Shown: positions 1 through 64,000 of the stretch, piece by piece
Layout: the number at the start of each line of letters is the position of its first letter
How positions within the stretch are numbered: position 1 is the stretch's first letter
Source of the DNA: a virus
Virus record (IMG/VR): IMGVR_UViG_3300021138_000014
Location: 18,375 to 82,374 of that record
Strand: one strand, 5' to 3'
DNA: 64,000 nt
The notes under the pieces: model-generated
Told to the model about the DNA's origin: nothing
Seen by the model: only the letters and a program-made list of their open reading frames with translations
The model's database searches: none
Program-made: the position numbers and the translations under genes

Positions 1-390
1 AGTAACAATAGTGCTACCCACTTGAACGCCTTTCATCTGACGCTTGATACCGCGGTCGGCTTCAAACCCTGAAGGATAGTAGTAATCACTTGGATCAATG
101 CGCTCGCCGCGGTGAACACCACGTTGGTAGGAACGCTGTCCTACACGTGACTTCATGCTGTCTAATACTTTTTCCGATGTACCGTTTGGACGACCGCGAT
201 CATCACGACGTGTACGAATGGTTCCTAAATAACCATCCGGATATTCTGCGCTAGGTTCCCGACCAACGCCCATGCGTAGGAAATCGAGCTCGGAACGTGC
301 GGTAGGTTGACCACCTGCGCCATAAGCGGCGTAGGTTCCATACATACCATTCGCACCGAGCGACTGGACGTTTTGATGTGGACCTGGCAT
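1..390 (-). CDS. Hypothetical protein, C-terminus cut by the window edge
   Basis: An uninterrupted minus-strand frame of 130 codons opens with ATG at 390 and runs off the window at base 1. The visible part is rich in Gly, Tyr and Arg: it begins MPGPHQNVQSLGANG and later has a basic segment (TIRTRRDDRGRPNG). No catalytic motif is recognised. It begins 15 bases after the stop of the upstream metallophosphoesterase gene, so it probably shares that transcript. Only a weak ribosome-binding sequence (GTAGG) precedes the start. I do not recognise the family; low complexity and placement would suit a small virion-associated or DNA-associated protein, but that is a guess. Confidence 0.6.
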   Translation of the reverse strand, partial: MPGPHQNVQSLGANGMYGTYAAYGAGGQPTARSELDFLRMGVGREPSAEYPDGYLGTIRTRRDDRGRPNGTSEKVLDSMKSRVGQRSYQRGVHRGERIDPSDYYYPSGFEADRGIKRQMKGVQVGSTIVT

Positions 391-404
391 ACCTACATTG
401 TAGG

Positions 405-1574
405 CTAGCGAGTACCTGCTAGCACAGTTAACTCTCTACGAGGGTCAAAACCTTGACCAATTAACATAGAAACAATACCTGGATCGCTTTCTAAGCCCGC
501 TTTGTCGCGCCACCAACTAGAACCGTTGTCCATTGCTGGGTTTTGTACAAATAAACGACGACCTACATTTTGAGTGTGGTAATGGTGTAGGTGACCAACG
601 TTAAGGATATCTGCGTTAGCGACTGAACAACGACCCATTACTTGACCGTTCCACCACTTAATCATGTTAGGCGCCTGATGTCCGTGAGCCATTCCGTACA
701 AAACACCGCTTAATTCAACAGCCAAGGTGCTGTCATCTGCTGCTGGGTAGCGAAACTCAACACGATCTTTGAGAAAATCATTAAGCAGTACTGCGTCCTC
801 TGCTTGACGAACGATGTCAATCTGCCATGAATCTTCAGGACGACTTACTAGAAAACGTTGAACCTCGTCATGGTTACCGGGAACAACTGGAATAATTAAC
901 TTAGAGGTAAGCGGAGCCAACTCTTTGATCCACGTAAGTAGCATACGGCGACCGACCTGTACTTGCTCTGAAACGCCAATATCATGGCGACCCATTACCT
1001 TTCCCTTTTGGCTGGTCATTCCTTCAATGCAATCGCCAAGTTGAGGTAACGCAATCTGTGCAATGTCATACCGCTTTGACATGCGTTCATAATGAGCAAT
1101 AACTTCTTCAAGTGCGCGATGCATACGATCTACAATTGCTGGGGTATCGTCTTTACCATATTGAGTATCACCTACACTGTAAACAGCGGTTAGGTTTCCT
1201 GCAGTCTCTTTAACCTTGCCCGGCTTCCACTTTTCCATGGACTTCTTAAGGGAATCTAAATCATAATCACGTGTTGCGTTCCCAGCTGCGGGCTGTAAGT
1301 TAACACGAAGGGACTCTAACCATTCACCGTCAAACTTTTGCCAACGACCTCGACGAATGGATAGGACTTCCCACTCATCTGCGTTTAATCCCGCCTCTTC
1401 AATTGCTTCGCGAGCGCCCGGTAAGTTACCGTCCTTGCGTGGGGTTGTGATAACAAAACCGCCGTCGGTGCCAACCTCTGATCGGGGGCGCCATGTATCT
1501 GGAATATCTTTTGTAACATCATCTGATCCACGATTTGTTTTAATAAAAGAATTAAAATCGTCTTTTATGGACAT
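405..1574 (-). CDS. Calcineurin-like metallophosphoesterase
   Basis: About 389 residues; numbering below uses the longer frame beginning at 1580. The C-terminal two thirds show the metallophosphoesterase motif series in order: VGDTQYG (136-142), LGDCIEG (181-187), PGNHDE (234-239), AHGHQ (298-302) and GHLHHYH (329-335). These residues bind two metal ions and hydrolyse phosphoesters. The first motif has Gln where most members have His (D-x-Q rather than D-x-H). The N-terminal 130 residues look like a helical, DNA-binding-type extension. I chose ATG 1574 because AGGAAG lies 6 bases upstream of it, whereas it abuts ATG 1580 with no spacing. The substrate is unknown; such enzymes in phages are proposed to act on nucleic acids or nucleotides. 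Confidence 0.85.
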   Translation of the reverse strand: MSIKDDFNSFIKTNRGSDDVTKDIPDTWRPRSEVGTDGGFVITTPRKDGNLPGAREAIEEAGLNADEWEVLSIRRGRWQKFDGEWLESLRVNLQPAAGNATRDYDLDSLKKSMEKWKPGKVKETAGNLTAVYSVGDTQYGKDDTPAIVDRMHRALEEVIAHYERMSKRYDIAQIALPQLGDCIEGMTSQKGKVMGRHDIGVSEQVQVGRRMLLTWIKELAPLTSKLIIPVVPGNHDEVQRFLVSRPEDSWQIDIVRQAEDAVLLNDFLKDRVEFRYPAADDSTLAVELSGVLYGMAHGHQAPNMIKWWNGQVMGRCSVANADILNVGHLHHYHTQNVGRRLFVQNPAMDNGSSWWRDKAGLESDPGIVSMLIGQGFDPRRELTVLAGTR

Positions 1575-1810
1575 GAACATCTTCCTAATCTGTGCATTCG
1601 GAATGTAGTTAACCCGAACTCGACGTCAGGATAACTTTGATCTATGAATTCGTACAGCCTTAACGTGGAAACTTTTTCATCCGCAAGTAATTCTAAAAAC
1701 TCTTGTACAAACTTGTCGTCCTTGGACTTAAGCCACCATCCTACAAAACAGGTGCCCCGTTTGTTATAAGGTTTGTCTTCTGGAATTACCATGGTGTTAT
1801 TCAACCACAT
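1565..1810 (-). CDS. Small hypothetical protein, possible helix-turn-helix
   Basis: An 81-residue protein overlapping the start of the metallophosphoesterase gene by 10 bases, which suggests translational coupling. The central part (FLELLADEKVSTLRLYEFID) predicts helices separated by a short turn, and the tail ends in RMHRLGRCSC. Small phage DNA-binding proteins with a 'resting-site then R-H-R' ending look like this, so an HTH role is plausible but not proved. No strong ribosome-binding site is visible. A terminator-like hairpin lies just upstream at 1826-1859, so this gene may depend on readthrough or its own promoter. Confidence 0.5.
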   Translation of the reverse strand: MWLNNTMVIPEDKPYNKRGTCFVGWWLKSKDDKFVQEFLELLADEKVSTLRLYEFIDQSYPDVEFGLTTFRMHRLGRCSCP

Positions 1811-1825
1811 ATGACCAAATAGTGC

Positions 1826-1861
1826 AAAAAGGAAAACCTCCCAGCGCGTGCTTGGGAGGCT
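1826..1861 (-). terminator. Intrinsic terminator after the basic protein at 1878
   Basis: On the minus strand a 7-bp stem (CCTCCCA pairing with TGGGAGG, arms 1837-1843 and 1853-1859) closes a 9-base loop and is followed by TTTTCCTTTTT. Hairpin plus T-run is the standard factor-independent terminator. It sits between the stop at 1878 and the next gene start at 1810. Confidence 0.8.
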
Positions 1862-1877
1862 TCCGTTTTGGTAAAAG

Positions 1878-2183
1878 TTAGCGAGATAGGTCGCTTACGC
1901 CAGCCTTGAAGTTAGGGCGGGTACGATTAACAGATGCAGGGACGATCTTACCGTTGCTCTGTGTGGCGCCAGCTTCTGGGGCTATTTGCTTTTGGAACTT
2001 GACCTTAACGCCGTAGGAGGCGCCAGCCTTTTCAGTAACGTTTGAACGATGCTCGGTTGAGCCTGTAGCTCCACCTGAAGCGGTGTTCTTCTTCTTTACT
2101 AATGTTCCTTTTTCAACGCCTGCAACCTTTGGGTGTGCGGCGTTCTTTCCCATTGTAGGGAACTTGCTCTTTGGTTCTGACAT
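1878..2183 (-). CDS. Small basic hypothetical protein
   Basis: About 101 residues, starting at ATG 2183 (MSEPKSKFPTMG), chosen because AAAGGA lies at the right distance upstream; a longer frame to 2231 lacks support. The protein is rich in Lys, Gly, Ala and Thr, with few hydrophobic residues, so it is probably disordered or nucleic-acid binding. No known domain is recognised. It follows the SpoVS gene on the same strand and is closed by a strong terminator, so the two likely form the end of one transcript. Confidence 0.55.
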   Translation of the reverse strand: MSEPKSKFPTMGKNAAHPKVAGVEKGTLVKKKNTASGGATGSTEHRSNVTEKAGASYGVKVKFQKQIAPEAGATQSNGKIVPASVNRTRPNFKAGVSDLSR

Positions 2184-2234
2184 ATTTAAATCCTTTGGCC
2201 GAAGGTGAATTACAGGATACTGTGTAATCAAGCG

Positions 2235-2510
2235 TTACAGTGCCTTAACATCAAAAACGATGGCAGAAATCTGACCATCATGGCTTTCAATGTTAGTAAA
2301 CCCAGTAACAAAAACAAGGTCGATACCTCGTGGAGCGGTATAACCGCGGGCAATAGTGATGGCTTTTACAGCCTGATTTACAGCTCCAGCACCCACCGCA
2401 CGCAATTTTGCTGAGCGTGTTTCGTACATGCTGTGGGCAATTGCGGATGCTACGGATTGTGGGTTGGATCCAGCGCCGACGCGCAGGATTCCTTCTTCTT
2501 TTTCTGACAT
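2235..2510 (-). CDS. spoVS: SpoVS-family protein (Alba-like nucleic-acid binder)
   Basis: A 91-residue protein covering the whole SpoVS family length. Diagnostic segments are GILRVGAGSNPQSVASAIAH at the N-terminus, then AVGAGAVNQAVKAITIARGY and APRGIDLVFVTGF in the core. The family has an Alba-type fold and is known from sporulating Firmicutes, where loss blocks spore coat assembly, and from many non-sporulating bacteria, where it is thought to bind nucleic acid. GAGG precedes the ATG at good spacing. In a phage it more likely acts as a chromatin- or RNA-binding regulator than in sporulation. The family call is confident; the phage role is inference. Confidence 0.85.
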   Translation of the reverse strand: MSEKEEGILRVGAGSNPQSVASAIAHSMYETRSAKLRAVGAGAVNQAVKAITIARGYTAPRGIDLVFVTGFTNIESHDGQISAIVFDVKAL

Positions 2511-2583
2511 ATTTTAGACCTCGGGTTACGTGTGTTGGGATCTCCCTACGTAAAGTATGCGGGTCTAAAAGTTGGGTGTAAGG

Positions 2584-2799
2584 CTAAACTAGCCGATCTA
2601 ATGGGGTAGGAGCAATGGCAAAAGTGCCACAAATAGCGCACTCCATCTCCAATAAGTATTGGGCGATTTCGTAGTCTGCAAAGGACACCTTTAAATTCCA
2701 CAAGTTTGATTCGCAGTGTGGGCACTCTTGGCAGACCTGATCCGCGTAATCTAAAGTACCTGTGTAATCAGGTTTCAGTTCTCGTATTGATCTCGGCAT
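2584..2799 (-). CDS. Small zinc-ribbon protein
   Basis: 71 residues with two CxxC pairs (CQECPHC near residue 23 and CAIC near residue 54), the pattern of a treble-clef or rubredoxin-like zinc ribbon. The middle is hydrophobic enough to make a small folded unit. It overlaps the C-terminus of the next gene by 25 bases. Such mini zinc-ribbons are common in phages and have no assigned function; DNA, RNA or protein binding is possible. Confidence 0.6.
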   Translation of the reverse strand: MPRSIRELKPDYTGTLDYADQVCQECPHCESNLWNLKVSFADYEIAQYLLEMECAICGTFAIAPTPLDRLV

Positions 2800-3023
2800 T
2801 TTTCCATAAAATCTGATAGAACGTGACCACCAATTTCAAAATACGTTTGAGTATTCATCATAAGATCCATTGGGTGCAACAGTTGTTGCTTATCTTTACC
2901 CCAGTTATGCCCAAGGTATTCTTTTAATCCAGGGGTAAACGTGTCAACAAATTCCTCCGCTGTCATGTACCCAAGATTGCGGTTATCCCGTTTTGTAAAC
3001 TTATCCTTGGCCACCCCAACCAC
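2775..3023 (-). CDS. Hypothetical protein
   Basis: 82 residues, mixed charge, with an aromatic stretch (TPGLKEYLGHNWGKDKQQLL) and a helical tail. It overlaps genes on both sides (FmdB-like gene upstream by 23 bases, zinc-ribbon gene downstream by 25), which supports an operonic gene although the exact start is uncertain; ATGs or GTGs further in are possible. No motif is recognised. Confidence 0.5.
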   Translation of the reverse strand: MVGVAKDKFTKRDNRNLGYMTAEEFVDTFTPGLKEYLGHNWGKDKQQLLHPMDLMMNTQTYFEIGGHVLSDFMEKCRDQYEN

Positions 3024-3171
3024 CCCCTTTAAAATGTGCTGGGTTGGCTTGAAATACCTTAATCATCTGGTTACCGCAATGCTCGCATTCAACACGGTGA
3101 TTTTCTTCAAAAGTAAAGTACCGTTCGATTTGAGTGTCGCATGCTACACAGGCAAAGTCATAACTAGGCAT
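3001..3171 (-). CDS. FmdB-family zinc-ribbon protein
   Basis: 56 residues starting at ATG 3171 (MPSYDFACVACD). The opening 'MP-Y-F-C-C' pattern followed by a second CxxC (CEHCG) and a Gly-rich tail (HFKGGGWGGQG) is typical of the FmdB/CxxC_CXXC_SSSS family of small putative regulators. A longer upstream frame exists but its start would lie deep in the RuvC-like gene; ATG 3171 overlaps that gene by only 8 bases and matches the conserved family N-terminus. Confidence 0.75.
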   Translation of the reverse strand: MPSYDFACVACDTQIERYFTFEENHRVECEHCGNQMIKVFQANPAHFKGGGWGGQG

Positions 3172-3754
3172 AAACGTCAATCTCTCTATATTCAGGGGAC
3201 TGAAGTTTATCGTAAACTTCCTTTTCGTACTCAAGGCTTGCGTTTCCAGATATCAACTGAGCAAGCGCAAAGGAGTCAGCTGCGTTGTCGTCTTTAAATT
3301 CCACGCCCCACTTCTTGTATACCTGCAAGAGCATCTGATTCTTTTGAACGTTTCCCTTGCCTGTGGCGTACTTCTTAAGCATGCTTGGGCTAACTATGTA
3401 TGGGTAGCACGCATTTTCTGCCATATATGCACGCGCTTTAACTAATGACAACTTAACAGTGCCACCCAATTCTCCTAACATATTAGCCATCTGCGAACCG
3501 TAAGCGTACCCTTCGATCGCAGTGGCTTGAATAACATGACCCGTTGAGCGCTTGACCATGATGTTTTCAATAATATAATTTTGAATGTTTAATAACCGGG
3601 TAACCCCCATAGAATCAAACTTAGCAACGCTAGTTTGGTAGGAACCATCTTCCCCTAGGAAAGTCATACCAAAGCCTGTGTAAGATTGATCTATACCAAG
3701 GTATACGTTAGTTGAAGTAAGTTCTCCTCCAACTAATTTAACACGTGCGGTCAT
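3164..3754 (-). CDS. RuvC-like Holliday junction resolvase
   Basis: 196 residues with an RNase H-like fold pattern: beta strand with LGIDQSYTGFG (D22), a second acidic strand AIEGYAYG (E81), and a C-terminal helix with DDNAADSFALA (D155, D156, D160). These carry the four-carboxylate metal site of the RuvC family, which cuts four-way DNA junctions. Replacing host RuvC function at recombination intermediates or debranching DNA before packaging is the expected role. It overlaps the upstream gene (3751) by 4 bases and sits at the end of the recombination block. Starts with ATG. Confidence 0.85.
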   Translation of the reverse strand: MTARVKLVGGELTSTNVYLGIDQSYTGFGMTFLGEDGSYQTSVAKFDSMGVTRLLNIQNYIIENIMVKRSTGHVIQATAIEGYAYGSQMANMLGELGGTVKLSLVKARAYMAENACYPYIVSPSMLKKYATGKGNVQKNQMLLQVYKKWGVEFKDDNAADSFALAQLISGNASLEYEKEVYDKLQSPEYREIDVYA

Positions 3755-4254
3755 GCAAATAACCGATTGTTTCCACGAGTAGTAGCGCTTTGTCCACCAA
3801 TTCTTCGACTTAACTCTCGGCTAATCAAGGCGGTATCCTTTTCTACATTGTTGGTCATTACTTCAATGATCTTGCGGTAGGCATACTTCTCACTAAACTC
3901 CGCTTGCAACCTCATTACTTTAGGATCTGTTTTAATGCGTGCTTTAATAAGGGCTACAGTTTCTTTTTTACCCGCAGAACTTGAGTCAATGTAACTTAGG
4001 CTTTCTTCAAACTCAAGGCTGTTTTCCGCGTTGCGCTCATCAATAAAAGCGCAAGCAAGTTGGGCGCTAAGGAAGTTGCTGTAAGCGGTTAACTTTGCAA
4101 ATAAATGCATTAAACCATTGTCATCTAATTCTGTTACATCCTCAGGTATCTCTGGAATGTCTAACTCTTTAGAGGTTTGAAATAAAAATCCTTGCAAACT
4201 TACTGATTGAATTAATGGTTGGCTTGCGCCTTGTTTAATCTGAAGTTCGCTCAT
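3751..4254 (-). CDS. Hypothetical helical protein, possible UvsY-like recombination mediator
   Basis: 167 residues, almost all predicted helix, without catalytic motifs. The central part (ALIKARIKTDPKVMRLQAEF) followed by a long helix resembles the layout of T4 UvsY (basic long helix, a short Asp-x-x-Val segment, then another helix), and the gene lies between a Cas4-like nuclease and a RuvC-like resolvase, a few genes from RecA. That context is why I suggest a recombination mediator; sequence similarity is too weak to name it. It overlaps the upstream gene by 20 bases and the downstream gene by 4. Confidence 0.5.
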   Translation of the reverse strand: MSELQIKQGASQPLIQSVSLQGFLFQTSKELDIPEIPEDVTELDDNGLMHLFAKLTAYSNFLSAQLACAFIDERNAENSLEFEESLSYIDSSSAGKKETVALIKARIKTDPKVMRLQAEFSEKYAYRKIIEVMTNNVEKDTALISRELSRRIGGQSATTRGNNRLFA

Positions 4255-5104
4255 TTACCTGCTCCTCTGTATAGGATCTGCACTTCGTGCAACCTGCGGT
4301 ACCGTTAATATTACACAGAGGGGGCGTGTTTTGCGAAATCGCGTCAAGGATTGACTGGGCTTGAGCAAACTTATCAAGCACTGAAAAATCATTTTTCTTA
4401 ACAACAAATTCTTTAAGAGCATGGCTACCCTTTGCCTCGTAAAGCAGTAGGGCTTCCTGTGGTGCATTTTTCATACCCATAAGTTCCATAAGTTTCATAT
4501 AAATCTGAGCTTGGTTGATGTGATCAGAAAATGGGTGCTCTAAAGAATCAAAGGCTTTATCAAAATTATTGTTATGTTCGATCAAACGACCCCGATCATA
4601 CCAACCTAGGGTTCCTACCCCCACTGATTTGATCTCTAGTAGTAGGGGATCACCGAAGCCAAGCAATAGCCCATCTGCACTTCCGCTAATGCGGAGTGGT
4701 TCATGGCTTAATGGGATTTCATTGTAATGAAGGTGTCGTGGATCTACCTTATGGTCACTGGGTAAACCTGTGAAAGTCTCCCGGCAATCGTCGCAATAGT
4801 ATTTGCCGTACAACTTGTTCATATCTTTAAACCAGTTTTGCCAGCGATCATGAATCATGTGTCCAGTAGCAAACACAATTTCTCGTTGTAGGCTAGTTAC
4901 TTCCGGGGCTTTAGGAGCACCTTGTAATAAAAAGTATTGTTCTCTATGGCACCACTTGTTGCTTGCCATTGCTGAGGGGTGAATGACGTCTTGACGACGT
5001 GAGGTATCTTTTTCTTTAGCAATAAGCCATCGTTCAACTGGGCCAATTACTCTGGTGCTTTTGTCAACATTTAAAAACGCTTTCAGTGCACCAGTTGGCT
5101 TCAT
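4235..5104 (-). CDS. Cas4/RecB-like PD-(D/E)XK exonuclease
   Basis: 289 residues with the PD-(D/E)XK nuclease core: H85 in ATGHMIHDRW, D144 in GSADGLLLGF, E157-x-K159 in LLLEIKS, and Q198 in INQAQIYM. Four cysteines (C52, then C264, C272, C275) are placed as in Cas4/AddB-type nucleases that bind a 4Fe-4S cluster. A second CxxC (C104, C107) is an insertion. The family digests DNA ends to give single-stranded tails for recombination. No cas genes or CRISPR array are near, so it belongs to the recombination block with RecA and WhiB. Its start overlaps the WhiB stop by 4 bases. Confidence 0.85.
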   Translation of the reverse strand: MKPTGALKAFLNVDKSTRVIGPVERWLIAKEKDTSRRQDVIHPSAMASNKWCHREQYFLLQGAPKAPEVTSLQREIVFATGHMIHDRWQNWFKDMNKLYGKYYCDDCRETFTGLPSDHKVDPRHLHYNEIPLSHEPLRISGSADGLLLGFGDPLLLEIKSVGVGTLGWYDRGRLIEHNNNFDKAFDSLEHPFSDHINQAQIYMKLMELMGMKNAPQEALLLYEAKGSHALKEFVVKKNDFSVLDKFAQAQSILDAISQNTPPLCNINGTAGCTKCRSYTEEQVNERTSD

Positions 5105-5415
5105 CTTTTCCTAACCCACTCTTCCAATGTCTTATCGTTCTTCTTGGCTTTACGCTTAAGAGCATTGCGTTCACGATGGCTGAGTCCTCCCCAGATACCG
5201 TGTTGCTCGTTGTTGCCTTCGGCGTACAACATGCACTCAATTCGTACGGGACATTCTGCCTTACCGTCTTTGCCAAAGCAAATCGCTTTAGCCTTGTCGG
5301 CAATCAGTTTGTATTTGGCTTTATCGCGTGGGGGAAACCAAAGTTCTGTGTCCATAGATCGACACTTGGCTTTGTGGCGCCAACCTTCTATTCCTTCGTC
5401 TTCGTACAAGAACAC
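5101..5415 (-). CDS. whiB-like: WhiB-family iron-sulfur transcriptional regulator
   Basis: 104 residues. Four cysteines (C18, C46, C55, C61), the GIWGG motif (73-77) and a basic C-terminus (ERNALKRKAKKN) identify a WhiB-like protein, which carries a 4Fe-4S cluster and works with the housekeeping sigma factor in Actinobacteria. The family normally has Cys-x2-Cys for the second and third cysteines; here they are eight residues apart (CFGKDGKAEC), an apparent 6-residue insertion in the cluster loop. The gene overlaps nuclease genes on both sides (4 and 28 bases), so it is co-translated with recombination enzymes. It strongly suggests an actinobacterial host. Confidence 0.9.
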   Translation of the reverse strand: MFLYEDEGIEGWRHKAKCRSMDTELWFPPRDKAKYKLIADKAKAICFGKDGKAECPVRIECMLYAEGNNEQHGIWGGLSHRERNALKRKAKKNDKTLEEWVRKR

Positions 5416-5726
5416 TCCTGGAGTCTGTGGCGCAGCTCCAGAAAGTCATCCTCCGTTAACATTATGTAATTCTCACCGTTAAGGTGGAAACCGAGGACAG
5501 GCATACGATTGTCAAGAATCGCTTCAGTAACAATCTTCTCTAGAACCGCAGCCTTTACGGATACGGATTGCTTGCCAGTCCACTTGTGTTCTACAAGTAA
5601 ATCGCTACTTCTGACGTCGCCTTTACGGCTCCAAAAAGCACCGCTAGCCGCGTTACGCTGACCACCGATAGCTTTTGCAAGCCTATCCTCATGCTTCCTT
5701 GACTCTTGCTGTCCTTTACTCCTCAT
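5388..5726 (-). CDS. Holliday junction resolvase-like PD-(D/E)XK nuclease
   Basis: 112 residues from ATG 5726 (MRSKGQQESRKHE). The core reads E13, then GGQRNAASGAFWSRKGD, then D42 and E46-x-K48 (SSDLLVEHKW), the pattern of small archaeal-Hjc/phage junction or structure-specific nucleases. It is short and lacks extra domains. The start overlaps the end of recA by 11 bases; a longer frame would need a TTG at 5744. It is the second junction-type nuclease in the window besides the RuvC-like enzyme at 3164, with an unrelated fold. Confidence 0.75.
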   Translation of the reverse strand: MRSKGQQESRKHEDRLAKAIGGQRNAASGAFWSRKGDVRSSDLLVEHKWTGKQSVSVKAAVLEKIVTEAILDNRMPVLGFHLNGENYIMLTEDDFLELRHRLQECSCTKTKE

Positions 5727-6789
5727 CGGTGGTGGCTTCAACAATGTACTTTGAGCCAGCCTTGATGGTTTCTAGGACGTCCTTCTCCAGACGCTCTCGG
5801 AGGTCGATCTCCTCCTTGATAGAGCTAACCATAGCATCTCCTCCTTGCCATTTTCTATCGCCGTAACTATAGAAGGCACCAGCACGAGTAATAACCTTGT
5901 TAAGGACCCCAAGTGAAGCAATCTGCTTAGCAAAGTCGTATTCACCGGGAGGAACTGATCCCCCGTCAGCAAAATAAAAGTCTAGGTATGCCACTTGCGA
6001 TGGTGGGGCAACCTTGTTCTTGAGGGTACGAACCTTGATAGTCTGACCGATACGGCGCTTGCTATCTCCTGAACCAACCTCTAACCACTCATCACGCTTG
6101 ATCTCAAGACGAGTAAAGAAGGCATAGTCTTTGCCTAATCCGCCGGGGGTGGTTCGTGGATCTCCGTACATGACGCCGATCTTTGAGCGCCACTGATTGA
6201 TGATCAAACCAATAAAAGGTCGTTCCTGTTCAGTAAGTGAACGCTTGCTAGCGGGACCTACCTTACGGAAAAACTTATTAGTTAGGAGCGCTCCCTTTCC
6301 GACGGTGAACTCATCCATGTCTTTCTCATCTTCTGCACCTGGAACCAGAGCAGGCAAGGAATCAACAACAATACAATCGATAGACTTACTTTCAGCAATT
6401 TTGATAACTGTTTCAAATGCTTCCTCCATAATATTCGTGGATACTACGTAAACGCGTGATAGATCCACTCCGCATAATTCTGCATAAGAAGGAACCCATT
6501 GTTCTGCAGCTACCCAAACTGCTGTAAAATCTGGATCTTTTTCTTGATTGGCTGCAATAGTTTTTAGGGCAATAGCGGTTTTACCATTACTGGCTTCTCC
6601 TACTAACTCTGCCCATTGGTTGGTCGGCCATCCGCCACCCAAAATTACATCAAGTGATAATGAACCTGTTGTCATGTGAGAAATTAGATCTTCTCTAATC
6701 TCTGATCCTAGGACAATAGCCCCTGGATTCTTCTTATTAACTAATGCGATGGTTTTTAAAAGTTCTTTGTTCTTCTCCGCTGTTGTCAT
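5716..6789 (-). CDS. recA: RecA-like recombinase
   Basis: 357 residues. Walker A is GEASNGKT (64-71), the ATP-activating Glu is E96 in VWVAAEQ, Walker B lies in CIVVDSLPAL, and a loop with TTPGGLGKDYAFFTRLEIKR matches the L2/monomer-contact region. RecA forms filaments on ssDNA and drives strand exchange. It heads the overlapping block recA - nuclease - whiB - Cas4-like - UvsY-like - RuvC-like, a layout that supports recombination-dependent replication as in T4. Start ATG overlaps the stop of the upstream zinc-ribbon gene by one base. Walker A deviates from the host consensus (GPESSGKT), as is usual for phage RecAs. Confidence 0.93.
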   Translation of the reverse strand: MTTAEKNKELLKTIALVNKKNPGAIVLGSEIREDLISHMTTGSLSLDVILGGGWPTNQWAELVGEASNGKTAIALKTIAANQEKDPDFTAVWVAAEQWVPSYAELCGVDLSRVYVVSTNIMEEAFETVIKIAESKSIDCIVVDSLPALVPGAEDEKDMDEFTVGKGALLTNKFFRKVGPASKRSLTEQERPFIGLIINQWRSKIGVMYGDPRTTPGGLGKDYAFFTRLEIKRDEWLEVGSGDSKRRIGQTIKVRTLKNKVAPPSQVAYLDFYFADGGSVPPGEYDFAKQIASLGVLNKVITRAGAFYSYGDRKWQGGDAMVSSIKEEIDLRERLEKDVLETIKAGSKYIVEATTDEE

Positions 6790-7172
6790 TATTCGAGTTT
6801 ACCAATAATCGTCGTAGGATTCCAACCGCCAGTTGGCACTTGAAAGGCTTTCTGTGTAGGACCTGCGGATGGGATATTTACTCCACCTGCACCACTACCT
6901 GATTGAACTTTAGGGTACCCACAGTCATAGCACCGCCATGCATCTTGTGGACCGTTCTGCGTGGCAATTGAACCCACTTTCATGTAATTTCCACTACGGC
7001 ATTCTGGGCAAGCGCCTGAACTAGAAACACTTCCCATTGGACGACCAGTAGGTTGTTGTTGTGGTTGTTGATATGTATCCATAGGTCGTTGCGAGGGAGC
7101 CAACGGCAGATCGGATGACCGTGTTGTGGGCGTAGCATTACCACCCGCATGTTTAGACCAGAAGTTACTCAT
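6789..7172 (-). CDS. Zinc-ribbon protein with Pro/Gln-rich linker
   Basis: 127 residues. A disordered N-terminus rich in Pro, Gln and Ser (YQQPQQQPTGRPMG) leads to a zinc ribbon with C55-x2-C58 and C81-x2-C84, then a Gly/Pro-rich tail. It sits between recA and polA in the replication block, overlapping the next upstream gene by 8 bases. This suggests a replication accessory or scaffold that binds DNA or the polymerase, but no family is recognised. Confidence 0.6.
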   Translation of the reverse strand: MSNFWSKHAGGNATPTTRSSDLPLAPSQRPMDTYQQPQQQPTGRPMGSVSSSGACPECRSGNYMKVGSIATQNGPQDAWRCYDCGYPKVQSGSGAGGVNIPSAGPTQKAFQVPTGGWNPTTIIGKLE

Positions 7173-7611
7173 CTCTTATTATTCCTCCTATAGCGTTTAT
7201 ATCTATTAAGCCCAATTCTACTCCTGAGGACAGGGTAGAAATAATCCCAGACATAGAAATCATCTTGTAAATATCTTCTATCTTATGGTATTCAGAGTGA
7301 AGGTCTTCAGAATCTAAATCTATTCCTGCCTCACGCATTCTTTCAAATTGAACGGCGGCCATAGCTTGAGAATTAATATCGGCCATTGCCTCGATAAAGG
7401 GAAGTAACCCCATGATCTCCGATAGTCGATCTTCGCTACCCTGTAGTTCGGTTTGCTTACCCTCTTCACTAACCGGAAGCATTCCTACGGCTTTGGCAAC
7501 ATAGTTTGGATCTTCTATAGAAGCGTCATAAAAATACCAGCGAAGTAAGGTGGCAACAGACACCTCAATAATTTGAGGTTCAAATTTAGGTTGCCAAAAT
7601 TTCCAACTCAT
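7165..7611 (-). CDS. Hypothetical protein
   Basis: 148 residues, acidic and largely helical, starting MSWKFWQPKFEPQ. It overlaps polA by 4 bases and the zinc-ribbon gene by 8, so all three are translationally coupled. There is no catalytic motif, no membrane segment and no cysteine pattern. A polymerase-associated accessory role is only suggested by position. Confidence 0.55.
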   Translation of the reverse strand: MSWKFWQPKFEPQIIEVSVATLLRWYFYDASIEDPNYVAKAVGMLPVSEEGKQTELQGSEDRLSEIMGLLPFIEAMADINSQAMAAVQFERMREAGIDLDSEDLHSEYHKIEDIYKMISMSGIISTLSSGVELGLIDINAIGGIIRDE

Positions 7612-9614
7612 TGATCTTTAGCCTCTCCCCACCGCTCTACAACTTTAATATCTGCAATTAAAGGAACCTCTAAAAGATCAATATCTTCCATGGCTCTTCT
7701 AATAGCGGATACAGTTTCCTCCACCAGATTGTCTGGGGCTAGGGTAACCAATTCATCGTGAACTGTGAGGATTAGTTTAGCCTCTTTAGGCAAAAACTCA
7801 TAAGCGCGAACCATAGCCCACTTAATAATGTCGGCCGCAGTTCCTTGAATACGTGTATTAAAGGCTTGACGCTCCGCCCCAGCCCGCTCTCCTTTATCCG
7901 AGGAGTTTAATTCTGGCAAAAACCGTTTACGTCCTAGGCGGGTCTTGATGTACGGGATAGGCTCCTTTTGCCGGGCGTATTGAATAACGGTTTTCTTATA
8001 CGACAAGATGGCGGGGAACTCTTTACCAAAGTCTTCTAGTAGTTGCCGAGCCTCGGGAACCGTCTTATTAATCTTCTTAGCAATCTTTTCGGCTCCAACA
8101 CCATAAGCAATTGATAACACTAATTCTTTTCCCGCCTTGCGATCCACGCCAACTCTATCGCCTACGGTGGTGTACAAATCACGCTTCTCTTTATACGAAA
8201 GTATCATGGTTTCTTCTTTAGCCAAAGAAGCAATAACTCTAGGTTCAATTTGACTGTAGTCCGCTACAATTAATTTGTAACCTTCGGGAGCAATAAATAG
8301 GTTTCTAATCGCCTTGCCGTTAGGGGTATGCGGTGCTGGAACATTTTGAAGGTTTGGGTTACGGCTGGAAAAACGACCTGTCTCGGCCCCGTGCTGAATA
8401 AAGTCACAGTGCAATCGACCATTGATAAGCATGCTGTCTTTGGTTTCTAATTTAGCTTTGCCGCCTGTGGTACGAACTACCTCACCACCCAAGTATGGAA
8501 TAACATACGTGCTACGCAATTTATTTAAATCAGAGTAATTAAGTAGGGCATTTACTAAAGGATCTTCTTCTCTAAACTCTTCTAATGCTTCGGCTGATAC
8601 AGAGTAGTCACTAATACTACGTTCCTTTGCCAATTTTCCTTTACCCTTACCCGTCAATAACTTTGGCTTAAGTCCCCGGTTTCCGTCTTTTACTGACCCG
8701 TATAAAAGCTCTTGCTTCTCGGGGTTTGAGTTTAAATTAAATTGACGACCAGCAATCCGAAAAATATTTGCCTTTGCTTCTTCAATATCCGCGTCTAAAC
8801 GCTTGTCTAATTCAAAAAGCGCTTCTAGATCCAAGGGTGCACCTGTAAGTTTCATGTCACAAAGTACTCGGAGCACCTTCATCTCAAGGTTCATTGTGGC
8901 TTGAACATCAGCCTCAATGACCTTCTTACTAATAATCTTCCACAATTCCCATGTGTACTTGGCATCAAGTTTGGCATATAGGGCTACCTCTTGAAAAGAG
9001 TACTTCTCTACTTCTGCTCCCACACCCTTTTCCATCTCAAAACCCATTTCTCGCTTTAAGCAATCCGCTAAACCACAACGATTCTTGTTACGGTTGTCGG
9101 ATATAAAAGAAGCAATCATGGTGTCAAAATAAGGCTCAGCTGGTACGCGACCACCGTAGTACTTAGCAACGGAGGTTAAATCAAAAATAAGGTTGTGACC
9201 TACTTTTAAAATATTTTCGTTAAACATCAAAGGCTCTAACGCTGCAAATACTTCTGCGGGGTATAATTGCTTTGGTGGATCAGTAAAAACCTTAGTTGCT
9301 AATTTGGATGAGCGTGAATAATCAGCATCTCTAATGGTCAACCCAGAGTCCGCACGCTTCTGTCCTTGCCCAGTTAAGGGCTTCACAACCTCTTTTAAAT
9401 CACCGTTTGGATGACCCATAGGAATAACATCCGAACGCCCCCAAGTAGAAAAACTAATCCAAAGCACCTCATTAACAGGCGTGTCTCCGCGTCGATCGCC
9501 AACGGTTTCTACGTCATAAGCAAAGGCATCTTGCTTCATGTAATAAGCGATCATCTCATCAAGCGCTTCTTTAGTTGTAATTGCTTTTACTTCGTGTATC
9601 AACTTATCCCCCAA
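7608..9614 (-). CDS. polA: DNA polymerase I, family A, with 3'-5' exonuclease
   Basis: 668 residues. N-terminal proofreading exonuclease: DVE (34-36), NLIFDLTSV (141-149) and YAKLDAKYTW with D217. Polymerase: motif A ADYSQIE (451-457), motif B helix KELVLSIAYGVG (496-507), motif C VHDELV (618-623). The 5'-3' exonuclease domain of host Pol I is absent, normal for phage replicases. The annotated start is a TTG at 9614; a second TTG at 9602 follows a GGGGG-containing sequence and is equally possible, so the first few residues are uncertain. It is the phage replicase, acting with the helicase, primase and SSB encoded nearby. Confidence 0.93.
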   Translation of the reverse strand: MGDKLIHEVKAITTKEALDEMIAYYMKQDAFAYDVETVGDRRGDTPVNEVLWISFSTWGRSDVIPMGHPNGDLKEVVKPLTGQGQKRADSGLTIRDADYSRSSKLATKVFTDPPKQLYPAEVFAALEPLMFNENILKVGHNLIFDLTSVAKYYGGRVPAEPYFDTMIASFISDNRNKNRCGLADCLKREMGFEMEKGVGAEVEKYSFQEVALYAKLDAKYTWELWKIISKKVIEADVQATMNLEMKVLRVLCDMKLTGAPLDLEALFELDKRLDADIEEAKANIFRIAGRQFNLNSNPEKQELLYGSVKDGNRGLKPKLLTGKGKGKLAKERSISDYSVSAEALEEFREEDPLVNALLNYSDLNKLRSTYVIPYLGGEVVRTTGGKAKLETKDSMLINGRLHCDFIQHGAETGRFSSRNPNLQNVPAPHTPNGKAIRNLFIAPEGYKLIVADYSQIEPRVIASLAKEETMILSYKEKRDLYTTVGDRVGVDRKAGKELVLSIAYGVGAEKIAKKINKTVPEARQLLEDFGKEFPAILSYKKTVIQYARQKEPIPYIKTRLGRKRFLPELNSSDKGERAGAERQAFNTRIQGTAADIIKWAMVRAYEFLPKEAKLILTVHDELVTLAPDNLVEETVSAIRRAMEDIDLLEVPLIADIKVVERWGEAKDQ

Positions 9615-9622
9615 TGAGTAGA

Positions 9623-9648
9623 GGCGCTAGCCTATAAGTACTAGCGCC
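9623..9648. repeat. Inverted repeat between SSB and polA genes
   Basis: A perfect 8-bp inverted repeat (GGCGCTAG and CTAGCGCC) with a 10-base loop fills most of the 50-base gap between the SSB stop and the polA start. No T-run follows on either strand, so it is not a classic terminator. It could set an mRNA end, slow transcription, or bind a dimeric regulator. Confidence 0.55.
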
Positions 9649-9664
9649 CCCACGTCCAATTTGA

Positions 9665-10327
9665 TTACTTAAGCTTGTCAGCCAACTCTTGAAGATCCTT
9701 TAAGCTAGAACGTGAAATCAAACGCTCTGAACTGTATGGGGTGATGGTCTTTGCAAACGCCTGAACGTCTGCTTCGTTGACACCAAAGTCTTCCTGAAGG
9801 TCGCGCGCCTTCACTGGAATCATTTGATAGCTTGTATTCTGCTTAACGCCTGTACGGGAAAGTGTCCAGTATCCGGCGCTCAATGGACCAAAGCTGCCTG
9901 ATGCGTGCTGTTGCAAAGTTTCGTAAAAACGAACAGACGATACGGTCATTACTTGATGGAGGAAAGGCTTAACTCCGAGGTTGATAACGTTGAACTTATG
10001 CTTTGAGACTGGCTTATGAACAACATCAAGACAGAGTGGGCAATTACTGCCGAGACAGACGAATGTTCGACGACCCTCAGTGATTTCGTTGATCCAGTGC
10101 TCTTTATAGTTAACGACTGGTGCGTCGTCGATAAAACGGACAAGCGTACGAGTTTCTGAGTATTTGAAGTCATCTGGATATTCTCCTCCTGAGCGCTCTT
10201 CTGTTTGCCAGCCTGATGTGATGCCAATTGAAGAAGCATCTACTGTTGTTGCTGGACGAGCATCTACTGAGAACTCGTCGTCTTCTGTTACGAAGCTTGT
10301 TGCATCTAGATTTTGGTTGATTCCCAT
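9665..10327 (-). CDS. Single-stranded DNA-binding protein, gp32-like
   Basis: 220 residues. A conserved zinc-type cluster (CLGSNCPLC, C91/C96/C99) lies after an aromatic-rich strand region, followed by an OB-like beta segment (KHKFNVINLGVKPFLHQV). Phage gp32-type SSBs have this combination: disordered acidic N-terminus, zinc-containing OB fold, and a Lys-containing C-terminal helix. It would protect replication and recombination intermediates and load RecA. Position directly upstream of polA fits. The call rests on the Cys cluster, size and context, so an alternative small replication protein cannot be excluded. Confidence 0.65.
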   Translation of the reverse strand: MGINQNLDATSFVTEDDEFSVDARPATTVDASSIGITSGWQTEERSGGEYPDDFKYSETRTLVRFIDDAPVVNYKEHWINEITEGRRTFVCLGSNCPLCLDVVHKPVSKHKFNVINLGVKPFLHQVMTVSSVRFYETLQQHASGSFGPLSAGYWTLSRTGVKQNTSYQMIPVKARDLQEDFGVNEADVQAFAKTITPYSSERLISRSSLKDLQELADKLK

Positions 10328-10344
10328 TTATTTTTATCCTTAGT

Positions 10345-10371
10345 TTATTTATGGTTATTTATGGTTATTTA
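10345..10371. repeat. Tandem 10-base repeat
   Basis: The unit TTATTTATGG occurs twice in tandem (10345-10354, 10355-10364) followed by a 7-base partial copy that contains the stop codon of the MerR-like gene. It fills the gap before the SSB gene. Function is unknown; A/T-rich repeats like this can be operators or transcription start regions. Confidence 0.7.
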
Positions 10372-10824
10372 GTTTTGTTCGTGCTGTCTTATCTCTTCCC
10401 ACGTTTCCGTGAGTTTTGATGTTATACCCCTGTGCTTAGCCCACTCTATACGGTTAGCGTGTAAAACACCAGCCTTGGCAAAGATATTAATCGCCGCCTC
10501 AATCATGGCCCGTGTATATAAACGCCGACCTTCTCTCATCTCACCGTTCTTGTCAGGTTTGGCTGGCAAGCGGTAAGGCGACAGAGGAATGTAGCCTTCC
10601 TTCATCCACAATCGTATCGTAATGATCGGCCGATTCAAAGCCGACGCGAGCGCCCCAATTGTGAACATTTCTATGTCCTTGCCGTTGGGCAGGGTCCGCA
10701 TCTTGGGGTGCTTATCCCAAGCAACTTTTTCTGGAGTTTCTTTTACTGGGGGAGTTTTGATCTTTTTTTTGCTTCCCGGATAAAAAAGGTCTCCAAAGGA
10801 GTCTTCAATAAAATCTGAGGTCAT
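10369..10824 (-). CDS. MerR-like helix-turn-helix regulator
   Basis: 151 residues. After a Lys-rich disordered N-terminus comes a MerR-type winged HTH: FTIGALASALNRPIITIRLW (54-73) followed by the wing-like EGYIPLSPYR and an R-R-L-Y-T segment. Usual MerR dimerisation helix and metal-binding cysteines are missing, so this is the short phage form. It overlaps the upstream gene by 4 bases. It is a likely transcription regulator of the early region or a DNA-binding excision-type factor; regulation is favoured because no integrase is present. Confidence 0.75.
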   Translation of the reverse strand: MTSDFIEDSFGDLFYPGSKKKIKTPPVKETPEKVAWDKHPKMRTLPNGKDIEMFTIGALASALNRPIITIRLWMKEGYIPLSPYRLPAKPDKNGEMREGRRLYTRAMIEAAINIFAKAGVLHANRIEWAKHRGITSKLTETWEEIRQHEQN

Positions 10825-11207
10825 AGTATGAAAGCGTACGTTACCTTAGTATCAACAAGCGAATCGATCTCTTCTTCAGTGATCTGACCCTTGTAATGGG
10901 CCGCCATAATGGCGTCGTCTTTAATAACAGGTACGTATTCAACGCAGTCTTCCCAGATACCCTTAGCCTTAAGCATTTCCTCAGCTTCTTCGAGCTTAAT
11001 GGATTTACTTTCTTTACGCTGGTATGTGAGTTTAAGATCGTCGTTAAGTTCTAAGCGGAGGTGACCGCTATCGTCCTCTGTGCCTTCAGCTTGCAACACA
11101 GCGACTAATTTGTCGCGCAAAAGTTTCTTGCGATCAGCAAGTAATTTTTCTTGATCTTTAATGGCTCGGTACTGTCGAGCGTCTTCTACATAGTCTTGAA
11201 GTGCCAT
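10821..11207 (-). CDS. Hypothetical coiled-coil protein
   Basis: 128 residues. The N-terminal third is a charged helix (RQYRAIKDQEKLLADRKKLL) that should form a coiled coil; the rest is a beta-alpha mix with acidic end. Similar proteins occur next to replication genes of actinophages, but no function is assigned. Its gene overlaps the MerR-like gene by 4 bases. Confidence 0.6.
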   Translation of the reverse strand: MALQDYVEDARQYRAIKDQEKLLADRKKLLRDKLVAVLQAEGTEDDSGHLRLELNDDLKLTYQRKESKSIKLEEAEEMLKAKGIWEDCVEYVPVIKDDAIMAAHYKGQITEEEIDSLVDTKVTYAFIL

Positions 11208-11238
11208 GTAAGCCTCCCTTTTGGGAGTAACTTAGGGC

Positions 11239-11397
11239 TTAGTTGTGGGTCTTGTCAACTTTAATGTAGTGCTCAAGCGCCTTGATAATCACGCTTGTGA
11301 CGGTAACCTTTTCAGCAGCAGCTTTCTTCTGCACAGCAAGCCAGAGGTCATCGGAGACCCGGATTGTGCGCGTAGGCGTCTTAGGTGCGTTAGGCAT
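11239..11397 (-). CDS. Small ribbon-helix-helix protein
   Basis: A 52-residue gene starting at ATG 11397. The strand TRTIRVSDDLW is followed by two helices (AVQKKAAAEK and VTSVIIKALEHYI), the classic ribbon-helix-helix arrangement of Arc/CopG-type repressors. R12 (preceded by T11) in the strand would face the DNA major groove. No antitoxin-toxin partner is visible next to it, so it is more likely a phage transcription regulator acting on its own or a neighbouring promoter. Confidence 0.75.
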   Translation of the reverse strand: MPNAPKTPTRTIRVSDDLWLAVQKKAAAEKVTVTSVIIKALEHYIKVDKTHN

Positions 11398-11406
11398 TAG
11401 ATAAGT

Positions 11407-11646
11407 CTACCCGTTTGGGCGCTCTTCTAGGTTCGAAACGTAGGGTGTTTGTATGTGAGAATCTGGGGCTACATTTGGCTTGTTCTGTGAATTTGATGGC
11501 ATAGCCAACCCAGCCGTTGCTGCCGTTACCGCCATGCCTATGTGCATTGGATCGGTAGCAAAGTTACTTGATTTCCAAGCGGCTAGTCCAGCCAAGGAAG
11601 ACAAGATAACTGATTTAGGATCTTTGATCGGGAATTTGAAGGACAT
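11407..11646 (-). CDS. Small membrane protein, candidate holin
   Basis: 79 residues with two hydrophobic stretches (SVILSSLAGLAAW and IGMAVTAATAGLAM) separated by a short loop, then a polar tail. A strong AAAGGAG precedes the ATG inside the upstream gene, which supports this start. Two membrane segments, small size and placement two genes after the endolysin suit a holin or lysis regulator. Function is inferred from context only. Confidence 0.55.
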   Translation of the reverse strand: MSFKFPIKDPKSVILSSLAGLAAWKSSNFATDPMHIGMAVTAATAGLAMPSNSQNKPNVAPDSHIQTPYVSNLEERPNG

Positions 11647-11974
11647 TCATAATCTCCTTTACATTGCGACGAATCTCCTCAAGATGGTCATGAGACGCTT
11701 GATCCAGTTTAAGATCTTTTTCAATAATGCGTCGGTCTTCATTTCCAGATCTATTGGTTGCATTAAGAATTAACCCAGAAAGCAAAATAGATTCTAAAGA
11801 AACAATAAGTGTTAAAAGCCCATAAGGAAACGCTTCAAACCTAAACGCTACCCAAGATCCCCACCAAACAGCGTGAAAAAGCATAAACCAGTAAGAAGCA
11901 AAAGCCGTTGATGCCCAGTCCGAAACAGCCTGAAACTTAACAGCAATTCCTTTTTTCTTTCTATACTTTGTCAT
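11615..11974 (-). CDS. DUF1003-like membrane protein
   Basis: 119 residues with two membrane helices (about 24-44 and 50-70) and the FPYGLLTLIVSLESI segment followed by NR and a long charged helix. This matches the DUF1003 pattern (membrane pair, then a coiled-coil tail with repeated E/K) although the phage form is shorter. It overlaps the endolysin by 4 bases and the 79-residue membrane gene by 32. A role as holin or holin partner is plausible from the lysis-gene context; no other function is known for DUF1003. Confidence 0.65.
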   Translation of the reverse strand: MTKYRKKKGIAVKFQAVSDWASTAFASYWFMLFHAVWWGSWVAFRFEAFPYGLLTLIVSLESILLSGLILNATNRSGNEDRRIIEKDLKLDQASHDHLEEIRRNVKEIMNVLQIPDQRS

Positions 11975-12837
11975 GAACCCGCCTTAGCTGTCATAGATGT
12001 GTATGTCCAAACGTCAATGCCTTTTCCTATAGAGGCTTTTAATCCTGGGTATTGTTTTTGATACACAGGTATGAGAGCAATCTCTTCTGCTGTTAAAACA
12101 TTAGATACAAGATTTGCTGGGAGTAGTCCTGCATTAGCCAGTGCTCTAGCAACAATGAGTTCTGCTGTTCCCTTTGCGCCAACTTTAAAAGCCGAAGATC
12201 CTGGAAAAGGTGGAGCAACAATCACGGTTGTTTTTGTTGCAGGAGGTGTTGTAGAAGACGTGTGAGTTGCTAAAGCTGCCCCGCCTCCACCTAAAGCAGT
12301 TACAGCGGCGGTTCCAACAGCAACTGGCTTAGTAGCAAGTTTGCTGACGGCGGGTGCGTGAACTGCGGCATAGGCTGGACGAACGATAGCCATAACGCCT
12401 AGGTAAGGGCGATGTCTACGGAATACGCCAATACCATCTGCCTGTGATCCAACAGCATGATCGGCGCTTGTGTTTGCCTCAATAGTTGTTATGCCGTCTG
12501 CGGAAGCGCCCTCAATAATACCCACGTGTTGGGGAACGCCTGTACCGTCCCAGCAAAAGAACACGATGTCGCCGGGCATACCTTTGTACTTGTCTACAAC
12601 AGCGCCCTTTTTCTGAAACCAGCGAAGGCCTTCTGGGCAGTAACTAAAACCTTTAGCGGTAGACGCCGCTACTAAACTTGACGCCCCAGCTTGGTCAAAT
12701 ACCCAGCTAACAAACATCGCACAGTAAGGATCGTTATCTAGACCATACCACTGCCCGTACTTTGTCTCGTTGTTTGGACCCTCTACATAGCCAATTTCTT
12801 TGGCGGCAATATTTACTATATCTAAACCTGTTGCCAT
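11971..12837 (-). CDS. CHAP-domain endolysin
   Basis: 288 residues. The N-terminal CHAP/NlpC-like peptidase has C39 in PYCAMFVSWVF and H104 in VPQHVGIIEG, with GDIVFF before it, the usual Cys-His order. After about residue 155 an Ala/Thr/Pro-rich linker leads to a C-terminal domain (PGLKASIGKGIDVWTYT) that looks like a peptidoglycan-binding module, unrecognised in detail. It cleaves cell-wall peptide bonds to release virions. No signal peptide is seen, so it needs a holin; candidates are the two membrane proteins just downstream. GGGGGT lies before the ATG. Confidence 0.88.
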   Translation of the reverse strand: MATGLDIVNIAAKEIGYVEGPNNETKYGQWYGLDNDPYCAMFVSWVFDQAGASSLVAASTAKGFSYCPEGLRWFQKKGAVVDKYKGMPGDIVFFCWDGTGVPQHVGIIEGASADGITTIEANTSADHAVGSQADGIGVFRRHRPYLGVMAIVRPAYAAVHAPAVSKLATKPVAVGTAAVTALGGGGAALATHTSSTTPPATKTTVIVAPPFPGSSAFKVGAKGTAELIVARALANAGLLPANLVSNVLTAEEIALIPVYQKQYPGLKASIGKGIDVWTYTSMTAKAGS

Positions 12838-12908
12838 TATTACCCCCTATATTTTCAAGATACAACAAAAAGGCAAAAAGTTCAGCACATATGTAGTTAC
12901 TGTGTTTG

Positions 12909-12922
12909 TAATACTGTGCTAA
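12909..12922 (+). promoter_or_regulatory. Candidate promoter for a leaderless mRNA
   Basis: TAATAC (12909-12914) stands 7 bases before the ATG at 12922, exactly where transcription would begin on the start codon. No ribosome-binding site precedes this ATG. Leaderless mRNAs are common in Actinobacteria, so this reads as a -10 box giving a leaderless transcript. No convincing -35 box is visible. Confidence 0.5.
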
Positions 12923-13404
12923 TGGCTTATACACCTGCACCCGGCGATTATGGCGTCGTACACACAAATGGATTCTTTGGCAAGTTAATTAGACTTGGAA
13001 CATTGAGTCGTTGGAACCATGCTTTTGTTTACATCGGTAACGGACAGATCGTTGAAGCAAACCCGTCTGGCGTTGCTATTAGCCCAGTTGATAAGTACCC
13101 AGCCTATTATGTAGCGTGGAACCAGCACGAAAAACTAAACGAAGAACAGCGGATGCAAATTGTTGCTCACGCTAAATCTATGGTTGGTGTGTCTTATGGT
13201 TTTGTTGATATTGCTAATCTAGCATTTCGTATTCTTGGTTTAAAAGTTATTGCTAATACAAAAATATTTAAAACTGCAAGTAAGCGCTATGGAGTTATTT
13301 GCTCTGAATTAGTAGCGGAATGTTACGGAGCTGCTGGTATTGACTTTGGTAGCCCAATTTCGGTTACGCCGGGCGACTTGGCTTACCGCCTTGTTTACCA
13401 GTGA
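12922..13404 (+). CDS. YiiX/NlpC-P60-like permuted papain-fold hydrolase
   Basis: 160 residues from ATG 12922; a GTG two codons upstream is the only alternative. The pattern is a permuted NlpC/P60 fold: H33 in RWNHAFVYIG near the N-terminus and C127 in VICSELVAECYG near the C-terminus, with PGD at both ends. Relatives cut peptidoglycan peptides or lipoyl/acyl bonds. It is one of only two plus-strand genes and is transcribed away from the endolysin, from an apparent own promoter without ribosome-binding site. Its stop shares the palindrome TGATCA with the convergent SNF2 helicase stop. It may be an early or host-directed gene rather than a lysis gene. Confidence 0.75.
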   Translation: MAYTPAPGDYGVVHTNGFFGKLIRLGTLSRWNHAFVYIGNGQIVEANPSGVAISPVDKYPAYYVAWNQHEKLNEEQRMQIVAHAKSMVGVSYGFVDIANLAFRILGLKVIANTKIFKTASKRYGVICSELVAECYGAAGIDFGSPISVTPGDLAYRLVYQ

Positions 13405-15000
13405 TCAAACGTAAGTATTAACCATAAACTGACGAAGGCTTCCCAAAGTCAGGTTAAGTTCTCCCTCTTTATCAATACCCTCACCGTCCACGATAGCGGC
13501 AGCTACTGAGTTCTTTTGCTGAAGCATCTCGTGTTGACGTTGTTCAATTGAGCCAGCAATTAAAATATCTTGAATAACTATTGATGGCCATTTGGACGAG
13601 GCTCGTTTGATTCGACCGTTTCGTTGAACCGCGCCTCCCGACGACCAAGGTAGGTCATAATTAATAAGAAGATTAGCCGCTGGCAAATCAACACCATAGC
13701 CACCGGCATCAGAACTAACAAGAACGCGTACATCAGGTTCGGTATTGAAAGCAATTTTATTATCTTCTTTCGTCCTAGCGTTAAGACGACCAGTGTACGT
13801 CCGACACCCATACGATTTCAGTGCTTCTGAGATCTTATCTACCATCTCAATGTATGTTGCAAAAATTACAACTTTATTTTCTGGATCCGTGTCAAGGAAA
13901 TCCTTAACGTACTCGTCAAGCACCTTTAATTTAATACCCTCTGGCAAGTTATCGAGAAGACCTTGCTCCTGCAAACCAGCTGCATAAGAGGAACCTTCTC
14001 CCGTATCCCCAGCTATGTACTTTTTAGCACTGCTAATTAGCAAGTCTGGGTGCGAGGAAAGCATCTTTAAAGCGCCAACTCGTGACATGATTTTTCCACG
14101 CCATTCGTTTTCTAAGTAGTTATTATCGCCTTTATCTAAACCATAGTGAGTAAAGACATTAAAGTTTGATCCAAATAGGTTTTGTGCTTCGTCAAGTTCT
14201 CGAATCAAATCATCTTTAATGTGCTCGTATAACTTTGCGGTCTTCTTGTCTAAAGTTACATATAGAGGTTCCGCATGAAGAGAGTCTGGCAAAAAGGGAG
14301 CCACATCTGGGTCTTTTTGGGCTTTGCGTACGCAGGCTTCCGCTAACCGCTCGTGAAGAACAGGTAAATTACGATAGCGGGAAACACCACCAAAGTTATT
14401 TCTAACAATAAAAGCCTTATCAAAGATATCAAAACGACCAAGAACTGAGTCATCTACAAATTGCATGATGCTGAAGAGTTCTTCTGGTTTACCGTTCTCA
14501 ATTGGGGTTCCTGTAAGGGCAAACTTGTATTGAACGTTGCTGAGTCGCTTTACAGCCTTTGAACGTTTAGATCTAAAGGATTTGATAGCGGTGGCTTCGT
14601 CAAGTACTACAAACCCCCGTGGAAGTCTTTTAACGCTCTCCCAGTCGTTTACTACCTGCTCGTAGTTCATAATCACGTAATCAACGTGTGATTCTTTCCA
14701 GTTGTACGCCTCCTCGTATTGAGCGGCGCGTTGCTTAGGGGTTCCATCAATAACTATAGTTTTAGAGGATCCCTCAGTAAACTTATCAATCTGGTTAGCC
14801 CATTGATATTTAAGGCTGGAAAGACAGATAACCATTCCCGGCTCCCGGATAGATCCTCTGTCCATCAGCTTCTCAAGCGCAGCAATAGTAATTACTGTCT
14901 TTCCTAGCCCTAAATCGTAAGCAACAAGAATCTTATTACGAGCAATCATCTTGTCAACTGCGTAGGGTTGGTAAGGAAGCAGGGAGCCTTTAAATGTCAT
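13405..15000 (-). CDS. SNF2-family DNA helicase
   Basis: 531 residues from ATG 15000, preceded by AGAAAAGGAA; a 14-codon longer frame has no support. Superfamily 2 motifs are in order: I DLGLGKT (29-35), Ia CLSSLKYQW, II VVLDEAT, III ALTGTPIEN, then C-terminal VIFATYIEM, SSDAGGYGVDLPAA and the arginine-finger motif VQRNGRIKRASS. The protein moves along duplex DNA or remodels forks. It lies just downstream of the dNMP kinase and primase-helicase genes and overlaps the small membrane gene by 11 bases, so it is part of the replication block. Convergent to the plus-strand gene at 12922. Confidence 0.88.
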   Translation of the reverse strand: MTFKGSLLPYQPYAVDKMIARNKILVAYDLGLGKTVITIAALEKLMDRGSIREPGMVICLSSLKYQWANQIDKFTEGSSKTIVIDGTPKQRAAQYEEAYNWKESHVDYVIMNYEQVVNDWESVKRLPRGFVVLDEATAIKSFRSKRSKAVKRLSNVQYKFALTGTPIENGKPEELFSIMQFVDDSVLGRFDIFDKAFIVRNNFGGVSRYRNLPVLHERLAEACVRKAQKDPDVAPFLPDSLHAEPLYVTLDKKTAKLYEHIKDDLIRELDEAQNLFGSNFNVFTHYGLDKGDNNYLENEWRGKIMSRVGALKMLSSHPDLLISSAKKYIAGDTGEGSSYAAGLQEQGLLDNLPEGIKLKVLDEYVKDFLDTDPENKVVIFATYIEMVDKISEALKSYGCRTYTGRLNARTKEDNKIAFNTEPDVRVLVSSDAGGYGVDLPAANLLINYDLPWSSGGAVQRNGRIKRASSKWPSIVIQDILIAGSIEQRQHEMLQQKNSVAAAIVDGEGIDKEGELNLTLGSLRQFMVNTYV

Positions 15001-15205
15001 TTCCTTTTCTCCAATGCAGATAGGAGCGTATGTATACAGCACTATAGGCTAGGGAGGCAAATATGAAGCCGTACTGGTGGGAAGTAACAGCATAGATAGA
15101 CCAAAGGCACTCATTAAACAGTAACAAAAACCAACCCCAAATAGTCTTGCTACCTACGACAAAGATGCCTGTGGTTCCTACAATAGCAAGTACCCATGAC
15201 CACAT
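14990..15205 (-). CDS. Small membrane protein with two helices
   Basis: 71 residues with two hydrophobic helices (WVLAIVGTTGIFVVG and WFLLLFNECLWSIYA) and a basic end (SYLHWRKGND). Similar small membrane proteins occur next to dNMP kinase and helicase genes in actinophages. It shares a TAATG overlap with the dNMP kinase stop. No function is assigned. Confidence 0.6.
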   Translation of the reverse strand: MWSWVLAIVGTTGIFVVGSKTIWGWFLLLFNECLWSIYAVTSHQYGFIFASLAYSAVYIRSYLHWRKGNDI

Positions 15206-15735
15206 TAGTTTTGCGCCGCCAAAGTAAAAGACGTAATTTTTTCTTTGAGGTCTTCAATGGAACCATCGTTAACAATAATCTGGCTAAACCCATGATTATC
15301 CAAAGCCGATTCTGATATGTGACTGTTGGTAGCAATAACTTCGGGGCGTTCTACTCTCCAAAGTTGACCCTCAAATTGATCAATCATGTTTGCTTCGTTA
15401 AGGAACCGGACATCACTAATAACGTAATTCTTTCCGTATTCCATTTTGCGTAAAGCCGTTTCAATCCAAATCTCGGAATCAACAACCTCTCGCATGGAAA
15501 CTCCAAGGGACTGAAGTAAGCGTCGAACTTCTGGGTGCGCCTTTGCTAACTCCCAACCGTTTTCTTCAACGTAGTCGTAAATACGAGTATTATCAATAAC
15601 AAAAGGATTGATTTGTAAAAGTAATTCTCTAATAGGATCAGCAAACGCTATGCGTTCAAACGCATAATCTTCTACAAGGATATTTGCTACTGTATCTTTT
15701 CCGGAACGTGCATAACCAGATAATCCAATAATCAT
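15205..15735 (-). CDS. Deoxynucleoside monophosphate kinase
   Basis: 176 residues. The P-loop GYARSGKDT (7-15), the adenine-side FADPIRELLLQ and an Arg-rich lid (VRRLLQSLG) match T4 gp1-type dNMP kinases, with ISDVRFLNEA as Walker-B-like strand. It converts dNMPs to dNDPs, feeding the phage polymerase. The gene overlaps primase by 4 bases and the membrane gene by 1, in the replication operon. Confidence 0.87.
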   Translation of the reverse strand: MIIGLSGYARSGKDTVANILVEDYAFERIAFADPIRELLLQINPFVIDNTRIYDYVEENGWELAKAHPEVRRLLQSLGVSMREVVDSEIWIETALRKMEYGKNYVISDVRFLNEANMIDQFEGQLWRVERPEVIATNSHISESALDNHGFSQIIVNDGSIEDLKEKITSFTLAAQN

Positions 15736-16658
15736 AATAGTGCTCTTCTCCCGTGTAGTGAATGCTTAGCGTTTGCTAAACCTATCTCAATCTCTTCCTT
15801 GCTCATACCACCTACGTCTTTCTGATCAGTGTGGCGGTAGTTAAAAAACCAACATTCAAAATTAAACTCTTTAGACTTCTTCAGCATTTCCTCAGACGAG
15901 GCTTTACCAGCGTCGTCGTTGTCTAAAGCAAAAATAATCTTGCCTGCCCCACGAATAAGGTTTAATTGATCAATAGAAATAATTGAGCCGTAGGTGGACA
16001 CGCCCCCGTGCACACCTACGGACATCAACCTGGCCGCATCGAGTGGGGACTCGACAACTACCATCTGATCAAACTGTTGAACGTTCTTGTAACCAAAAAG
16101 AGCTTTGCTTTTATGGATACCTGCGGGAAAATTTTTAAAGTAACGATTAAAGACCCCCTTCTCTTGCCAACCCCACAACTTATTAGTATGCGGGTCGCGT
16201 ATAGGAAGGATCCATGACTCTTTCTGATTGTCGTAAAGGATCTCGTAAAAAGTTGTTGCGGAGGCAGTTAAGCCTCGTGACTTCCGAAGTTCTAGGGGTA
16301 CGTCAACAAATGCTGCAAGGTTTGCCTCAGTCAAAGAAAAATATTCTTCTTTGGGCTTTGGCTTAGGTTTTAACGCTGCTTCTAATCGCTTGCCTAATGT
16401 GGATGTCACCCAATCGTCTGATTGCTCTATCGGTGTTCCATTGAGGTAAGCGATTAGAAAGTTAAGTCCGCCTTTAAAGCCACATGAAAAACAAATATGT
16501 GCTCCAGTATCGGCGTTGATCCACCATGAGGGATTACGATCTATATGACCTGTACGACCCAAGTGACCGGGGCAATAGCCATTGACCTCAGACCCTCTGG
16601 TATTGGTAGTTTCAATATTAAGGGTGTCAAGGATGCGGATTAGTTCGTCGGTGGTCAA
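15732..16658 (-). CDS. DNA primase (zinc finger plus TOPRIM)
   Basis: 308 residues. A CHC2-type zinc finger at the N-terminus (C29, H32, C56, C59) is followed by the catalytic TOPRIM fold with E203 in VVVESPLDAAR and D246/D248 in ALDNDDAG. This is the short phage primase that makes RNA primers. It overlaps the helicase gene (16655) by 4 bases, so primase and helicase are separate coupled genes and not a fused primase-helicase. Confidence 0.9.
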   Translation of the reverse strand: MTTDELIRILDTLNIETTNTRGSEVNGYCPGHLGRTGHIDRNPSWWINADTGAHICFSCGFKGGLNFLIAYLNGTPIEQSDDWVTSTLGKRLEAALKPKPKPKEEYFSLTEANLAAFVDVPLELRKSRGLTASATTFYEILYDNQKESWILPIRDPHTNKLWGWQEKGVFNRYFKNFPAGIHKSKALFGYKNVQQFDQMVVVESPLDAARLMSVGVHGGVSTYGSIISIDQLNLIRGAGKIIFALDNDDAGKASSEEMLKKSKEFNFECWFFNYRHTDQKDVGGMSKEEIEIGLANAKHSLHGRRALL

Positions 16659-17890
16659 ATGTCGTCCTCTTCAATAACCAACTCACGGAACGTTGCGTTC
16701 GCCCAGTCCCAACGGAGGTCAACCTCCCCAGGTCCTGAGTTACGGCTTGCCACAATAGAAAGTTTGCGGGTGGTATCTGCCCATGTATCGTCTACTTCAA
16801 GGGCAAAGACAACGTCGGCGTCTTGGAAAAACGATGAAGAGTAACCAATTGAGTTAGCGGTAACGCGACCGTTCTCTTTCTTCTTCTCTAGCGCCTGAGT
16901 AGTCAAAATAATCGGAACTTTATACTTTTGAGCAAGCAATTTAAACCCACGAGTCAAGGCAGTTAATGCACGTGGAGTGTCACGTTCTCCGCTTATTTCG
17001 TCTGTCATCAAGTAAACACCGTCAATGACAACAATGTCTGGTCGGTGGATTTGCATCTTTGCAACTACCCCGGACAAGGTTGTGCCAGAAGCAGAACCCA
17101 CCAACCAGAACCCGTTGTGAAAGCGAGACGCTGTGTCATAGGTTCGCTTTAATCGCGCTTCGTCAGGAGCGTTAAGATCACCCGTAAGTAAACGAGATTG
17201 AGAAACACGAGCTGCAATAGCGTCATATCGATCGGCCTGCTCGTTGTTATTCATTTCAAAAGAATAAAACATAGGAACCATTTCAGTAGTTCTATGGATG
17301 TTATATGCCATCTGCATAGCCAAGGTTGACTTACCTGTTTTAGGTGTAGCAGTAATAACAATCAACTGACCGGGTTGTAGACCAAGAGTCGCCTTATCAA
17401 TTGTAGGAAAACCTGTTGGAAGACCTAGAAGCCCGCCGGGATTCTTCTTTCGATCTAAGTAACGTTGCCAACGAGCCTCGCCAGTCTTTGTAATATCTAC
17501 GTCATCGGTTTTACTTAGTCCATCAAGTTCCAACTTGATAAGGGAATTCTGCATTGCGTTAAGGGCGTTTGCATAATCTTTACCTTCAATACTGCTAACG
17601 ATCTCTCCAGCGGCTGAAGCAATGACGTTTTCGCGTCGACGTTGTAATAGGGTGTCCAAAAGATAGTGAATGGAGTCTTCGCCCGGTACGGGGGTATAAG
17701 TAGGAAAGTTAGTATTAATTACTTCGAGGCTTGGTGATTCACCATATGTAGAAAAGTGTTGCTTAACAAAAATCCAAATCTTCTTGTCGGTCTCATCGTT
17801 AAACCAACTAGTTCCTACACCGCGTTCAAACAGCGTTGTTAGGTCGCGATCAATAATCGCTTTACTGAGTAATCTGCTTTCAATATTCAT
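16655..17890 (-). CDS. dnaB-like: DnaB-like replicative helicase
   Basis: 411 residues. The N-terminal domain (about 1-130) is helical as in DnaB. The RecA-like motor has Walker A ATPKTGKST (181-189), Walker B in DIVVIDGVYL, and a C-terminal motif (SYSSSFFQDADVVF) of the DnaB family. It forms a hexamer unwinding the fork. It overlaps genes on both sides by 4 bases (hypothetical at 17887 and primase at 15732), and is loaded most likely by the DnaC-like ATPase at 18614. Confidence 0.9.
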   Translation of the reverse strand: MNIESRLLSKAIIDRDLTTLFERGVGTSWFNDETDKKIWIFVKQHFSTYGESPSLEVINTNFPTYTPVPGEDSIHYLLDTLLQRRRENVIASAAGEIVSSIEGKDYANALNAMQNSLIKLELDGLSKTDDVDITKTGEARWQRYLDRKKNPGGLLGLPTGFPTIDKATLGLQPGQLIVITATPKTGKSTLAMQMAYNIHRTTEMVPMFYSFEMNNNEQADRYDAIAARVSQSRLLTGDLNAPDEARLKRTYDTASRFHNGFWLVGSASGTTLSGVVAKMQIHRPDIVVIDGVYLMTDEISGERDTPRALTALTRGFKLLAQKYKVPIILTTQALEKKKENGRVTANSIGYSSSFFQDADVVFALEVDDTWADTTRKLSIVASRNSGPGEVDLRWDWANATFRELVIEEDDI

Positions 17891-18303
17891 AAACGTGTCA
17901 TATCCATTCCCCAGTGTCCGTATCTGAGCAATCTATCAGGTTTATCTATCACCCCCAAAACTTCTGGTCTATATGGGAGGGTCTTGATTAACTGATCCAT
18001 TGAACTGTAGGACGTAAAGTACCTGAAAGGATTGGTTCCTGCAACATCGAGTTGTTCTTCTAGTTTTATCATCTGCTCGGCGTCAAACGTGTAGGAGACG
18101 CACTCGAGCGTGTAAGGTGTGCGATCGTTATAAAGCCATAAACGGCTTAGAAGGTCGGCTCGTACTTGAGCATGGGTTTTGCGTGTGATCTTTGTTTTAA
18201 AAAGTTTTTTTTCTTTTACGTCTGAAATCTGCGTGTCAATAAATAGATCGGTTGTTACTAGTACACGCATGGGGATTTCATTGCTTATATCCCCCTTGTA
18301 CAT
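17887..18303 (-). CDS. Hypothetical protein of the replication block
   Basis: 138 residues starting MYKGDISNE with no catalytic motif. A beta-rich middle is followed by VLGVIDKPDRLLRYGHWG, a conserved-looking ending in small actinophage proteins, which recalls a HAD-like or Rossmann fragment but lacks its Asp motifs. It shares TAATG overlap with the SWIM-type gene and ATGA with the helicase, so it is co-translated with the replisome genes. Confidence 0.55.
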   Translation of the reverse strand: MYKGDISNEIPMRVLVTTDLFIDTQISDVKEKKLFKTKITRKTHAQVRADLLSRLWLYNDRTPYTLECVSYTFDAEQMIKLEEQLDVAGTNPFRYFTSYSSMDQLIKTLPYRPEVLGVIDKPDRLLRYGHWGMDMTRL

Positions 18304-18617
18304 TAGAACACCTCTATTTTTCCAAATTTAATAATGAAGTCCCTAAACGCTTCGTCAGAGTCCTCTGCTTTTTGTGCATCTTCTGGAGTTGTGCGCGTAG
18401 AAATCTCGTGAGGATAAGTTCCTCCGTGTGAATCTATCCTACTCTGAACAAAACGGGTGTGCTTACATGTCTTTCTACCGTTGTAACCTGAGCATGTACA
18501 GGTTAAAGCACCGCCGGGTTTAATACAAACCTCAAAGATTCCAGGGCCAGGATTACCTGTTGGACTTAAAAAGATCTGTAACAGGCGTATGCCCTCTTCC
18601 ACAGGTACTCCCCTCAT
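18303..18617 (-). CDS. SWIM-type zinc-finger protein
   Basis: 104 residues. The SWIM pattern Cys-x-Cys ... Cys-x-His (C40, C42, C51, H53: LTCTCSGYN then CKHTRFV) defines a metal-binding motif for DNA, RNA or protein contact. The rest is small and acidic. It sits between the DnaC-like loader and the hypothetical replisome gene, overlapping the loader by 4 bases. Probably a replication or transcription accessory; no function assigned. Confidence 0.75.
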   Translation of the reverse strand: MRGVPVEEGIRLLQIFLSPTGNPGPGIFEVCIKPGGALTCTCSGYNGRKTCKHTRFVQSRIDSHGGTYPHEISTRTTPEDAQKAEDSDEAFRDFIIKFGKIEVF

Positions 18618-19294
18618 CGCGCTCGTAGATCTCCTTGCGTAGATTTTACCTGAATATTGACAAACGCTTCTTGTGCAAAGCTAGCCAGTGCTGAATTATA
18701 TTTCACCCACTCAGCCGTTGGAAGATTTGAAGTAATAATTGTTGGAAGACAGTTTGAGTATCTAGAACGAAGAACCTCATCTATGATGGAACGTTGCCAC
18801 CCAGATGCAGATTGAAATTCTTTTCCGAGGTCATCAATAACAAGAACTTTAATGTTTCTAGACTCTGTTTTTGACTCACCCATAATGCTTTCCCATAGGG
18901 CTTCTTTAGTACCCTCAACGTAGTCGCTCATCAAATACCCGCGAAGGTTTACTAACTTAACGTAAGTAGTAAAAAACACTGGTTGGGTAGCATTAAACGG
19001 GAATACATCAAGGCTAACGGTACGCATAAGATCTTGAACAAGGGCGGCCGCTACGGTCGTCTTTCCTTGACCGGGCGCTCCAAAAAGCGCAAGCCCTTTA
19101 CCCGCAAGATCGGTGCCCATAACATCAATAACTTTCCCTGACTTAACAAGATCCATCCATGTCAAAATGTCATCCATGTCGTTGGGAGAAATCTCGGTGC
19201 AGTCGCTTAGTTCTCTGCCAATGTACTTTGGAGGAATCTGAGAAGACTGTACCCATGATTGTCTACGAAACTTTAGATCGTCAAGGTTATACAT
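18614..19294 (-). CDS. DnaC-like AAA+ helicase loader
   Basis: 226 residues. Walker A GAPGQGKTT (72-80), Walker B VLVIDDLGKEF with D154/D155, and sensor-I-like TIITSNLP identify the DnaC/IstB ATPase family. These load DnaB-type helicases onto ssDNA. It lies between the initiator-like gene and the replisome genes, as in phages that carry their own helicase. Overlaps the upstream gene by 8 bases. Confidence 0.85.
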   Translation of the reverse strand: MYNLDDLKFRRQSWVQSSQIPPKYIGRELSDCTEISPNDMDDILTWMDLVKSGKVIDVMGTDLAGKGLALFGAPGQGKTTVAAALVQDLMRTVSLDVFPFNATQPVFFTTYVKLVNLRGYLMSDYVEGTKEALWESIMGESKTESRNIKVLVIDDLGKEFQSASGWQRSIIDEVLRSRYSNCLPTIITSNLPTAEWVKYNSALASFAQEAFVNIQVKSTQGDLRAR

Positions 19295-20240
19295 TTTCTC
19301 CCCGTGCCTTCGCTAGTTCTGCCTTCAACTTCTTAGATTGAATCTCGCGCAAGCGATCATACTCAACCTGTTGATCAGGGGAAATGTACTCGTCTTTAGC
19401 CATAGACGCTAGTTGGCTGAACTGATAAATGAAAAACTTCCAAACAGCATCCGCGGTCTTAAATTGATCGATCTCGATTTGGGTAAACAGAATTTCCAGC
19501 ATTCTGCATTCGATTTCTCCGTTAGTGCTGTACTTAGTACGGGCTAGGCGTAGCGCTGAAACAAAGCCAGTTTTGTTAACTTCAGTGATGCTAATGTTGA
19601 AATGGTTTCGACATTCATCCATGAAGTGGTAGAAAATATCCTGGGTTCCCCAAGTGTTTCGTGGTTTCTTATAACGCGTGTCTTTTGCGCTTTCGTGCTG
19701 TCGCTCTTGCTTATACCGCCATGCATCCGCTTTCTCCTTTTCACGTTGCAAAGCCGACTTTTTAAAAGAATCCTCCTGCTCAAGTTGCCAGTCGGATTTG
19801 GCGCGGGCGGAACTTAATAATGGATCAGGCATGAATCGCACCTCGAATTCGTCGTTTTCCTCATCGCGAACTTCGTTCGCGTGCTTTTTCTTTATAGATT
19901 CATAAGAACTATAAAGTTCTATAGACCCCATTGAACCTATCGGTTGGTTTTGAACATTTGCAACAAGTTCGGAAACTTCCACAGGTTGAAAGATCACCTC
20001 GGCCGTTCCAAACAAAATCTCCGTGGCTTGAGTAAAAATGTTTTGCCGGATAAACCCATCATTGACTTTATTGGTCAAAAGTTTAATGTAACCCTTTTCT
20101 CGGATCCCCTTAAGCAGCTTCCTCGCCTTGTAGGTAGAAAGCTCATACTCCTTGCTAACAGAAAACTCGTTGATCACCGTGGGCTTATCCGCCCATAGGA
20201 GATGGAGAAGTCCATGCTCCTCTACGGTAAGTCTGCTCAC
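19287..20240 (-). CDS. Winged-helix replication initiator-like protein
   Basis: 317 residues. The N-terminus (HGLLHLLWADKPTVINEF then STYKARKLLKGIREKGYIKLL) is a winged helix-turn-helix. The C-terminal half has a long charged helix and a second helical part (IFYHFMDECRNHFN). This two-part plan, directly followed by a DnaC-like loader and DnaB-like helicase, suits a phage replication initiator (DnaD/GpO-like). The origin itself was not found. Overlaps the upstream gene by 4 bases. Confidence 0.65.
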   Translation of the reverse strand: MSRLTVEEHGLLHLLWADKPTVINEFSVSKEYELSTYKARKLLKGIREKGYIKLLTNKVNDGFIRQNIFTQATEILFGTAEVIFQPVEVSELVANVQNQPIGSMGSIELYSSYESIKKKHANEVRDEENDEFEVRFMPDPLLSSARAKSDWQLEQEDSFKKSALQREKEKADAWRYKQERQHESAKDTRYKKPRNTWGTQDIFYHFMDECRNHFNISITEVNKTGFVSALRLARTKYSTNGEIECRMLEILFTQIEIDQFKTADAVWKFFIYQFSQLASMAKDEYISPDQQVEYDRLREIQSKKLKAELAKARGENV

Positions 20241-20845
20241 AGGGCCTCTTCGATTTCCTTAATAGCTTTCTTGATGACCTTCAGGCGCTCGCTGATGTAG
20301 TCCATAGCAACTTCTGGGGTGGTCTCTGGCAGGGCGAAATCTAGCACCTCTGGCTTTGTGAGCGCTTCAGGCTCCTCATCTAGGGTTGGATCCTCAACAG
20401 GCTTCTCAAAGGCTTTAACGCCCTCTACAGGGCTAATTTCAGCCAAACCTAGGCAAAGGTCTAATGAAGGGATCCCAGCCTCTTGGCACGCGGAAAGGGT
20501 GGCTAAGCAATGTGGGTCACTTTCCGACCACAGAATAAACGCCTCAGCTTCCTCCCCAGAAAAGTCGTCCACAATGGCTTGGTATGGGTCAGACGTTTCC
20601 GACAGGGTCGCCCCGCCGATCTGAGTCAAGTTGGTATTTGGTTTTGAGAGCACCACGGTTGGGATGTTAAGCCCAGTAGCAATCTGGTGGGCATATATCT
20701 GACCTTGGCTTGGTCGATCCTCAAATGGCAACACTAAAACGTGCGAACGTTTGTACGCCATGAAATAGTCTTCTAATAAGGCTTCTACGTTAGTTCTGGT
20801 TGTTTCCCCATAACCAGCAACAATGATGAACTTCTCTTTTGCCAT
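20237..20845 (-). CDS. Hypothetical protein with Rossmann-like start
   Basis: 202 residues. It opens with a glycine-containing strand-loop (FIIVAGYGETTRTN), then HVLVLPFEDRPSQGQIYA and TVVLSKPNTN, giving alternating beta strands and helices as in nucleotide- or sugar-binding Rossmann proteins. The last 60 residues are acidic and end in a helix (ISERLKVIKKAIKEIEEA) that could form a coiled coil. No substrate or family is recognised. It leads the replication operon, after the tail module. Confidence 0.5.
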   Translation of the reverse strand: MAKEKFIIVAGYGETTRTNVEALLEDYFMAYKRSHVLVLPFEDRPSQGQIYAHQIATGLNIPTVVLSKPNTNLTQIGGATLSETSDPYQAIVDDFSGEEAEAFILWSESDPHCLATLSACQEAGIPSLDLCLGLAEISPVEGVKAFEKPVEDPTLDEEPEALTKPEVLDFALPETTPEVAMDYISERLKVIKKAIKEIEEAL

Positions 20846-20901
20846 GCTTCCTCCTCTGAGAGGTGGTCAGCATACATAGGTCAGCCCATTGCGTCTAATT
20901 C

Positions 20902-23424
20902 TTAGCCTAGGACTCCCGGCTGTGCTATCAAAAGGCGGAAAGTAGTGCCATTCATAACATAATTTGGCAAATCCAACTTAAGGCGTCCGTAGGAGGACGT
21001 ATAGTTCCTGTAATAGTGGCTTCGGCTGGCCGCCACTGTTCCCTCCCAAAATAGATCCGACGGAGAACTAAATCCGCCTGAACCGTCAAAATAGTCAGAC
21101 ATTACAGACGCTTGTTCAAACAGTACTGAGTCAACCCAAAGGTTATTTGCTGGCGAAGTTCCTGTTGTTGGGTTAGACCACACAAGCGCAGCTTTTGCAT
21201 ATGCCGCATTATTCGGAGCTTGCTGGGAGTAAGAGAACCGAGAAAAATCACCAGTTTTATTTTGGATTAATTCTCCGTTCGTTCCTGTTGTTAAAGGTAG
21301 ATCTGCGTGAGATACGTACACTGTTATGTAGTCAACGGTTGTAGAAACAATGGAGTAATTTCCATTAATACCACTAACAAAATTAATAAGGCTAACTGAC
21401 ATCCCAGCTGCTAGATCATTTTCAAAGTATATAGTCATCAATCCACCACTAATACTATAAGTAGTAGGCGTGTAGTATTCCGACCAAGGATGAACAGTAT
21501 CATTTACTGTATTAATAAGCGCATTAGACGAGTCATACCAAGATATAGACATATACCCAAGTTTGTCAGAGGTATAAATTCCTGTGTAGTTTGTTTGTAC
21601 ATAGGCACTTAGTGTGTAGTACAACCCACCAAGAATAGGGATGTAATTATCATATTTAAAAGTAAGGGGAGAAGTACTAGTAGCAGTAAGTTTTGCTGAT
21701 TGATAGCTTGCGCTAGTGTCAGACTCAAAGTTTGTTAAATCAACAAGCGCAGTGCCGTTAGTTACTGTCCAAGGAGCAATTCCTGATACAAAACTAGGAT
21801 TAGTTATTTCATTAACTCGGTTTGCTTTTAGTGTGATCAATAAACCTCGAGCATCTTTAAATGACGTTGCGGATGACCCAAGTTCAAATTGACCCGCGTC
21901 AAAGTAATGGTATTCACTTCCGACGCCGCCGTAGATCTTTATAGAAGGTACGGCGTAGTATGCAGGACTAGTAGTAGCAGAGATAATTACTCCATTAACC
22001 GTTTGAGCAGTACTTACTGTGCTAGTAACTGCATATGAAATAGTATTACTTGTTACAGCAGTAATTGTTTGGGATCCATCAAATGGTGCACCTATAGCAC
22101 TTACTTTTACAATAGAGCCTACAGTTAAATTATGGTTTGCTGAAAGCGTAAGCGTAGCAACATTAGTTAGGGTAACGGCAGCTGAAATAACGCTACCCTT
22201 GAATCCCGGAGCAACGCCTGTCACGCTTAGACGAGTTCCCCAATAACCTGTGGTGTTATTGACTTTTACTTCGGAACTAGCGCCCAATGAAACACCGTTT
22301 TGATCAAACCAATAGAGCTTTGTTCCAATGCTTCTTGGGGTTGACCCAGCAAAGGTATACATAGAGAACGTGTAGGTGCTACCAGCAGTAATTGGGATCC
22401 CTTGATTTTTTGGATCTGTGTAGCCACATGCAAATTCTGCGTCTTCAGGGTAATTAAGTTCTACTTGTAGAACACCCAAATTAGAGTTAGGGCTACCAAC
22501 AGCAACTAGCGTTCCTTCTTGGAAAGGTGGTACCGAAGGAGTTTCGTTTGTTATTGGCCACTGATTTAAACTAGGGCCAGTAATACTCGTATCAAAAGCG
22601 TTCCAATGTCCGACGCCACTTTCAAACGAGGAGTCGTCATAACTAAGCATCAGATTGTTGTTAACATTAATAATTGGTTCATAAGCACTAAAAGTTTTAA
22701 TGTAATTGCTAATGCCGTTTGTTGATCCTTTAAGTTGGTTAATCAACGCCACGTTTGCTAGTTCTGCACGGGAACGCTGGTAACCTAATTCAGGTTCAAA
22801 CTTTAAACCAAATTGTTGAAACATCACTGGAAGCAACGGGTAATATGTACTATTAATATCATACGTATTCCATGCAAAATCAGCATGCGTGTGTAAAAAG
22901 TCTAAATAAAAATCAAAGATATTTAAGTAACTTTGCAAGTCTGTATTATCTACCCCGCCTAATCCAGACGTCAGATCTGTTGTTTTGTAAATATTTGGCA
23001 ACATGTCATAACTTGATTGACCGTTATACTGTTTTACCGAAACACCAGAAACTTGACCGGATAATTGCCACTGCTTTAGGGTAGTCGAATAAACAAAAAT
23101 ACTATAGTAATACGCAGCGCCAGACTGTAAACCAACATTATTTGGCACCTGACCTTTATCAGTATACGTATTTGGAGTTCCTGATTTAGTGGCAGTAAGA
23201 ATCACATCACCGTCTTCAATAGACAGTGGAAAACCATATTTGTTTCTTACTAACTTTAAAAGAGACCAATCCGCAGCAGTGCTACTTGTTGGGACGTTCC
23301 AACTAAGGTTAATAGTGTTATAACCAATAGAAGCAGAGGTAAAAGGCTCAGCACTGTAGGCAACGCTAAAGTTGCTAGTACCGTAAACTCCTGTTCCATA
23401 ATAGGAAACGCCATAAATTGCCAT
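20902..23424 (-). CDS. Multidomain tail protein: FN3, gpI-like, carbohydrate-binding modules
   Basis: 840 residues. Residues about 25-130 have an FN3-type beta sandwich (INLSWNVP ... YYYSIFVYST). Residues about 135-250 match phage tail protein I (P2 gpI) with SYLNIFDFYLDFL and QFGLKFEPELGYQRSRAELA. The rest carries jelly-roll, CBM4/9-like modules with recurring SFESGVGHWNAF or NPSFVSGIAPW starts. A baseplate-attached protein linking baseplate to fibres is the expected role. It is the last gene of the baseplate operon, after gpJ and a small fibre protein. Confidence 0.75.
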   Translation of the reverse strand: MAIYGVSYYGTGVYGTSNFSVAYSAEPFTSASIGYNTINLSWNVPTSSTAADWSLLKLVRNKYGFPLSIEDGDVILTATKSGTPNTYTDKGQVPNNVGLQSGAAYYYSIFVYSTTLKQWQLSGQVSGVSVKQYNGQSSYDMLPNIYKTTDLTSGLGGVDNTDLQSYLNIFDFYLDFLHTHADFAWNTYDINSTYYPLLPVMFQQFGLKFEPELGYQRSRAELANVALINQLKGSTNGISNYIKTFSAYEPIINVNNNLMLSYDDSSFESGVGHWNAFDTSITGPSLNQWPITNETPSVPPFQEGTLVAVGSPNSNLGVLQVELNYPEDAEFACGYTDPKNQGIPITAGSTYTFSMYTFAGSTPRSIGTKLYWFDQNGVSLGASSEVKVNNTTGYWGTRLSVTGVAPGFKGSVISAAVTLTNVATLTLSANHNLTVGSIVKVSAIGAPFDGSQTITAVTSNTISYAVTSTVSTAQTVNGVIISATTSPAYYAVPSIKIYGGVGSEYHYFDAGQFELGSSATSFKDARGLLITLKANRVNEITNPSFVSGIAPWTVTNGTALVDLTNFESDTSASYQSAKLTATSTSPLTFKYDNYIPILGGLYYTLSAYVQTNYTGIYTSDKLGYMSISWYDSSNALINTVNDTVHPWSEYYTPTTYSISGGLMTIYFENDLAAGMSVSLINFVSGINGNYSIVSTTVDYITVYVSHADLPLTTGTNGELIQNKTGDFSRFSYSQQAPNNAAYAKAALVWSNPTTGTSPANNLWVDSVLFEQASVMSDYFDGSGGFSSPSDLFWEGTVAASRSHYYRNYTSSYGRLKLDLPNYVMNGTTFRLLIAQPGVLG

Positions 23425-23427
23425 TTG

Positions 23428-23916
23428 TTATCCAAAAATTCCAAGAACTAGGGCATTGTTAATATCATTGGAAGTAATTGCAGACGCATATAAAGATCCA
23501 TTAGCTGAAATGGAAGCAACTACTGTTCCAGAACTATTTGTCCAGTTTTGCAGGTTTGCAGTCTGACCAGACGCACCAGTAACAGTTAAACCGACATTTG
23601 AAGCCGATGAATTAGTAATAACGTCTCCACCAGTTCGGTGCACGTACTGCGTGTGAACGTCTTGAACAATACCCTGCTCAATATTTGCTAAGCGAGCAGT
23701 TAATGATGGGTAAGTAAACGCTGTTGGGTTATAAACTGGGTTAGATCCTGTTGGATTTGCATATGTGGTAACAGATGTTCCTGGGGTTAAGCCAACAACG
23801 CTTTCAATTGCCATAACTTCATTTTGAATGTTATTAATATCGGCAGCGTAAATGGTTTCAGTGTTGTCTACCTTGGTAGTAAACGGAAATACGGATCCTG
23901 GGTATGTGGCTGTCAT
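23428..23916 (-). CDS. Small tail-fibre-like protein
   Basis: 162 residues. It starts with TATYPGSVFPFTTKVDNTET and has an IQNEVMAIESVVGL helix typical of phage fibre or baseplate-appendage proteins, then a repeat-like tail (VGLTVTGASGQTANLQNW) of the hyaluronidase/fibre type. It lies between gpJ and the gpI-like protein. A baseplate-attached short fibre or adaptor is likely; receptor specificity cannot be judged. Confidence 0.65.
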   Translation of the reverse strand: MTATYPGSVFPFTTKVDNTETIYAADINNIQNEVMAIESVVGLTPGTSVTTYANPTGSNPVYNPTAFTYPSLTARLANIEQGIVQDVHTQYVHRTGGDVITNSSASNVGLTVTGASGQTANLQNWTNSSGTVVASISANGSLYASAITSNDINNALVLGIFG

Positions 23917-23927
23917 TTATTTATCCT

Positions 23928-25412
23928 TTACGAGTTGATTCCGCCAGTAGAGACGATATTTAAGGTTCCAGTTTGTGGAATTTCATTTACAGCAAAACTT
24001 AGGTCGCCAACACCACTTTGCAGGGAGGCGTCCGCGCGTACAAGTAGCCCAATATTTGAAGAATACACACCGTCTACTGCTGATAAGACCGCATAAATAT
24101 CATGAACTGTGATCTTGTCATTAAACGTCACATTATCAAAAGCAAGAAGGCTTTGAAGCGCTGCCGTAACACTAGTAACAATAGATGAGTTTCTGTATTG
24201 TGGGAGCGCCTGTACGATTACAGTAATATTTACGCCAACAAACGTAGGTGGCTGTAAAGTAATAGACACATTTGGAGGAGTTTTTCCTGTAAAGAATGTA
24301 TTTAATTTAGTTCCTAGGTTTGTAAACGCGGTACTCACGTTTCCATAAGCGTCTAAACCAGTGTCACCATTTGGCGCAATAAAAAGGTTGATACTTGAAT
24401 AAACCGATCCCGAGGCACTAGCCTTTGCAACACCTGATACCTGAACAGCAAGAGCTGCATAATCGTTGAGTGTCACAGCCCGGTTAACTGCGCTTGTTGC
24501 AAGGGGAGCGTTAACTCGAATAGAGTCTGTGGACTCGGCATCTGCGCCACCTGTTGCCGCTGCTGGGTTAGTTACTGTCACACCAGAAATTGGTGAAATA
24601 AAGTTTGTAATTGTTGCAGCATTTACGTTACCAAAAGAACCACCGCCATAACGGTAGGTAACAAGGATACTTGAGTTTGCTGGAGGGACTCTACCGCTTA
24701 CGCCATCACCAAATACAACGCTTGTTACACCATTAGCATCTACTGTAGTTGTAAACGCGGGGTCTGTTCCCGCCGATTCAAGGAGGTATTGAACGTAGTT
24801 ATACTGCGTCCCACTAACATTTACGTTAATACTTCCTTCAATAACTGGTTGATTCAGTAAAGAGTACGTTTGATCAGCGGTTCCGTCAGATGGCCCGATA
24901 GATTCGTTGTATGCAGTTTGACCCTGCACCGCGGTAACTGAGGCTGATCCAGAAACAATGGTCACACCATCGCCAGCATATGTCGCTGCTGGAATAACCA
25001 CATCAGAAGAGGTCTCAAAAACTACTTCCGTGTTAGAACCATTAACAATTGCTGTACTAGATATTTGAGTTCCCAACGGGATATCAACGGCAGAAAAGGT
25101 ACTATTTGTAAAATACAAAGTGGTAGACGCTGGGTTCGTATTTGTTGGCGTATACCCAAGCATTTTGGCAATGGCAAGTACGCTAGTTCTTTGGCTTGCC
25201 GTGCTAATAAACGCCTCGTTTGCTGCACGGTCAATATAAAAGTTTAATACGTCGCCCATATGAGCAAAAACCTCAAGGATGGCAATAGCCAAATCTGCTG
25301 GGTCTCTGGTTGTTAGATTTGGGGCAAAGATAGGGATCAACGCGTAGAGATCATCGCGAATTGCTGGGTAATCGCGCGAGGTAAAGTCTACTTGCGGGAT
25401 GTAATTAGCCAT
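23928..25412 (-). CDS. Baseplate wedge protein J (gp47/gpJ-like)
   Basis: 494 residues. The N-terminal pattern DFTSRDYPAIRDDLYALIP then DPADLAIAILEVFAHMGDVL and LGYTPTN is the hallmark of the baseplate J family (T4 gp6/gp47, P2 gpJ). It forms the baseplate ring that opens at infection. A central beta-rich region follows. Its start overlaps the gp25-like gene stop by 1 base, in the order gp25 - J, normal for contractile tails. Confidence 0.88.
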   Translation of the reverse strand: MANYIPQVDFTSRDYPAIRDDLYALIPIFAPNLTTRDPADLAIAILEVFAHMGDVLNFYIDRAANEAFISTASQRTSVLAIAKMLGYTPTNTNPASTTLYFTNSTFSAVDIPLGTQISSTAIVNGSNTEVVFETSSDVVIPAATYAGDGVTIVSGSASVTAVQGQTAYNESIGPSDGTADQTYSLLNQPVIEGSINVNVSGTQYNYVQYLLESAGTDPAFTTTVDANGVTSVVFGDGVSGRVPPANSSILVTYRYGGGSFGNVNAATITNFISPISGVTVTNPAAATGGADAESTDSIRVNAPLATSAVNRAVTLNDYAALAVQVSGVAKASASGSVYSSINLFIAPNGDTGLDAYGNVSTAFTNLGTKLNTFFTGKTPPNVSITLQPPTFVGVNITVIVQALPQYRNSSIVTSVTAALQSLLAFDNVTFNDKITVHDIYAVLSAVDGVYSSNIGLLVRADASLQSGVGDLSFAVNEIPQTGTLNIVSTGGINS

Positions 25413-25819
25413 TACTGGATCTCCTGAATCAGCGTGCCAGATCGAGTAAACGATCCAACTTTAAGCGTTACTTGGTCATTTACTTTTGTTGGAAGTTTAT
25501 AGTCTACCGTTATTATAAGAACCATATCGTCTGTATTCACAGTATCCATTTTTGTATCTACATGGATCAAAGTAAGGTCAGTTAAAAATGTAGCGAAAGC
25601 TGCGGTCACCGCTTCGGTTGCCCTGATTAAGGCATCGCTCTCGTTATCAAATACAAGATTTGGAATCTCTGTCCCAAACGTTGGGCGCTGGACGCGTGTT
25701 CCTACAGGAGTCATTAAGGTAGCAATGACTCGATCCATAACTTGCTTTCGTTCATTGTCAGTGACGTTTGTTCCGCCACCAGAGTTAACTGCAAACGGTA
25801 AAGAGAATGCAACACCCAT
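25412..25819 (-). CDS. Baseplate wedge protein gp25/gpW
   Basis: 135 residues with the GPW/gp25 fold signature: a helix with RKQVMDRVIATLMTPVGTR, then RPTFGTEIPNLVF, and conserved TEAVTAAFATFL. This protein triggers sheath contraction in contractile injection systems. It stands next to gpJ and the OB-fold spike protein, a hallmark order. Confidence 0.88.
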   Translation of the reverse strand: MGVAFSLPFAVNSGGGTNVTDNERKQVMDRVIATLMTPVGTRVQRPTFGTEIPNLVFDNESDALIRATEAVTAAFATFLTDLTLIHVDTKMDTVNTDDMVLIITVDYKLPTKVNDQVTLKVGSFTRSGTLIQEIQ

Positions 25820-26316
25820 TAGAAAACCCCTAACCAGACGGGATGATTTGGATCTCCGCCTTCAAACATAACCCAAACTCCTTGTTTGAGATCCGGAACA
25901 GTTCTATGTGGTGTGTGCTCGTATGTATTAGCCGCATCGTTGTACGCTTGCCCTGACGCAGAGTTCCATTTTTTAGACGGGGTTGCCGTAGTTTGATGTG
26001 GATGCTTAAGAGTTCCTGCCCCAGCTTTTGCAACTACCGTTAATGCGGGAATTGAATGCGTATGAGACGGGCTTCCACCAGAGCCTGTATTAGAAACTGA
26101 TGTTGTAAGCAACGCCGCTACGTCAGAGGCTAAGTGTGCTACATGGTCAGGGTGATTAGAGTTGTTAGTTACTGGAAGACATGGGTAAGCCCAATCAGTA
26201 ACGGCCTGTCCCAAAACTTGAGGTACTTGTAACTTAATTCTATTTTTAAGTAAAGGATCATTATTTTCTTGACAAATCCCGCGGTAGATACCATAAAAAA
26301 GTTTAGATGTATCCAT
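25819..26316 (-). CDS. Baseplate spike/OB-fold protein (gp5/gpV-like)
   Basis: 165 residues. The first 50 residues form an OB-type beta barrel (GIYRGICQENNDPLLKNRIK then VPQVLGQAVTDWAYPCLPV), as in VgrG, gp5 and gpV spike proteins. The end, PDLKQGVWVMFEGGDPNHP and WLGVF, is the typical terminal strand. The middle has His-rich PSHTHSIPA and LKHPHQTT stretches. It likely forms the puncturing hub tip. Overlaps the hub gene by 14 bases. Confidence 0.82.
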   Translation of the reverse strand: MDTSKLFYGIYRGICQENNDPLLKNRIKLQVPQVLGQAVTDWAYPCLPVTNNSNHPDHVAHLASDVAALLTTSVSNTGSGGSPSHTHSIPALTVVAKAGAGTLKHPHQTTATPSKKWNSASGQAYNDAANTYEHTPHRTVPDLKQGVWVMFEGGDPNHPVWLGVF

Positions 26317-27640
26317 TGGCTTTTAGTCTCCTAACTACCGACGCGGGCCTAGAATTTACAACCGTTGTAGTGTTTAAACTTCCAGACGGATTAGTCCATT
26401 TGCTTGCCACTACAGCCTGACTTGCATTAACAGCAGACCCAGCGTTTCTATTCATAACTTTACCAAAACCAACTGAAGAATTTTTAGAGGGGCTAGGAAT
26501 TCCTTGCTTAAGCTGGTTAACTGGTTTAATAGAAGTTTGACGAACCCCAGGAACAATGTTCCTAGCAACCATATTTGTAAAAACGCCACCTTGGTTTGCG
26601 GTTTTTCCTAATGAATCTGATCCCAGTTGCAAAATAGTTGTGTATTGCTGAACGTTGTAGGCTGTAGAAATAAGTTTGTGTTGAACGCCTAGGACAACCC
26701 AATAGCCCGAGTAATCTTTTCCAACACCATCCATGTAGACAGGTTGATCGGGAGAAAGGTTTGGGGTTCCAATAACTTCGGCTTCTGCACGGTAGGCAAA
26801 CCTAGTTCTTTCATCTACAGCCTCAGCCTCAGACTTTGCCATAGCAATATCAGACGCGACGGTGTTATGAGCAAAAGCATCAAAAAATTCTGGTTGAAAC
26901 CGGGGACGAAGCGGTGTCTTTCTAGCTTGGTTGGTTACTTGAATAACCTTTGCTGTGTTTCTATCTACACCGCTTACAGCAGTCGCTGCTTTCATTTCCC
27001 CCGCTTGATCTAGGGATTCACCAGCAATAAGTTTAAAAGAGTAAAGGGTAGATCCTGCAGGGTTAGACTGAGAGCGCATATTAAACGTTGGGGCTGTTAT
27101 TTTATTTTGATTAAACTGTGTAGTTACAGGTTGAAAATGAATAGTTGTATTTTCTACACGGAGTGAATAGCCCGTATGATGAGCCAACTTTTTTAAAAAG
27201 TCCCATGCACTAACTCCAGCGTGAGCAATCTGAGGGAACACCCGAGGATGAGGTACTGTGTTCCAAGCAAAGTTAAAATCCTTAGCAATGCTCTGTACAA
27301 TTTGATCCGCGGTACCATTTTTGTAAACTTTTTGTGAAGGCTGTTTTAACGCATAAGAAGCACTAATAAAAAATACATCGGTGTAGTTTAAACCCGGTGC
27401 AAAGTTGTGCTCTATATGGTGAACATAACCTACAAATTCCTTAGAAGATGTACGGTCTTTAAAAACTAATTTCATAGGTGAGCCCGGTCGAATGCTGTCA
27501 TAGGCGGTGTTCCAGTCACGAAAACGAACACGCGCATAGTCATGCTTAAAGCGCTCTTGAAAAAGATCAACTTCGGCTACACGGGAGGCTGGCATATCCG
27601 AAGAAGGAAAGTTAACGGTAAAATAATTAGCTGCTGACAC
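26303..27640 (-). CDS. Baseplate hub protein (gpD/gp27-like)
   Basis: 445 residues resembling late control protein D: N-terminal barrel (FTVNFPSSDM then ARVRFRDWNT) and FVGYVHHIEHNFAPG, with the SAWDFLKKLAHHTGYSLR segment that is highly characteristic of gpD/VgrG hub proteins. It forms the trimeric base on which the spike sits. Located between the gp53/LysM-like gene and the spike gene. Confidence 0.83.
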   Translation of the reverse strand: MSAANYFTVNFPSSDMPASRVAEVDLFQERFKHDYARVRFRDWNTAYDSIRPGSPMKLVFKDRTSSKEFVGYVHHIEHNFAPGLNYTDVFFISASYALKQPSQKVYKNGTADQIVQSIAKDFNFAWNTVPHPRVFPQIAHAGVSAWDFLKKLAHHTGYSLRVENTTIHFQPVTTQFNQNKITAPTFNMRSQSNPAGSTLYSFKLIAGESLDQAGEMKAATAVSGVDRNTAKVIQVTNQARKTPLRPRFQPEFFDAFAHNTVASDIAMAKSEAEAVDERTRFAYRAEAEVIGTPNLSPDQPVYMDGVGKDYSGYWVVLGVQHKLISTAYNVQQYTTILQLGSDSLGKTANQGGVFTNMVARNIVPGVRQTSIKPVNQLKQGIPSPSKNSSVGFGKVMNRNAGSAVNASQAVVASKWTNPSGSLNTTTVVNSRPASVVRRLKANGYI

Positions 27641-27914
27641 TTGGAATCCTCAGTACCGTTCCAGCAGGTATGTTGCTTGGGTCTTTTACCTCAGGGTTTG
27701 CTTCCATGATGTACCACCAAAGGTCCGGTCGATGGTAAAACTGGTGGGATACAAGATCAATTCGATCTCCAAAAACCCATGTATATTCTCGATATGAAAT
27801 CTTTCCAATTGGTTGAAACTCATAGAAAACAACTGGGTTCTCGTTTCCGCCTTCAGTAACAGAAAAGAAGTCTACTGTGGAGTACTCATATCTAGATCCT
27901 TGATAAATAGTCAT
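27627..27914 (-). CDS. LysM-like baseplate protein (gpX/gp53-like)
   Basis: 95 residues. The end, DRIDLVSHQFYHRPDLWWYI then MEANPEVKDPSNIPAGTVLR, is the LysM-like fold of gpX/gp53 baseplate proteins, which help join the tube to the baseplate. It overlaps the hub gene by 14 bases. Confidence 0.8.
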   Translation of the reverse strand: MTIYQGSRYEYSTVDFFSVTEGGNENPVVFYEFQPIGKISYREYTWVFGDRIDLVSHQFYHRPDLWWYIMEANPEVKDPSNIPAGTVLRIPSVSS

Positions 27915-27923
27915 CGTAACTCC

Positions 27924-28976
27924 TTATTTTGTTGGAATAACGTTAGAGGTATTTCCGTTAGCAACGGAAGCAGAAGCCATAATATTGATACCAAGATCAA
28001 TGTCAGTTCTAATAGGCGTCATGTCTTGACTAAACGCAGAGTGATTTACGGCTAGAGAGTTAATGTAACCAACATAACTTGCTGGCCCTAGGTCAAAACG
28101 AATTAAGGTTGCAGGTAGATATCCAATATCTGACGTTTCAACTCCAGCAACGTTAAACCACCCACCACCATTAACTACACGGTATAGGTACTCGATGTCA
28201 GCCATGGTTCCACGTTTCATCAAGTCTAACAACTGATTTTGAACGTCTTCAGCGCTAGCCTGAAAGCCCCCATTGTAATAGGAAGCCATTTTTGAAAGTT
28301 CTTGTTTTGCTGTACCTGTTAAATTTCCAGTTGAATAATCGGCTGTGTACAAAGACCGCATGCAAGCAAAATCGTTTGTTCGATCAAGGCGAAGGCTTAA
28401 AGATACTGATTGATTTGCTGGGTATGCTCCAACAGCACCTGCCCATTGATCCATGGGGGTAGGAGTTACCGAAGTATTTAGGCTAACACTGTTAGACCAT
28501 GTCTCTGGGTTCCATAAAAACTGAAAGCCATACTTTCTGTCATTAAGTTGCTCAGAGGCACTGGCACCATGAGAAGTCACATATGGGTCACTTTCACTGT
28601 ACCACCACCAGATTCGACCACGTCGATACTTATCGTCGTTTCCTCCCGGCTTAGCAGTTGGGTTAGAGACTCCCGGGGTATTACTTCCAGAGTTATCCTC
28701 AGCAAAGTTATTTATATAAGCGGGTGTGACAGGAAGACTCCACTGATGGGGCGGAAGGTTCCACTTATAGTTAACATCTGGGGCAGACGGAGGAGTCACC
28801 TTACCAGTTCCCGCATTTGCAACCACGCTCTTTGAGGTTACAGCTGCAGCCGCTTTTAACGACGCTTGCTTTTTTGCAGCCAAGGATAGCGCAGAAGAGT
28901 TTGATGCAACTTTTGTTTTTTTAAGGTTTGCAGCTCCCGCTGTTGAACTTGTTGTTAAAGTAATTTTGCTAACCAT
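27924..28976 (-). CDS. Contractile injection system tube/baseplate initiator-like protein
   Basis: 350 residues. A disordered Ala/Lys/Ser-rich N-terminus leads to KYGFQFLWNPETWSNSVSLN, the FQFNPE-type motif of the CIS-tube/Afp7-like family that starts tube assembly on the baseplate. A beta-rich C-terminal domain follows. The gene lies between the tape measure and baseplate genes as expected. The start codon ATG immediately follows the tape-measure stop (1-base overlap). Confidence 0.68.
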   Translation of the reverse strand: MVSKITLTTSSTAGAANLKKTKVASNSSALSLAAKKQASLKAAAAVTSKSVVANAGTGKVTPPSAPDVNYKWNLPPHQWSLPVTPAYINNFAEDNSGSNTPGVSNPTAKPGGNDDKYRRGRIWWWYSESDPYVTSHGASASEQLNDRKYGFQFLWNPETWSNSVSLNTSVTPTPMDQWAGAVGAYPANQSVSLSLRLDRTNDFACMRSLYTADYSTGNLTGTAKQELSKMASYYNGGFQASAEDVQNQLLDLMKRGTMADIEYLYRVVNGGGWFNVAGVETSDIGYLPATLIRFDLGPASYVGYINSLAVNHSAFSQDMTPIRTDIDLGINIMASASVANGNTSNVIPTK

Positions 28977-30907
28977 TAATTACCCATTGCCTTTGCTCTA
29001 ATGTTGTCTGCATCAAGAATTGTTTTAATATCCGCAGCAAGTTGCTTAGGATCAACTTTCCCTGTTCCATTAATATTGATTGTTACACCACCATAGTTAT
29101 TAACAACACTTCCAGCCGTAGATTTTGTTGGGGCTGGTGTTGACTTTCCAGCATGTGGTGCTGGGGTAGTTGCGGCCGCGTGTGCTTGAGGCGTAGCCTT
29201 TTCAACGTGTGAAGCAACCGCTGGCGCAATATGTGCTGTGGCTGCAGGATGGTTTGCTGGCACAGGTACAACATGTGGAGGAGGAGGTGTTACCTTTGGA
29301 GTTGCTGGAGGGGTGATGTGTGGCTTTACTGGGTTTTTAGCCTCAGCAGCTTTTTTCTCAAGATCCTTTTTATGCTTCTTGTCTAACTGTTGTTTTGCAA
29401 ACCACGCTGCAGTACCAGCAGCAAGTGCGGTAGCAGCAACGGTTCCTCCACCAAACGTAACCGTATCAGCAACGGCTCCTACGGTCTCTTCACCAGCAAT
29501 AGCAACGCCTTCTTCAATTGCTGGAAGCGCTTCTTCCGTAGCGCTAACTCCCTCTTCACCATATTTGGCAACTTCTTTACCAATATTCTTGGCTTCTTTG
29601 CCAATTTGTTTGCCTTCTTTTTCAACAAGTTTTTCCGCGCTTTTTCCACGATCTTTAAACCAGTTAACAATTCCTTTACCCGCTTTAAAGATTCCCCCGG
29701 CACCGAGCGCTAATGCAGCGCCACCAGCAGCAATAAGTCCGCCACCACCGTTGGCTCCCATGGTATCCATAAAGCCCTTGCCTTCAAGAAGCATCTTTAC
29801 AAGAGGATTTTTAGAAAGTTTTTCAAAGGCATTATTGATATCAGAAATAGCAGTATTTGCTTTACGATATCCAGACAAAATATCTGATCCAGCGCCACCA
29901 GAACCGGATCCATATTTAGAAGCTTCTCGAGCAGCGCCAGATTCAAGATTAGCGTTGTTAATACCAGATTTCATAGCGCCAGCCTTAGTTAGTGGCGCAC
30001 CCATAGCCTTGGCACGTAACATGTTAACAATGGCTGTTCTGGTGTTAGCGTCTGTTCCGCTAAAATAAGTATTAAGGATAGAGTCAAGTGCTCCACCCGG
30101 TTGAAGAGACTCATCTAAATCAAACGGGGTGATTGCTCCAGCAGATCTTTTATTTGCCTCTAAGTACTTCCACAGATCATTAACAATGTCTGGGATTGGG
30201 CGCATCATGCCCTTTTTATCACGGATGTTAATTCCAATAATGCGCGCCATGTTAACGTTGGCGCCTTGATTCATTCCCGTTACAGTAGACGCCATCTGCC
30301 CACCAGACATGCCGGGGCTAAATAAAGATAATGCGTTATAACTTTTAGCAGCATTTCCATACGCCATACTTTGACCGTATGCTCCACCAGACATAGCAGC
30401 TTGAGCAGCGTCGTTCATGTTCATGTAGGTTCCTTGACCCATCATTTGCATGATTCGACTACGCGCACCACCGTAACCGCCACCCATAGCAGCGCCTACT
30501 TGACCAGTTAAAGTCTGGGCATCAAGTGTGTCATTGACGCTTGGGAGAACTCCCATAGCACCCATGGTAAGACCGCCAGCGATCTTTCCAATGCCGCCAA
30601 TAATTTTGGCAACCGCGCCCAATTTTCCAAGAATGTTGGAACTACCATTATTGGTATCACCCTCAGGAGTTTGAGTTCCCGTAGATTGTTGCAGGGAATT
30701 TTCAAGAAGGTTTCCACCATCTCCACCGCCACCGGGAAATGAACCCTTCATGTTCTTTGCTATTTGAGCAGAAAGATCACGAGTCTTTGTAAGTTCTGCG
30801 TTTAGTGTTTTAAAGGCAGAAGTGAGGTCGGCAACAAGCTCGGTCTTACGGCTAAATAAGCCGCCCGAGCCACCGATACCCATTGCTGAGCCAACGTCAC
30901 CAGCCAT
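28976..30907 (-). CDS. Tape measure protein
   Basis: 643 residues, gene order and composition typical: Gly/Ala/Met-rich with repeated GGGYGG-type parts, hydrophobic segments (GGGLIAAGGAALALGAGGIF and GGGTVAATALAAGTAAWFA) and a Lys/Glu-rich middle. A Pro/Ala/His-rich linker near residues 540-600 leads to a C-terminal NNYGGVTININGTGK strand. Tape measures set tail length; about 640 residues suggests a tail near 95 nm by the usual 1.5 A-per-residue rule, which is an estimate. It lies directly downstream of the chaperone pair. Confidence 0.85.
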   Translation of the reverse strand: MAGDVGSAMGIGGSGGLFSRKTELVADLTSAFKTLNAELTKTRDLSAQIAKNMKGSFPGGGGDGGNLLENSLQQSTGTQTPEGDTNNGSSNILGKLGAVAKIIGGIGKIAGGLTMGAMGVLPSVNDTLDAQTLTGQVGAAMGGGYGGARSRIMQMMGQGTYMNMNDAAQAAMSGGAYGQSMAYGNAAKSYNALSLFSPGMSGGQMASTVTGMNQGANVNMARIIGINIRDKKGMMRPIPDIVNDLWKYLEANKRSAGAITPFDLDESLQPGGALDSILNTYFSGTDANTRTAIVNMLRAKAMGAPLTKAGAMKSGINNANLESGAAREASKYGSGSGGAGSDILSGYRKANTAISDINNAFEKLSKNPLVKMLLEGKGFMDTMGANGGGGLIAAGGAALALGAGGIFKAGKGIVNWFKDRGKSAEKLVEKEGKQIGKEAKNIGKEVAKYGEEGVSATEEALPAIEEGVAIAGEETVGAVADTVTFGGGTVAATALAAGTAAWFAKQQLDKKHKKDLEKKAAEAKNPVKPHITPPATPKVTPPPPHVVPVPANHPAATAHIAPAVASHVEKATPQAHAAATTPAPHAGKSTPAPTKSTAGSVVNNYGGVTININGTGKVDPKQLAADIKTILDADNIRAKAMGN

Positions 30908-30913
30908 TTAAAA

Positions 30914-31057
30914 TCACCTACGTCCCGTTCGTTGAATCCAGTTTTTACGTTCTCTACTTGACAATGATCGGATATCCGTCAATGTCCATCCTGTATAGCT
31001 CCGTGTTAGTGCTTCAAATTGGTCCAATAGGTTTACGTAATCTGCTTCGCTATACGC
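30914..31057 (-). CDS. Frameshift extension of the tail assembly chaperone
   Basis: A 47-codon frame, +1 relative to the chaperone, opens just after the chaperone's Phe codon (slip site TTT C at 31061-31058) and ends in TGA at 30914. No ATG is available in it; only a distant TTG. Translated parts include DYVNLLDQFEALTRSYTGWT and DIRSLSSRERKNWIQ, resembling gp51-type baseplate-catalyst proteins (Tyr, Gly-Trp, then Trp). Shifting at UUU-C, with tRNA-Phe re-pairing on UUC, would give a longer chaperone. Tail chaperones just before the tape measure commonly use such frameshifts. Direct proof is lacking. Confidence 0.55.
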   Translation of the reverse strand, partial: AYSEADYVNLLDQFEALTRSYTGWTLTDIRSLSSRERKNWIQRTGRR

Positions 31058-31856
31058 GAAACATTGCGGCTAGGGTCAACGACAAAGTAATATCCTCGCC
31101 GCATGACTCACAGCCCTTTTTCACCTCCCCAAGTCGTGGACCTGGGTTGCGTTCTAAGATTTGATCTACGATCATTTCTCGATCTTTCCAGCCAAGCTTT
31201 AGCACAGTTGAAGCGCCCATCGAAGGGGTAGTTCCAACTGATGTAATACATCCCGCTAGTAAAATTGTATTAAGTTCCGCTGCAGTTTTCTCGGAATTCT
31301 CTAACAACTTACGTTGTGTGACTCCATTAGGAAGGCTAACGCGAACAGGTCCCCACTTTGAGGATTCATGAATCCAAGAACGATCTTCAATAGGATCTTT
31401 AAGTTCTTTAACTGGGATGTCCTTGCTGATATCCACTTCTACTGGTTGACGGATACTGCAATGTGGGCAAGTGACCTCAAACGTAATATCCTTACCAAAA
31501 GTAGCGCGTCGAATACCTAGGAGGATTGCATCACGGTCTCCCGCAAGCAACGTATCTAAGTCTTCCTTTGTAGTTGGTTCTTGACCAAGCGCGATAAGTC
31601 CTCGCTGAAGCATCACCGATAAGGCGCGTCCAGTAGTTCCTGCTCGTGCAATAGTCTCTTCGTCTGCACCGTTTAATTCTCGAACTTCTGCATACTTGAC
31701 TAAAGCACCCTCCCGGTTAATAAAACCACCGGGTAGGGCAACTTCAGTATCAGAAGGCGTTTCAGTTATTACGGATTGAACTACGATTTCTTCGGACTCT
31801 AAAGCCTTTACCGCTGCGTTAATAGCGGCGGCGCTTGAGTTTAATTCTTCTGCCAC
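31050..31856 (-). CDS. Tail assembly chaperone (T4 gp26-like), zero-frame product
   Basis: 268 residues. It has an acidic N-terminus, LPGGFINREGALVKYAEVRE and a helix containing ARAGTTGRALSVMLQRGL, as in T4 gp26-type baseplate/chaperone proteins. Two CxxC pairs (C130/C133 and C249/C252: CPHC, CESCG) suggest a zinc site. Lying between tube and tape measure genes, it should bind the tape measure and guide tube formation. Its 3' end shows an apparent +1 frameshift into the downstream frame. Confidence 0.72.
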   Translation of the reverse strand: MAEELNSSAAAINAAVKALESEEIVVQSVITETPSDTEVALPGGFINREGALVKYAEVRELNGADEETIARAGTTGRALSVMLQRGLIALGQEPTTKEDLDTLLAGDRDAILLGIRRATFGKDITFEVTCPHCSIRQPVEVDISKDIPVKELKDPIEDRSWIHESSKWGPVRVSLPNGVTQRKLLENSEKTAAELNTILLAGCITSVGTTPSMGASTVLKLGWKDREMIVDQILERNPGPRLGEVKKGCESCGEDITLSLTLAAMFRV

Positions 31857-31881
31857 GTTTTATGCTCCTTGTTTGTGTTGG

Positions 31882-32514
31882 TTACGCTAGTGCGATTGGC
31901 TTGTAATCTGAGGTTGTATAGAATACGGACAAGCCCTCGTGAACTAAGCCCATGGTTTCTACCATGATGCTATTGCCACCTGCGTCAAGATCTGAGTAGT
32001 TCAATGTTGAGATCCACGCGTTGTGTACGTAGAAGCCCATCATTGGCTTATTACCATCAGAAGATGTTGCTCCCGCGACTTCGGTATTTGCAGTAGATCC
32101 TGCTGCGTTTGGGTGATCCAAAACGTAGATCTTAAGGTCGCAACGGAAGTCCGTATTGGTTGTAGTATCCAAGTTTAGACCATCTCCTGCAGCCGCTGCG
32201 AAGAGGTACTTCATCCAGCGGATTGCTTGATCATTCTTGTAGACAACTCCACGACCCAAAGTAATTGGGTTAAAGGTTGTCATGCCAGGGATCTGATGGA
32301 TAGTGGTGTTGTAGCCACCTTCACGGTAAGCGATTGCCTGGGTGTTGATTCCCAAACCGCTAACGTTCACAAAGCCTCCGCTGAAGTCAGCGATCTTTGA
32401 ATCCGCTTTTCCGCCGCCGCTGGCATTGTTGAAGAACTCTACATAGAACCTAAACGAGCGTAGCGGATCTGTAGCTGCGGACGAGAAGCGATTAATTACG
32501 CTATCTGTTGCCAT
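31882..32514 (-). CDS. Tail tube protein
   Basis: 210 residues with the gp19/FII-type tube pattern: DPLRSFRFYVEFFN at the start, FVNVSGLGINTQAIAYREGG, IHQIPGMTTFNPITLGRG and NAWISTLNYSDLDAGG. Such proteins stack as hexamers to make the inner tube. It follows the sheath gene by 15 bases, and the pair identify a contractile tail. Confidence 0.9.
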   Translation of the reverse strand: MATDSVINRFSSAATDPLRSFRFYVEFFNNASGGGKADSKIADFSGGFVNVSGLGINTQAIAYREGGYNTTIHQIPGMTTFNPITLGRGVVYKNDQAIRWMKYLFAAAAGDGLNLDTTTNTDFRCDLKIYVLDHPNAAGSTANTEVAGATSSDGNKPMMGFYVHNAWISTLNYSDLDAGGNSIMVETMGLVHEGLSVFYTTSDYKPIALA

Positions 32515-32529
32515 TATTTATTTCCTTCC

Positions 32530-34053
32530 TTAGGAGACAGTAACGGTGGCGCCACCGTCGAACTGACCGATTTTGATGATTACGAATTCAGCAGGACGCT
32601 GTAGTGCCACGCCAATTTCAATATTAAGCTGACCAGCATCAACCAAAGAGATTGGGTTAAGTTCTGCGTCGCACTTTACAAAGAACGCCGTTGATGGAGT
32701 TGATCCATTAAGACCACCTTGACGCCAGAAGTCTGTTAAGAAACTTGCTACTGTTGCTTCAACTTTACGCCACAACTTTGCGTCGTTAGGCTCAAAGATG
32801 GCAAACTGAGTAAGATCCTTAAGTGCTTTTTCCAAGTAGATAAGTGTGCGACGAACAGGTACATACTTAGCAACTGTTCCTGGAAGCAATGTGCGAGCGC
32901 CCATTACAACTACACCAGAACCTGGAATATAACGAATTGCGTTAACAGGTACGGCCGCTGAGTTCAAGGAATCTAGGTCAGCGTTCTTGATTGGGGCTAC
33001 ACCAATTGTTCCAGCAATTCGAGCCTGAAGACCCGCAGGAGCCTTGAACACGCCACGTGAAGCATCCGTATTCATATAAAGACCAGCAACAGCAGCACCA
33101 TTACCTACAGTTAGGGTCGCTCCAGCAACTGAAGTTGTTGGATCCTTAATGTAAAGGGGTGGGTAATAAACAGCACCGTAATTAGTTGCTGTGTATTGCT
33201 GAGCAAGTGCTATTTGATTTGCAGGTGTGTCGTTGATTCCATCAATAACGACAAACACATCTCCTCGATTTGAAGCATAACTAAGAGCAGAGTTGACATC
33301 TACATAATCAGTTACGCCCGGAATGTTAAGAACCAAAGAGCTGTTAATAATATCCAACTTAGACAAAGCATTTGTAATATCAGATGCTGTAGGCATTGCT
33401 CCACCTGTGTTGTAATCCAAGCCTCCAGCCAAGAAGATATTGCTGGCTGTAACAGGGTTACGAAGGTTAGTAGGTGACAATGGTGCAGAGGAACCATTAT
33501 CAATAGCAACAATATAGTTAGATTGAGAATTAATAACTTGAATAATGTAACGATTATCGGTTGAATCCATGCTTAAATCTGTGTAATACTCAAGAACTGT
33601 TACGGCTGTTCCGATTGTTTGAGCAACTGTAAGGTTTACATACCCTGTTGTAACAGAGTTAGTAATCGTTACAGAAAGGGTATTTCCCCATGCGCCGGGG
33701 TTAGCGGCTTGAATGGTAAGGGTAGTTGCAGGTGATCCATTACGGTCATTAAATGAACGCGTTGCAATTCCTGTGCTGCCGCTTAGTGATGGAGAAACAA
33801 CACGAAGAACGTAGCACTGGCTTCCACCATTTGAGAAAAAGAGTAGTACTGCATAGTGCAAAGTGTTGTTAGTTGTCCAGCCACCGTAAAGTGAAAGGTA
33901 TTGACTCCATGATGTTACAAGAGTCGGAGTTGTTGGACCCTGATAGGTAGCGCCGATGAATGCAGCGACAGACTGTGATGAGGTGCCAGCAACGGATGGA
34001 ATAGGGTTCAGGGTTTCCTGAACGTATACTCCTGGGCGTAAATATGTTGCCAT
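32530..34053 (-). CDS. Tail sheath protein
   Basis: 507 residues. The N-terminal YLRPGVYVQETLNPIPSV then QSVAAFIGATYQGP is the conserved contractile-sheath handshake region. The C-terminal part (AIRYIPGSGVVVMGART then KYVPVRRTLIYLEKALKD and VEATVASFLTDFWRQGGL) is the sheath core domain. It forms the contracting tube, defining a myovirus. AAGGAG precedes the ATG. Confidence 0.93.
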   Translation of the reverse strand: MATYLRPGVYVQETLNPIPSVAGTSSQSVAAFIGATYQGPTTPTLVTSWSQYLSLYGGWTTNNTLHYAVLLFFSNGGSQCYVLRVVSPSLSGSTGIATRSFNDRNGSPATTLTIQAANPGAWGNTLSVTITNSVTTGYVNLTVAQTIGTAVTVLEYYTDLSMDSTDNRYIIQVINSQSNYIVAIDNGSSAPLSPTNLRNPVTASNIFLAGGLDYNTGGAMPTASDITNALSKLDIINSSLVLNIPGVTDYVDVNSALSYASNRGDVFVVIDGINDTPANQIALAQQYTATNYGAVYYPPLYIKDPTTSVAGATLTVGNGAAVAGLYMNTDASRGVFKAPAGLQARIAGTIGVAPIKNADLDSLNSAAVPVNAIRYIPGSGVVVMGARTLLPGTVAKYVPVRRTLIYLEKALKDLTQFAIFEPNDAKLWRKVEATVASFLTDFWRQGGLNGSTPSTAFFVKCDAELNPISLVDAGQLNIEIGVALQRPAEFVIIKIGQFDGGATVTVS

Positions 34054-34085
34054 AAGTTAATCTCCTTGGTAGATGTTAAATTGAA

Positions 34086-34718
34086 TTACAACGACTGTAA
34101 GCCCGAGGGGATATCCCCATTATTGATAATGTTGACCTGTTCGACTGGCGAACTGGCGTCTGCAACTTGTGCAGGAGTCATTTCGCTCATCACTCTAACG
34201 CTGAAGACGTTTTGAAATACTCGTCTCCCATCCTCGATACGGTCGCGCTTGACGAACCCTTCGAGAAACATATGTCGGACAACGGTTGTTCCGTCGCCAT
34301 TAGCACTCGGGATAGGTAGGAACCCATACTTACCCGGGATCTTTTCATTTAAAACTGAGTAGATGATTGCACGATCGTGGCGTGGGTGACGTGAATAAGA
34401 AGTTAGTTGATAAAATAAATCATAAACAACAGGAGCGTAATACTCGTAAGTTGTAGATCCGTCAGATACAACTGTTCCACGGTTAGTGTCATCTATCCAC
34501 ATACCCGAACTTTGACGATCAGTAGCTTGCTTAATGTCATAAAGTTCCATAACCATGTATGGGTAATCTTGTGTACGAAGCTCTACGTCTGGGTATCCGT
34601 AGTAAACCTTTAATGGTCGTTGAGCTGATCCAAAATCAGATATTGTAATACCCTGCATTAAAGTCTTAAGTGCCTTATCCTCGGCAAAAATAAAGGCGTT
34701 ATCAAGATTAGTTGTCAT
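34086..34718 (-). CDS. Tail terminator/neck protein candidate
   Basis: 210 residues, beta-rich with MVMELYDIKQATDRQ and VVYDLFYQLTSYSRHPRHDR then ENGR-type basic part (DRIEDGRRVFQNVFSV). It precedes the sheath gene in minus-strand order, the position of tail completion proteins (gp15/gpR-type). Sequence support is weak, so this is a context call. Confidence 0.55.
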   Translation of the reverse strand: MTTNLDNAFIFAEDKALKTLMQGITISDFGSAQRPLKVYYGYPDVELRTQDYPYMVMELYDIKQATDRQSSGMWIDDTNRGTVVSDGSTTYEYYAPVVYDLFYQLTSYSRHPRHDRAIIYSVLNEKIPGKYGFLPIPSANGDGTTVVRHMFLEGFVKRDRIEDGRRVFQNVFSVRVMSEMTPAQVADASSPVEQVNIINNGDIPSGLQSL

Positions 34719-35029
34719 GGCAAGATCCCCGTATCAAAGAGATGATTAATAGCGGCCTCGGCAATAGAATCAGCAAGCGCTGCCTGAGAACCAGAAATGA
34801 AAGGGCGTATTACAGAATTAGGTGAAACGTCTTTGTTGCCGTACTCGACGTCAAATATGTCACCCTCTTGCTCTTCTTGATAAGAGATCATGACTTTGCC
34901 ATCTTTTGCAACAACATCAATTTCATGATGCCAGCCTTTAGCCATGGCAGACTGTTTTAGTTTTGGATCAAGTTTATCTGCGGCTTGTTTTGCGGCCGCT
35001 GGTGCTAGTGAAGCAAAGTCAGTTGACAT
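34715..35029 (-). CDS. Neck or head-tail connector protein
   Basis: 104 residues from ATG 35029 (MSTDFASLAPAA), preceded by GGAGGAG at 8 bases. The central DIFDVEYGNKDVSPNSVIRP is a recurring segment of small neck proteins located between capsid and tail genes. It overlaps the tail completion gene by 4 bases. An upstream 24-codon frame (35019-35093) overlaps the start. Confidence 0.6.
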   Translation of the reverse strand: MSTDFASLAPAAAKQAADKLDPKLKQSAMAKGWHHEIDVVAKDGKVMISYQEEQEGDIFDVEYGNKDVSPNSVIRPFISGSQAALADSIAEAAINHLFDTGILP

Positions 35030-35093
35030 ATGTGACTCCTCCTGCGGCAATGCATGCTAAATGACCTTGTGACTTACGCAAGGTAGCAGACAT
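35019..35093 (-). CDS. Possible 24-residue upstream ORF
   Basis: ATG 35093 is preceded by GAAAGGAG at good spacing and opens 24 codons that end in TGA at 35019, overlapping the start of the neck gene in another frame. The peptide begins MSATLRKSQGHLACIAAGG. The ribosome-binding GGAG can pair with CTCC across a GAAA loop. It might be a leader peptide coupling or throttling translation of the neck gene; it may also be chance. Confidence 0.3.
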   Translation of the reverse strand: MSATLRKSQGHLACIAAGGVTYVN

Positions 35094-35176
35094 CGCAAAG
35101 GCTCCTTTCGGAGTGGCAGGTACTTCTAGCAAGGGTGGTGCTTTGCCCCCCGCATGGGGACACTACAAGGGTAAAT

Positions 35177-35200
35177 GAAAAAGCCCCCTTGCGGGGGCTA
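35177..35200 (-). terminator. Intrinsic terminator between Lys-rich ORF and neck genes
   Basis: On the minus strand AGCCCCC pairs with GGGGGCT around GCAA, followed by TTTTTC. A strong hairpin plus T-run just after the stop at 35206 ends the upstream transcript. The following gap (35030-35176) therefore probably holds a promoter for the neck-tail operon, but no clear boxes were found. Confidence 0.88.
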
Positions 35201-35205
35201 AGTCA

Positions 35206-35397
35206 TTACTTCTTTTTGATCTTCTTGGCTAATGCCGCATCTTTTTTGGCATCTTCTTTAGCAGATGGCTTTTTTGCATCCATCTTCTTATCTTCTTTTT
35301 TAAATGCTTCTTTTTGCTTAGGGGACATACCTTTCATAAATTTTTGATCGGCTTTTTCGTCCTCTTTCTTAGTAAGTTTTTTCTTGTGGTGCGTCAA
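35206..35397 (-). CDS. Lys-rich small basic protein
   Basis: About 63 residues, starting at a TTG (35397) that follows TAAG of the upstream gene, with AAGAAG as weak binding site; a longer GTG-started frame runs through that gene and is less likely. More than a third of the residues are Lys (DKKMDAKKPSAKEDAKKDA), with Glu and Asp, so it is disordered and strongly charged. Such proteins may pack DNA or scaffold assembly. No known family. Confidence 0.5.
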   Translation of the reverse strand: MTHHKKKLTKKEDEKADQKFMKGMSPKQKEAFKKEDKKMDAKKPSAKEDAKKDAALAKKIKKK

Positions 35398-35398
35398 C

Positions 35399-35533
35399 TT
35401 ACTTCTTCTTTCCCATTTTCTTAAGGCCAGCAGCTGGCTTAGCAGCACCCTTCATATTTGCTGGTGCAGACTTCTTACCCTTGCCGTATCCAGCTTCGCC
35501 TTTTTTCTTATTGCAACCGCATGACATGCACAT
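35399..35533 (-). CDS. Small Cys/Lys-rich protein
   Basis: 44 residues from ATG 35533 (AAAGG 7 bases upstream). Begins MCMSCGCNKKKGEAGYGKG, with three cysteines in CxxCxC-like spacing that could hold a metal, then a Lys/Ala-rich tail ending LKKMGKKK. Tiny proteins of this kind are recurrent in actinophage structural regions. Confidence 0.6.
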   Translation of the reverse strand: MCMSCGCNKKKGEAGYGKGKKSAPANMKGAAKPAAGLKKMGKKK

Positions 35534-35546
35534 AGTATTGCCTTTC

Positions 35547-35816
35547 TTAGTTAATAAGCCCCGTAGTATTGTTACGGATCGCTTCGAGTGGATTTAGATC
35601 AGCTTCTGTAGGGGCATCTGCTTTAAGGTCTTCAAGTTCCTGTTCAGCCTTCTTGCCCGCTTCAATAGTTGGTTCGACTTCGGCAGCTAGTTTATCAGCA
35701 GCTTCCATCTGTGCGAGGCGTGCTGCCTCAAGTTCAGGATCCGCACCTAGTAGTTCAAAATGGATGTGATCATGACTAGGAGTTGTTTCACCCTCAATAG
35801 GTAGTAGATCTGACAT
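35547..35816 (-). CDS. Acidic helical hypothetical protein
   Basis: 89 residues. After SHDHIHFELLGADPELEAAR comes a long Glu/Ala-rich helix that should form a coiled coil. It follows the DUF3008-like gene in TAATG overlap (start at 35816). Position between capsid-adjacent and neck genes suggests a virion or assembly protein. No known family. Confidence 0.5.
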   Translation of the reverse strand: MSDLLPIEGETTPSHDHIHFELLGADPELEAARLAQMEAADKLAAEVEPTIEAGKKAEQELEDLKADAPTEADLNPLEAIRNNTTGLIN

Positions 35817-35950
35817 TACTTTTTCTTCGCTTTCTTCTTGACCTTAGGGGGGAGTTTCTTTCCTTTGGGAGTTTTATTCTCCCACTCTTTTACCATCTCT
35901 GGGTGCTGTGAGTACATAAATTGTCTCTGGGCTTGGGACTTAAACGGCAT
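35816..35950 (-). CDS. DUF3008-like small basic protein
   Basis: 44 residues from ATG 35950. Its opening MPFKSQAQRQFMYSQHPEM and WENKTPKGKKLP match a small, very widespread phage protein often written 'MPFRSKAQRRFMYAKHPE'. Function is not known. Start and stop make TAATG overlaps with both neighbours, so it is co-translated with them. Confidence 0.75.
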   Translation of the reverse strand: MPFKSQAQRQFMYSQHPEMVKEWENKTPKGKKLPPKVKKKAKKK

Positions 35951-36459
35951 TATCCAACACTCCAGATGCTTAAGTTTACACTTGCTGTTTCAGGTCTGGC
36001 TGGGTTGGTTCCGGCAGCCGTATTAAGTAATTGAGGATAGGTATTAGTCGATGCCCACCAATAAAGTTGGATGTAGTCGCCAGCATTAAAGACAGCAATG
36101 TCTTGCATGCTTGCTAGGTTTTGTGCACCAGAAACTGCCAAGCTATATGTATATGAAGAGACAGTTGCGTTGTTTCCATTTACCGCATACCAAAATGTAA
36201 AGTTAGTTCCACCGCCACCACCATTAAGAAACATCTGGGCGTCTAAATTTATAGCGTATGCCCCAGCATTAGCAACGATGATTTTTCCACTTAATGCAGA
36301 TGTTCCCCCAGAAATGCCTTTTGCAACGTCTGTTGTATTAAACGTAATAAGGTTTGCTGTAGAAGTTCCACCAGTAGTTTGAGTAGTTGTATCGTAAAAC
36401 TCACCATAGTAAAGAACGGCTGGTGCATTGTTACTAATGTTATTTACTTTAATGCTCAT
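35950..36459 (-). CDS. Jelly-roll/C1q-like virion protein
   Basis: 169 residues, beta-rich: IIVANAGAYAINLDAQMFL, TNFTFWYAVNGN and DIAVFNAGDYIQLYWWAST are typical of the TNF/C1q-type fold used in phage decoration and fibre-head proteins. It lies in the structural region, with TAATG overlap downstream. Likely a capsid decoration or fibre knob trimer. Confidence 0.6.
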   Translation of the reverse strand: MSIKVNNISNNAPAVLYYGEFYDTTTQTTGGTSTANLITFNTTDVAKGISGGTSALSGKIIVANAGAYAINLDAQMFLNGGGGGTNFTFWYAVNGNNATVSSYTYSLAVSGAQNLASMQDIAVFNAGDYIQLYWWASTNTYPQLLNTAAGTNPARPETASVNLSIWSVG

Positions 36460-36767
36460 GCTGTTGTTACCATCAGTACAGCAACATTTGAAGACCCAGT
36501 TGAGATAGCGTATAACGCTGAACTTTGGCTTAGGCTATCGATAGTTACAGAAGATCCAGCAATAAGTTTCACTCCGTAAGAGGAGGAGGTCACTGTTGAT
36601 GCTCCCAAATAAACGGTAGCTGAAGGATCAACATTTTGCACGGATATAGTTCCGTATGCCCAAGTAGGATTTTTTTCTCCTGTTACGGAATCAGTAATAG
36701 TTGGATCTACGTTAAGTTGTACTGCTGTTGAACTGTTAAGCGCAACAACTGAATGGGTGAGTGCCAT
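36456..36767 (-). CDS. Small beta virion protein
   Basis: 103 residues with alternating short strands and Ser/Thr/Val-rich composition (SVTIDSLSQSSALYAIS, NVAVLMVTTA). It recalls small capsid-decoration or head-fibre proteins. The gene overlaps the C1q-like gene by 4 bases. No catalytic motif. Confidence 0.55.
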   Translation of the reverse strand: MALTHSVVALNSSTAVQLNVDPTITDSVTGEKNPTWAYGTISVQNVDPSATVYLGASTVTSSSYGVKLIAGSSVTIDSLSQSSALYAISTGSSNVAVLMVTTA

Positions 36768-36775
36768 TTGTCTCC

Positions 36776-37336
36776 TTAGTTATTATGTTCTGGAAGTAGG
36801 TCATTTGTAAGAGGCGCCTGACTGTACAACCCAGCGTACTGCTGGAACTGCGGATCATTAACCATTTCTTCACTCATTACCTGAATACATTCAACAGACA
36901 AGAGCGCATATCGATCTTTAACAATTCCCCGTTGTTGAACCTTGATAGGTCTCCATATCTGATTCAACCACTCTATTCTCCCACGACCTTCTAATTGTGG
37001 GTTGCCAACTACATTTGGCATTATTCTTTCTACTTGCTCAGCGTCTAGGGTAAGGTGCAAGGTGTTCCCTGCATAGAAACCACGCTCAGACATATCGATT
37101 TCGCCCTGTGTAATAACGGCTCGGACAACAGGTAGATCGAACGGACCAAGCCACATACGACCGCCCGTGGCAGCGCCTACGTCATAGACTGGATCTTCTA
37201 CTGTATGTACGGGATCAAAGACCCACCATTTTGCGAGCGTTCCTGCTGGGCTTTGCACGTCTGAAGCAATGCCATCAAGAATAGCGTTAGTTTCAAAGTC
37301 GGAGTCGAAGCGACCGCCGGGGTTATAAGCTCGCAC
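36776..37336 (-). CDS. Head-tail connector-like protein
   Basis: 186 residues starting MRAYNPGGRFDSDFETNAIL with WWVFDP, then a beta-rich centre with AGNTLHLTLDAEQVERIMPN and WLNQIWRPIKVQQRG. Position between the small beta proteins and the glycosyltransferase, and length, fit a neck/adaptor protein. The call is context-based. Confidence 0.5.
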   Translation of the reverse strand: MRAYNPGGRFDSDFETNAILDGIASDVQSPAGTLAKWWVFDPVHTVEDPVYDVGAATGGRMWLGPFDLPVVRAVITQGEIDMSERGFYAGNTLHLTLDAEQVERIMPNVVGNPQLEGRGRIEWLNQIWRPIKVQQRGIVKDRYALLSVECIQVMSEEMVNDPQFQQYAGLYSQAPLTNDLLPEHNN

Positions 37337-37344
37337 AACGCCTC

Positions 37345-38388
37345 CTACATACGATTATAAAATACAAGGTTACTCTGTAAACGAGCGTCTGAACTGTCAA
37401 GCGCTGAGGCTTTTTGCCCGTACTCTAGTGCTTTGTCTTTAATACCTAAGTTGTACGCAGCAATTGCCGCTAAATCCCACGGCCAAAAGTTCCAAGCCCA
37501 TGGCTCATTAAGATACTCCAAAGGTTTTTCTGTAATTGCCAACGCCTTTTCCGCGTATTCCAAAACCTTATCCCAAGATTGCTCTTTGTAATAGTAGTTA
37601 GCAAGTTCAACAAGAGGCTCACGAAGTCGGGGGCACTCTTCATGCGCTTTTACTAGCCACTGAACTCGTTCATCTCCAGCACAGCAGTTAGCCATATTCC
37701 TATAAGCCGCAGATCTTTCAGCATCCCATGTAGCGGTAGGTAGAGCCAAGAAATTTTTAAACGCCTCTTTTGCTTTGTCATATTGCTGGTGAAAGAACAA
37801 CTCCCGCGCGTAATAGTAGGCATTACGATCACCCATAGGATCTTCCTCTACAGCCAAAGCAAGCAGTGGTAAATATTGACCACGAGACTTCGTGTTATCT
37901 GGGTGATGGTGAATTTCAAGTGCTAGTTGCTCTTGCGTCTCCTGAATACGATCTGGGTAAAGGCTTTCATGAACAGGGTGGCGCCAACGGTAATTATGTC
38001 GCTTATGAATATGATCCCCAGCAAATTGAACTCCGGGCTTACCATTAGGCTGCCAACTCCATGTATAAAGATAACGGGGACGAGTAGTAGTGGCGGTCTC
38101 CATGATAGGGCGCCAGCCGGGCATAAGCATTTCGTCCATGTCTACAGAAATACAATAGTCAATATCATCTGGGAGAAGTGCTAAGGCAGTGTTGCGGGCG
38201 TCGTCAAACCGCCACGGCTTTATAGAAATAGAGACGACATTAATACCTAAGGCTTTTGCTTTTTCCACGGTGTTATCGGTGGATCCAGTATCAGCAATAA
38301 GTAGGTAATCGGCTTCTTTATTAGCGTTGTACCAACGCTCTACAAACTGCTCCTCATTTAGAGCGATTGTATAAACAGCAATTTTCAC
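37345..38388 (-). CDS. GT2 glycosyltransferase with TPR tail
   Basis: 347 residues. GT-A fold signatures: ALNEEQFVERW (9-19), ADTGSTDNT (32-40) and the metal-binding SVDMDEML (81-88), with RHPVHESLYP in the acceptor region. The second half is made of TPR-like helix pairs (YYYARELFFHQQYDKAKEAF, NYYYKEQSWDKVLEYAEKAL). GT2-TPR enzymes transfer sugars to proteins, and its position inside the fibre region suggests glycosylation of virion fibres. Alternatively it could modify host surface or phage DNA. Confidence 0.83.
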   Translation of the reverse strand: MKIAVYTIALNEEQFVERWYNANKEADYLLIADTGSTDNTVEKAKALGINVVSISIKPWRFDDARNTALALLPDDIDYCISVDMDEMLMPGWRPIMETATTTRPRYLYTWSWQPNGKPGVQFAGDHIHKRHNYRWRHPVHESLYPDRIQETQEQLALEIHHHPDNTKSRGQYLPLLALAVEEDPMGDRNAYYYARELFFHQQYDKAKEAFKNFLALPTATWDAERSAAYRNMANCCAGDERVQWLVKAHEECPRLREPLVELANYYYKEQSWDKVLEYAEKALAITEKPLEYLNEPWAWNFWPWDLAAIAAYNLGIKDKALEYGQKASALDSSDARLQSNLVFYNRM

Positions 38389-38405
38389 TTGCTAAGTATA
38401 GAGGA

Positions 38406-38831
38406 TTATGCTCCAGCTAAAGATGTCATGATCTGGCGACCGTAGATTGTGATGCCAGAGTCTGGAGTGTAGAACTGATAAATGCTACGAGCATTACCTG
38501 TGGCTTGAGTTGGGGCAACTCCGCCTGGCCATGAGATACCTGTCCATGTCACTGTATATGTAGATGGGTTAGATATTTCTGCGTACCAGATGTGACCGTA
38601 CTTTGTAGAAAATGAACTTGCTGCGTTCCAAGAAAGGGTAGCATTACCCGATAGTACGTACTTGGCGTAGCCACTGCCCGAGGTCAAAGATCCAATAACG
38701 TTAGCCATAGGCGCAACCAAGGCAACAGTTCCTGTTATGTTTGACTGCAGGGAACCGTAATAGGTGATTCCAGCATTAATATATGCTGAGGAGTTCTTCT
38801 GAAGTACTCCGGGATATTCTGTAATTGGCAT
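38406..38831 (-). CDS. Beta-rich virion protein, paralogue 1 of 3
   Basis: 141 residues from ATG 38831 (TAATG overlap with upstream stop). It ends with WPGGVAPT ... IYQFYTPDSGITIYGRQ, matching the endings of the next two upstream genes (WDGGTPTW ... VNVKGRVW and WDGGTAPT ... INGKLLY). Shared strand pattern and shared 'TWxVEI' segment show gene triplication. Likely fibre knobs or decoration proteins. Confidence 0.6.
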   Translation of the reverse strand: MPITEYPGVLQKNSSAYINAGITYYGSLQSNITGTVALVAPMANVIGSLTSGSGYAKYVLSGNATLSWNAASSFSTKYGHIWYAEISNPSTYTVTWTGISWPGGVAPTQATGNARSIYQFYTPDSGITIYGRQIMTSLAGA

Positions 38832-39292
38832 TAGTTTTGCACCCAAACTCTTCCTTTTACGTTAACACCATCGACTGTATAAAATTGAAAAACGTTATAG
38901 TTATTAGTCCAAGTAGGGGTTCCGCCATCCCAGATGACAACACCTGTTCCCCCACCAAAGGCTAAAGTTACAGCAAAATTTAATTGTTGCGCTGCGGTAA
39001 AAGATCCAAATATTGATGAGTTAGGTATGTATTCAACAAACCATGTATATCCATGGGTTGCAGTAGTGTTGCCGTTAGAAAGCGTCTGTGGACCAACAAA
39101 GTTTGTGTTGAGATCAAAGTTAAGGGTAACCTGAGTAGAAGGTTGGTACACCTTAATTGTAGGTGTAGCAATAGGGTTAGCCGTTTGGTTAGTCGACGGA
39201 GACGTGATCAATAGTTTATTACTAGCCGCAGACGCGTTTGTATAAGCAAGCGTTGCAGGCTTAATGATATCTGGTACAGATGATAGAGTCAC
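38831..39292 (-). CDS. Beta-rich virion protein, paralogue 2 of 3
   Basis: 153 residues. A Thr/Asn-rich N-terminus is followed by YTWFVEYIPNSSIFGSF and VIWDGGTPTW then FYTVDGVNVKGRVW, aligning with the proteins at 38406 and 39301. It is the longest of the three and contains an insertion in the middle. Probably a fibre-tip or decoration variant. Confidence 0.6.
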   Translation of the reverse strand: MTLSSVPDIIKPATLAYTNASAASNKLLITSPSTNQTANPIATPTIKVYQPSTQVTLNFDLNTNFVGPQTLSNGNTTATHGYTWFVEYIPNSSIFGSFTAAQQLNFAVTLAFGGGTGVVIWDGGTPTWTNNYNVFQFYTVDGVNVKGRVWVQN

Positions 39293-39300
39293 GGTACTCC

Positions 39301-39723
39301 TTAGGAAACTAGGTTAGCGTAAAGTAGTTTACCGTTAATGGTTGTGCCATCAAAGCTAGTAAACATAATGGTGCTCTTACCGGATGCGGTAGAGACTAGT
39401 GTAGGAGCGGTTCCACCATCCCAAGTAACACCGCTAAATGTCACAGTGTAAGTAGCTCCCTGCTGGATTTCTACATACCAGATGGTTGGCTGGTACATAA
39501 CAACTCCGTATGGATCTGTAAATGTTCCAGGAAGACCTGTAAAAGAAACAGTGACGTTTCTTGTTAACTGGTTGATCTGAGCAATTCCACCATTAGTTGG
39601 ATTAATGGTTAGGGTAGTTACGCCATTAGCGTATGACAACGTCTGTACTCTTGTTGCTTGTGCGGAGTTAATTGCATAATCATTAGATTGCTCGAGCAAC
39701 TGCGGGACAGATGAAATGGCCAT
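39301..39723 (-). CDS. Beta-rich virion protein, paralogue 3 of 3
   Basis: 140 residues with IWYVEIQQGATYTVTFSGVT and WDGGTAPT, then FTSFDGTTINGKLLY. It aligns with the two genes downstream, all beginning with a short polar helix (SSVPQLLEQSNDY). Three tandem copies suggest duplication with divergence in exposed loops, as for host-range knobs. Confidence 0.6.
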   Translation of the reverse strand: MAISSVPQLLEQSNDYAINSAQATRVQTLSYANGVTTLTINPTNGGIAQINQLTRNVTVSFTGLPGTFTDPYGVVMYQPTIWYVEIQQGATYTVTFSGVTWDGGTAPTLVSTASGKSTIMFTSFDGTTINGKLLYANLVS

Positions 39724-39725
39724 TG

Positions 39726-40046
39726 TTAGTTCTTTCCGCTAAATAATGCTTTTAAACCAGAAGGCTTATCTTCAATTTCTTTGGTAGATGCTATTTCTTC
39801 AGCCTCAATGACGTCTTCATCAGAGGGGTTAAATCCAACACCATTCCAATTAGCTGCGGCTCCACCAAGATCCGCTGGCTGGAACACGCCATTAATGCGC
39901 TTCCACCCAATGCTTGGCTGAGGACGGAAGTTGGTGGTCTCGACAATCTCATAGAGACTGCCGAGTACACCAATATCTTCTGCCTTATCCGCCACAAGAT
40001 GGTGCTGAACAACACCATTGTTATCAACAAGAGCGAATTTAGCCAT
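39726..40046 (-). CDS. Hypothetical virion-associated protein
   Basis: 106 residues. The first part (KFALVDNNGVVQHHLVADKA) and PSIGWKRINGVF form short strands found in many phage fibre-associated small proteins; the tail is acidic (EEIASTKEIEDKP). It lies directly downstream of the glycine-rich adhesin, so a fibre chaperone or tip role is possible. No confident family. Confidence 0.5.
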   Translation of the reverse strand: MAKFALVDNNGVVQHHLVADKAEDIGVLGSLYEIVETTNFRPQPSIGWKRINGVFQPADLGGAAANWNGVGFNPSDEDVIEAEEIASTKEIEDKPSGLKALFSGKN

Positions 40047-40067
40047 TTGTTATATCTCCTAGTATTT

Positions 40068-43000
40068 TTAGAATACAGCCTTGTCGAACCAGCGGACGAT
40101 AGCAAGACCGTCAGCGCCGTTTCCACCAAAGCTTGAGTATGGGAAGTATACAAGGCTGTTAAAGTCAACGTCAATAACGTCTCCAGCATCCAAGTATAGT
40201 GCTTCCCATGTTACATCGAAGTAGGCTGCGTTAACAGGAGCCTGAAGATCCTGCCATGCACCGACTGCTGTAGTCTGACCAGCAATGTTGTTGAGGTAAG
40301 TAACTGTGTTAACTGCTGTGAACACGATGTCATACGCTGGGCGATCTTCACGGATTGTCTGCATATCGTATGTCTTCCAACGGATTGTTGGGCGAATACG
40401 CTTAGCAAGACCAGGGAACTGTGTCGAAGTAACACCCGCAGGAGCAGTTGTTAGACGAGCAGCAACACCTGTGAAGTCAAGCACTGTGCGAGGAAGGATT
40501 GGGAACGCGTTAACACCAGTCTGAACCTTTGCGTTACCAACGTCTTGGATTGTGATACGAAGACCGTTAGTTGCGTAAATTGCAGCAGCTGCAGTGATAA
40601 GAGTTGTACAGTTGTATACAGGGTTCCACAAGTACTGGTTAGCGTTAGCAGTATCGTAAACGATTGCTGTGTTAGCCAAGTGGTTTGCTGTTACAGATGA
40701 TGCGTTGTTCTGGTTAGAAGCACCACCTCCACCGCCGGAGCCTGTGTTAGCAAGTGCGTCAATACCACGTGAGTAGTAGTTGCTTAGACCTGTGTTAGAT
40801 ACGATCCAGGTACCGCCACCCTTACCACCGCCAGCGTTTCCGCGGCCAGGCATGTTGGAGTTCTGTGTAGTTGCTGTAGTCCAACCAGCACCTCCACCAC
40901 CACCAGCGACAGGGATACCAAGAGGTGAACCAGAGTTCAAACCTGAAAGTGTTGTACCAAGACCACCGTCTCCGCCGTACGCAGGCACAGAGTTAGCAAC
41001 GATGTTACCTGAGTGGTAAATCGACATTCCGCCTTGATGTCCACGCATTGGGTAAGTTCCTGAAGAAGAACCACCGGATGAGTTGAAACCACCAGCGTAG
41101 TTGAATGTTGTGTTACCCGTTGTAGCAGGTGCGTACATCAATGCGTTTCCGCCAGCCTGAGTTGATCCAGCACCGCCACCTGCAAGGGTAGGCTGTGTGT
41201 AAGAACCGTTAGCAGCGTGACCGCCGTTGTTAGCACCTTCAAGACCATACTGCCACATTGGGTAGTTAGAGTTATAAGTACCTCCACCACCGCCACCTTC
41301 AGCAGAAAGCGCCGCAGCAATAACAATCTGAGAGTTACCGTATTCGCCAGCGAATGTGTAAGTTCCATCATTTCCACGGTGGAAGTTGGTTGCTGTTGCA
41401 CCAATTTCAAGCTGTGGTGCGATGAACAAGTACTCAATCGCTGATGTTGCCTGAGCTGCCTGATAAGCAGAAGCACCCAAACGGATCCATGTTGTATTGG
41501 TTGGTGCAGTTGCTGTAACACCGATACGGACTGGGTAGGCTGTCTGAGCCTGTGAGTTGGTCTGAGTAGCAGTTGCTACGCCAGAAATTGGAAGAGCATA
41601 ACCTGTTCCGTTTGTACGACCCAAAGAGTTGAAGTCTGCATCGAAGAACTCGAGGAAGGCTGACACTGGGCGATAGACAGAAGAGGTACCGTTGTTAAGG
41701 GCAAAGAGCGAGCCGTAGTACTGAGTACCTGCGGTAGCCTTAACATGGCGGTGAGCAATTTCGAGGTTACCACCAGTGTTGTTATTTGATGTAGCAAGGA
41801 TTGCCATATCGTTGTTGTATAGAGGTGGGTACCAAGTTGTGGCTGTGGAACCAACTTCTAACTGGAGGTTATCGATGAAGAACGAGGTCGAAGCCTGCTC
41901 AAGAACAATTGTTGGGTAGATAAACTGTGGTGTTGAGCCATAACCGTAAACACCGTTTGCAGTTGTTGCAGCAAATGAAGGTGTTGTGAAAGTTGCATAA
42001 ATACGACGCCATCCGTTTTGACCTGTGGTGACGTTAGATCCGAGGATCTGAACACCAGTAGGTACTGAGAAGGTAAGAGGTGTTGTAGACAATGCAGAGT
42101 TGGTAGCAAGCGACAATGTAACTGTGGCGTTTGTTGTCTGACCGGACATAGCAGACACAACTGTGTTTGACTGAATGCCAGCACCAGAAACAGCCATACC
42201 TACATAAACCTGAGTTGCGTTATCAACTGTGATGTTAGTAGCACCATTTCCACCAGTACCGTTAGCAACTACTGTACCTGTATAACCAGCAAGAGGTGTA
42301 GGTGTTGCCTGACGGACGAAGAATCCGTTAGCAGTACCTGCGTCGATTGAGTTAGATGTACCAGAGTTTGTACCACCAAGGTAGTTAGTAGCTGTTGAGG
42401 CACCATAAGATGCACCCACTGAACGCAACTGGAAGAGGAGTGGTGTAGCAGTGTTTACGTTTGTAGTTGTAGAAACGTATGCAGACATTGTATAAGTAGC
42501 GCCCGGAATGTAAGGGACACCCTGATAGTTAGCTGCAGTGGATGTTGGGGTAGTACCAGTGTTGGTAGACCAGTTGATCCATGTTGGAGCACCCGCAGAA
42601 GTACCAGATCCTGTTACAGCCAAGAGTGAGTACTGACCAACGGTACCTTCGTAAGAGATTGTAAATGAGGCTGCAGTAGCGGCCGCAATTGTTGGTTGGC
42701 TGATGGTAACTGTTGTACCGCTGATGCCGAGAATAACTGTTCCAGAAGATAGATAAGTTGCGTTAGCAATAAACATACCAGTTTGGACGTTAGTAACATC
42801 GGTAAGAACAATGGTGGTAGCACCAATTGTTGCCTGTGTACCAGTCTTTGTTAGAGGTACAACCATTTCCGCCAACTTGGTTGGAAGACCAGCGTTGGTG
42901 ATAGAGAAGCTACCAAGCGCGGTACCAAACTGCTGTACGTAAGAAGAAGATACAAGTGTTGGATCTTCCATCTGAGACAAGCGTGGCTGCATGATGTTGT

Positions 43001-43748
43001 TTGATAAGTTGTTGGTGTATGGTGAAGACGGTTGTCCGACAGCCTGAGTATTTGCAGTGATAGCGCCATATGAAATAGCGTTATAAGACACGTTAGCCTG
43101 TGAGGTAACTGCATCAGATACATCGAAGGTTGCGATTGTATTAACAGTAGATACTGTGTTAGCAACAGAAAGTGAAAGCACGTTACCTGTAATACCTGTG
43201 ATCTGGGTGTTAGTACCGAGGTTAGTACCAGAAACGTACATACCTACGACAAGACCGTTAGCATTAGGGTATACAGTGATGGTTGAAGCAGAAGCGATAC
43301 CTGTTACCTGACGGTAGATAAGGTTCTGATCCCATTGAGTGGCGCCATATTCAAAAAATGCGTTAACCAAAAGGTTAGCAATTGTGATTGAACCGAACGA
43401 TGTAGCACCACCGTTAGCGCCTGGAAGAGTGTTAACTACGTCAGTTGCAGAGACGAGCGCTCCTTGACCGCCTTGTCCACCAGCACCGATAGTTACTGTG
43501 TAGGAAGTGCCGGGAGTAACGTTAAGGTTCTTAACGATAACCTGACCAGCGCCACCGCCACCACCAGCGACGTCGCGTGAACCGCCACCGCCGCCTCCAC
43601 CTGCGCCAACAAGAATAACTTGTGCGCTTGCGACACCTGCGGGAACTGTCCAGGCACCAGAGGATGTGAATGTAGCTTCGTTTACGTAAACTCGACCTGA
43701 GTTATCGTTAGGAAAAACTACAAAATCTTTATATGAAGAAATTGCCAT
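40068..43748 (-). CDS. Giant glycine-rich adhesin/tail fibre
   Basis: 1226 residues. Near residue 51 a run AGGGGGGGSRDVAGGGGGAG and again near residues 860-1060 several (AGGGGGAGW, AGGGKGGGTW, GSGGGGGAS) are the polyglycine-II sandwich pattern of adhesins such as phage gp38-like tips. Between them are jelly-roll, CBM4/9-like modules ending in FIDNLQLEVGSTATTWY and FIAPQLEIGATATNF, and repeated beta modules with VGMAVSGAGI. It should bind the host surface, probably carbohydrate. It is the largest gene of the fibre cluster. Confidence 0.75.
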   Translation of the reverse strand: MAISSYKDFVVFPNDNSGRVYVNEATFTSSGAWTVPAGVASAQVILVGAGGGGGGGSRDVAGGGGGAGQVIVKNLNVTPGTSYTVTIGAGGQGGQGALVSATDVVNTLPGANGGATSFGSITIANLLVNAFFEYGATQWDQNLIYRQVTGIASASTITVYPNANGLVVGMYVSGTNLGTNTQITGITGNVLSLSVANTVSTVNTIATFDVSDAVTSQANVSYNAISYGAITANTQAVGQPSSPYTNNLSNNIMQPRLSQMEDPTLVSSSYVQQFGTALGSFSITNAGLPTKLAEMVVPLTKTGTQATIGATTIVLTDVTNVQTGMFIANATYLSSGTVILGISGTTVTISQPTIAAATAASFTISYEGTVGQYSLLAVTGSGTSAGAPTWINWSTNTGTTPTSTAANYQGVPYIPGATYTMSAYVSTTTNVNTATPLLFQLRSVGASYGASTATNYLGGTNSGTSNSIDAGTANGFFVRQATPTPLAGYTGTVVANGTGGNGATNITVDNATQVYVGMAVSGAGIQSNTVVSAMSGQTTNATVTLSLATNSALSTTPLTFSVPTGVQILGSNVTTGQNGWRRIYATFTTPSFAATTANGVYGYGSTPQFIYPTIVLEQASTSFFIDNLQLEVGSTATTWYPPLYNNDMAILATSNNNTGGNLEIAHRHVKATAGTQYYGSLFALNNGTSSVYRPVSAFLEFFDADFNSLGRTNGTGYALPISGVATATQTNSQAQTAYPVRIGVTATAPTNTTWIRLGASAYQAAQATSAIEYLFIAPQLEIGATATNFHRGNDGTYTFAGEYGNSQIVIAAALSAEGGGGGGTYNSNYPMWQYGLEGANNGGHAANGSYTQPTLAGGGAGSTQAGGNALMYAPATTGNTTFNYAGGFNSSGGSSSGTYPMRGHQGGMSIYHSGNIVANSVPAYGGDGGLGTTLSGLNSGSPLGIPVAGGGGGAGWTTATTQNSNMPGRGNAGGGKGGGTWIVSNTGLSNYYSRGIDALANTGSGGGGGASNQNNASSVTANHLANTAIVYDTANANQYLWNPVYNCTTLITAAAAIYATNGLRITIQDVGNAKVQTGVNAFPILPRTVLDFTGVAARLTTAPAGVTSTQFPGLAKRIRPTIRWKTYDMQTIREDRPAYDIVFTAVNTVTYLNNIAGQTTAVGAWQDLQAPVNAAYFDVTWEALYLDAGDVIDVDFNSLVYFPYSSFGGNGADGLAIVRWFDKAVF

Positions 43749-43772
43749 TTATAGATACCTGTCCTTTGGTTG

Positions 43773-44075
43773 TTACTGGTAAACGCCGGAGATGAAGAAA
43801 TCTACTGCTGAAGCCACGTCTGCGGTGACTACAACAAGATCGCTTGGGTTAGCAACAAGGCGTGAGTCAAAGTTGACTGTACCGTTACCTGAAACCTGAA
43901 GCTGAGTGCAGAAAGAATATCCGCCGATTGTCACTGTGACATAGCGGGTATTTGCTGTCTTGTTTGACAAGACAATGTTTGTAATAATTGCGGCAGTAGA
44001 AGCAGTGATGCTTGTGCCTGCGTCAGTGGTAGCTGCTGTACCACGACGAATAAGTGTTACTGTAGGTGTAGCCAT
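43773..44075 (-). CDS. Small beta virion protein
   Basis: 100 residues, Thr/Val/Ala-rich with NTRYVTVTIGGYSF and strands typical of small sandwich folds. It shares a 1-base overlap with the next gene and lies among fibre genes. Likely fibre collar or decoration; no known family. Confidence 0.5.
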   Translation of the reverse strand: MATPTVTLIRRGTAATTDAGTSITASTAAIITNIVLSNKTANTRYVTVTIGGYSFCTQLQVSGNGTVNFDSRLVANPSDLVVVTADVASAVDFFISGVYQ

Positions 44076-44413
44076 TATGCTAGAACTCCCATGTATGCGT
44101 AGGTGGTTAGATTAGATGCTGTTGAATTTACGGCAGCCACCTGCGTGGTTCCAGCCGAGTTAACTGCTGCGACCTGAGTGGTACCAGCAGAGTTGACAAG
44201 ACCAACTTGAGTTGTTCCAGTCGAAGTAATTGTTGAAACTTGGTTAGCTGTAGCCGCAACGATATCGTTGACGCCCAACATTGTTCCAAGTTGTACTAGA
44301 GCATTTGCATAATATGCATAGTCTGTAGATGTATATGTACCGCCAGTTAAACTGGTAGTCATATCGTTGCTTAGTTGTGTGATCTGCGAACTAAGCGTTG
44401 AGTAACTTGTCAT
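44075..44413 (-). CDS. Fibre-like protein with an 11-residue repeat
   Basis: 112 residues. A helical N-terminus is followed by three 11-residue repeats (TGTTQVGLVNS, AGTTQVAAVNS, AGTTQVAAVNS; residues about 65-97). Such short repeats form trimeric beta or coiled shafts in phage fibres. Placed next to other fibre genes. Function is inferred. Confidence 0.55.
   Translation of the reverse strand: MTSYSTLSSQITQLSNDMTTSLTGGTYTSTDYAYYANALVQLGTMLGVNDIVAATANQVSTITSTGTTQVGLVNSAGTTQVAAVNSAGTTQVAAVNSTASNLTTYAYMGVLA
44123..44224 (-). repeat. Three tandem 33-base coding repeats
   Basis: Three copies of a 33-base unit encode TGTTQVGLVNS and two AGTTQVAAVNS within the gene at 44075. The two last copies are identical at the protein level, which is a sign of recent slippage or selection for a regular shaft. 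Confidence 0.75.
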
Positions 44414-44485
44414 TCGTTAGGTTACCTGCCTTCCAAGGTTTCCACTAGTGTATCTAGATTTATACTGTTTTTGTTTCTATACTTT

Positions 44486-47400
44486 TTAAGCTTGAGCTTC
44501 AGTCCATGAAATACGGGCTGAAATCTGAGAAGAAGCGGAACCGATATTGGTAGCCACAACTACAAGCACGTCTGGACCATTAGGGAATCCAGGGGTAGAA
44601 ACGTTTCCGTTTCCTGACATGTATGAGTTTCCAATATCCTTTGCTCCCTGAAGTGAGTACACAGAAGAGTTGAAGTTTGACGCTCCACCACCATTTTCTG
44701 AGAAGAAAGAGAAGATAGAGTCACCACCAAGAACAATTCCAGAGGGTGCTTGGATCGCTCCAGAACCGTACCCGTTATCAATAAAGATAGCCTGAGCCAA
44801 AGATGAAATACCTACGCCGTCACGAGTCCAGTCATTTGGAATACCAACATAACCAACGCTTGGTGTGAAGGTGATTGTTCCTGACACCGTCGTGGTGTTT
44901 GGTGCGCTGAGGGTTACCACGTTACCGTTTACAGCGGTAATGTAGGCTCCAGTAGCAATACCTGTACCAGAAACTAAGGTGCCGATCTGAAGACCAGTTA
45001 CGCTCGTTACGTTTAAAGTACCTGTATCAGCGACGGTAATAGTGTTCTGACCAGAGGTACCTGTAACTGAGGTACGAGTAGTTGCCAACTGAGCGGTTGT
45101 CCAGTTGGTATAACCAAGGTATGAAGGGTTAAGGATAACGTCGATACGATATGAACCGTTAGTCTGAACAGCCACTGATTGGAGCTGCAAAGCCATTCGG
45201 TTGATCAGTTCACGTACACCAAAGTTACGGGCAATCGCGTTATCAACTGTTGGAGCAACTCGAATTGCAAGGAGTGGACGTGCGGTACCGGCCGCAATCT
45301 GCTGATACTTAGTCATACCAGCGGTAAAGACTGGTAGCAAGTCATTCTGGAATCCGCCGTCCATAACAACTGATGAACCCCAGTGCTGAATAATAGGAGC
45401 ACAGTTTTGGTTAATCGGCTGTATAGATACCTGAGCGTTTCCGCCAGAACCTGTAAGAGATGAATCAGGGGTAAATGCAACGCTGCTCAATGTACCTGAG
45501 TATGTGAATGGCTGATCTGGGTAGTTCAACGTAATTGATGAACGTCGACCAACAACTGTTACTGGATAACCATTGGCTGTAGAGTTAAATGCACCTACTG
45601 CTGAGTACTGAATAATTTCAAGGTTTGTATCGTCCTTAACGATTGCATAACCTGAAGATGGCCAGTTAGTGGCTGAGTCAATATACAAAGTAGAGTCTGT
45701 TGCATTAAGAACAGATCCATAAGTTCCGGCTCCACCAGCAACCAAACGGCTGAATACAAGCGGGCTGTTATCTACTTCGTAACGAGCAGGCAAGTTACCT
45801 GACTTCTGGTAAGCAAGTTGGTTTGTGTTGGCGTTAACTACGCGGTGTACGTAGATAATGGATCCACGAGGACCACGAACACCAAAACGGATTGTTCCAG
45901 CGCCGTACCAAGAGTAATCAATATAGATCATCTGCATACGCTTTGGATCAATGACGAATCCTGAAGGACCTGTTCCATCACACTTATCCATGTTCCATGT
46001 GGACTGTGGATATTGAACAACCTGAGTTACCGTTGCACGAGCACCTGTGGTTGTAATACCTTTAAATGCTGGAGCAATATAAAGAACAGTATCGCTGGAG
46101 ATTGCAGTAACAAGGTAGGAAGAACCCTTAATAACAATCTTTTGACCAACAGCAAGTTGCTTACGGAACTGTGTTCCTACACCATTAACCTGTGGGCTGT
46201 ACTGAGTAAGGTTAAGACGACCAGAGAGTACCTTCTCTGAGTGACGGCGGTTAACAGCAAACTGTGAACCGTTATACGAGAAATAGAAACCGTTCTGCTC
46301 GTCAAACATACCAGAGCGAGTTTCAGCACCCTGCCAGCCAACAGCATGGACGTAAGAAGACTGACCATTAGGGGTAAGGTCTGTATAAGAAACTGGCTGT
46401 GTCAAGGTTACTGTGTACTGGAATACGTTTGAGTTACTGACAGACGCAACTGTAAACTGACCGTTGTATGGGTTGTAACCAGAGGAGTTAGTTGTCTGAA
46501 TGTTTTCTACATAGATAACTGCACCAGCTTGAAGACCGTGATCTTCCATAGTGGTAACAGACACTGTCTGGGTTCCCACAGATCCAGCGGAGAGTGAGAT
46601 ACCATCAATATTAAATGTAGGGGTTAACTTAGCGCCAGTAGAGAACTGCATACCCTTACCAGCTTGGTAACGGAAGTAACGGCGAGTTTGACGAATAGCC
46701 TGAAGTCCCGGTACGTTGTTATAAGTAGTAATAGCAACACCCGCGTCATATGGGCGGTGAATAACATAACCGTCAGACTTAGGAACAATACGCCCAGTGG
46801 TAGGTACTGTTACCTGTGACTGTTGTGCATAAAGAGTAAATACCAATTGATTTGTCTGAGGAACTTGCTTGACTACATAGTCTCCGTCAAAGCTGTTAGT
46901 TCCTGAGATAGAAACAGACGATCCTGGGTATAGACCGTGCGGGTATTGGAATGTAACAGTGACGTTAGACGCAGGAGCAACACCATCAGTTACAGCAGTC
47001 CATGGATTGAGAGTGTTAACAGCGCCAGTAATTGTTCCAAGAGAAGGATAGTTACCGCCCGGAATGTGAGAGCCGTCAAAAAGATCTCCACCGTAAACTG
47101 CAGAAAGGTTAGGGTAAATTGTTTCACCAGAAACAACACCCTTGGCACGATAAGTAAATGTATAAATAGTAGGTGCAGAAAGAACAGAGTAGGTTCCTTC
47201 TACGCGGTAGTTCTGTGTTTCTTGAATGCTAACAACACCACCAGCGCTAAGGCCATGAGGTGCTGAAGACGTTACTGTAACAACAGAACGTGGGGCGGTT
47301 CCATCACCAAAAATAGAAGTAACAGCAATAGCGTTACCACCGTTTGGCTTAGCAAAGAATGAAGGGTAGTTAGACTGAAGGAAGACTGTCTCCCACTTCG

Positions 47401-47794
47401 AGGGCTGGACTGAGTATTCAAAGTCCGTATCGATCAATGACTGTGGGGTAGAAACGCGCTGCTTTTGAACAGCGTCTGTGAAGGTCTCGTCAGGGGTTGT
47501 AACAACTGAGTTGTCGTCGTAGTAAACCTGAATAAGGTCAGTTGACAACATGTTGGCATTAAAGTAGGTTGGGTTCAAAACAATAACTGTATTGAAAATA
47601 CCGTTACCTTGATCTGCCTTTGTATAAGAGGTATAGCTTGTTGTATTATCTGAGAAGTTATAAAGGATAACGTTACGTGTGATGTTCGTGATGAGCATCA
47701 TGCGCTCAGGACGAATCCAGCGCTCAAGGATTGTTAACGTATATGTCGATGGATTAAACGCGTAATCCGTTTCTTGCAATACTTGACGTGACAC
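44486..47794 (-). CDS. Giant virion protein with repeated beta-barrel modules
   Basis: 1102 residues. Three to four similar modules recur, each with HGLxxGxxVxI followed by Asn/Asp-Gly and Tyr (SSAPHGLSAGGVVSIQETQN, QYPHGLYPGSSVSISGTN, MEDHGLQAGAVIYVENIQ), like FCCH-type barrels. A later module (TGLQIGTLVSGTGIATGAYI) also occurs in the adhesin at 40068. The N-terminal part (TLTILERWIRPERMMLITNIT) resembles bases of long fibres. Likely a long fibre or large baseplate/tail protein; not assigned to a family. Confidence 0.6.
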   Translation of the reverse strand: MSRQVLQETDYAFNPSTYTLTILERWIRPERMMLITNITRNVILYNFSDNTTSYTSYTKADQGNGIFNTVIVLNPTYFNANMLSTDLIQVYYDDNSVVTTPDETFTDAVQKQRVSTPQSLIDTDFEYSVQPSKWETVFLQSNYPSFFAKPNGGNAIAVTSIFGDGTAPRSVVTVTSSAPHGLSAGGVVSIQETQNYRVEGTYSVLSAPTIYTFTYRAKGVVSGETIYPNLSAVYGGDLFDGSHIPGGNYPSLGTITGAVNTLNPWTAVTDGVAPASNVTVTFQYPHGLYPGSSVSISGTNSFDGDYVVKQVPQTNQLVFTLYAQQSQVTVPTTGRIVPKSDGYVIHRPYDAGVAITTYNNVPGLQAIRQTRRYFRYQAGKGMQFSTGAKLTPTFNIDGISLSAGSVGTQTVSVTTMEDHGLQAGAVIYVENIQTTNSSGYNPYNGQFTVASVSNSNVFQYTVTLTQPVSYTDLTPNGQSSYVHAVGWQGAETRSGMFDEQNGFYFSYNGSQFAVNRRHSEKVLSGRLNLTQYSPQVNGVGTQFRKQLAVGQKIVIKGSSYLVTAISSDTVLYIAPAFKGITTTGARATVTQVVQYPQSTWNMDKCDGTGPSGFVIDPKRMQMIYIDYSWYGAGTIRFGVRGPRGSIIYVHRVVNANTNQLAYQKSGNLPARYEVDNSPLVFSRLVAGGAGTYGSVLNATDSTLYIDSATNWPSSGYAIVKDDTNLEIIQYSAVGAFNSTANGYPVTVVGRRSSITLNYPDQPFTYSGTLSSVAFTPDSSLTGSGGNAQVSIQPINQNCAPIIQHWGSSVVMDGGFQNDLLPVFTAGMTKYQQIAAGTARPLLAIRVAPTVDNAIARNFGVRELINRMALQLQSVAVQTNGSYRIDVILNPSYLGYTNWTTAQLATTRTSVTGTSGQNTITVADTGTLNVTSVTGLQIGTLVSGTGIATGAYITAVNGNVVTLSAPNTTTVSGTITFTPSVGYVGIPNDWTRDGVGISSLAQAIFIDNGYGSGAIQAPSGIVLGGDSIFSFFSENGGGASNFNSSVYSLQGAKDIGNSYMSGNGNVSTPGFPNGPDVLVVVATNIGSASSQISARISWTEAQA

Positions 47795-47807
47795 TTAGTA
47801 TTCCTTC

Positions 47808-48221
47808 CTAGATCAAACTGATTGGTGACACAACGCGAGTTGTTGTCGTAGTAGTAACAAAAGATCCTTTAGGAAAGTAAATTCCCAAACCAAGTTTTGC
47901 ATCCGCTGCCATAGCATTTGCTACCGCTGAGCCTGATGGACCCGTAGGACCAGTTGGACCTTGAATACCAGCGCCTGTTGCTCCAGTAGCACCAGCAGGT
48001 CCTGTTGCGCCTGTCGCTCCAGATGTTCCTGCAGGTCCGGTTGGTCCTGTAGCACCAGTAGGTCCAGAAGCATAGGATAGCGAATTCCACAGAGTTACGC
48101 CGTCACCTAATTTAAACTTACCTGTATCTAATTCAAGACCAAGTTCGCCTTGAGCAAGAAGTGAGTTTGCTGCAGCCCATTGAGCTGCAGTACCACGCCT
48201 AAATTGGACTTGAACTGACAT
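47808..48221 (-). CDS. Collagen-like fibre with Mtd-N-like domain
   Basis: 137 residues. Residues about 5-50 ([20 protein letters not shown] then [21 protein letters not shown]) match the N-terminal domain that begins many phage fibres and the major tropism determinant. About residues 53-95 are Gly-x-y collagen repeats ([13 protein letters not shown]). The C-terminus is a short Thr-rich tip. It overlaps the larger collagen-like gene by 1 base. Role: short fibre or decoration. Confidence 0.72.
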
Positions 48222-50767
48222 TAAGGAGTTCCTCCATCAACTGAAACGGTTCCACCAAAGACTGAGCTAGGGGTTCCTGCGTCTAGATTACCAGTAAGGG
48301 TACTAACGGTACTTGATAAACTCGTAGCCCCTGTTGAAAGTTGTTTAAATGTAACCGCAGATGTACCAAATGTATCTGTAGATTTAAGACCGCAAATCCA
48401 AGCGGTGCCACCGTAGTTGGTGCCTTGATTAACTTGAATAATTGCAGCAGCTAGTTTTGCTGGGCTGTCTGCGTCATTATCACGAATAAATATGCCCTGT
48501 ACCCCACTTGCTGGGGCTGTTGAGCAAACATACACACCATTTTGACGAGAATCTGTTTGGTCTTTAAATAGAACGCGATCACCTTGTTGAACGGTATAAC
48601 CATCTAAAACAAGAACACCCGTTGATGTCAAGGTAAGTTGATCTGAGGCAATTAATGGATCATTTGTTGTATTAACTCCAACAGCATAGGAGGCTGGGAC
48701 GTTAGTTGTTGTTGCAACCCTGGCTGCCTCATGAACACCTAAAGTAATCCACTCTGGTGCATACGATCCATTTCCTCCATAAGACATGAGGAATTGTCCA
48801 GCCTGACCCGCTCCAGTTGCCGAAACCATTTGATTATATGTAATTGGGGTTACCGTATCAAGGGTTCCTCCAAGAGCTTGCGTATAGCATTGGAATGCCT
48901 GGCCACCATTAAGAGAACCATTAAGGACTTGAATAATAGATCCGCTAATCTTAGGTAGCGTATCTGAGTCGTTATCGCGTATAAGAACAATATTTCCGGA
49001 TCCGCCAATACCGCCATTGGCTACAACATATACGCCATTTTGACGAGCATCTGGCTGATCTTTAACAAGAATACGATCTCCATTATTAATGGCATATCCA
49101 TCAAGCGTAAGTGTAGAAACTGAAAGCGTAAGCGTTGCTGCGGATGTTGGGTAGTCATTAGTCGTGTTAGCCCCAGCAGTGCCAGATGCAGCAAAGGTTC
49201 CAACAATCGCTACTCCGGTTGAAGCAACATTTACAGGTTCTTTAACACTAAGGCTAATAAACTGCGGACCACCATTGGCAATATTGCCGTAAGACATAAG
49301 GAACTGCCCGGCTGTTCCAGCAACGGTTGAGGTAGTGGTTCCTGAGTTATTACCAAATACAACACCGCCCGGCGTTACTCCAGTTATACCTGTTCCAGCA
49401 GCTCCTGTTGCACCAGTTAAACCTGTCGGACCTTGAGCTCCAGTGGGGCCTTGAATATTTCCAGCATTAATCCATGAATTTGTGTTGGTTGACCAAACAT
49501 AAAGAGCGCCATTAATTAAATAGGCTTGACCAGCAGTACCTGTTGGGTGTGCGGCTTGAAGCGCAGCTAGGGTTGAATAGGATCCAAGAATTGTTACGCC
49601 AGTACCTTGTGCTCCAGTAGCACCTGTAGGACCCGCGATACCTTGTGATCCAGTAAGGCCTTGTGGACCAGTAGGTCCGATGTTTCCTTGCACACCTTGG
49701 TTACCTTGCGGTCCTTGTACACCTGCAGGACCAGTAGCGCCTGTTGCACCAGTATTACCTTGTGCACCTGTTGCGCCTGTAGGTCCAGCAACACCTTGAG
49801 CACCTTGAGCACCTGTAGCACCTGTAGCGCCAACTGCTCCCGTAGCACCAACAGCGCCTGTAGCACCCGTTGCTCCAGTTACACCAGTAGCTCCAGTAGG
49901 ACCAACTAAACCTTGTGGTCCAGTTGGACCAGCAATGTTTGAAGCAGCACCAGTTGCACCCGTTGCTCCAGTGGCGCCAGTAGGACCAAGGATGTTACCG
50001 ACGTTCTGCCAGTTAGTTCCTGTCCATACTTCAAGAGTTCCATCGCCAAGTAAATAAGCAGAACCAATTTGACCCGTTGGATATGCCGCAACAAGGGCAG
50101 CATAATTAGGGAATGATCCACGAATTGTTACAGCGGATCCAGTAGATCCAGTCGGACCCTGAAGACCAGTCGCACCCGTAGGACCTGTTGCACCGACGGA
50201 TCCAGTTGCACCAGTAGGTCCAACCGCACCAGTTAAACCTGTTGCACCAACAGGACCAATAGAACCAACAGCACCTGCAGGTCCAGTAGGACCAGGAACG
50301 GTAGACGCTGCACCAGTTGCACCAGTAGCACCAGTGGCGCCAGTAGGACCTGTGGCTCCAACGTTGCCTTGAACACCTTGTGGACCTTGAGGGCCAGTTG
50401 CACCACTTGAACCAGTCGCTCCGGTCGCGCCTGTTGCACCAATTGCTCCCGCGGGACCAGCAACACCTGTAGCACCCGTTGGACCAGTTACAGTAGAAGC
50501 GGCGCCTGTAGCACCAGTGGGACCTTGAGGACCAATAGGACCTGTCTGACCTGTGGCGCCAGTTGCGCCTGTTGGACCTGTGGATCCAGTAGGACCAGTT
50601 ACAGTAGAAGCGGCGCCAGTTGCGCCAGTAGGGCCTGTGGGCCCAGTAGGACCAGGTATACCTTGAGGACCAGTAGCGCCGGGACCAGTGGCTCCACCAC
50701 CATACGGATTACCGTAGGCCTCTTCGCCGCCTTCGCTGTTAATAATAACTTCATATGGATTTGTCAT
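48221..50767 (-). CDS. Large collagen-like fibre with repeated modules
   Basis: 848 residues. Three Gly-x-y blocks (about residues 24-211, 260-389 and 439-460) form collagen-type triple helix shafts. Between them are two copies of a 48-residue module ending [13 protein letters not shown] and [15 protein letters not shown]. The C-terminal half has two copies of a 125-residue module containing [20 protein letters not shown] and [20 protein letters not shown]. Trimeric fibre, likely host contact. Thr-rich triplets are possible sugar sites for the nearby glycosyltransferase, which is inference. Confidence 0.78.
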
Positions 50768-51828
50768 AGAGTATCCAATGTTACTTGAGGTTGAGTAAAG
50801 ACTTGACCTCTAACAAAAGTTTCTTCATAGTTAGGGTCGCTAGACGTAGCACGAAGATCCCAGAAGGATCGAAGTGGCAACATGTCTGTTTGGTAACGTG
50901 TGAGGCTTAACTGAATACGGGCGGGGTTATTTTGCAAAACTGTAATTGCAAAGTCAGCAAAAAGTGTTGGTGAGGTGGGGTAGCTTCGAACCTGGGCTTG
51001 AAAAGATAGCCCAGTAACATCTCTACCAAAGTCTAATATGATAGTAAAACTATCTCCTTGAACTCCAAGGTTAAGATCATAGATCGGAACCTTAGCCACA
51101 GGAAGCGTGCGCCCAGTAACATTTTCTGGAATATACAAGCGCTCTGGCATAGAAGGGTCATCAGCCTCTTGAGCCACGTAAAGTGGGACAAGGCGATTAG
51201 TTGTACGGCTGACACGACGGAGATTACCCATCTCAATCTTCCACAAGCCCACGTTAAGTTGAGTACAGATGGTCCGGTACTGCTCCCAGCGTTGCTGGAT
51301 AATATTCGTCAATTGGCTGTAGCGTTGATCGCGAGGAATCATAATTCCATCAGGAGCCATAATGTTGATATCAAAAGCCGAATCAGTGGCTAATGCCCAA
51401 AGAGCCTCAATAACAGAGAGGATAACGATTGGGTATTCCTCAACATGGTCAAGGGTGCGTAGAGTTACTTTTCTACCAAAACCGTCTGTTCTGTTGTAAG
51501 TGTGCTGGGTAATAGAGGTATTGATGTAGTTTTCAATTTCGCCATCAGTAAAATAGCGGTAAGCGTTACCAAGAACTTTAATCACAGAACCTTGAGCAGG
51601 AGGGTTTACAAAATAAATTACTCCGTTTTTATCTTCAAGTACAAAATATGTAGGTTGGGTAACGATGCTTCCATCTATAGTTACTTGAATAGACATCGCG
51701 TCAACTGGCTTAAATCCTAAGGGAAAGGTTAGTTCTCTTCCATCGCCAATAAAAGTTTTGCTAAAAAGGCTTGCGTGGTCGGCTAGTTCAGAGCGAACTT
51801 TTGTTACTAAATCATGAAACTCAATCAC
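50764..51828 (-). CDS. Neck/connector protein with BppU-like C-terminal domain
   Basis: 354 residues. The N-terminal part is helical plus [18 protein letters not shown] and [17 protein letters not shown], as in head-tail connectors. The C-terminal 100 residues ([45 protein letters not shown]) match the BppU/fibre-attachment beta domain. That combination is unusual and may hold fibres on the neck (whisker-like). Its start lies 114 bases downstream of the gene at 51943. Confidence 0.6.
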
Positions 51829-51889
51829 GATATCCCCTTACCATCCGCCTTCATTAATAATCTCGCACTTTAAGTAAAAAGTCTTTATA

Positions 51890-51925
51890 AACGAAACAGC
51901 GGGTAACGCATTACGCGCCCCGCTG
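51890..51925 (-). terminator. Hairpin, possible terminator
   Basis: CAGCGGG and CCCGCTG (51897-51903 and 51919-51925) pair in a 7-bp stem; an inner GTAA/TTAC pair is possible. The following minus-strand sequence is TTTCGTTTAT, only moderately T-rich. It sits in the gap between the capsid-side gene and the connector gene, so it may partly end the capsid transcript. Confidence 0.45.
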
Positions 51926-51942
51926 CTCGGTAACCTTTGTTA

Positions 51943-52299
51943 TTAAATAACGCCAGCTAGATAACCCTTTTCCTTAAGGTGGTTAGCCACATGCTTTGAA
52001 ACTGTGTACTTTTGACCAGCCTTAAAGTTATAGTAATTACCTGATCCTAGAGTCATAGACTCAATGTCAGCAATTACGCGAATCTCTACTGAGTCTTGAT
52101 CTTCAGTTGTCTTTACGACACTGTCAACAATAACTGTTTGACGATTTGGTTGGGTTGCATCAATCGGGGTGTCTAGTTCTGCTTTTGCTTCCGCAGTAAC
52201 CATAGACATTTCAGCCGCACGCTGTTGTAGTTCTTCAGAGTGTTGCTTAGCGAGTTCATCGCGCTTACGTCCTGTGACGTCGTTTGGGTTCCGAGCCAT
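51943..52299 (-). CDS. Hypothetical capsid-associated protein
   Basis: 118 residues. A charged helical N-terminus (RKRDELAKQHSEELQQRAAE) leads to a beta part and FKAGQKYTVSKHVANHLKEK, a segment repeatedly found in small proteins beside major capsid genes. TTGGAGA precedes the ATG. Perhaps a head-fibre or decoration protein. Confidence 0.55.
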   Translation of the reverse strand: MARNPNDVTGRKRDELAKQHSEELQQRAAEMSMVTAEAKAELDTPIDATQPNRQTVIVDSVVKTTEDQDSVEIRVIADIESMTLGSGNYYNFKAGQKYTVSKHVANHLKEKGYLAGVI

Positions 52300-52338
52300 T
52301 TGTAATTCTCCAATGTAGTGTCTGTTAAGGAAACTGAC

Positions 52339-52356
52339 GGGGGGCTTTCGCCCCCC
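52339..52356. other. Strong hairpin after the major capsid gene
   Basis: GGGGGGC pairs perfectly with GCCCCCC around a TTTC loop (GAAA on the minus-strand transcript, a stable GNRA tetraloop). No T-run follows on either strand. It could stabilise the capsid mRNA 3' end or attenuate downstream expression. Confidence 0.6.
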
Positions 52357-52399
52357 AATCAGGTCGTACTATTAAGTTTTTTTACAACTAAGTTCGAAC

Positions 52400-53473
52400 T
52401 TAGTTGGTTTCTGCAATCAAGACTGACTGATCTGTGATCAAGCCAAGACCGAAGATTGAGTACCAAGCAAGAGCGTGCTCACGACCGAAGTCCAAGATAC
52501 CGCCATCGCGAAGTTCAACTGGGAGTGAGATAGCGTGACCGAATGCGTTATCTCCAATGAAGATTGCGCTATAACGATCAGCTGCACCGTTACCTGTGAA
52601 GGTGTTAGGTGTTGTGTAGCCTCCACCAGCAGCAACTGTTGGGTTAGCAACAGCAGTGTCAGTTGTATAGCCAGCACCAGCACCACCAGGAACCTTGAGG
52701 ACCTGTGTTGTCTCAATGAATACTGTGTCGTACAAACGACCAATTTCACCGAGCATGAAGTTACCAGGAGCAGCGTACTTTGTTACTTCAATGAACTCTG
52801 GGAGGTCACGAAGACGACGGCTCTGGTGAGGGTGAACGAACGCGACGTAAGTCTCGCCCAAACGAGGGATGTTCTTGGTTGAGAGTGTCTCAACTGCATC
52901 CTTCACGGTACGGGTTGAAAGGAAGAAGTTTCCTGTCATAGAAGCGCGTGAGGTGCCTTCTGTGCCGTAGCCGTACCAGTTGTTTACTGCTGAAGAGATG
53001 GCTGAGCGATCTTCACCGTAGATGGTTGAAGATGCTGCATATAGGGTGTCGCGTGAAAGCTGATCAAGATAGATAGCCATGTTACGACCGAGAAGACGTG
53101 AGGCTGAAGCCATGACGTCGTCGAATGAAGCATTGAGAAGAAGTTCTGAAACAGCGAGGGCATAACCATGCTCTGTAACTGTGATTGAGAACTGCTGTGC
53201 TGTCAATGCATTTGTCTGCATACGAACACCTTCGACGAGCGGTGAAGCAAAGCCAAGGTTGTTGTAACGCATAAAGTTAATCTGAAGACCAGGAGCAACT
53301 CCTAGTTCAGTCTTCTTTACTGCAAATTGCTCAAAGCGAAGGATTGGTAGAGCCTGAAACAAGATTTCCTTGGACCAGATTGTCTGAATCGCTTGAGTGA
53401 GTTGGGTGTTTGTACCCGAGTATGCTGTTGGTGCGGCTGCGAGATTGCCGGTACCTGTGATTCCAGATGCCAT
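52400..53473 (-). CDS. Major capsid protein (HK97 fold, N4-gp56-type)
   Basis: 357 residues. Diagnostic stretches: SKEILFQALPILRFEQFAVK near the N-terminus (E-loop side), ITVTEHGYALAVSELLL, FDDVMASASRLLGRNMAIYL and FVHPHQSRRLRDLPEF. Conserved RLRDLPEFIEV and GEIGRLYDTVFIET segments are typical of the N4 gp56/HK97-like major capsid family. Hundreds of copies build the capsid. It lies 44 bases after the scaffold gene. Confidence 0.9.
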   Translation of the reverse strand: MASGITGTGNLAAAPTAYSGTNTQLTQAIQTIWSKEILFQALPILRFEQFAVKKTELGVAPGLQINFMRYNNLGFASPLVEGVRMQTNALTAQQFSITVTEHGYALAVSELLLNASFDDVMASASRLLGRNMAIYLDQLSRDTLYAASSTIYGEDRSAISSAVNNWYGYGTEGTSRASMTGNFFLSTRTVKDAVETLSTKNIPRLGETYVAFVHPHQSRRLRDLPEFIEVTKYAAPGNFMLGEIGRLYDTVFIETTQVLKVPGGAGAGYTTDTAVANPTVAAGGGYTTPNTFTGNGAADRYSAIFIGDNAFGHAISLPVELRDGGILDFGREHALAWYSIFGLGLITDQSVLIAETN

Positions 53474-53517
53474 TTAGCTATAGCTCCTTAATAGGTTGGT
53501 TGAGTTAGGGTTTAGCA

Positions 53518-54321
53518 TTACCATCTCTGAGCTTCGCCTCGAGCTTTTGGACTCAATAGACGATCTCGATATTTCGCATATTCTTGTGCGGACATTGACG
53601 CAATATCTTGCGCCGAGAACTGTGTTTGCTCCGAATTAGTTTCCAGTGGTCCTGCTGGAGGCAAGGTCGCCCTTGTCCCCGTCATTTCACGGCGTGTATT
53701 CTGCATAGCAGATTGAGCCGATTCAAGAATTCGTGCTGAGCGCTCTTTCAAGCCCTCAATACTTGCGTCTAAATCTTCGCGAGTGTTACCTCCGACGAGA
53801 TCCAAAAGTTCAGGCATGATGTTGTCACGCTCTGCTTCTAGACGTTGGGTCTTATAATTCTGGAGATCTGCAAAAGTTCTTTCCTGCTCCAGAAGAGCGA
53901 AGGCACGTTCACGTTCTTGACGCTCACGCTCCAACTGCTCCTGCCACTCAGCTTCTTTTTTGGCAATGAGATCACGAACATCCAAAGATGATTCTTCCTC
54001 AGCCTTTTTGCGAGCTTCGATTGCTGCTAACTTCTCAGTTTCTTCTGCTTGCCGTTGAGCGACTTCTGTTTCTTTCTCCTTACGGAGTGCTTCTACTTCT
54101 TTCTTAAGGTTGTCAATGACAGGATAAACTTTATCTTTTTCCTGTTGACGAGCCTTAACCAAATCCGCTTCGCTATAAAACTGTGCTTTGCGGTTTTCGG
54201 TTACGTTAGTAGTAGCGGCTTCAGTTGTAACAGTTGATGCGTCAACATCAGACACGTTTACTACTGGAGTGGTTCCTGCGTCGACCGCGAAGGCCTCAGC
54301 AGCTGCTTCTGCAACTTCCAT
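53518..54321 (-). CDS. Capsid scaffolding protein
   Basis: 267 residues, acidic/basic helical and disordered (DNLKKEVEALRKEKETEVAQ, EAEWQEQLERERQERERAF), with a Pro/Thr-rich C-terminal tail. A long coiled coil with charged residues directly upstream of the major capsid gene is the usual scaffold. No protease motif is visible. It guides capsid assembly and is absent in mature heads. Confidence 0.8.
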   Translation of the reverse strand: MEVAEAAAEAFAVDAGTTPVVNVSDVDASTVTTEAATTNVTENRKAQFYSEADLVKARQQEKDKVYPVIDNLKKEVEALRKEKETEVAQRQAEETEKLAAIEARKKAEEESSLDVRDLIAKKEAEWQEQLERERQERERAFALLEQERTFADLQNYKTQRLEAERDNIMPELLDLVGGNTREDLDASIEGLKERSARILESAQSAMQNTRREMTGTRATLPPAGPLETNSEQTQFSAQDIASMSAQEYAKYRDRLLSPKARGEAQRW

Positions 54322-54435
54322 GTTTCATCCTTTGATTCTAGGGGTCTTTTTCCGATGTGAGAGCACGTATGACCTAACTGTGTGTTTCAGTATTTAATTT
54401 TGCCGTACCTACAAAAAATTACAGGCTAAACTGCC

Positions 54436-56148
54436 CTATTTCTCGTAGTCTTCCGGAACTCTCTTCTGAGGAATTTTGGTCCCGTAAGCTTCTGTAACAA
54501 GGCGGTTACGTAGACCGGCCTCTCCTTGGGCGAGCATCGCTGACGCCTCATCCACGATCGGTGTCGCAGCATTTTCGTTTCCACCCATTGGTTGACCCTC
54601 AGGTCCGACCATAGGTTGACCCGCTGCACCGTCTGGGCCAGGCATCATGCCTGTCATAGCCAAGATTTCCTTAGCAATATCATTCTTAAGCATTTGTAAT
54701 GCGCCGTCTGCCTTGGCGTCGTCCATAAGTTCTTGACGGATCTCTTGAATCTTTTCTGCAGGAAATTCTTCACCAAGTGAGCGAAGTGCACCCTCTTTAG
54801 ACTCAAGACCAAGAGACAACTTAGTCTGGATCTCATTAAGTGCGATCAATTTATCAAGAGGTAGTGGCTGTGGGAAGTGAACGATTGAACGGTATGTATC
54901 TGCGTTGTTTGGGTCTAACTGTGTAAGTTGACCATTCTTAAGGGGAGTATTAAAATCAGGGTTCCAGGTAAACATCTCAGGTTCTTTAAGACCAATGCTT
55001 AAAAGAACAAGTTCATTAATACGCTCTAAGCCATGTGCGTATTGAATAATCTTCTGATGGTAGCGGTTCATCAAAGGCTGGAACATAATTGAAAGCGCAA
55101 CACCAGAGGTGTTAGATACAGGCATTGCCTGACCAAGAGCGGTTTCAGGAACACCAACCATTTCGTGCATAGATTTCTTAAGCATCTCAAGGAATTCCAT
55201 TGCGCCTTTAAGACCCTCAGATCCACCTGAAAGATTTTCTACCTTGGCATCTTTTGGAAGACCACCCCAAACCTTGTTAGGTCCTTTTTCTAATTGAGCT
55301 GCTTTTGCACCAATAATAACTGTAACTGGGGCGGCGTGATAATTAACAATATCAGCAACATCCGTAGCAACTTCATTATAAGTACGATTAATATTAATAA
55401 TATCGTTGCAGTCGCTAAGACCCCAAGGACTACCGCTAATACGTATGTTTGGGATATGAATAACAGGGATGGTGCCGAGGGGGTTTGGTCGTGAGTCAAT
55501 AAGTTCGTCATTAATATATTCTTCAATAATGTCTTCTGTCAGGATCTCGGTATAAGTAAACACTTGACGTGTTCCTTCAAGAGAAGTGCCCCAGAAACGA
55601 TACTTAAGTTTAAAACGAATTAAGCGCTCGCGATCATGTGGGTGAAACTCAGGAAATGCAAAAGAAGAGTTCAGGGGAAGAATACGAACTCGTCCCGGAT
55701 GCACACGACCCGTAGGATCTTGATAAGCCTCTTCATAAGCAACTTTAACAAAGCAGTCTCCAGATACAGATCCTTGCTGACCTATTTCCCACAGAACTGT
55801 GGCTTTGTTGTTATCCACTTCCCAGACTCTTTCAAGAATGTCTGGCACGATTGCTTCCGTTTCTTTTGGGGAACGGAAGGAGACCCCTTTGCCGAAAGTA
55901 AAGTTAATAACAAAATCGGTAAAGGCACGGTAATAATTAAGTGCCATCTGCGCTTCACCAGTTTGGCGGCGGTACGACCAGTGATGACCTAGGTACATAG
56001 CCCAGTTCATTGAGTAACGGTTTAGGCGAGGACCATGTACTTCAAACTCTTCGTCCGCTAATTCGACAAGCCCAAGGGGGGATATAGAGATTGTTAAATC
56101 ACTTGACGCCGCCCTATATGAAGGGGGCGAGAAGTCAATTGAACTCAT
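54436..56148 (-). CDS. Portal protein
   Basis: 570 residues. The SPP1/T4-type portal order is visible: MNWAMYLGHHWSYRR, then ALNYYRAFTDFVINFTFGKG, TVLWEIGQQGSVSGDCFVKV and YNEVATDVADIVNYHAAP, and the stem helix with LEMLKKSMHEMVGVPETALG. The C-terminus is Pro/Gly/Met-rich and disordered. It forms the DNA-entry ring and docking site for terminase and connector. Confidence 0.9.
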   Translation of the reverse strand: MSSIDFSPPSYRAASSDLTISISPLGLVELADEEFEVHGPRLNRYSMNWAMYLGHHWSYRRQTGEAQMALNYYRAFTDFVINFTFGKGVSFRSPKETEAIVPDILERVWEVDNNKATVLWEIGQQGSVSGDCFVKVAYEEAYQDPTGRVHPGRVRILPLNSSFAFPEFHPHDRERLIRFKLKYRFWGTSLEGTRQVFTYTEILTEDIIEEYINDELIDSRPNPLGTIPVIHIPNIRISGSPWGLSDCNDIININRTYNEVATDVADIVNYHAAPVTVIIGAKAAQLEKGPNKVWGGLPKDAKVENLSGGSEGLKGAMEFLEMLKKSMHEMVGVPETALGQAMPVSNTSGVALSIMFQPLMNRYHQKIIQYAHGLERINELVLLSIGLKEPEMFTWNPDFNTPLKNGQLTQLDPNNADTYRSIVHFPQPLPLDKLIALNEIQTKLSLGLESKEGALRSLGEEFPAEKIQEIRQELMDDAKADGALQMLKNDIAKEILAMTGMMPGPDGAAGQPMVGPEGQPMGGNENAATPIVDEASAMLAQGEAGLRNRLVTEAYGTKIPQKRVPEDYEK

Positions 56149-56210
56149 CTATAGTCCCTCTCGTTTGAATATTGAAATAATAGCAAAATTGTCGACAAAT
56201 AGATTTTAGG

Positions 56211-56519
56211 TTATCTAAAGGACTCGCCTTTAATAAGACCCCTACCCATAGGCTTGGAAACTTTACGAAGTTGTTTCTTCTTTTCAGCCTCTTGCTTATC
56301 GTGGACTGTGTCCCGCATTCTTGGATCTACTTCTTTTTCAGACTTAACAAAACGACCACCCATTTGAAGATACTTGGCATGAACCCAGTGACCTGCTGCT
56401 GGGGAGGGCCACTTAGCAAAACGTGACTTTGCCTGCACAACAATTGAGTTATAAAGACGTGGATTAGCGGGAACCTCGTGAGGAGCTTCCTTTACCGCTT
56501 TACCTTGAACATATGCCAT
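56211..56519 (-). CDS. DUF6321-like small protein
   Basis: 102 residues. NPRLYNSIVVQAKSRFAKWP and SPAAGHWVHAKYLQMGGRFV form the pattern of a small phage protein family (YPS-x-A-x-W ... Y-x-x-GG) sometimes annotated DUF6321. The C-terminus is basic (KKKQLRKVSKPMGR). Its function is not known; DNA binding is possible. Confidence 0.6.
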   Translation of the reverse strand: MAYVQGKAVKEAPHEVPANPRLYNSIVVQAKSRFAKWPSPAAGHWVHAKYLQMGGRFVKSEKEVDPRMRDTVHDKQEAEKKKQLRKVSKPMGRGLIKGESFR

Positions 56520-56530
56520 GAATGATCCTT

Positions 56531-56574
56531 AAAGAGTGACCCCCGTGGTGCGCTTGCGTCAGAGGCGTCGGGGG
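56531..56574. terminator. Hairpin before the gene at 56211
   Basis: ACCCCCG and CGGGGGT pair in a stem of 7 bp; on the plus strand TTCTGTTTTTC follows, so termination would stop plus-strand (antisense) transcription, while on the minus strand it would be a weak pause. The gap is between the genes at 56600 and 56519. Confidence 0.5.
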
Positions 56575-56599
56575 TTCTGTTTTTCTATATTACTCTATA

Positions 56600-56998
56600 T
56601 TAGTCGTTAACGACCGAAGGGTTAAGGCGCTGTTGGTGTCCGCCATCGCGCTTAACTTCTTGGAATTCATTCTTACCGTGGTCAGCAAAAGCACCGCCAG
56701 AAAATTCTGAGAGGTGTGATGGTGCTTCTACCCAAGCTGCAGAACCGACGTGTGCGCGTTCACGCATTGTCTCCTCTGGTAACTTTTCGAAAACATTTGC
56801 ATTACGGTTTGGACGGTTTGCTGCAGGTGTATAAGCCTGCATAGCGCCCTTTGTAAATTCGCTTGGAACATCTGTATCTGTTGCAATTCCTTCTTCAAAA
56901 CGAAGTGGGCCGCGATTACCTGTTGTAGCAGGTGAGAACTTGCGATCATAAACAGTTCCTGGACGTTCAGCGAACTTTGGGTCTGGTGCGATTGTCAT
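56600..56998 (-). CDS. Hypothetical virion-associated protein
   Basis: 132 residues, polar, Asn/Arg/Glu-rich with no hydrophobic core typical of enzymes (RNANVFEKLPEETMRERAHV). It lies between portal and terminase genes, the place of small packaging or capsid-associated proteins in phages. No family recognised. Confidence 0.5.
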   Translation of the reverse strand: MTIAPDPKFAERPGTVYDRKFSPATTGNRGPLRFEEGIATDTDVPSEFTKGAMQAYTPAANRPNRNANVFEKLPEETMRERAHVGSAAWVEAPSHLSEFSGGAFADHGKNEFQEVKRDGGHQQRLNPSVVND

Positions 56999-57077
56999 AT
57001 ATGACTCCTTATTGGGTTTGAGGACCTCGTAGAAAAGTATCTCTCGTTTAGGTCAGGTATGTACGGTAAAGTCGTAA

Positions 57078-58652
57078 TTATCTAAAAAAAGGAGAGCTAG
57101 TTACTTCTACTTGAGGCAGGGTTAGATCCATTGTCATTGCACAGGCAATTGCCAGACTATCGGCAAAGTCGTCGTGCGCGTGCGCTTCGTCAGGGGCGTG
57201 GGCTAGAAAATTAGGTCCTTGGAACTTAATTTCCAGATCCGTCATCTGCTGATAGAAGCGCTTCCATGTACGCAAACGCCGGGTTTTAGCATGCGCTGGG
57301 TATTCAATCATTCTGCGATCAATTAACGCTTTAAGGTGTTTCCAACGTTTAGACTGCTCTGGTTGACTAGAACCGATTGCGTGTACTTCTGCTCTAGGTA
57401 TTAAAAGTTTAAGGCGCTGAGCAACAGCGTCACCAACACCGTTAGCGTCAACCCCCACTGCAAGTACGTCATAACTCTCCAAGAATGTTTGAATTTGAAA
57501 GTACTGATCTTCCCAGTCATCGCCCTGAATTTCTAACCAATTTAATATTCTGTGTTCGTAATACCCAAATTCGTCTGGGCGATCCCAGTTAACCCATACT
57601 ACCGTAACAACGGTTGAGTCCATTTTACGTGCAGGGTCAATTCCCACAACAACAGGGGATCGATGCCAAGCCTTCACTAATTCCATAGACGTGTCTTGCA
57701 ACTCATCCATAACGTTAGAAGTTACAAACATACCTCTATCAAGTAACCATTTACAAGAGTACGACATCTGAAACTCATCGGAGTCTTCACCAATTCGAAG
57801 AACTTCTTTCTTAATAAACTTTCCATAATTTGTCTGTACTTTTGCTACTTCACGCCAGTCCCACTCAAAGTGATTCTGCCGACCACGACCAGTTTGTCTA
57901 CGCTTGTTTAATTGAATAGATCGGTAGAAGTTATTCTTATGCGTAGTGGGAGTACCCGTCTTAACCATAGTTCCCGAATAGTAAGCCAGCATAGGAGAGA
58001 TGGATTTAGAAACAACAAAATCATCGGCTTCTTGACACTCATCAATAACAATAAGATGAAAAGACTTAGATTCAATCTTTGCTCGTGGGTTAGCGGTCAT
58101 CATAGAAAGGGTGGATCCAGAGTTCTTTAGCTTGATCTGTCGAGTAACACCCGTCACCTTGCCAACGCTGTCGTCTATCTCTGTATCATTTAATATTTCC
58201 AATGCGCGTTCAGAAGTTAATCTATTTACAGCGCGACCAAATAAAGTTTCTACCTGACCCTCAACTGGAGCAAACATTCCAACCCAAATACCATCTTTAA
58301 ACTTACCTAAAAGTTCTGGGTACATTTTTGCTAATCTTGGAAGAAGCACCATTAACGTAACTACGGTGTTAGCAATAGTCTCTGATTTACCCGACTGACG
58401 GGCCGCAAGGGCGGTAATTTCTTCGCCGTCATTAATAATTACTGATTCGATAATGCGACGAGCAAGGGGCTTCTGATAGGGGTGTAGATCGTGACCAACA
58501 AGGGCTTCCATAAATTGCATGGTTCGGTCAATAATTTTTTCAACAAACTTCTTGGAGAGTTCGTCTAGTTCGTCTTCTTCCTCCTCAAGGAGGATCTCCC
58601 CCTCGACTTCGTCAAGGAGTTCTTCTTCGTCAAAAAATAATGGGTCAGACAT
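57078..58652 (-). CDS. terL: Terminase large subunit
   Basis: 524 residues from ATG 58652 (MSDPLFFDEEELLDEVEGEI); AGG with TTTACT spacing precedes it. ATPase: Walker A AARQSGKSE (83-91), Walker B LIVIDECQEAD with D204/E205, coupling motif TGTPT. Nuclease: D339 in VVGIDPARKMDS, D402 in VGVDANGVG, and D494/D495 and D498 in HAHDDFADSLA. The N-terminus is unusually Glu-rich (residues 9-30), maybe for small-subunit or portal contact. It drives DNA packaging. No small subunit was recognised nearby. Confidence 0.92.
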   Translation of the reverse strand: MSDPLFFDEEELLDEVEGEILLEEEEDELDELSKKFVEKIIDRTMQFMEALVGHDLHPYQKPLARRIIESVIINDGEEITALAARQSGKSETIANTVVTLMVLLPRLAKMYPELLGKFKDGIWVGMFAPVEGQVETLFGRAVNRLTSERALEILNDTEIDDSVGKVTGVTRQIKLKNSGSTLSMMTANPRAKIESKSFHLIVIDECQEADDFVVSKSISPMLAYYSGTMVKTGTPTTHKNNFYRSIQLNKRRQTGRGRQNHFEWDWREVAKVQTNYGKFIKKEVLRIGEDSDEFQMSYSCKWLLDRGMFVTSNVMDELQDTSMELVKAWHRSPVVVGIDPARKMDSTVVTVVWVNWDRPDEFGYYEHRILNWLEIQGDDWEDQYFQIQTFLESYDVLAVGVDANGVGDAVAQRLKLLIPRAEVHAIGSSQPEQSKRWKHLKALIDRRMIEYPAHAKTRRLRTWKRFYQQMTDLEIKFQGPNFLAHAPDEAHAHDDFADSLAIACAMTMDLTLPQVEVTSSPFFR

Positions 58653-58664
58653 AGTAAACCTAAG

Positions 58665-58705
58665 TGTAGAAGAAAACACTAGGCTCTGGCTTTTATACCA
58701 GAGCC
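58665..58705 (-). terminator. Hairpin with T-rich tail before terL
   Basis: GGCTCTGG and CCAGAGCC (58682-58689, 58698-58705) form an 8-bp stem with an 8-base loop; the following minus-strand sequence TAGTGTTTTCTTC is T-rich. It sits between the stop at 58740 and the terL start, so it probably limits transcription from the upstream genes into terL. Confidence 0.6.
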
Positions 58706-58739
58706 GAGCGTAACCGCACAGGGAGAAGGAAGTGAGGTG

Positions 58740-58991
58740 TTATAAGTCTACAGGTTTTTTATTTCTTACGTATAGTTCGTTTACAACCGCATGGATTGCT
58801 TCTGCTCCAATTAAAGCTTCTTCTACGTAGTTAAAATCCCCGCTTTTAGTAAAGTTGCTTAGATTTCTTCCCAAATCAAACATTGCTTGATCTACCCACA
58901 CGTCTAATTCCCTAGTTGGAATCTGCCTTACTCGGCGAGCAATTCGTTCTGAAAAGGGCTTATCCCAATTATTGACCTTCTTTTTAAACAT
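58740..58991 (-). CDS. Hypothetical protein
   Basis: 83 residues from ATG 58991 (MFKKKVNNWDKPFSERIARR); the ATG overlaps the upstream stop in AATGTTTAA by 8 bases. It is helical with basic N-terminus and conserved-looking ELDVWVDQAMFDLGRNLSN. Similar proteins sit beside terminase genes of actinophages; possibly a packaging helper or small terminase candidate, but unproved. Confidence 0.5.
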   Translation of the reverse strand: MFKKKVNNWDKPFSERIARRVRQIPTRELDVWVDQAMFDLGRNLSNFTKSGDFNYVEEALIGAEAIHAVVNELYVRNKKPVDL

Positions 58992-59277
58992 TCCAGTCTT
59001 CAATCTCTTCAGTGGAGGTATCCATTTCCCGACCTCGAAGCGCGGTAGACAATAAGCGATCTATATCTTCATCTGTTAAGTATTCTGGGTTTTCCACAGT
59101 GGGGCGTAATTTACCCATGTAAAAACCGGGCTTTGTAAAAGGCACTCGAAAAACTAAACAAGTACCCGTTCTATATGGCCACGTAGTTTCTTGTGTATGC
59201 CCCACTTCAACAATAGGGAGTGGTCGACGGTGGTAATACTCCAATGTTCCAACGTATAGTGATCCGAATGTTTTCAT
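58984..59277 (-). CDS. Hypothetical protein
   Basis: 97 residues, beginning MKTFGSLYVGTLEYYHRRP, beta-rich with RTGTCLVFRVPFTKPGFYMG, then an acidic tail (TEEIEDWNV). It overlaps the KTSC gene by 4 bases. No family recognised. Confidence 0.5.
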   Translation of the reverse strand: MKTFGSLYVGTLEYYHRRPLPIVEVGHTQETTWPYRTGTCLVFRVPFTKPGFYMGKLRPTVENPEYLTDEDIDRLLSTALRGREMDTSTEEIEDWNV

Positions 59278-59789
59278 GGGTTGTAGTTAAAGTCCGTTCC
59301 TTGTCCTCGTTGAAACCCGCCTTGTTTGCGAAGACGATAGTCTACCCATTTACCGGATAGCTTGGTGCTCTGCTTATATTTCCCAAGTTGCTGCTGGAGT
59401 CTTCTCGAAGTAGTGACGGTATACGCCAGCATTACTCTCTGATGTTTAGACACGGAAGACATGTCCACAGCACCCATGCTAGGCCATGTATCTAAGCCTG
59501 ATTCACGAAGATAGATTCCCTTAGAAGGTGCTTCCTTAAAACGCTCCCACATATCGACTGGGACATCGTAATAGTTCCACCATGTGCCGTCACGGAACAC
59601 CACCGTGAGAACTTCAGTCTCGTGGTTATAGCCAGCGCGAATAGTACGCGGACGTTCTGGGTTCATTGTAGATGTTGCTTTAAGTTGCAAATCTTCGGGG
59701 ACGGCGTCAAGACCCTCTGCTTCTTTATCGCCCTCGGTTACTTCGTAAGTAGAGTCTCCGATACCTTCTTCAAAGTCTTCAGTTGCCAC
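59274..59789 (-). CDS. KTSC-domain protein
   Basis: 171 residues starting at GTG 59789, with GGAG at a workable distance. After an acidic N-terminus, TIRAGYNHETEVLTVVFRDG then TWWNYYDVPVDMWERFKEAP and SKGIYLRESGL match the KTSC domain (the 'K-x-T-x-S-C' RNA/tRNA-synthetase-derived beta fold, here without the standard letters). C-terminus is basic (VDYRLRKQGGFQRGQG). Function unknown; nucleic-acid binding is plausible. Confidence 0.65.
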   Translation of the reverse strand: MATEDFEEGIGDSTYEVTEGDKEAEGLDAVPEDLQLKATSTMNPERPRTIRAGYNHETEVLTVVFRDGTWWNYYDVPVDMWERFKEAPSKGIYLRESGLDTWPSMGAVDMSSVSKHQRVMLAYTVTTSRRLQQQLGKYKQSTKLSGKWVDYRLRKQGGFQRGQGTDFNYNP

Positions 59790-60039
59790 AACGATGATCT
59801 CCTGTTTTAGTTTCTAACATTCTTTCTTCGCATAGCGAGCAAACCATAATCCTTGGCGCCTTAAAATTGTTTTGTACTGTACCGCCCACAGGCATATCTT
59901 CGCCGAACTCAGTTTTATCGTATTGATCCGTGATGATCTCTGGCTCATCAAATAACTCTTGTGGGAAAGGCCCACGAGCCTCGCGTACGTGATCTGGTAC
60001 GGGGTGAACCTGTATTGTGTTATGCCTTTGGATTCTCAT
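59779..60039 (-). CDS. Small zinc-ribbon protein
   Basis: 86 residues. A C-terminal cluster CSLCEERMLETKTGDHRC (CxxC plus H-x-C) could hold a metal; the N-terminus is polar. It overlaps the KTSC gene by 11 bases. Its neighbour at 60020 carries a similar ribbon. No known family. Confidence 0.55.
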   Translation of the reverse strand: MRIQRHNTIQVHPVPDHVREARGPFPQELFDEPEIITDQYDKTEFGEDMPVGGTVQNNFKAPRIMVCSLCEERMLETKTGDHRCGN

Positions 60040-60220
60040 CAGCAGTCTCTACTGCTTTAGTAGTTTTTGTTTGTGTTGGGGCAGGCTTTTTTGAAATGAC
60101 TAACTGCTCAACACGATCAGCAAGGGGTGCAGGTAGGCAGGTGTCGCAGTAGTACGCGTCGCTAACTCCATTTTCCTTGTGTTGATGTACAGCGTCGTTT
60201 GAGCAGTTAGAACATTTCAT
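60020..60220 (-). CDS. Small zinc-ribbon protein
   Basis: 66 residues with CSNCSNDAVHQHKENG then YYCDTCLPAPLADRV, two CxxC pairs and His for a zinc ribbon, and a Lys/Thr-rich tail. It overlaps the gene at 59779 by 20 bases. Typical small phage or actinobacterial zinc ribbon of unknown role. Confidence 0.6.
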   Translation of the reverse strand: MKCSNCSNDAVHQHKENGVSDAYYCDTCLPAPLADRVEQLVISKKPAPTQTKTTKAVETADENPKA

Positions 60221-60233
60221 TGGTAACTCCTAT

Positions 60234-60410
60234 TTACTTTTTCTTTGTCGCCTGATCAACAGCGCTCTTTAGCACTGGACCTAGAACACCAACGAGAGCT
60301 GCCCATGCAACCTTCTTGATGTCATGATTTCCGCCTTGATAGATCGCGACAGCGGCCGCCGCGGTTGCATAGAGATAGTGTTCTATAAGTACCTTAGTCT
60401 TCGCGTTCAT
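60234..60410 (-). CDS. Small membrane protein, candidate holin
   Basis: 58 residues from ATG 60410 with AGGAG 7 bases upstream. It has two hydrophobic segments (HYLYATAAAAVAIYQGG and VAWAALVGVLGPVLKSA) and a basic C-terminus (DQATKKK), the usual shape of small class II holins. It is next to another single-helix membrane gene and the plus-strand transglycosylase. A second holin-like locus lies at 11407. Confidence 0.6.
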   Translation of the reverse strand: MNAKTKVLIEHYLYATAAAAVAIYQGGNHDIKKVAWAALVGVLGPVLKSAVDQATKKK

Positions 60411-60461
60411 ATAGTTCTCCTTGTGATAGTTGACGGGTCCTTTGACCCAGCCACAAGTGTA

Positions 60462-60719
60462 CTACAGGCTGGTAGAGCGCAAGTGCTCCTCAAACCGCCC
60501 GCGCATCTCTGCTTGATCTAGGCGTACCTGTAGGATCTCATCTCGGATTTCCTTTAGGAGGGGGAGAGCCTCTAGATTAATCTTATCGTTAAGAGAACTT
60601 CCGTGATTAGGGCGAAGTTCAGAAAGGTAGTGGCGTATAAGCCAACGAAGACCAAAACCCGCCGCGCCTAAAATAGCAAGCGCTGCTGAAATGCTTTGTA
60701 ACCAGACAGAAAGTGACAT
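60462..60719 (-). CDS. Membrane-anchored coiled-coil protein (DUF2746-like)
   Basis: 85 residues. One membrane helix (ISAALAILGAAGFGLRWLI) is followed by GSSLNDKINLEALPLLKEIR and a coiled coil ending in EEHLRS. This matches small phage membrane proteins such as DUF2746 type, often near lysis genes. Possible spanin- or holin-like partner; not proved. Confidence 0.6.
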   Translation of the reverse strand: MSLSVWLQSISAALAILGAAGFGLRWLIRHYLSELRPNHGSSLNDKINLEALPLLKEIRDEILQVRLDQAEMRGRFEEHLRSTSL

Positions 60720-60796
60720 GAGACTCCTAGTATAAAAGTAAGGTTCTGGTCAAGTTGTCCAATTTAAATATCACATTTCGAGACGTATATCTTAAT

Positions 60797-60828
60797 TTTA
60801 CGCATGTAATTGCGCTTGTATGCGTAAA
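60797..60828. promoter_or_regulatory. Inverted repeat, candidate operator
   Basis: TTTACGCAT (60797-60805) and ATGCGTAAA (60820-60828) form a perfect 9-bp inverted repeat with a 14-base spacer. It lies in the 219-base divergent gap, about 24 bases before a TTGACA box. Half-site centres are 23 bases apart, about two helix turns, as for a dimeric or tetrameric regulator. Confidence 0.6.
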
Positions 60829-60851
60829 TTCAAAACAAATTGCTACTCCGT

Positions 60852-60882
60852 TTGACACAGCGCGTAATGTTTATGCTACTGT
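60852..60882 (+). promoter_or_regulatory. Candidate promoter of the transglycosylase gene
   Basis: TTGACA (60852-60857) is a perfect -35 box. Possible -10 boxes are TATGCT (60872-60877, spacer short at 14) and TACTGT (60877-60882, spacer long at 19). It drives the plus-strand gene at 60939. The spacing is non-ideal, so the -10 assignment is uncertain. Confidence 0.5.
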
Positions 60883-60938
60883 TGAGTACGACAGAGGCGC
60901 TAGCAATAGCGCCTTCGCCAATTGAGAGGAGCAATAAA

Positions 60939-61472
60939 ATGCTCAATATCAGAATAAATGTAATGATCGATGTAAAGAAATGGGCAGCCACCATCGCCTG
61001 TTTTGGAATAGCAGTTAGCCAGTTTTTTGTGCCAGCGTCAGCGCTCCCAGCGCCTAGCAAGCCAGAGAAGGCAGTGACAGTGTCCTTGGCTTACTTGACA
61101 GTACACACAACTAAATCAGAAGCACAAACGGCTTTAAAAAGCCCTTACGTCAAATACTTTGACGCCCAGACCATTGCGTTCTTAACAACGTACGCAAATG
61201 GTGAATCTATGGCAGAGTGGAAATGCCTAAACTATTTATGGAATGGAGAAAGTCACTTCAATCCAAAGGCGCTCAATATGAGCTCGCATGCCTTTGGGAT
61301 CGCTCAGTTCTTACCAACTACTTGGGGTAACTATAAGGTTGCAAAAACAGCCGTAGCCCAACTGCAAATTCAATACGGACTGCGCTACATACAGGTTCGC
61401 TACGGAAACTCTAAGGATCCAGCGGGCGCTTGTAATGCGGCGGCATTTTGGAAAAAGCATAGTTGGTATTAA
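60939..61472 (+). CDS. Secreted lytic transglycosylase-like protein
   Basis: 177 residues from ATG 60939, chosen because GAGAGGAG precedes it; longer upstream frame is not needed. A signal peptide with a hydrophobic core (WAATIACFGIAVSQFFVPAS) ends near ASA-LP. The SLT/goose-lysozyme-like domain has E104 in WNGESHFNP, then HAFGIAQFLPTTWGNY and a terminal CNAAAFWKKHSWY. C96 and C165 may form a disulfide. It cuts glycan strands outside the membrane. A second plus-strand cell-wall gene, it may act in lysis or in entry-exclusion. Confidence 0.83.
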   Translation: MLNIRINVMIDVKKWAATIACFGIAVSQFFVPASALPAPSKPEKAVTVSLAYLTVHTTKSEAQTALKSPYVKYFDAQTIAFLTTYANGESMAEWKCLNYLWNGESHFNPKALNMSSHAFGIAQFLPTTWGNYKVAKTAVAQLQIQYGLRYIQVRYGNSKDPAGACNAAAFWKKHSWY

Positions 61473-61480
61473 AGATCAAT

Positions 61481-61516
61481 AAAAAAACCCCCCATTAATT
61501 TGGGGGGTTTCTTTAT
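61481..61516. terminator. Bidirectional intrinsic terminator
   Basis: AAACCCCCCA and TGGGGGGTTT (61485-61494, 61501-61510) make a G/C stem with an ATTAAT loop and A/T-runs on both sides. It lies between the convergent transglycosylase and PASTA genes and ends both transcripts. Confidence 0.92.
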
Positions 61517-61524
61517 TTAAGGAC

Positions 61525-62157
61525 TTAGGACTCCTGAACGCCTGTTCCTGCAGCCTCACCAAATGCTGTGCGGTAGACAACAAAGTTAACTGCTGTTCCC
61601 TTTGTGATACCTGTAGCGCCTGCAGCGACTGACTGGCTGTATACAGTTCCGTTATTGACCTGTGTAGCACCAGTTGCTGTGAAGGTGACGGTTCCAGTGT
61701 TAAGATCTGCAACACCAAGAACACGATCAGCTTCAACCTGTGTAAGACCAACAATGCTTGGAACGGTTGCGGTAGAGACGCTTGTAGCGAATCCTGCGCC
61801 TGAAGCGTTCTGTGTAGCATTCTGTGTCCAGTATGAACCAGCGCCTTGATATGAAGTTGTAACTGTATTTGCTGGGAAACCAGACCATGAGTTAAGAACA
61901 TTAACAATGTTGTCCGCTGGGACTGTGTAGGTGTTTGTACCTACGTTAACGGTTGGCTGAGTTTCTGTGGAAAGGATGCTTGTGTAGTCTGTGGTTGTTG
62001 ACCAAGCATGGTCACCAGAACCGCCACCATTAGCGTTATAAGAAATAGATGAACCGGAACGGTCATCGTTTGTCTGTGAAGGCATATTGCCCCAGACGAA
62101 ATCTACTGCTACGTTGCCAGCAGGTGCCTGCTTGTAGCCTGAATCACGTGTTGTCAT
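61525..62157 (-). CDS. PASTA-domain virion or secreted protein
   Basis: 210 residues. The C-terminal 70 residues (VPSIVGLTQVEADRVLGVAD then QSVAAGATGITKGTAVNF) form a PASTA domain, known to bind peptidoglycan or beta-lactam-like ligands. The N-terminal part is Gly/Ser/Asn/Thr-rich and disordered to beta. No signal peptide is evident. It may be a virion protein anchoring to the cell wall at infection, or a wall-associated regulator. It is alone on the minus strand between the transglycosylase and the monooxygenase genes. Confidence 0.7.
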   Translation of the reverse strand: MTTRDSGYKQAPAGNVAVDFVWGNMPSQTNDDRSGSSISYNANGGGSGDHAWSTTTDYTSILSTETQPTVNVGTNTYTVPADNIVNVLNSWSGFPANTVTTSYQGAGSYWTQNATQNASGAGFATSVSTATVPSIVGLTQVEADRVLGVADLNTGTVTFTATGATQVNNGTVYSQSVAAGATGITKGTAVNFVVYRTAFGEAAGTGVQES

Positions 62158-62253
62158 TAATTGACCTCTCTAGAGTTAGGTAAAGCGTCTGATCGGGACG
62201 CACTACAAGTATCTACGAGGTAATCTTCAATTTCATGATGAACGGGGGGTAGT

Positions 62254-63009
62254 TTAGGAGAAGTCCTGCAATAGACGAACCTCTTCCAATACCCGATGCA
62301 CGTTATCCTCATCCTTAGAATAAGTATCAGAAATCAACCAGTCCGAGACGTTTTCATATTGCAAAAGGTACTCAGCCACGTCCGCATAAGATCCGTAAAT
62401 ACAGTTTGCTTTAGCGCGTTCATTTTTTAACGCTGCGTAGGTGTATTCCGCTTCTTTGTAGGTTTCGCGGGCAATGATAAAAGCGCGGATCATAATCCTT
62501 TGCTTATTCTTCATGATTGCTTCATTTAGATCGCTGAGCATAGATATGCCCAGATCACCGTAGTTATTCACGTTATCCATGGTTGTAGGCGAAGCCCCAC
62601 TAAAAGCAATAGGAACGCTATCCCCGAGATGCCATTTTAACTTTTCGGCAAACTCTGTTGCCATGGCACGTCGCTCCTCTAAGGTGGCGTTAACGCCGAA
62701 GATCACTTGATCTTCGTCATACGTTCCGTTAACGATATTAAGAATAAGGCGACCGGGAGCAATATTTGTAAACGACCGACAGAGCATCGCGCAATAGGCT
62801 GGAGTCATAAAAAAAGGGCGTAAGGCAACCATGAACTTTAGGCGGGGGGAGTAAGTGGTTAAGTGCATGGCTCGAACAAATGGGTCTCCAGAGGAGTAGT
62901 GCGTGGGAACAAGGAGGGAGGTATACCCGTAAATATCTAGGTTATAGACAAGATCCTGCATGTATGCGTCTGAGTCATTACCCGCCGCTATCCAGTGAAA
63001 CTGCGGCAT
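62254..63009 (-). CDS. LLM/SsuD-like flavin monooxygenase, paralogue 1
   Basis: 251 residues. The segment KFMVALRPFFMTPAYCAMLC then TNIAPGRLILNIVNG matches the SsuD/bacterial-luciferase family (LLM), a TIM barrel using reduced FMN and O2, best known for alkanesulfonate cleavage. Starts MPQFHWIAAGND. The protein is about 100 residues shorter than typical SsuD, missing the C-terminal part, so activity or substrate may differ. Overlaps the paralogue by 1 base. Rare in phages as far as I know; metabolic role (sulfur scavenging) is inferred. Confidence 0.78.
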   Translation of the reverse strand: MPQFHWIAAGNDSDAYMQDLVYNLDIYGYTSLLVPTHYSSGDPFVRAMHLTTYSPRLKFMVALRPFFMTPAYCAMLCRSFTNIAPGRLILNIVNGTYDEDQVIFGVNATLEERRAMATEFAEKLKWHLGDSVPIAFSGASPTTMDNVNNYGDLGISMLSDLNEAIMKNKQRIMIRAFIIARETYKEAEYTYAALKNERAKANCIYGSYADVAEYLLQYENVSDWLISDTYSKDEDNVHRVLEEVRLLQDFS

Positions 63010-63776
63010 TACCGTTTAGTTCTAGTTGTTACGAGGTCGTGGATAGCCTCTATGCTCGCCTCTCCAACAAGTGGTGCCGAGATAGCCCAGTCAGTAACGA
63101 AGTCTTCATAGGATTCCATTTGAGCGATAACCTCATCCTTGGTTCCGCATAGGGTGCTTAATTTCATATTACCCATTGGGAAATCATCCCAAATCTTTTG
63201 AGCTTCCTCAGAGGTTTCTGTAATAAGCAGGAATGCGCGCACCATAGTTTTCTTTGCCTTCAGCGCTGGGACGTTTTTATGCACAATAATGGCTTGGTTT
63301 AGGTGATTAAACAGCCCGTCGCCATGACCATCTGTAACCGCGTCTACTCCTTGAAAAGAACTTCCTTTAACCCACAGTCTAGGAAGATCATCCCCATATA
63401 CCTCACGTAGGTTCTTAGCGAAGTCTTTCATCAACTGTCGCTGAACAGTTAATTCATGATGAACCTTGAATACTGCTTTTTCAGGTTGATCTAACTCCCC
63501 AGTAATAAGGTTAAGGGCAAAGCGATCTTTAAATTCTTCAACAAATGGCTTTAAGATCATAGCCCCATACCCCACGTTAACCATCTCTGGGCGTAAAGCC
63601 ACGGTTACTCCAAGGCGATTGTGAGTCTTTAGTAAGTGGTAAGCCTTACCAAAGTTATCTCCGTGTCCATAATCAAAGGTAAGAAAGATACTGTCATACC
63701 CCGAGTCTTCAAGAGTAGTAACGAAAGATTCGTCCCGGACGTTGTATTCTCGATCCATCCAATGAAACTTAGTCAA
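63009..63776 (-). CDS. LLM/SsuD-like flavin monooxygenase, paralogue 2
   Basis: 255 residues. TTG at 63776 is chosen as start because it gives (M)TKFHWMDREYN, aligned with MPQFHWIAAGN of the paralogue, and TTGACTAA overlaps the DUF2061 stop. VTVALRPEMVNVGYGAMILK then FKDRFALNLITGELDQPEKA is the LLM core. GGGGAAG is a workable binding site. The pair likely arose by duplication and may form a heterodimer, as bacterial luciferase does. Short like its paralogue. Confidence 0.75.
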   Translation of the reverse strand: MTKFHWMDREYNVRDESFVTTLEDSGYDSIFLTFDYGHGDNFGKAYHLLKTHNRLGVTVALRPEMVNVGYGAMILKPFVEEFKDRFALNLITGELDQPEKAVFKVHHELTVQRQLMKDFAKNLREVYGDDLPRLWVKGSSFQGVDAVTDGHGDGLFNHLNQAIIVHKNVPALKAKKTMVRAFLLITETSEEAQKIWDDFPMGNMKLSTLCGTKDEVIAQMESYEDFVTDWAISAPLVGEASIEAIHDLVTTRTKR

Positions 63777-63981
63777 TGTCCTGTCTTCCCCATTTAATTT
63801 TGTTCCATGCACGCTCGTGGTAGTAGTACAGAACAATCTTAACAACTAGCTCAATACCAGAAGCAGCCAAAGCCAACTTACCGTTATGGGTTAACCCATA
63901 GATAATCAGAAACGAAATGAGATTCCCAAAGAATCTCCAACTTACTGACTTTGCTAATGAACGTGCGTGTGAAACCCACAT
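63769..63981 (-). CDS. DUF2061 membrane protein
   Basis: 70 residues from ATG 63981 (MWVSHARSLAKSVSWR), with GGAAAGAG upstream; an ATG at 63999 at the window edge is an alternative. The pattern ARSLAKSVSWRFFGNLISF, GIELVVKIVLYYYHERAWNK is diagnostic of DUF2061, with two membrane segments. DUF2061 is often found beside or fused with sulfate-assimilation genes (adenylylsulfate kinase), which fits with sulfonate-type monooxygenases downstream. Overlaps the LLM gene by 8 bases. Biochemical function is not known. Confidence 0.83.
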   Translation of the reverse strand: MWVSHARSLAKSVSWRFFGNLISFLIIYGLTHNGKLALAASGIELVVKIVLYYYHERAWNKIKWGRQDID

Positions 63982-64000
63982 AATTGGCTCTCTTTCCATA

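Follow-up and report, generated by a model that had tools for sequence, protein, structure and literature searches.

Lid-less SsuD-like flavin proteins and a possible sulfate-activation and tailoring island in phages

The virus examined here, a freshwater phage, encodes two compact SsuD-like proteins of the luciferase-like monooxygenase (LLM) superfamily, LLM1 and LLM2, which belong to a widespread phage family of putative minimal flavin monooxygenases, annotated only automatically in the databases that we searched. Their genes lie behind genes related to sulfate activation, and the reading that we favor, with slightly less than even confidence, is that the locus constitutes an accessory island for sulfate activation and tailoring, in which the LLM proteins would act as FMNH2-dependent oxygenases. 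The fold, the flavin-pocket residues, the gene neighborhoods, and the absence of reductive sulfur genes were computed directly, and all the activities discussed below are predictions.

The window, i.e., the whole 64,000-nucleotide stretch of DNA that was analyzed, corresponds to bases 18,375–82,374 of an 82,374-bp virus record (IMGVR_UViG_3300021138_000014). It is the final 64 kb of that record, so the contig stops at the start of the DUF2061 gene. The first-pass annotation had described three overlapping genes at this end, encoding a DUF2061 membrane protein and two short LLM proteins, and the minus-strand coordinates bear this out (Table 1). The end of the DUF2061 gene and the start of the LLM1 gene overlap by 8 bp, and LLM1 and LLM2 are joined by a stop/start overlap, TAATG. 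DUF2061 was assigned with PF09834 (E = 4.5e-16; 59.4 bits, cut-off 23.1). The first-pass annotation had also pointed to the gene upstream of base 64000, and this gene was recovered from another contig, IMGVR_UViG_3300000176_000143, which overlaps the window at 99.9% identity and reaches 1,120 bp beyond base 64000. Upstream of DUF2061, this contig carries an APS-kinase-like fusion gene, designated APSK-NT, and then a partial cupin/JmjC_2 gene. On the other side of the LLM genes, the large terminase gene follows the PASTA-domain and SLT transglycosylase genes.

Table 1. Features at the end of the window and on the contig that extends it (positions in the window)
Feature	Position	Strand	Description	Basis
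APSK-NT	directly upstream of DUF2061, on extending contig		250 aa	APS-kinase-like domain and CTP_transf_like (NMNAT-like) nucleotidyltransferase domain
DUF2061	63999-63769	minus	small membrane protein, 76 aa	PF09834
LLM1	63776-63009	minus	~255 aa, TTG start, divergent mini-SsuD-like paralogue	family HMM, LLM2 paralogue
LLM2	63009-62254	minus	251 aa, putative mini-SsuD-like flavin monooxygenase	PF00296, AlphaFold2
PASTA-domain protein	61525-62157	minus	directly downstream of LLM2	
SLT transglycosylase	60840-61472	plus	opposite strand from LLM genes	

A three-sequence LLM alignment retrieved 78 viral loci (a seven-sequence alignment proved too heterogeneous for this purpose), and an HMM found 120 LLM genes in the IMG/VR loci fetched. 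The adjacency of DUF2061 and LLM genes recurred in further phages, and APSK-NT and DUF2061 co-occurred in most of the viral loci retrieved with either gene. APSK-NT was present in 24 of the 37 dereplicated LLM-retrieved loci versus 2 of the 25 terminase-related loci (p = 6e-6), in a comparison in which the terminase control set has a different phage backbone and the rows are not independent. This association has to be weighed against the possibility that the LLM and sulfate-activation genes are unrelated cargo of one hypervariable accessory island, which we consider unlikely. The island does vary among the terminase relatives, with APSK-NT found in 3 of 26 and LLM in the phage's own virus only, and three LLM phage records of 103–113 kb were without APSK-NT, so LLM does not strictly require APSK-NT. 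Direct adjacency of LLM to APSK-NT or DUF2061 was weakly above chance when all the dereplicated LLMs were considered (11 of 46, with 6.8 expected; p = 0.057), and was rejected as strong evidence. However, chance co-location fits poorly with the co-occurrence itself, with the touching or overlapping pairs of LLM and APSK or DUF2061 genes in five loci (L009, L100, L107, L115, and L132), and with the gene order APSK-NT, DUF2061, LLM, which the window phage shares with L100 and with the divergent L134, whose LLM is the sister of LLM2 (support 99/91). In L009, L107, L115, and L132, it is the end of the LLM gene that meets the start of the APSK or DUF2061 gene.

In terms of protein family, LLM2 lies above the curated cut-off of PF00296 (E = 5.4e-16; 59.3 bits, cut-off 27.9) and LLM1 lies under it (E = 0.0015; 18.4 bits), and both matched the 120-member phage HMM at E ≤ 1e-58 (E = 3.9e-60 for LLM1). 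They share 30% identity over 238 amino acids (E = 8e-31), consistent with their initial description as paralogues. The AlphaFold2 model of LLM2, predicted from a 46-sequence alignment (pLDDT 93.8, pTM 0.90), contains all eight strands of a complete TIM barrel and continues through strand 8 and the last helix, as expected from the SsuD-like fold first proposed. In Foldseek searches with this model, MsuD ranked first (7.8e-16), followed by SfnG and SsuD in the top group (TM-scores of 0.79–0.85 on the query), and sulfoquinovose monooxygenase, F420 enzymes, and RutA were found below the SsuD group. On the question of FMN versus F420, this places the proteins in the FMN-type SsuD clade; an F420-dependent enzyme was rejected because F420 proteins were matched only by fold and ranked below the FMN group. 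The luciferase alpha chain matched the phage LLM proteins weakly (E = 0.049). The family profile aligned with MsuD over positions 12–258 of 268 (2e-23), and the phage proteins show two long gaps in this alignment, which we assign to the MsuD insertions that form the beta-hairpin and the lid/sulfonate loop; they also have no counterpart of the SsuD/MsuD C-terminal tail. Because the barrel is complete and the profile match extends over positions 12–258, the missing residues are mostly internal, and the LLM2 model and profile alignment rule out a C-terminal truncation, contrary to the first impression that both proteins lack about 100 C-terminal residues.

The residues that line the flavin pocket are retained throughout the family. 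In MsuD, A75, R77, and N104 form part of the isoalloxazine/dioxygen pocket (PMC8234197), and equivalents of these residues and of G108 were present in all 46 dereplicated phage LLMs, including LLM1 and LLM2, so the flavin-binding face, whose loss would have counted against the original proposal, is preserved in both. The equivalent of R126 was present in 44 of the 46. LLM1 has Q at this position, whereas LLM2 keeps the arginine. LLM1 also occupies a long branch (2.09) within the same clade as LLM2, and these signs of rapid evolution, together with the tandem, translationally overlapping arrangement of the two paralogues, are what would be expected of a LuxAB-like heterodimer in which catalysis falls to LLM2 and the divergent LLM1 has a regulatory or structural role. 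We judge such a heterodimer, which would be compatible with a tailoring island, to be improbable, given that LLM1 retains the isoalloxazine-pocket residues and that tandem pairs are the exception, found in the window phage, in L166/L168/L170, and in L098. Several other contigs encode two LLMs, usually of different clades and mostly kilobases apart, and many phages have one only.

The sulfonate site shows the opposite pattern. MsuD no longer releases sulfite when W195, R225, or R296 is replaced by alanine (PMC8234197). The equivalent of W195 was absent from all 46 phage LLMs, that of R225 was present in 7, LLM1 and LLM2 among them, and the R296 loop lies in a segment that the phage proteins lack, together with the lid. 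On sequence grounds, the phage LLM family thus appears to have kept the flavin face and mostly lost the sulfonate site. Judged by W195, R225, R296, and the lid, its members do not qualify as alkanesulfonate monooxygenases, and the LLMs of the window scored 70.8 and 13.1 bits against TIGR03565, the SsuD/MsuD equivalog, for which the cut-off is 518.2. Sulfur scavenging, in which the LLMs would be alkanesulfonate monooxygenases freeing sulfite for the phage or host sulfur supply, is therefore disfavored by the missing sulfonate site, and we regard it as quite improbable, even though SsuD, MsuD, and SfnG are the closest solved relatives, both LLMs of the window keep the R225 equivalent, and the genes for DUF2061 and APS kinase are sulfur-related. 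Furthermore, the common neighbors of the LLM loci included no flavin-reductase cluster, and no genes for reductive assimilation were detected nearby. The first-pass annotation had envisaged an auxiliary module for sulfur or FMN chemistry that releases sulfite from sulfonates; of this, phage-borne SsuD-clade LLMs with an FMN pocket and a DUF2061 partner from sulfate activation are supported, but sulfite release is not.

Outside these viral loci, full-length relatives of the phage LLMs were scarce. A pattern scan of a species-genome collection found none, which is a weak negative because few short patterns were used, and 297 genomes of one actinobacterial class yielded only partial matches of ≤75 bits in longer open frames, compared with 150–351 bits for full-length phage members; no full-length cellular counterpart was thus found in these limited scans. 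In BFVD, two such phage proteins carry automatically assigned names. In the cultured-phage collection, LLM1 had no homologue, and LLM2 had only partial matches. Nearly all of these were in records of "Acinetobacter phage MD-2021a" annotated as ssuD, with one other in Pseudomonas phage Y15. The MD-2021a records, such as CAKLQH020000009.1 and its sister records, exceed 100 kb and carry several ssuD genes; they appear to be bacterial contigs misfiled as phages, i.e., contamination, and were rejected as cultured-phage homologues. Searches of the open-access literature yielded no description of a comparable phage LLM family.

The APSK-NT proteins are well conserved, with a mean column identity of 78% across phages. 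The kinase domain matched the APS kinase profile (3.4e-17), and that of L003 scored 60.0 bits against PF01583 (cut-off 21.1). The homologue from L007 scored 62 bits against TIGR00455, below the apsK equivalog cut-off of 138.7. Beyond about residue 84, where the APS-kinase match ends, lies a shortened segment in which part of the lid is missing, and the second domain matched NMN adenylyltransferases (PDB 2qjt, 3.6e-5; NCBIfam, 2.2e-6). The second-domain match and the NADAR-domain gene adjoining the homologue in Stenotrophomonas phage Bhz60 could be taken to mean that APSK-NT is a NadR-like ribosylnicotinamide kinase and NMN adenylyltransferase that restores NAD+ for redox cofactors or anti-defense, but this is hardly probable, considering that Foldseek with the L007 model returned APS kinases at the top, that the APS-kinase motif residues are invariant in the phage proteins, and that APSK-NT is partnered with DUF2061 and sulfotransferases. 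Cultured-phage homologues (39–41% identity) are encoded by Bhz60 (L175:6989-7729) and by DLP_6 (L174:6001-6732), where genes for a phosphatase and an Fe(II) oxygenase lie nearby; Stenotrophomonas phage Suzuki is another cultured carrier of APSK-NT. In the L003 gene, the nucleotidyltransferase end (L003:850-1110) is rich in N calls, often located at the third position of codons; strain variation within the sample sequenced may be the cause.

Sulfotransferases are frequent neighbors of APSK-NT. They were detected in 68 of the 135 phage APSK-NT loci, a count biased upward because the sulfotransferase HMMs were built from APSK-retrieved loci, and 63 APSK genes had a sulfotransferase within 1.5 kb, 24 of them within 20 bp. 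One of the three sulfotransferase families lies above the Pfam cut-off (Sulfotransfer_2), and for the other two the evidence consists of motifs and weak Pfam matches. In the incomplete genome of the window phage, no sulfotransferase was found by HMM or motif. Homologues of CysD/H, CysN, sulfite reductase, and CysJ/K, searched for with HMMs built from bacterial DUF2061 loci, were found in none of the 135 phage loci. As the kinase lies beside sulfotransferases rather than sulfur-assimilation genes in many sister phages, the island looks built for the decoration of molecules rather than for sulfur nutrition. The slot behind DUF2061 is variable: both L012 and L007 have a sulfotransferase and 2OG oxygenases there, and L121 and its relatives have a flavin-dependent halogenase. 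A tryptophan-halogenase-family gene (PF04820, E = 1.3e-106) was located beside LLM, DUF2061, and APSK-NT in 21 freshwater-phage loci (e.g., L037:7105-8655 and L121:5881-7422). In other loci, a frame immediately upstream of APSK-NT, or in its vicinity, carries a sulfotransferase-like domain preceded by a repeated "MAHFAxxDENN" domain (L020:1012-1833, L025:6432-7271, and relatives).

In the sulfate-activation and tailoring island that we favor, APSK-NT would supply a nucleotide donor that carries a 3'-phosphate, most probably PAPS, with the kinase domain phosphorylating APS and the small nucleotidyltransferase domain possibly making it, and DUF2061 would serve this pathway at the membrane. To judge from the gene neighborhoods, a sulfotransferase would use the donor in the sister phages. 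LLM1 and LLM2 would oxidize an organic substrate as FMNH2-dependent monooxygenases, drawing reduced flavin from a flavin reductase of the host; candidates for this substrate are a virion or tail glycoprotein, a host surface glycan, and a small molecule. The LLMs would then be one of several exchangeable tailoring enzymes, together with 2OG-Fe(II) oxygenases, Asp/Asn hydroxylases, flavin-dependent halogenases, and sulfotransferases. A bolder and rather doubtful extension is that freshwater phages have their own complete route to activated sulfate, in which a miniature PAPS synthetase, an APS kinase fused to an ATP sulfurylase of the NMNAT fold, works with DUF2061 at the membrane. The donor would feed exchangeable enzymes (sulfotransferases, phage-specific lid-less SsuD-like oxygenases, halogenases, and 2OG oxygenases) that decorate the virion, the host surface, or a small molecule, and phage "cysC" would serve decoration instead of sulfur assimilation. 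If so, phages decorate something with sulfate and oxygen.

The record encodes a portal, tail sheath, baseplate, collagen-repeat protein, DNA polymerase A, RecA, and B12-dependent ribonucleotide reductase, and its structural genes, including the tail sheath and baseplate, indicate a contractile-tailed phage. Earlier in the same record, a C-5 cytosine methylase gene is split or frameshifted: its two halves (PF00145 positions 1–169 and 263–323) lie in overlapping frames (L005:5842-6567 and 6545-7285). WhiB is an actinophage marker (PMC10202952), and its occurrence in many LLM loci and several terminase relatives suggests that the hosts are probably Actinomycetota; the window record itself has a Gp88 protein and no WhiB match. 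In one order of small-genome Actinomycetota, a CysNC-sized frame with a full-length APS kinase domain was present in 25 of 61 genomes. Of these 25, 24 had a single PAPS_reduct-family match, of CysD size, so members of this order may make PAPS without reducing it.

In bacteria, DUF2061 is associated with sulfate activation, as stated in the first-pass annotation. Among 80 bacterial DUF2061 loci, CysD-like, CysN-like, and sulfite-reductase-like genes were found in 49, 48, and 33, respectively (cluster names assigned by reading the sequences), and DUF2061 and an APS kinase domain share one open frame in six loci (L180, L189, L205, L224, L242, and L252). In the open-access literature, searches on DUF2061 or on phage APS kinase with sulfotransferase returned nothing on the module's function. 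The bacterial operons with CysD and CysN or CysNC place DUF2061 beside an APS kinase domain, as the phages do, and in the actinobacterial locus L177 a sulfotransferase-like gene lies next to CysNC and DUF2061. The phage loci differ in having neither CysD, CysN, nor any reductive gene tested, and in having a shortened APS kinase fused to an NMNAT-like domain.

Among the LLM proteins, SsuD, MsuD, and SfnG (PF00296; PDB 1m41, 7jv3, and 8t0u) are group C two-component FMNH2-dependent monooxygenases that share the TIM barrel and the isoalloxazine pocket with the phage LLMs. Unlike them, the phage proteins are approximately 250–300 amino acids long and gapped at the beta-hairpin and lid/sulfonate-loop insertions, and unlike SsuD and MsuD they are without W195, the R296 loop, and the C-terminal tail, have R225 in few members, and fall far under the equivalog cut-offs. 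LuxAB are tandem paralogues of the LLM superfamily and LuxF is a compact member of it; the phage LLMs belong to the same superfamily and are likewise tandem, as in LuxAB, and compact, as in LuxF, yet they group with SsuD/MsuD. Published surveys assign phage cysC, reported for example from freshwater phages (PMC10914622) and in PMC9529941, to assimilatory sulfate reduction. These are likewise APS-kinase-like phage genes, and the reported cysC and APSK-NT are probably overlapping gene families. However, the neighbors of APSK-NT are DUF2061, sulfotransferases, LLMs, and oxygenases, without reductive genes, which suggests sulfation rather than assimilatory reduction and offers a testable alternative in which phage cysC serves sulfation and other tailoring chemistry.
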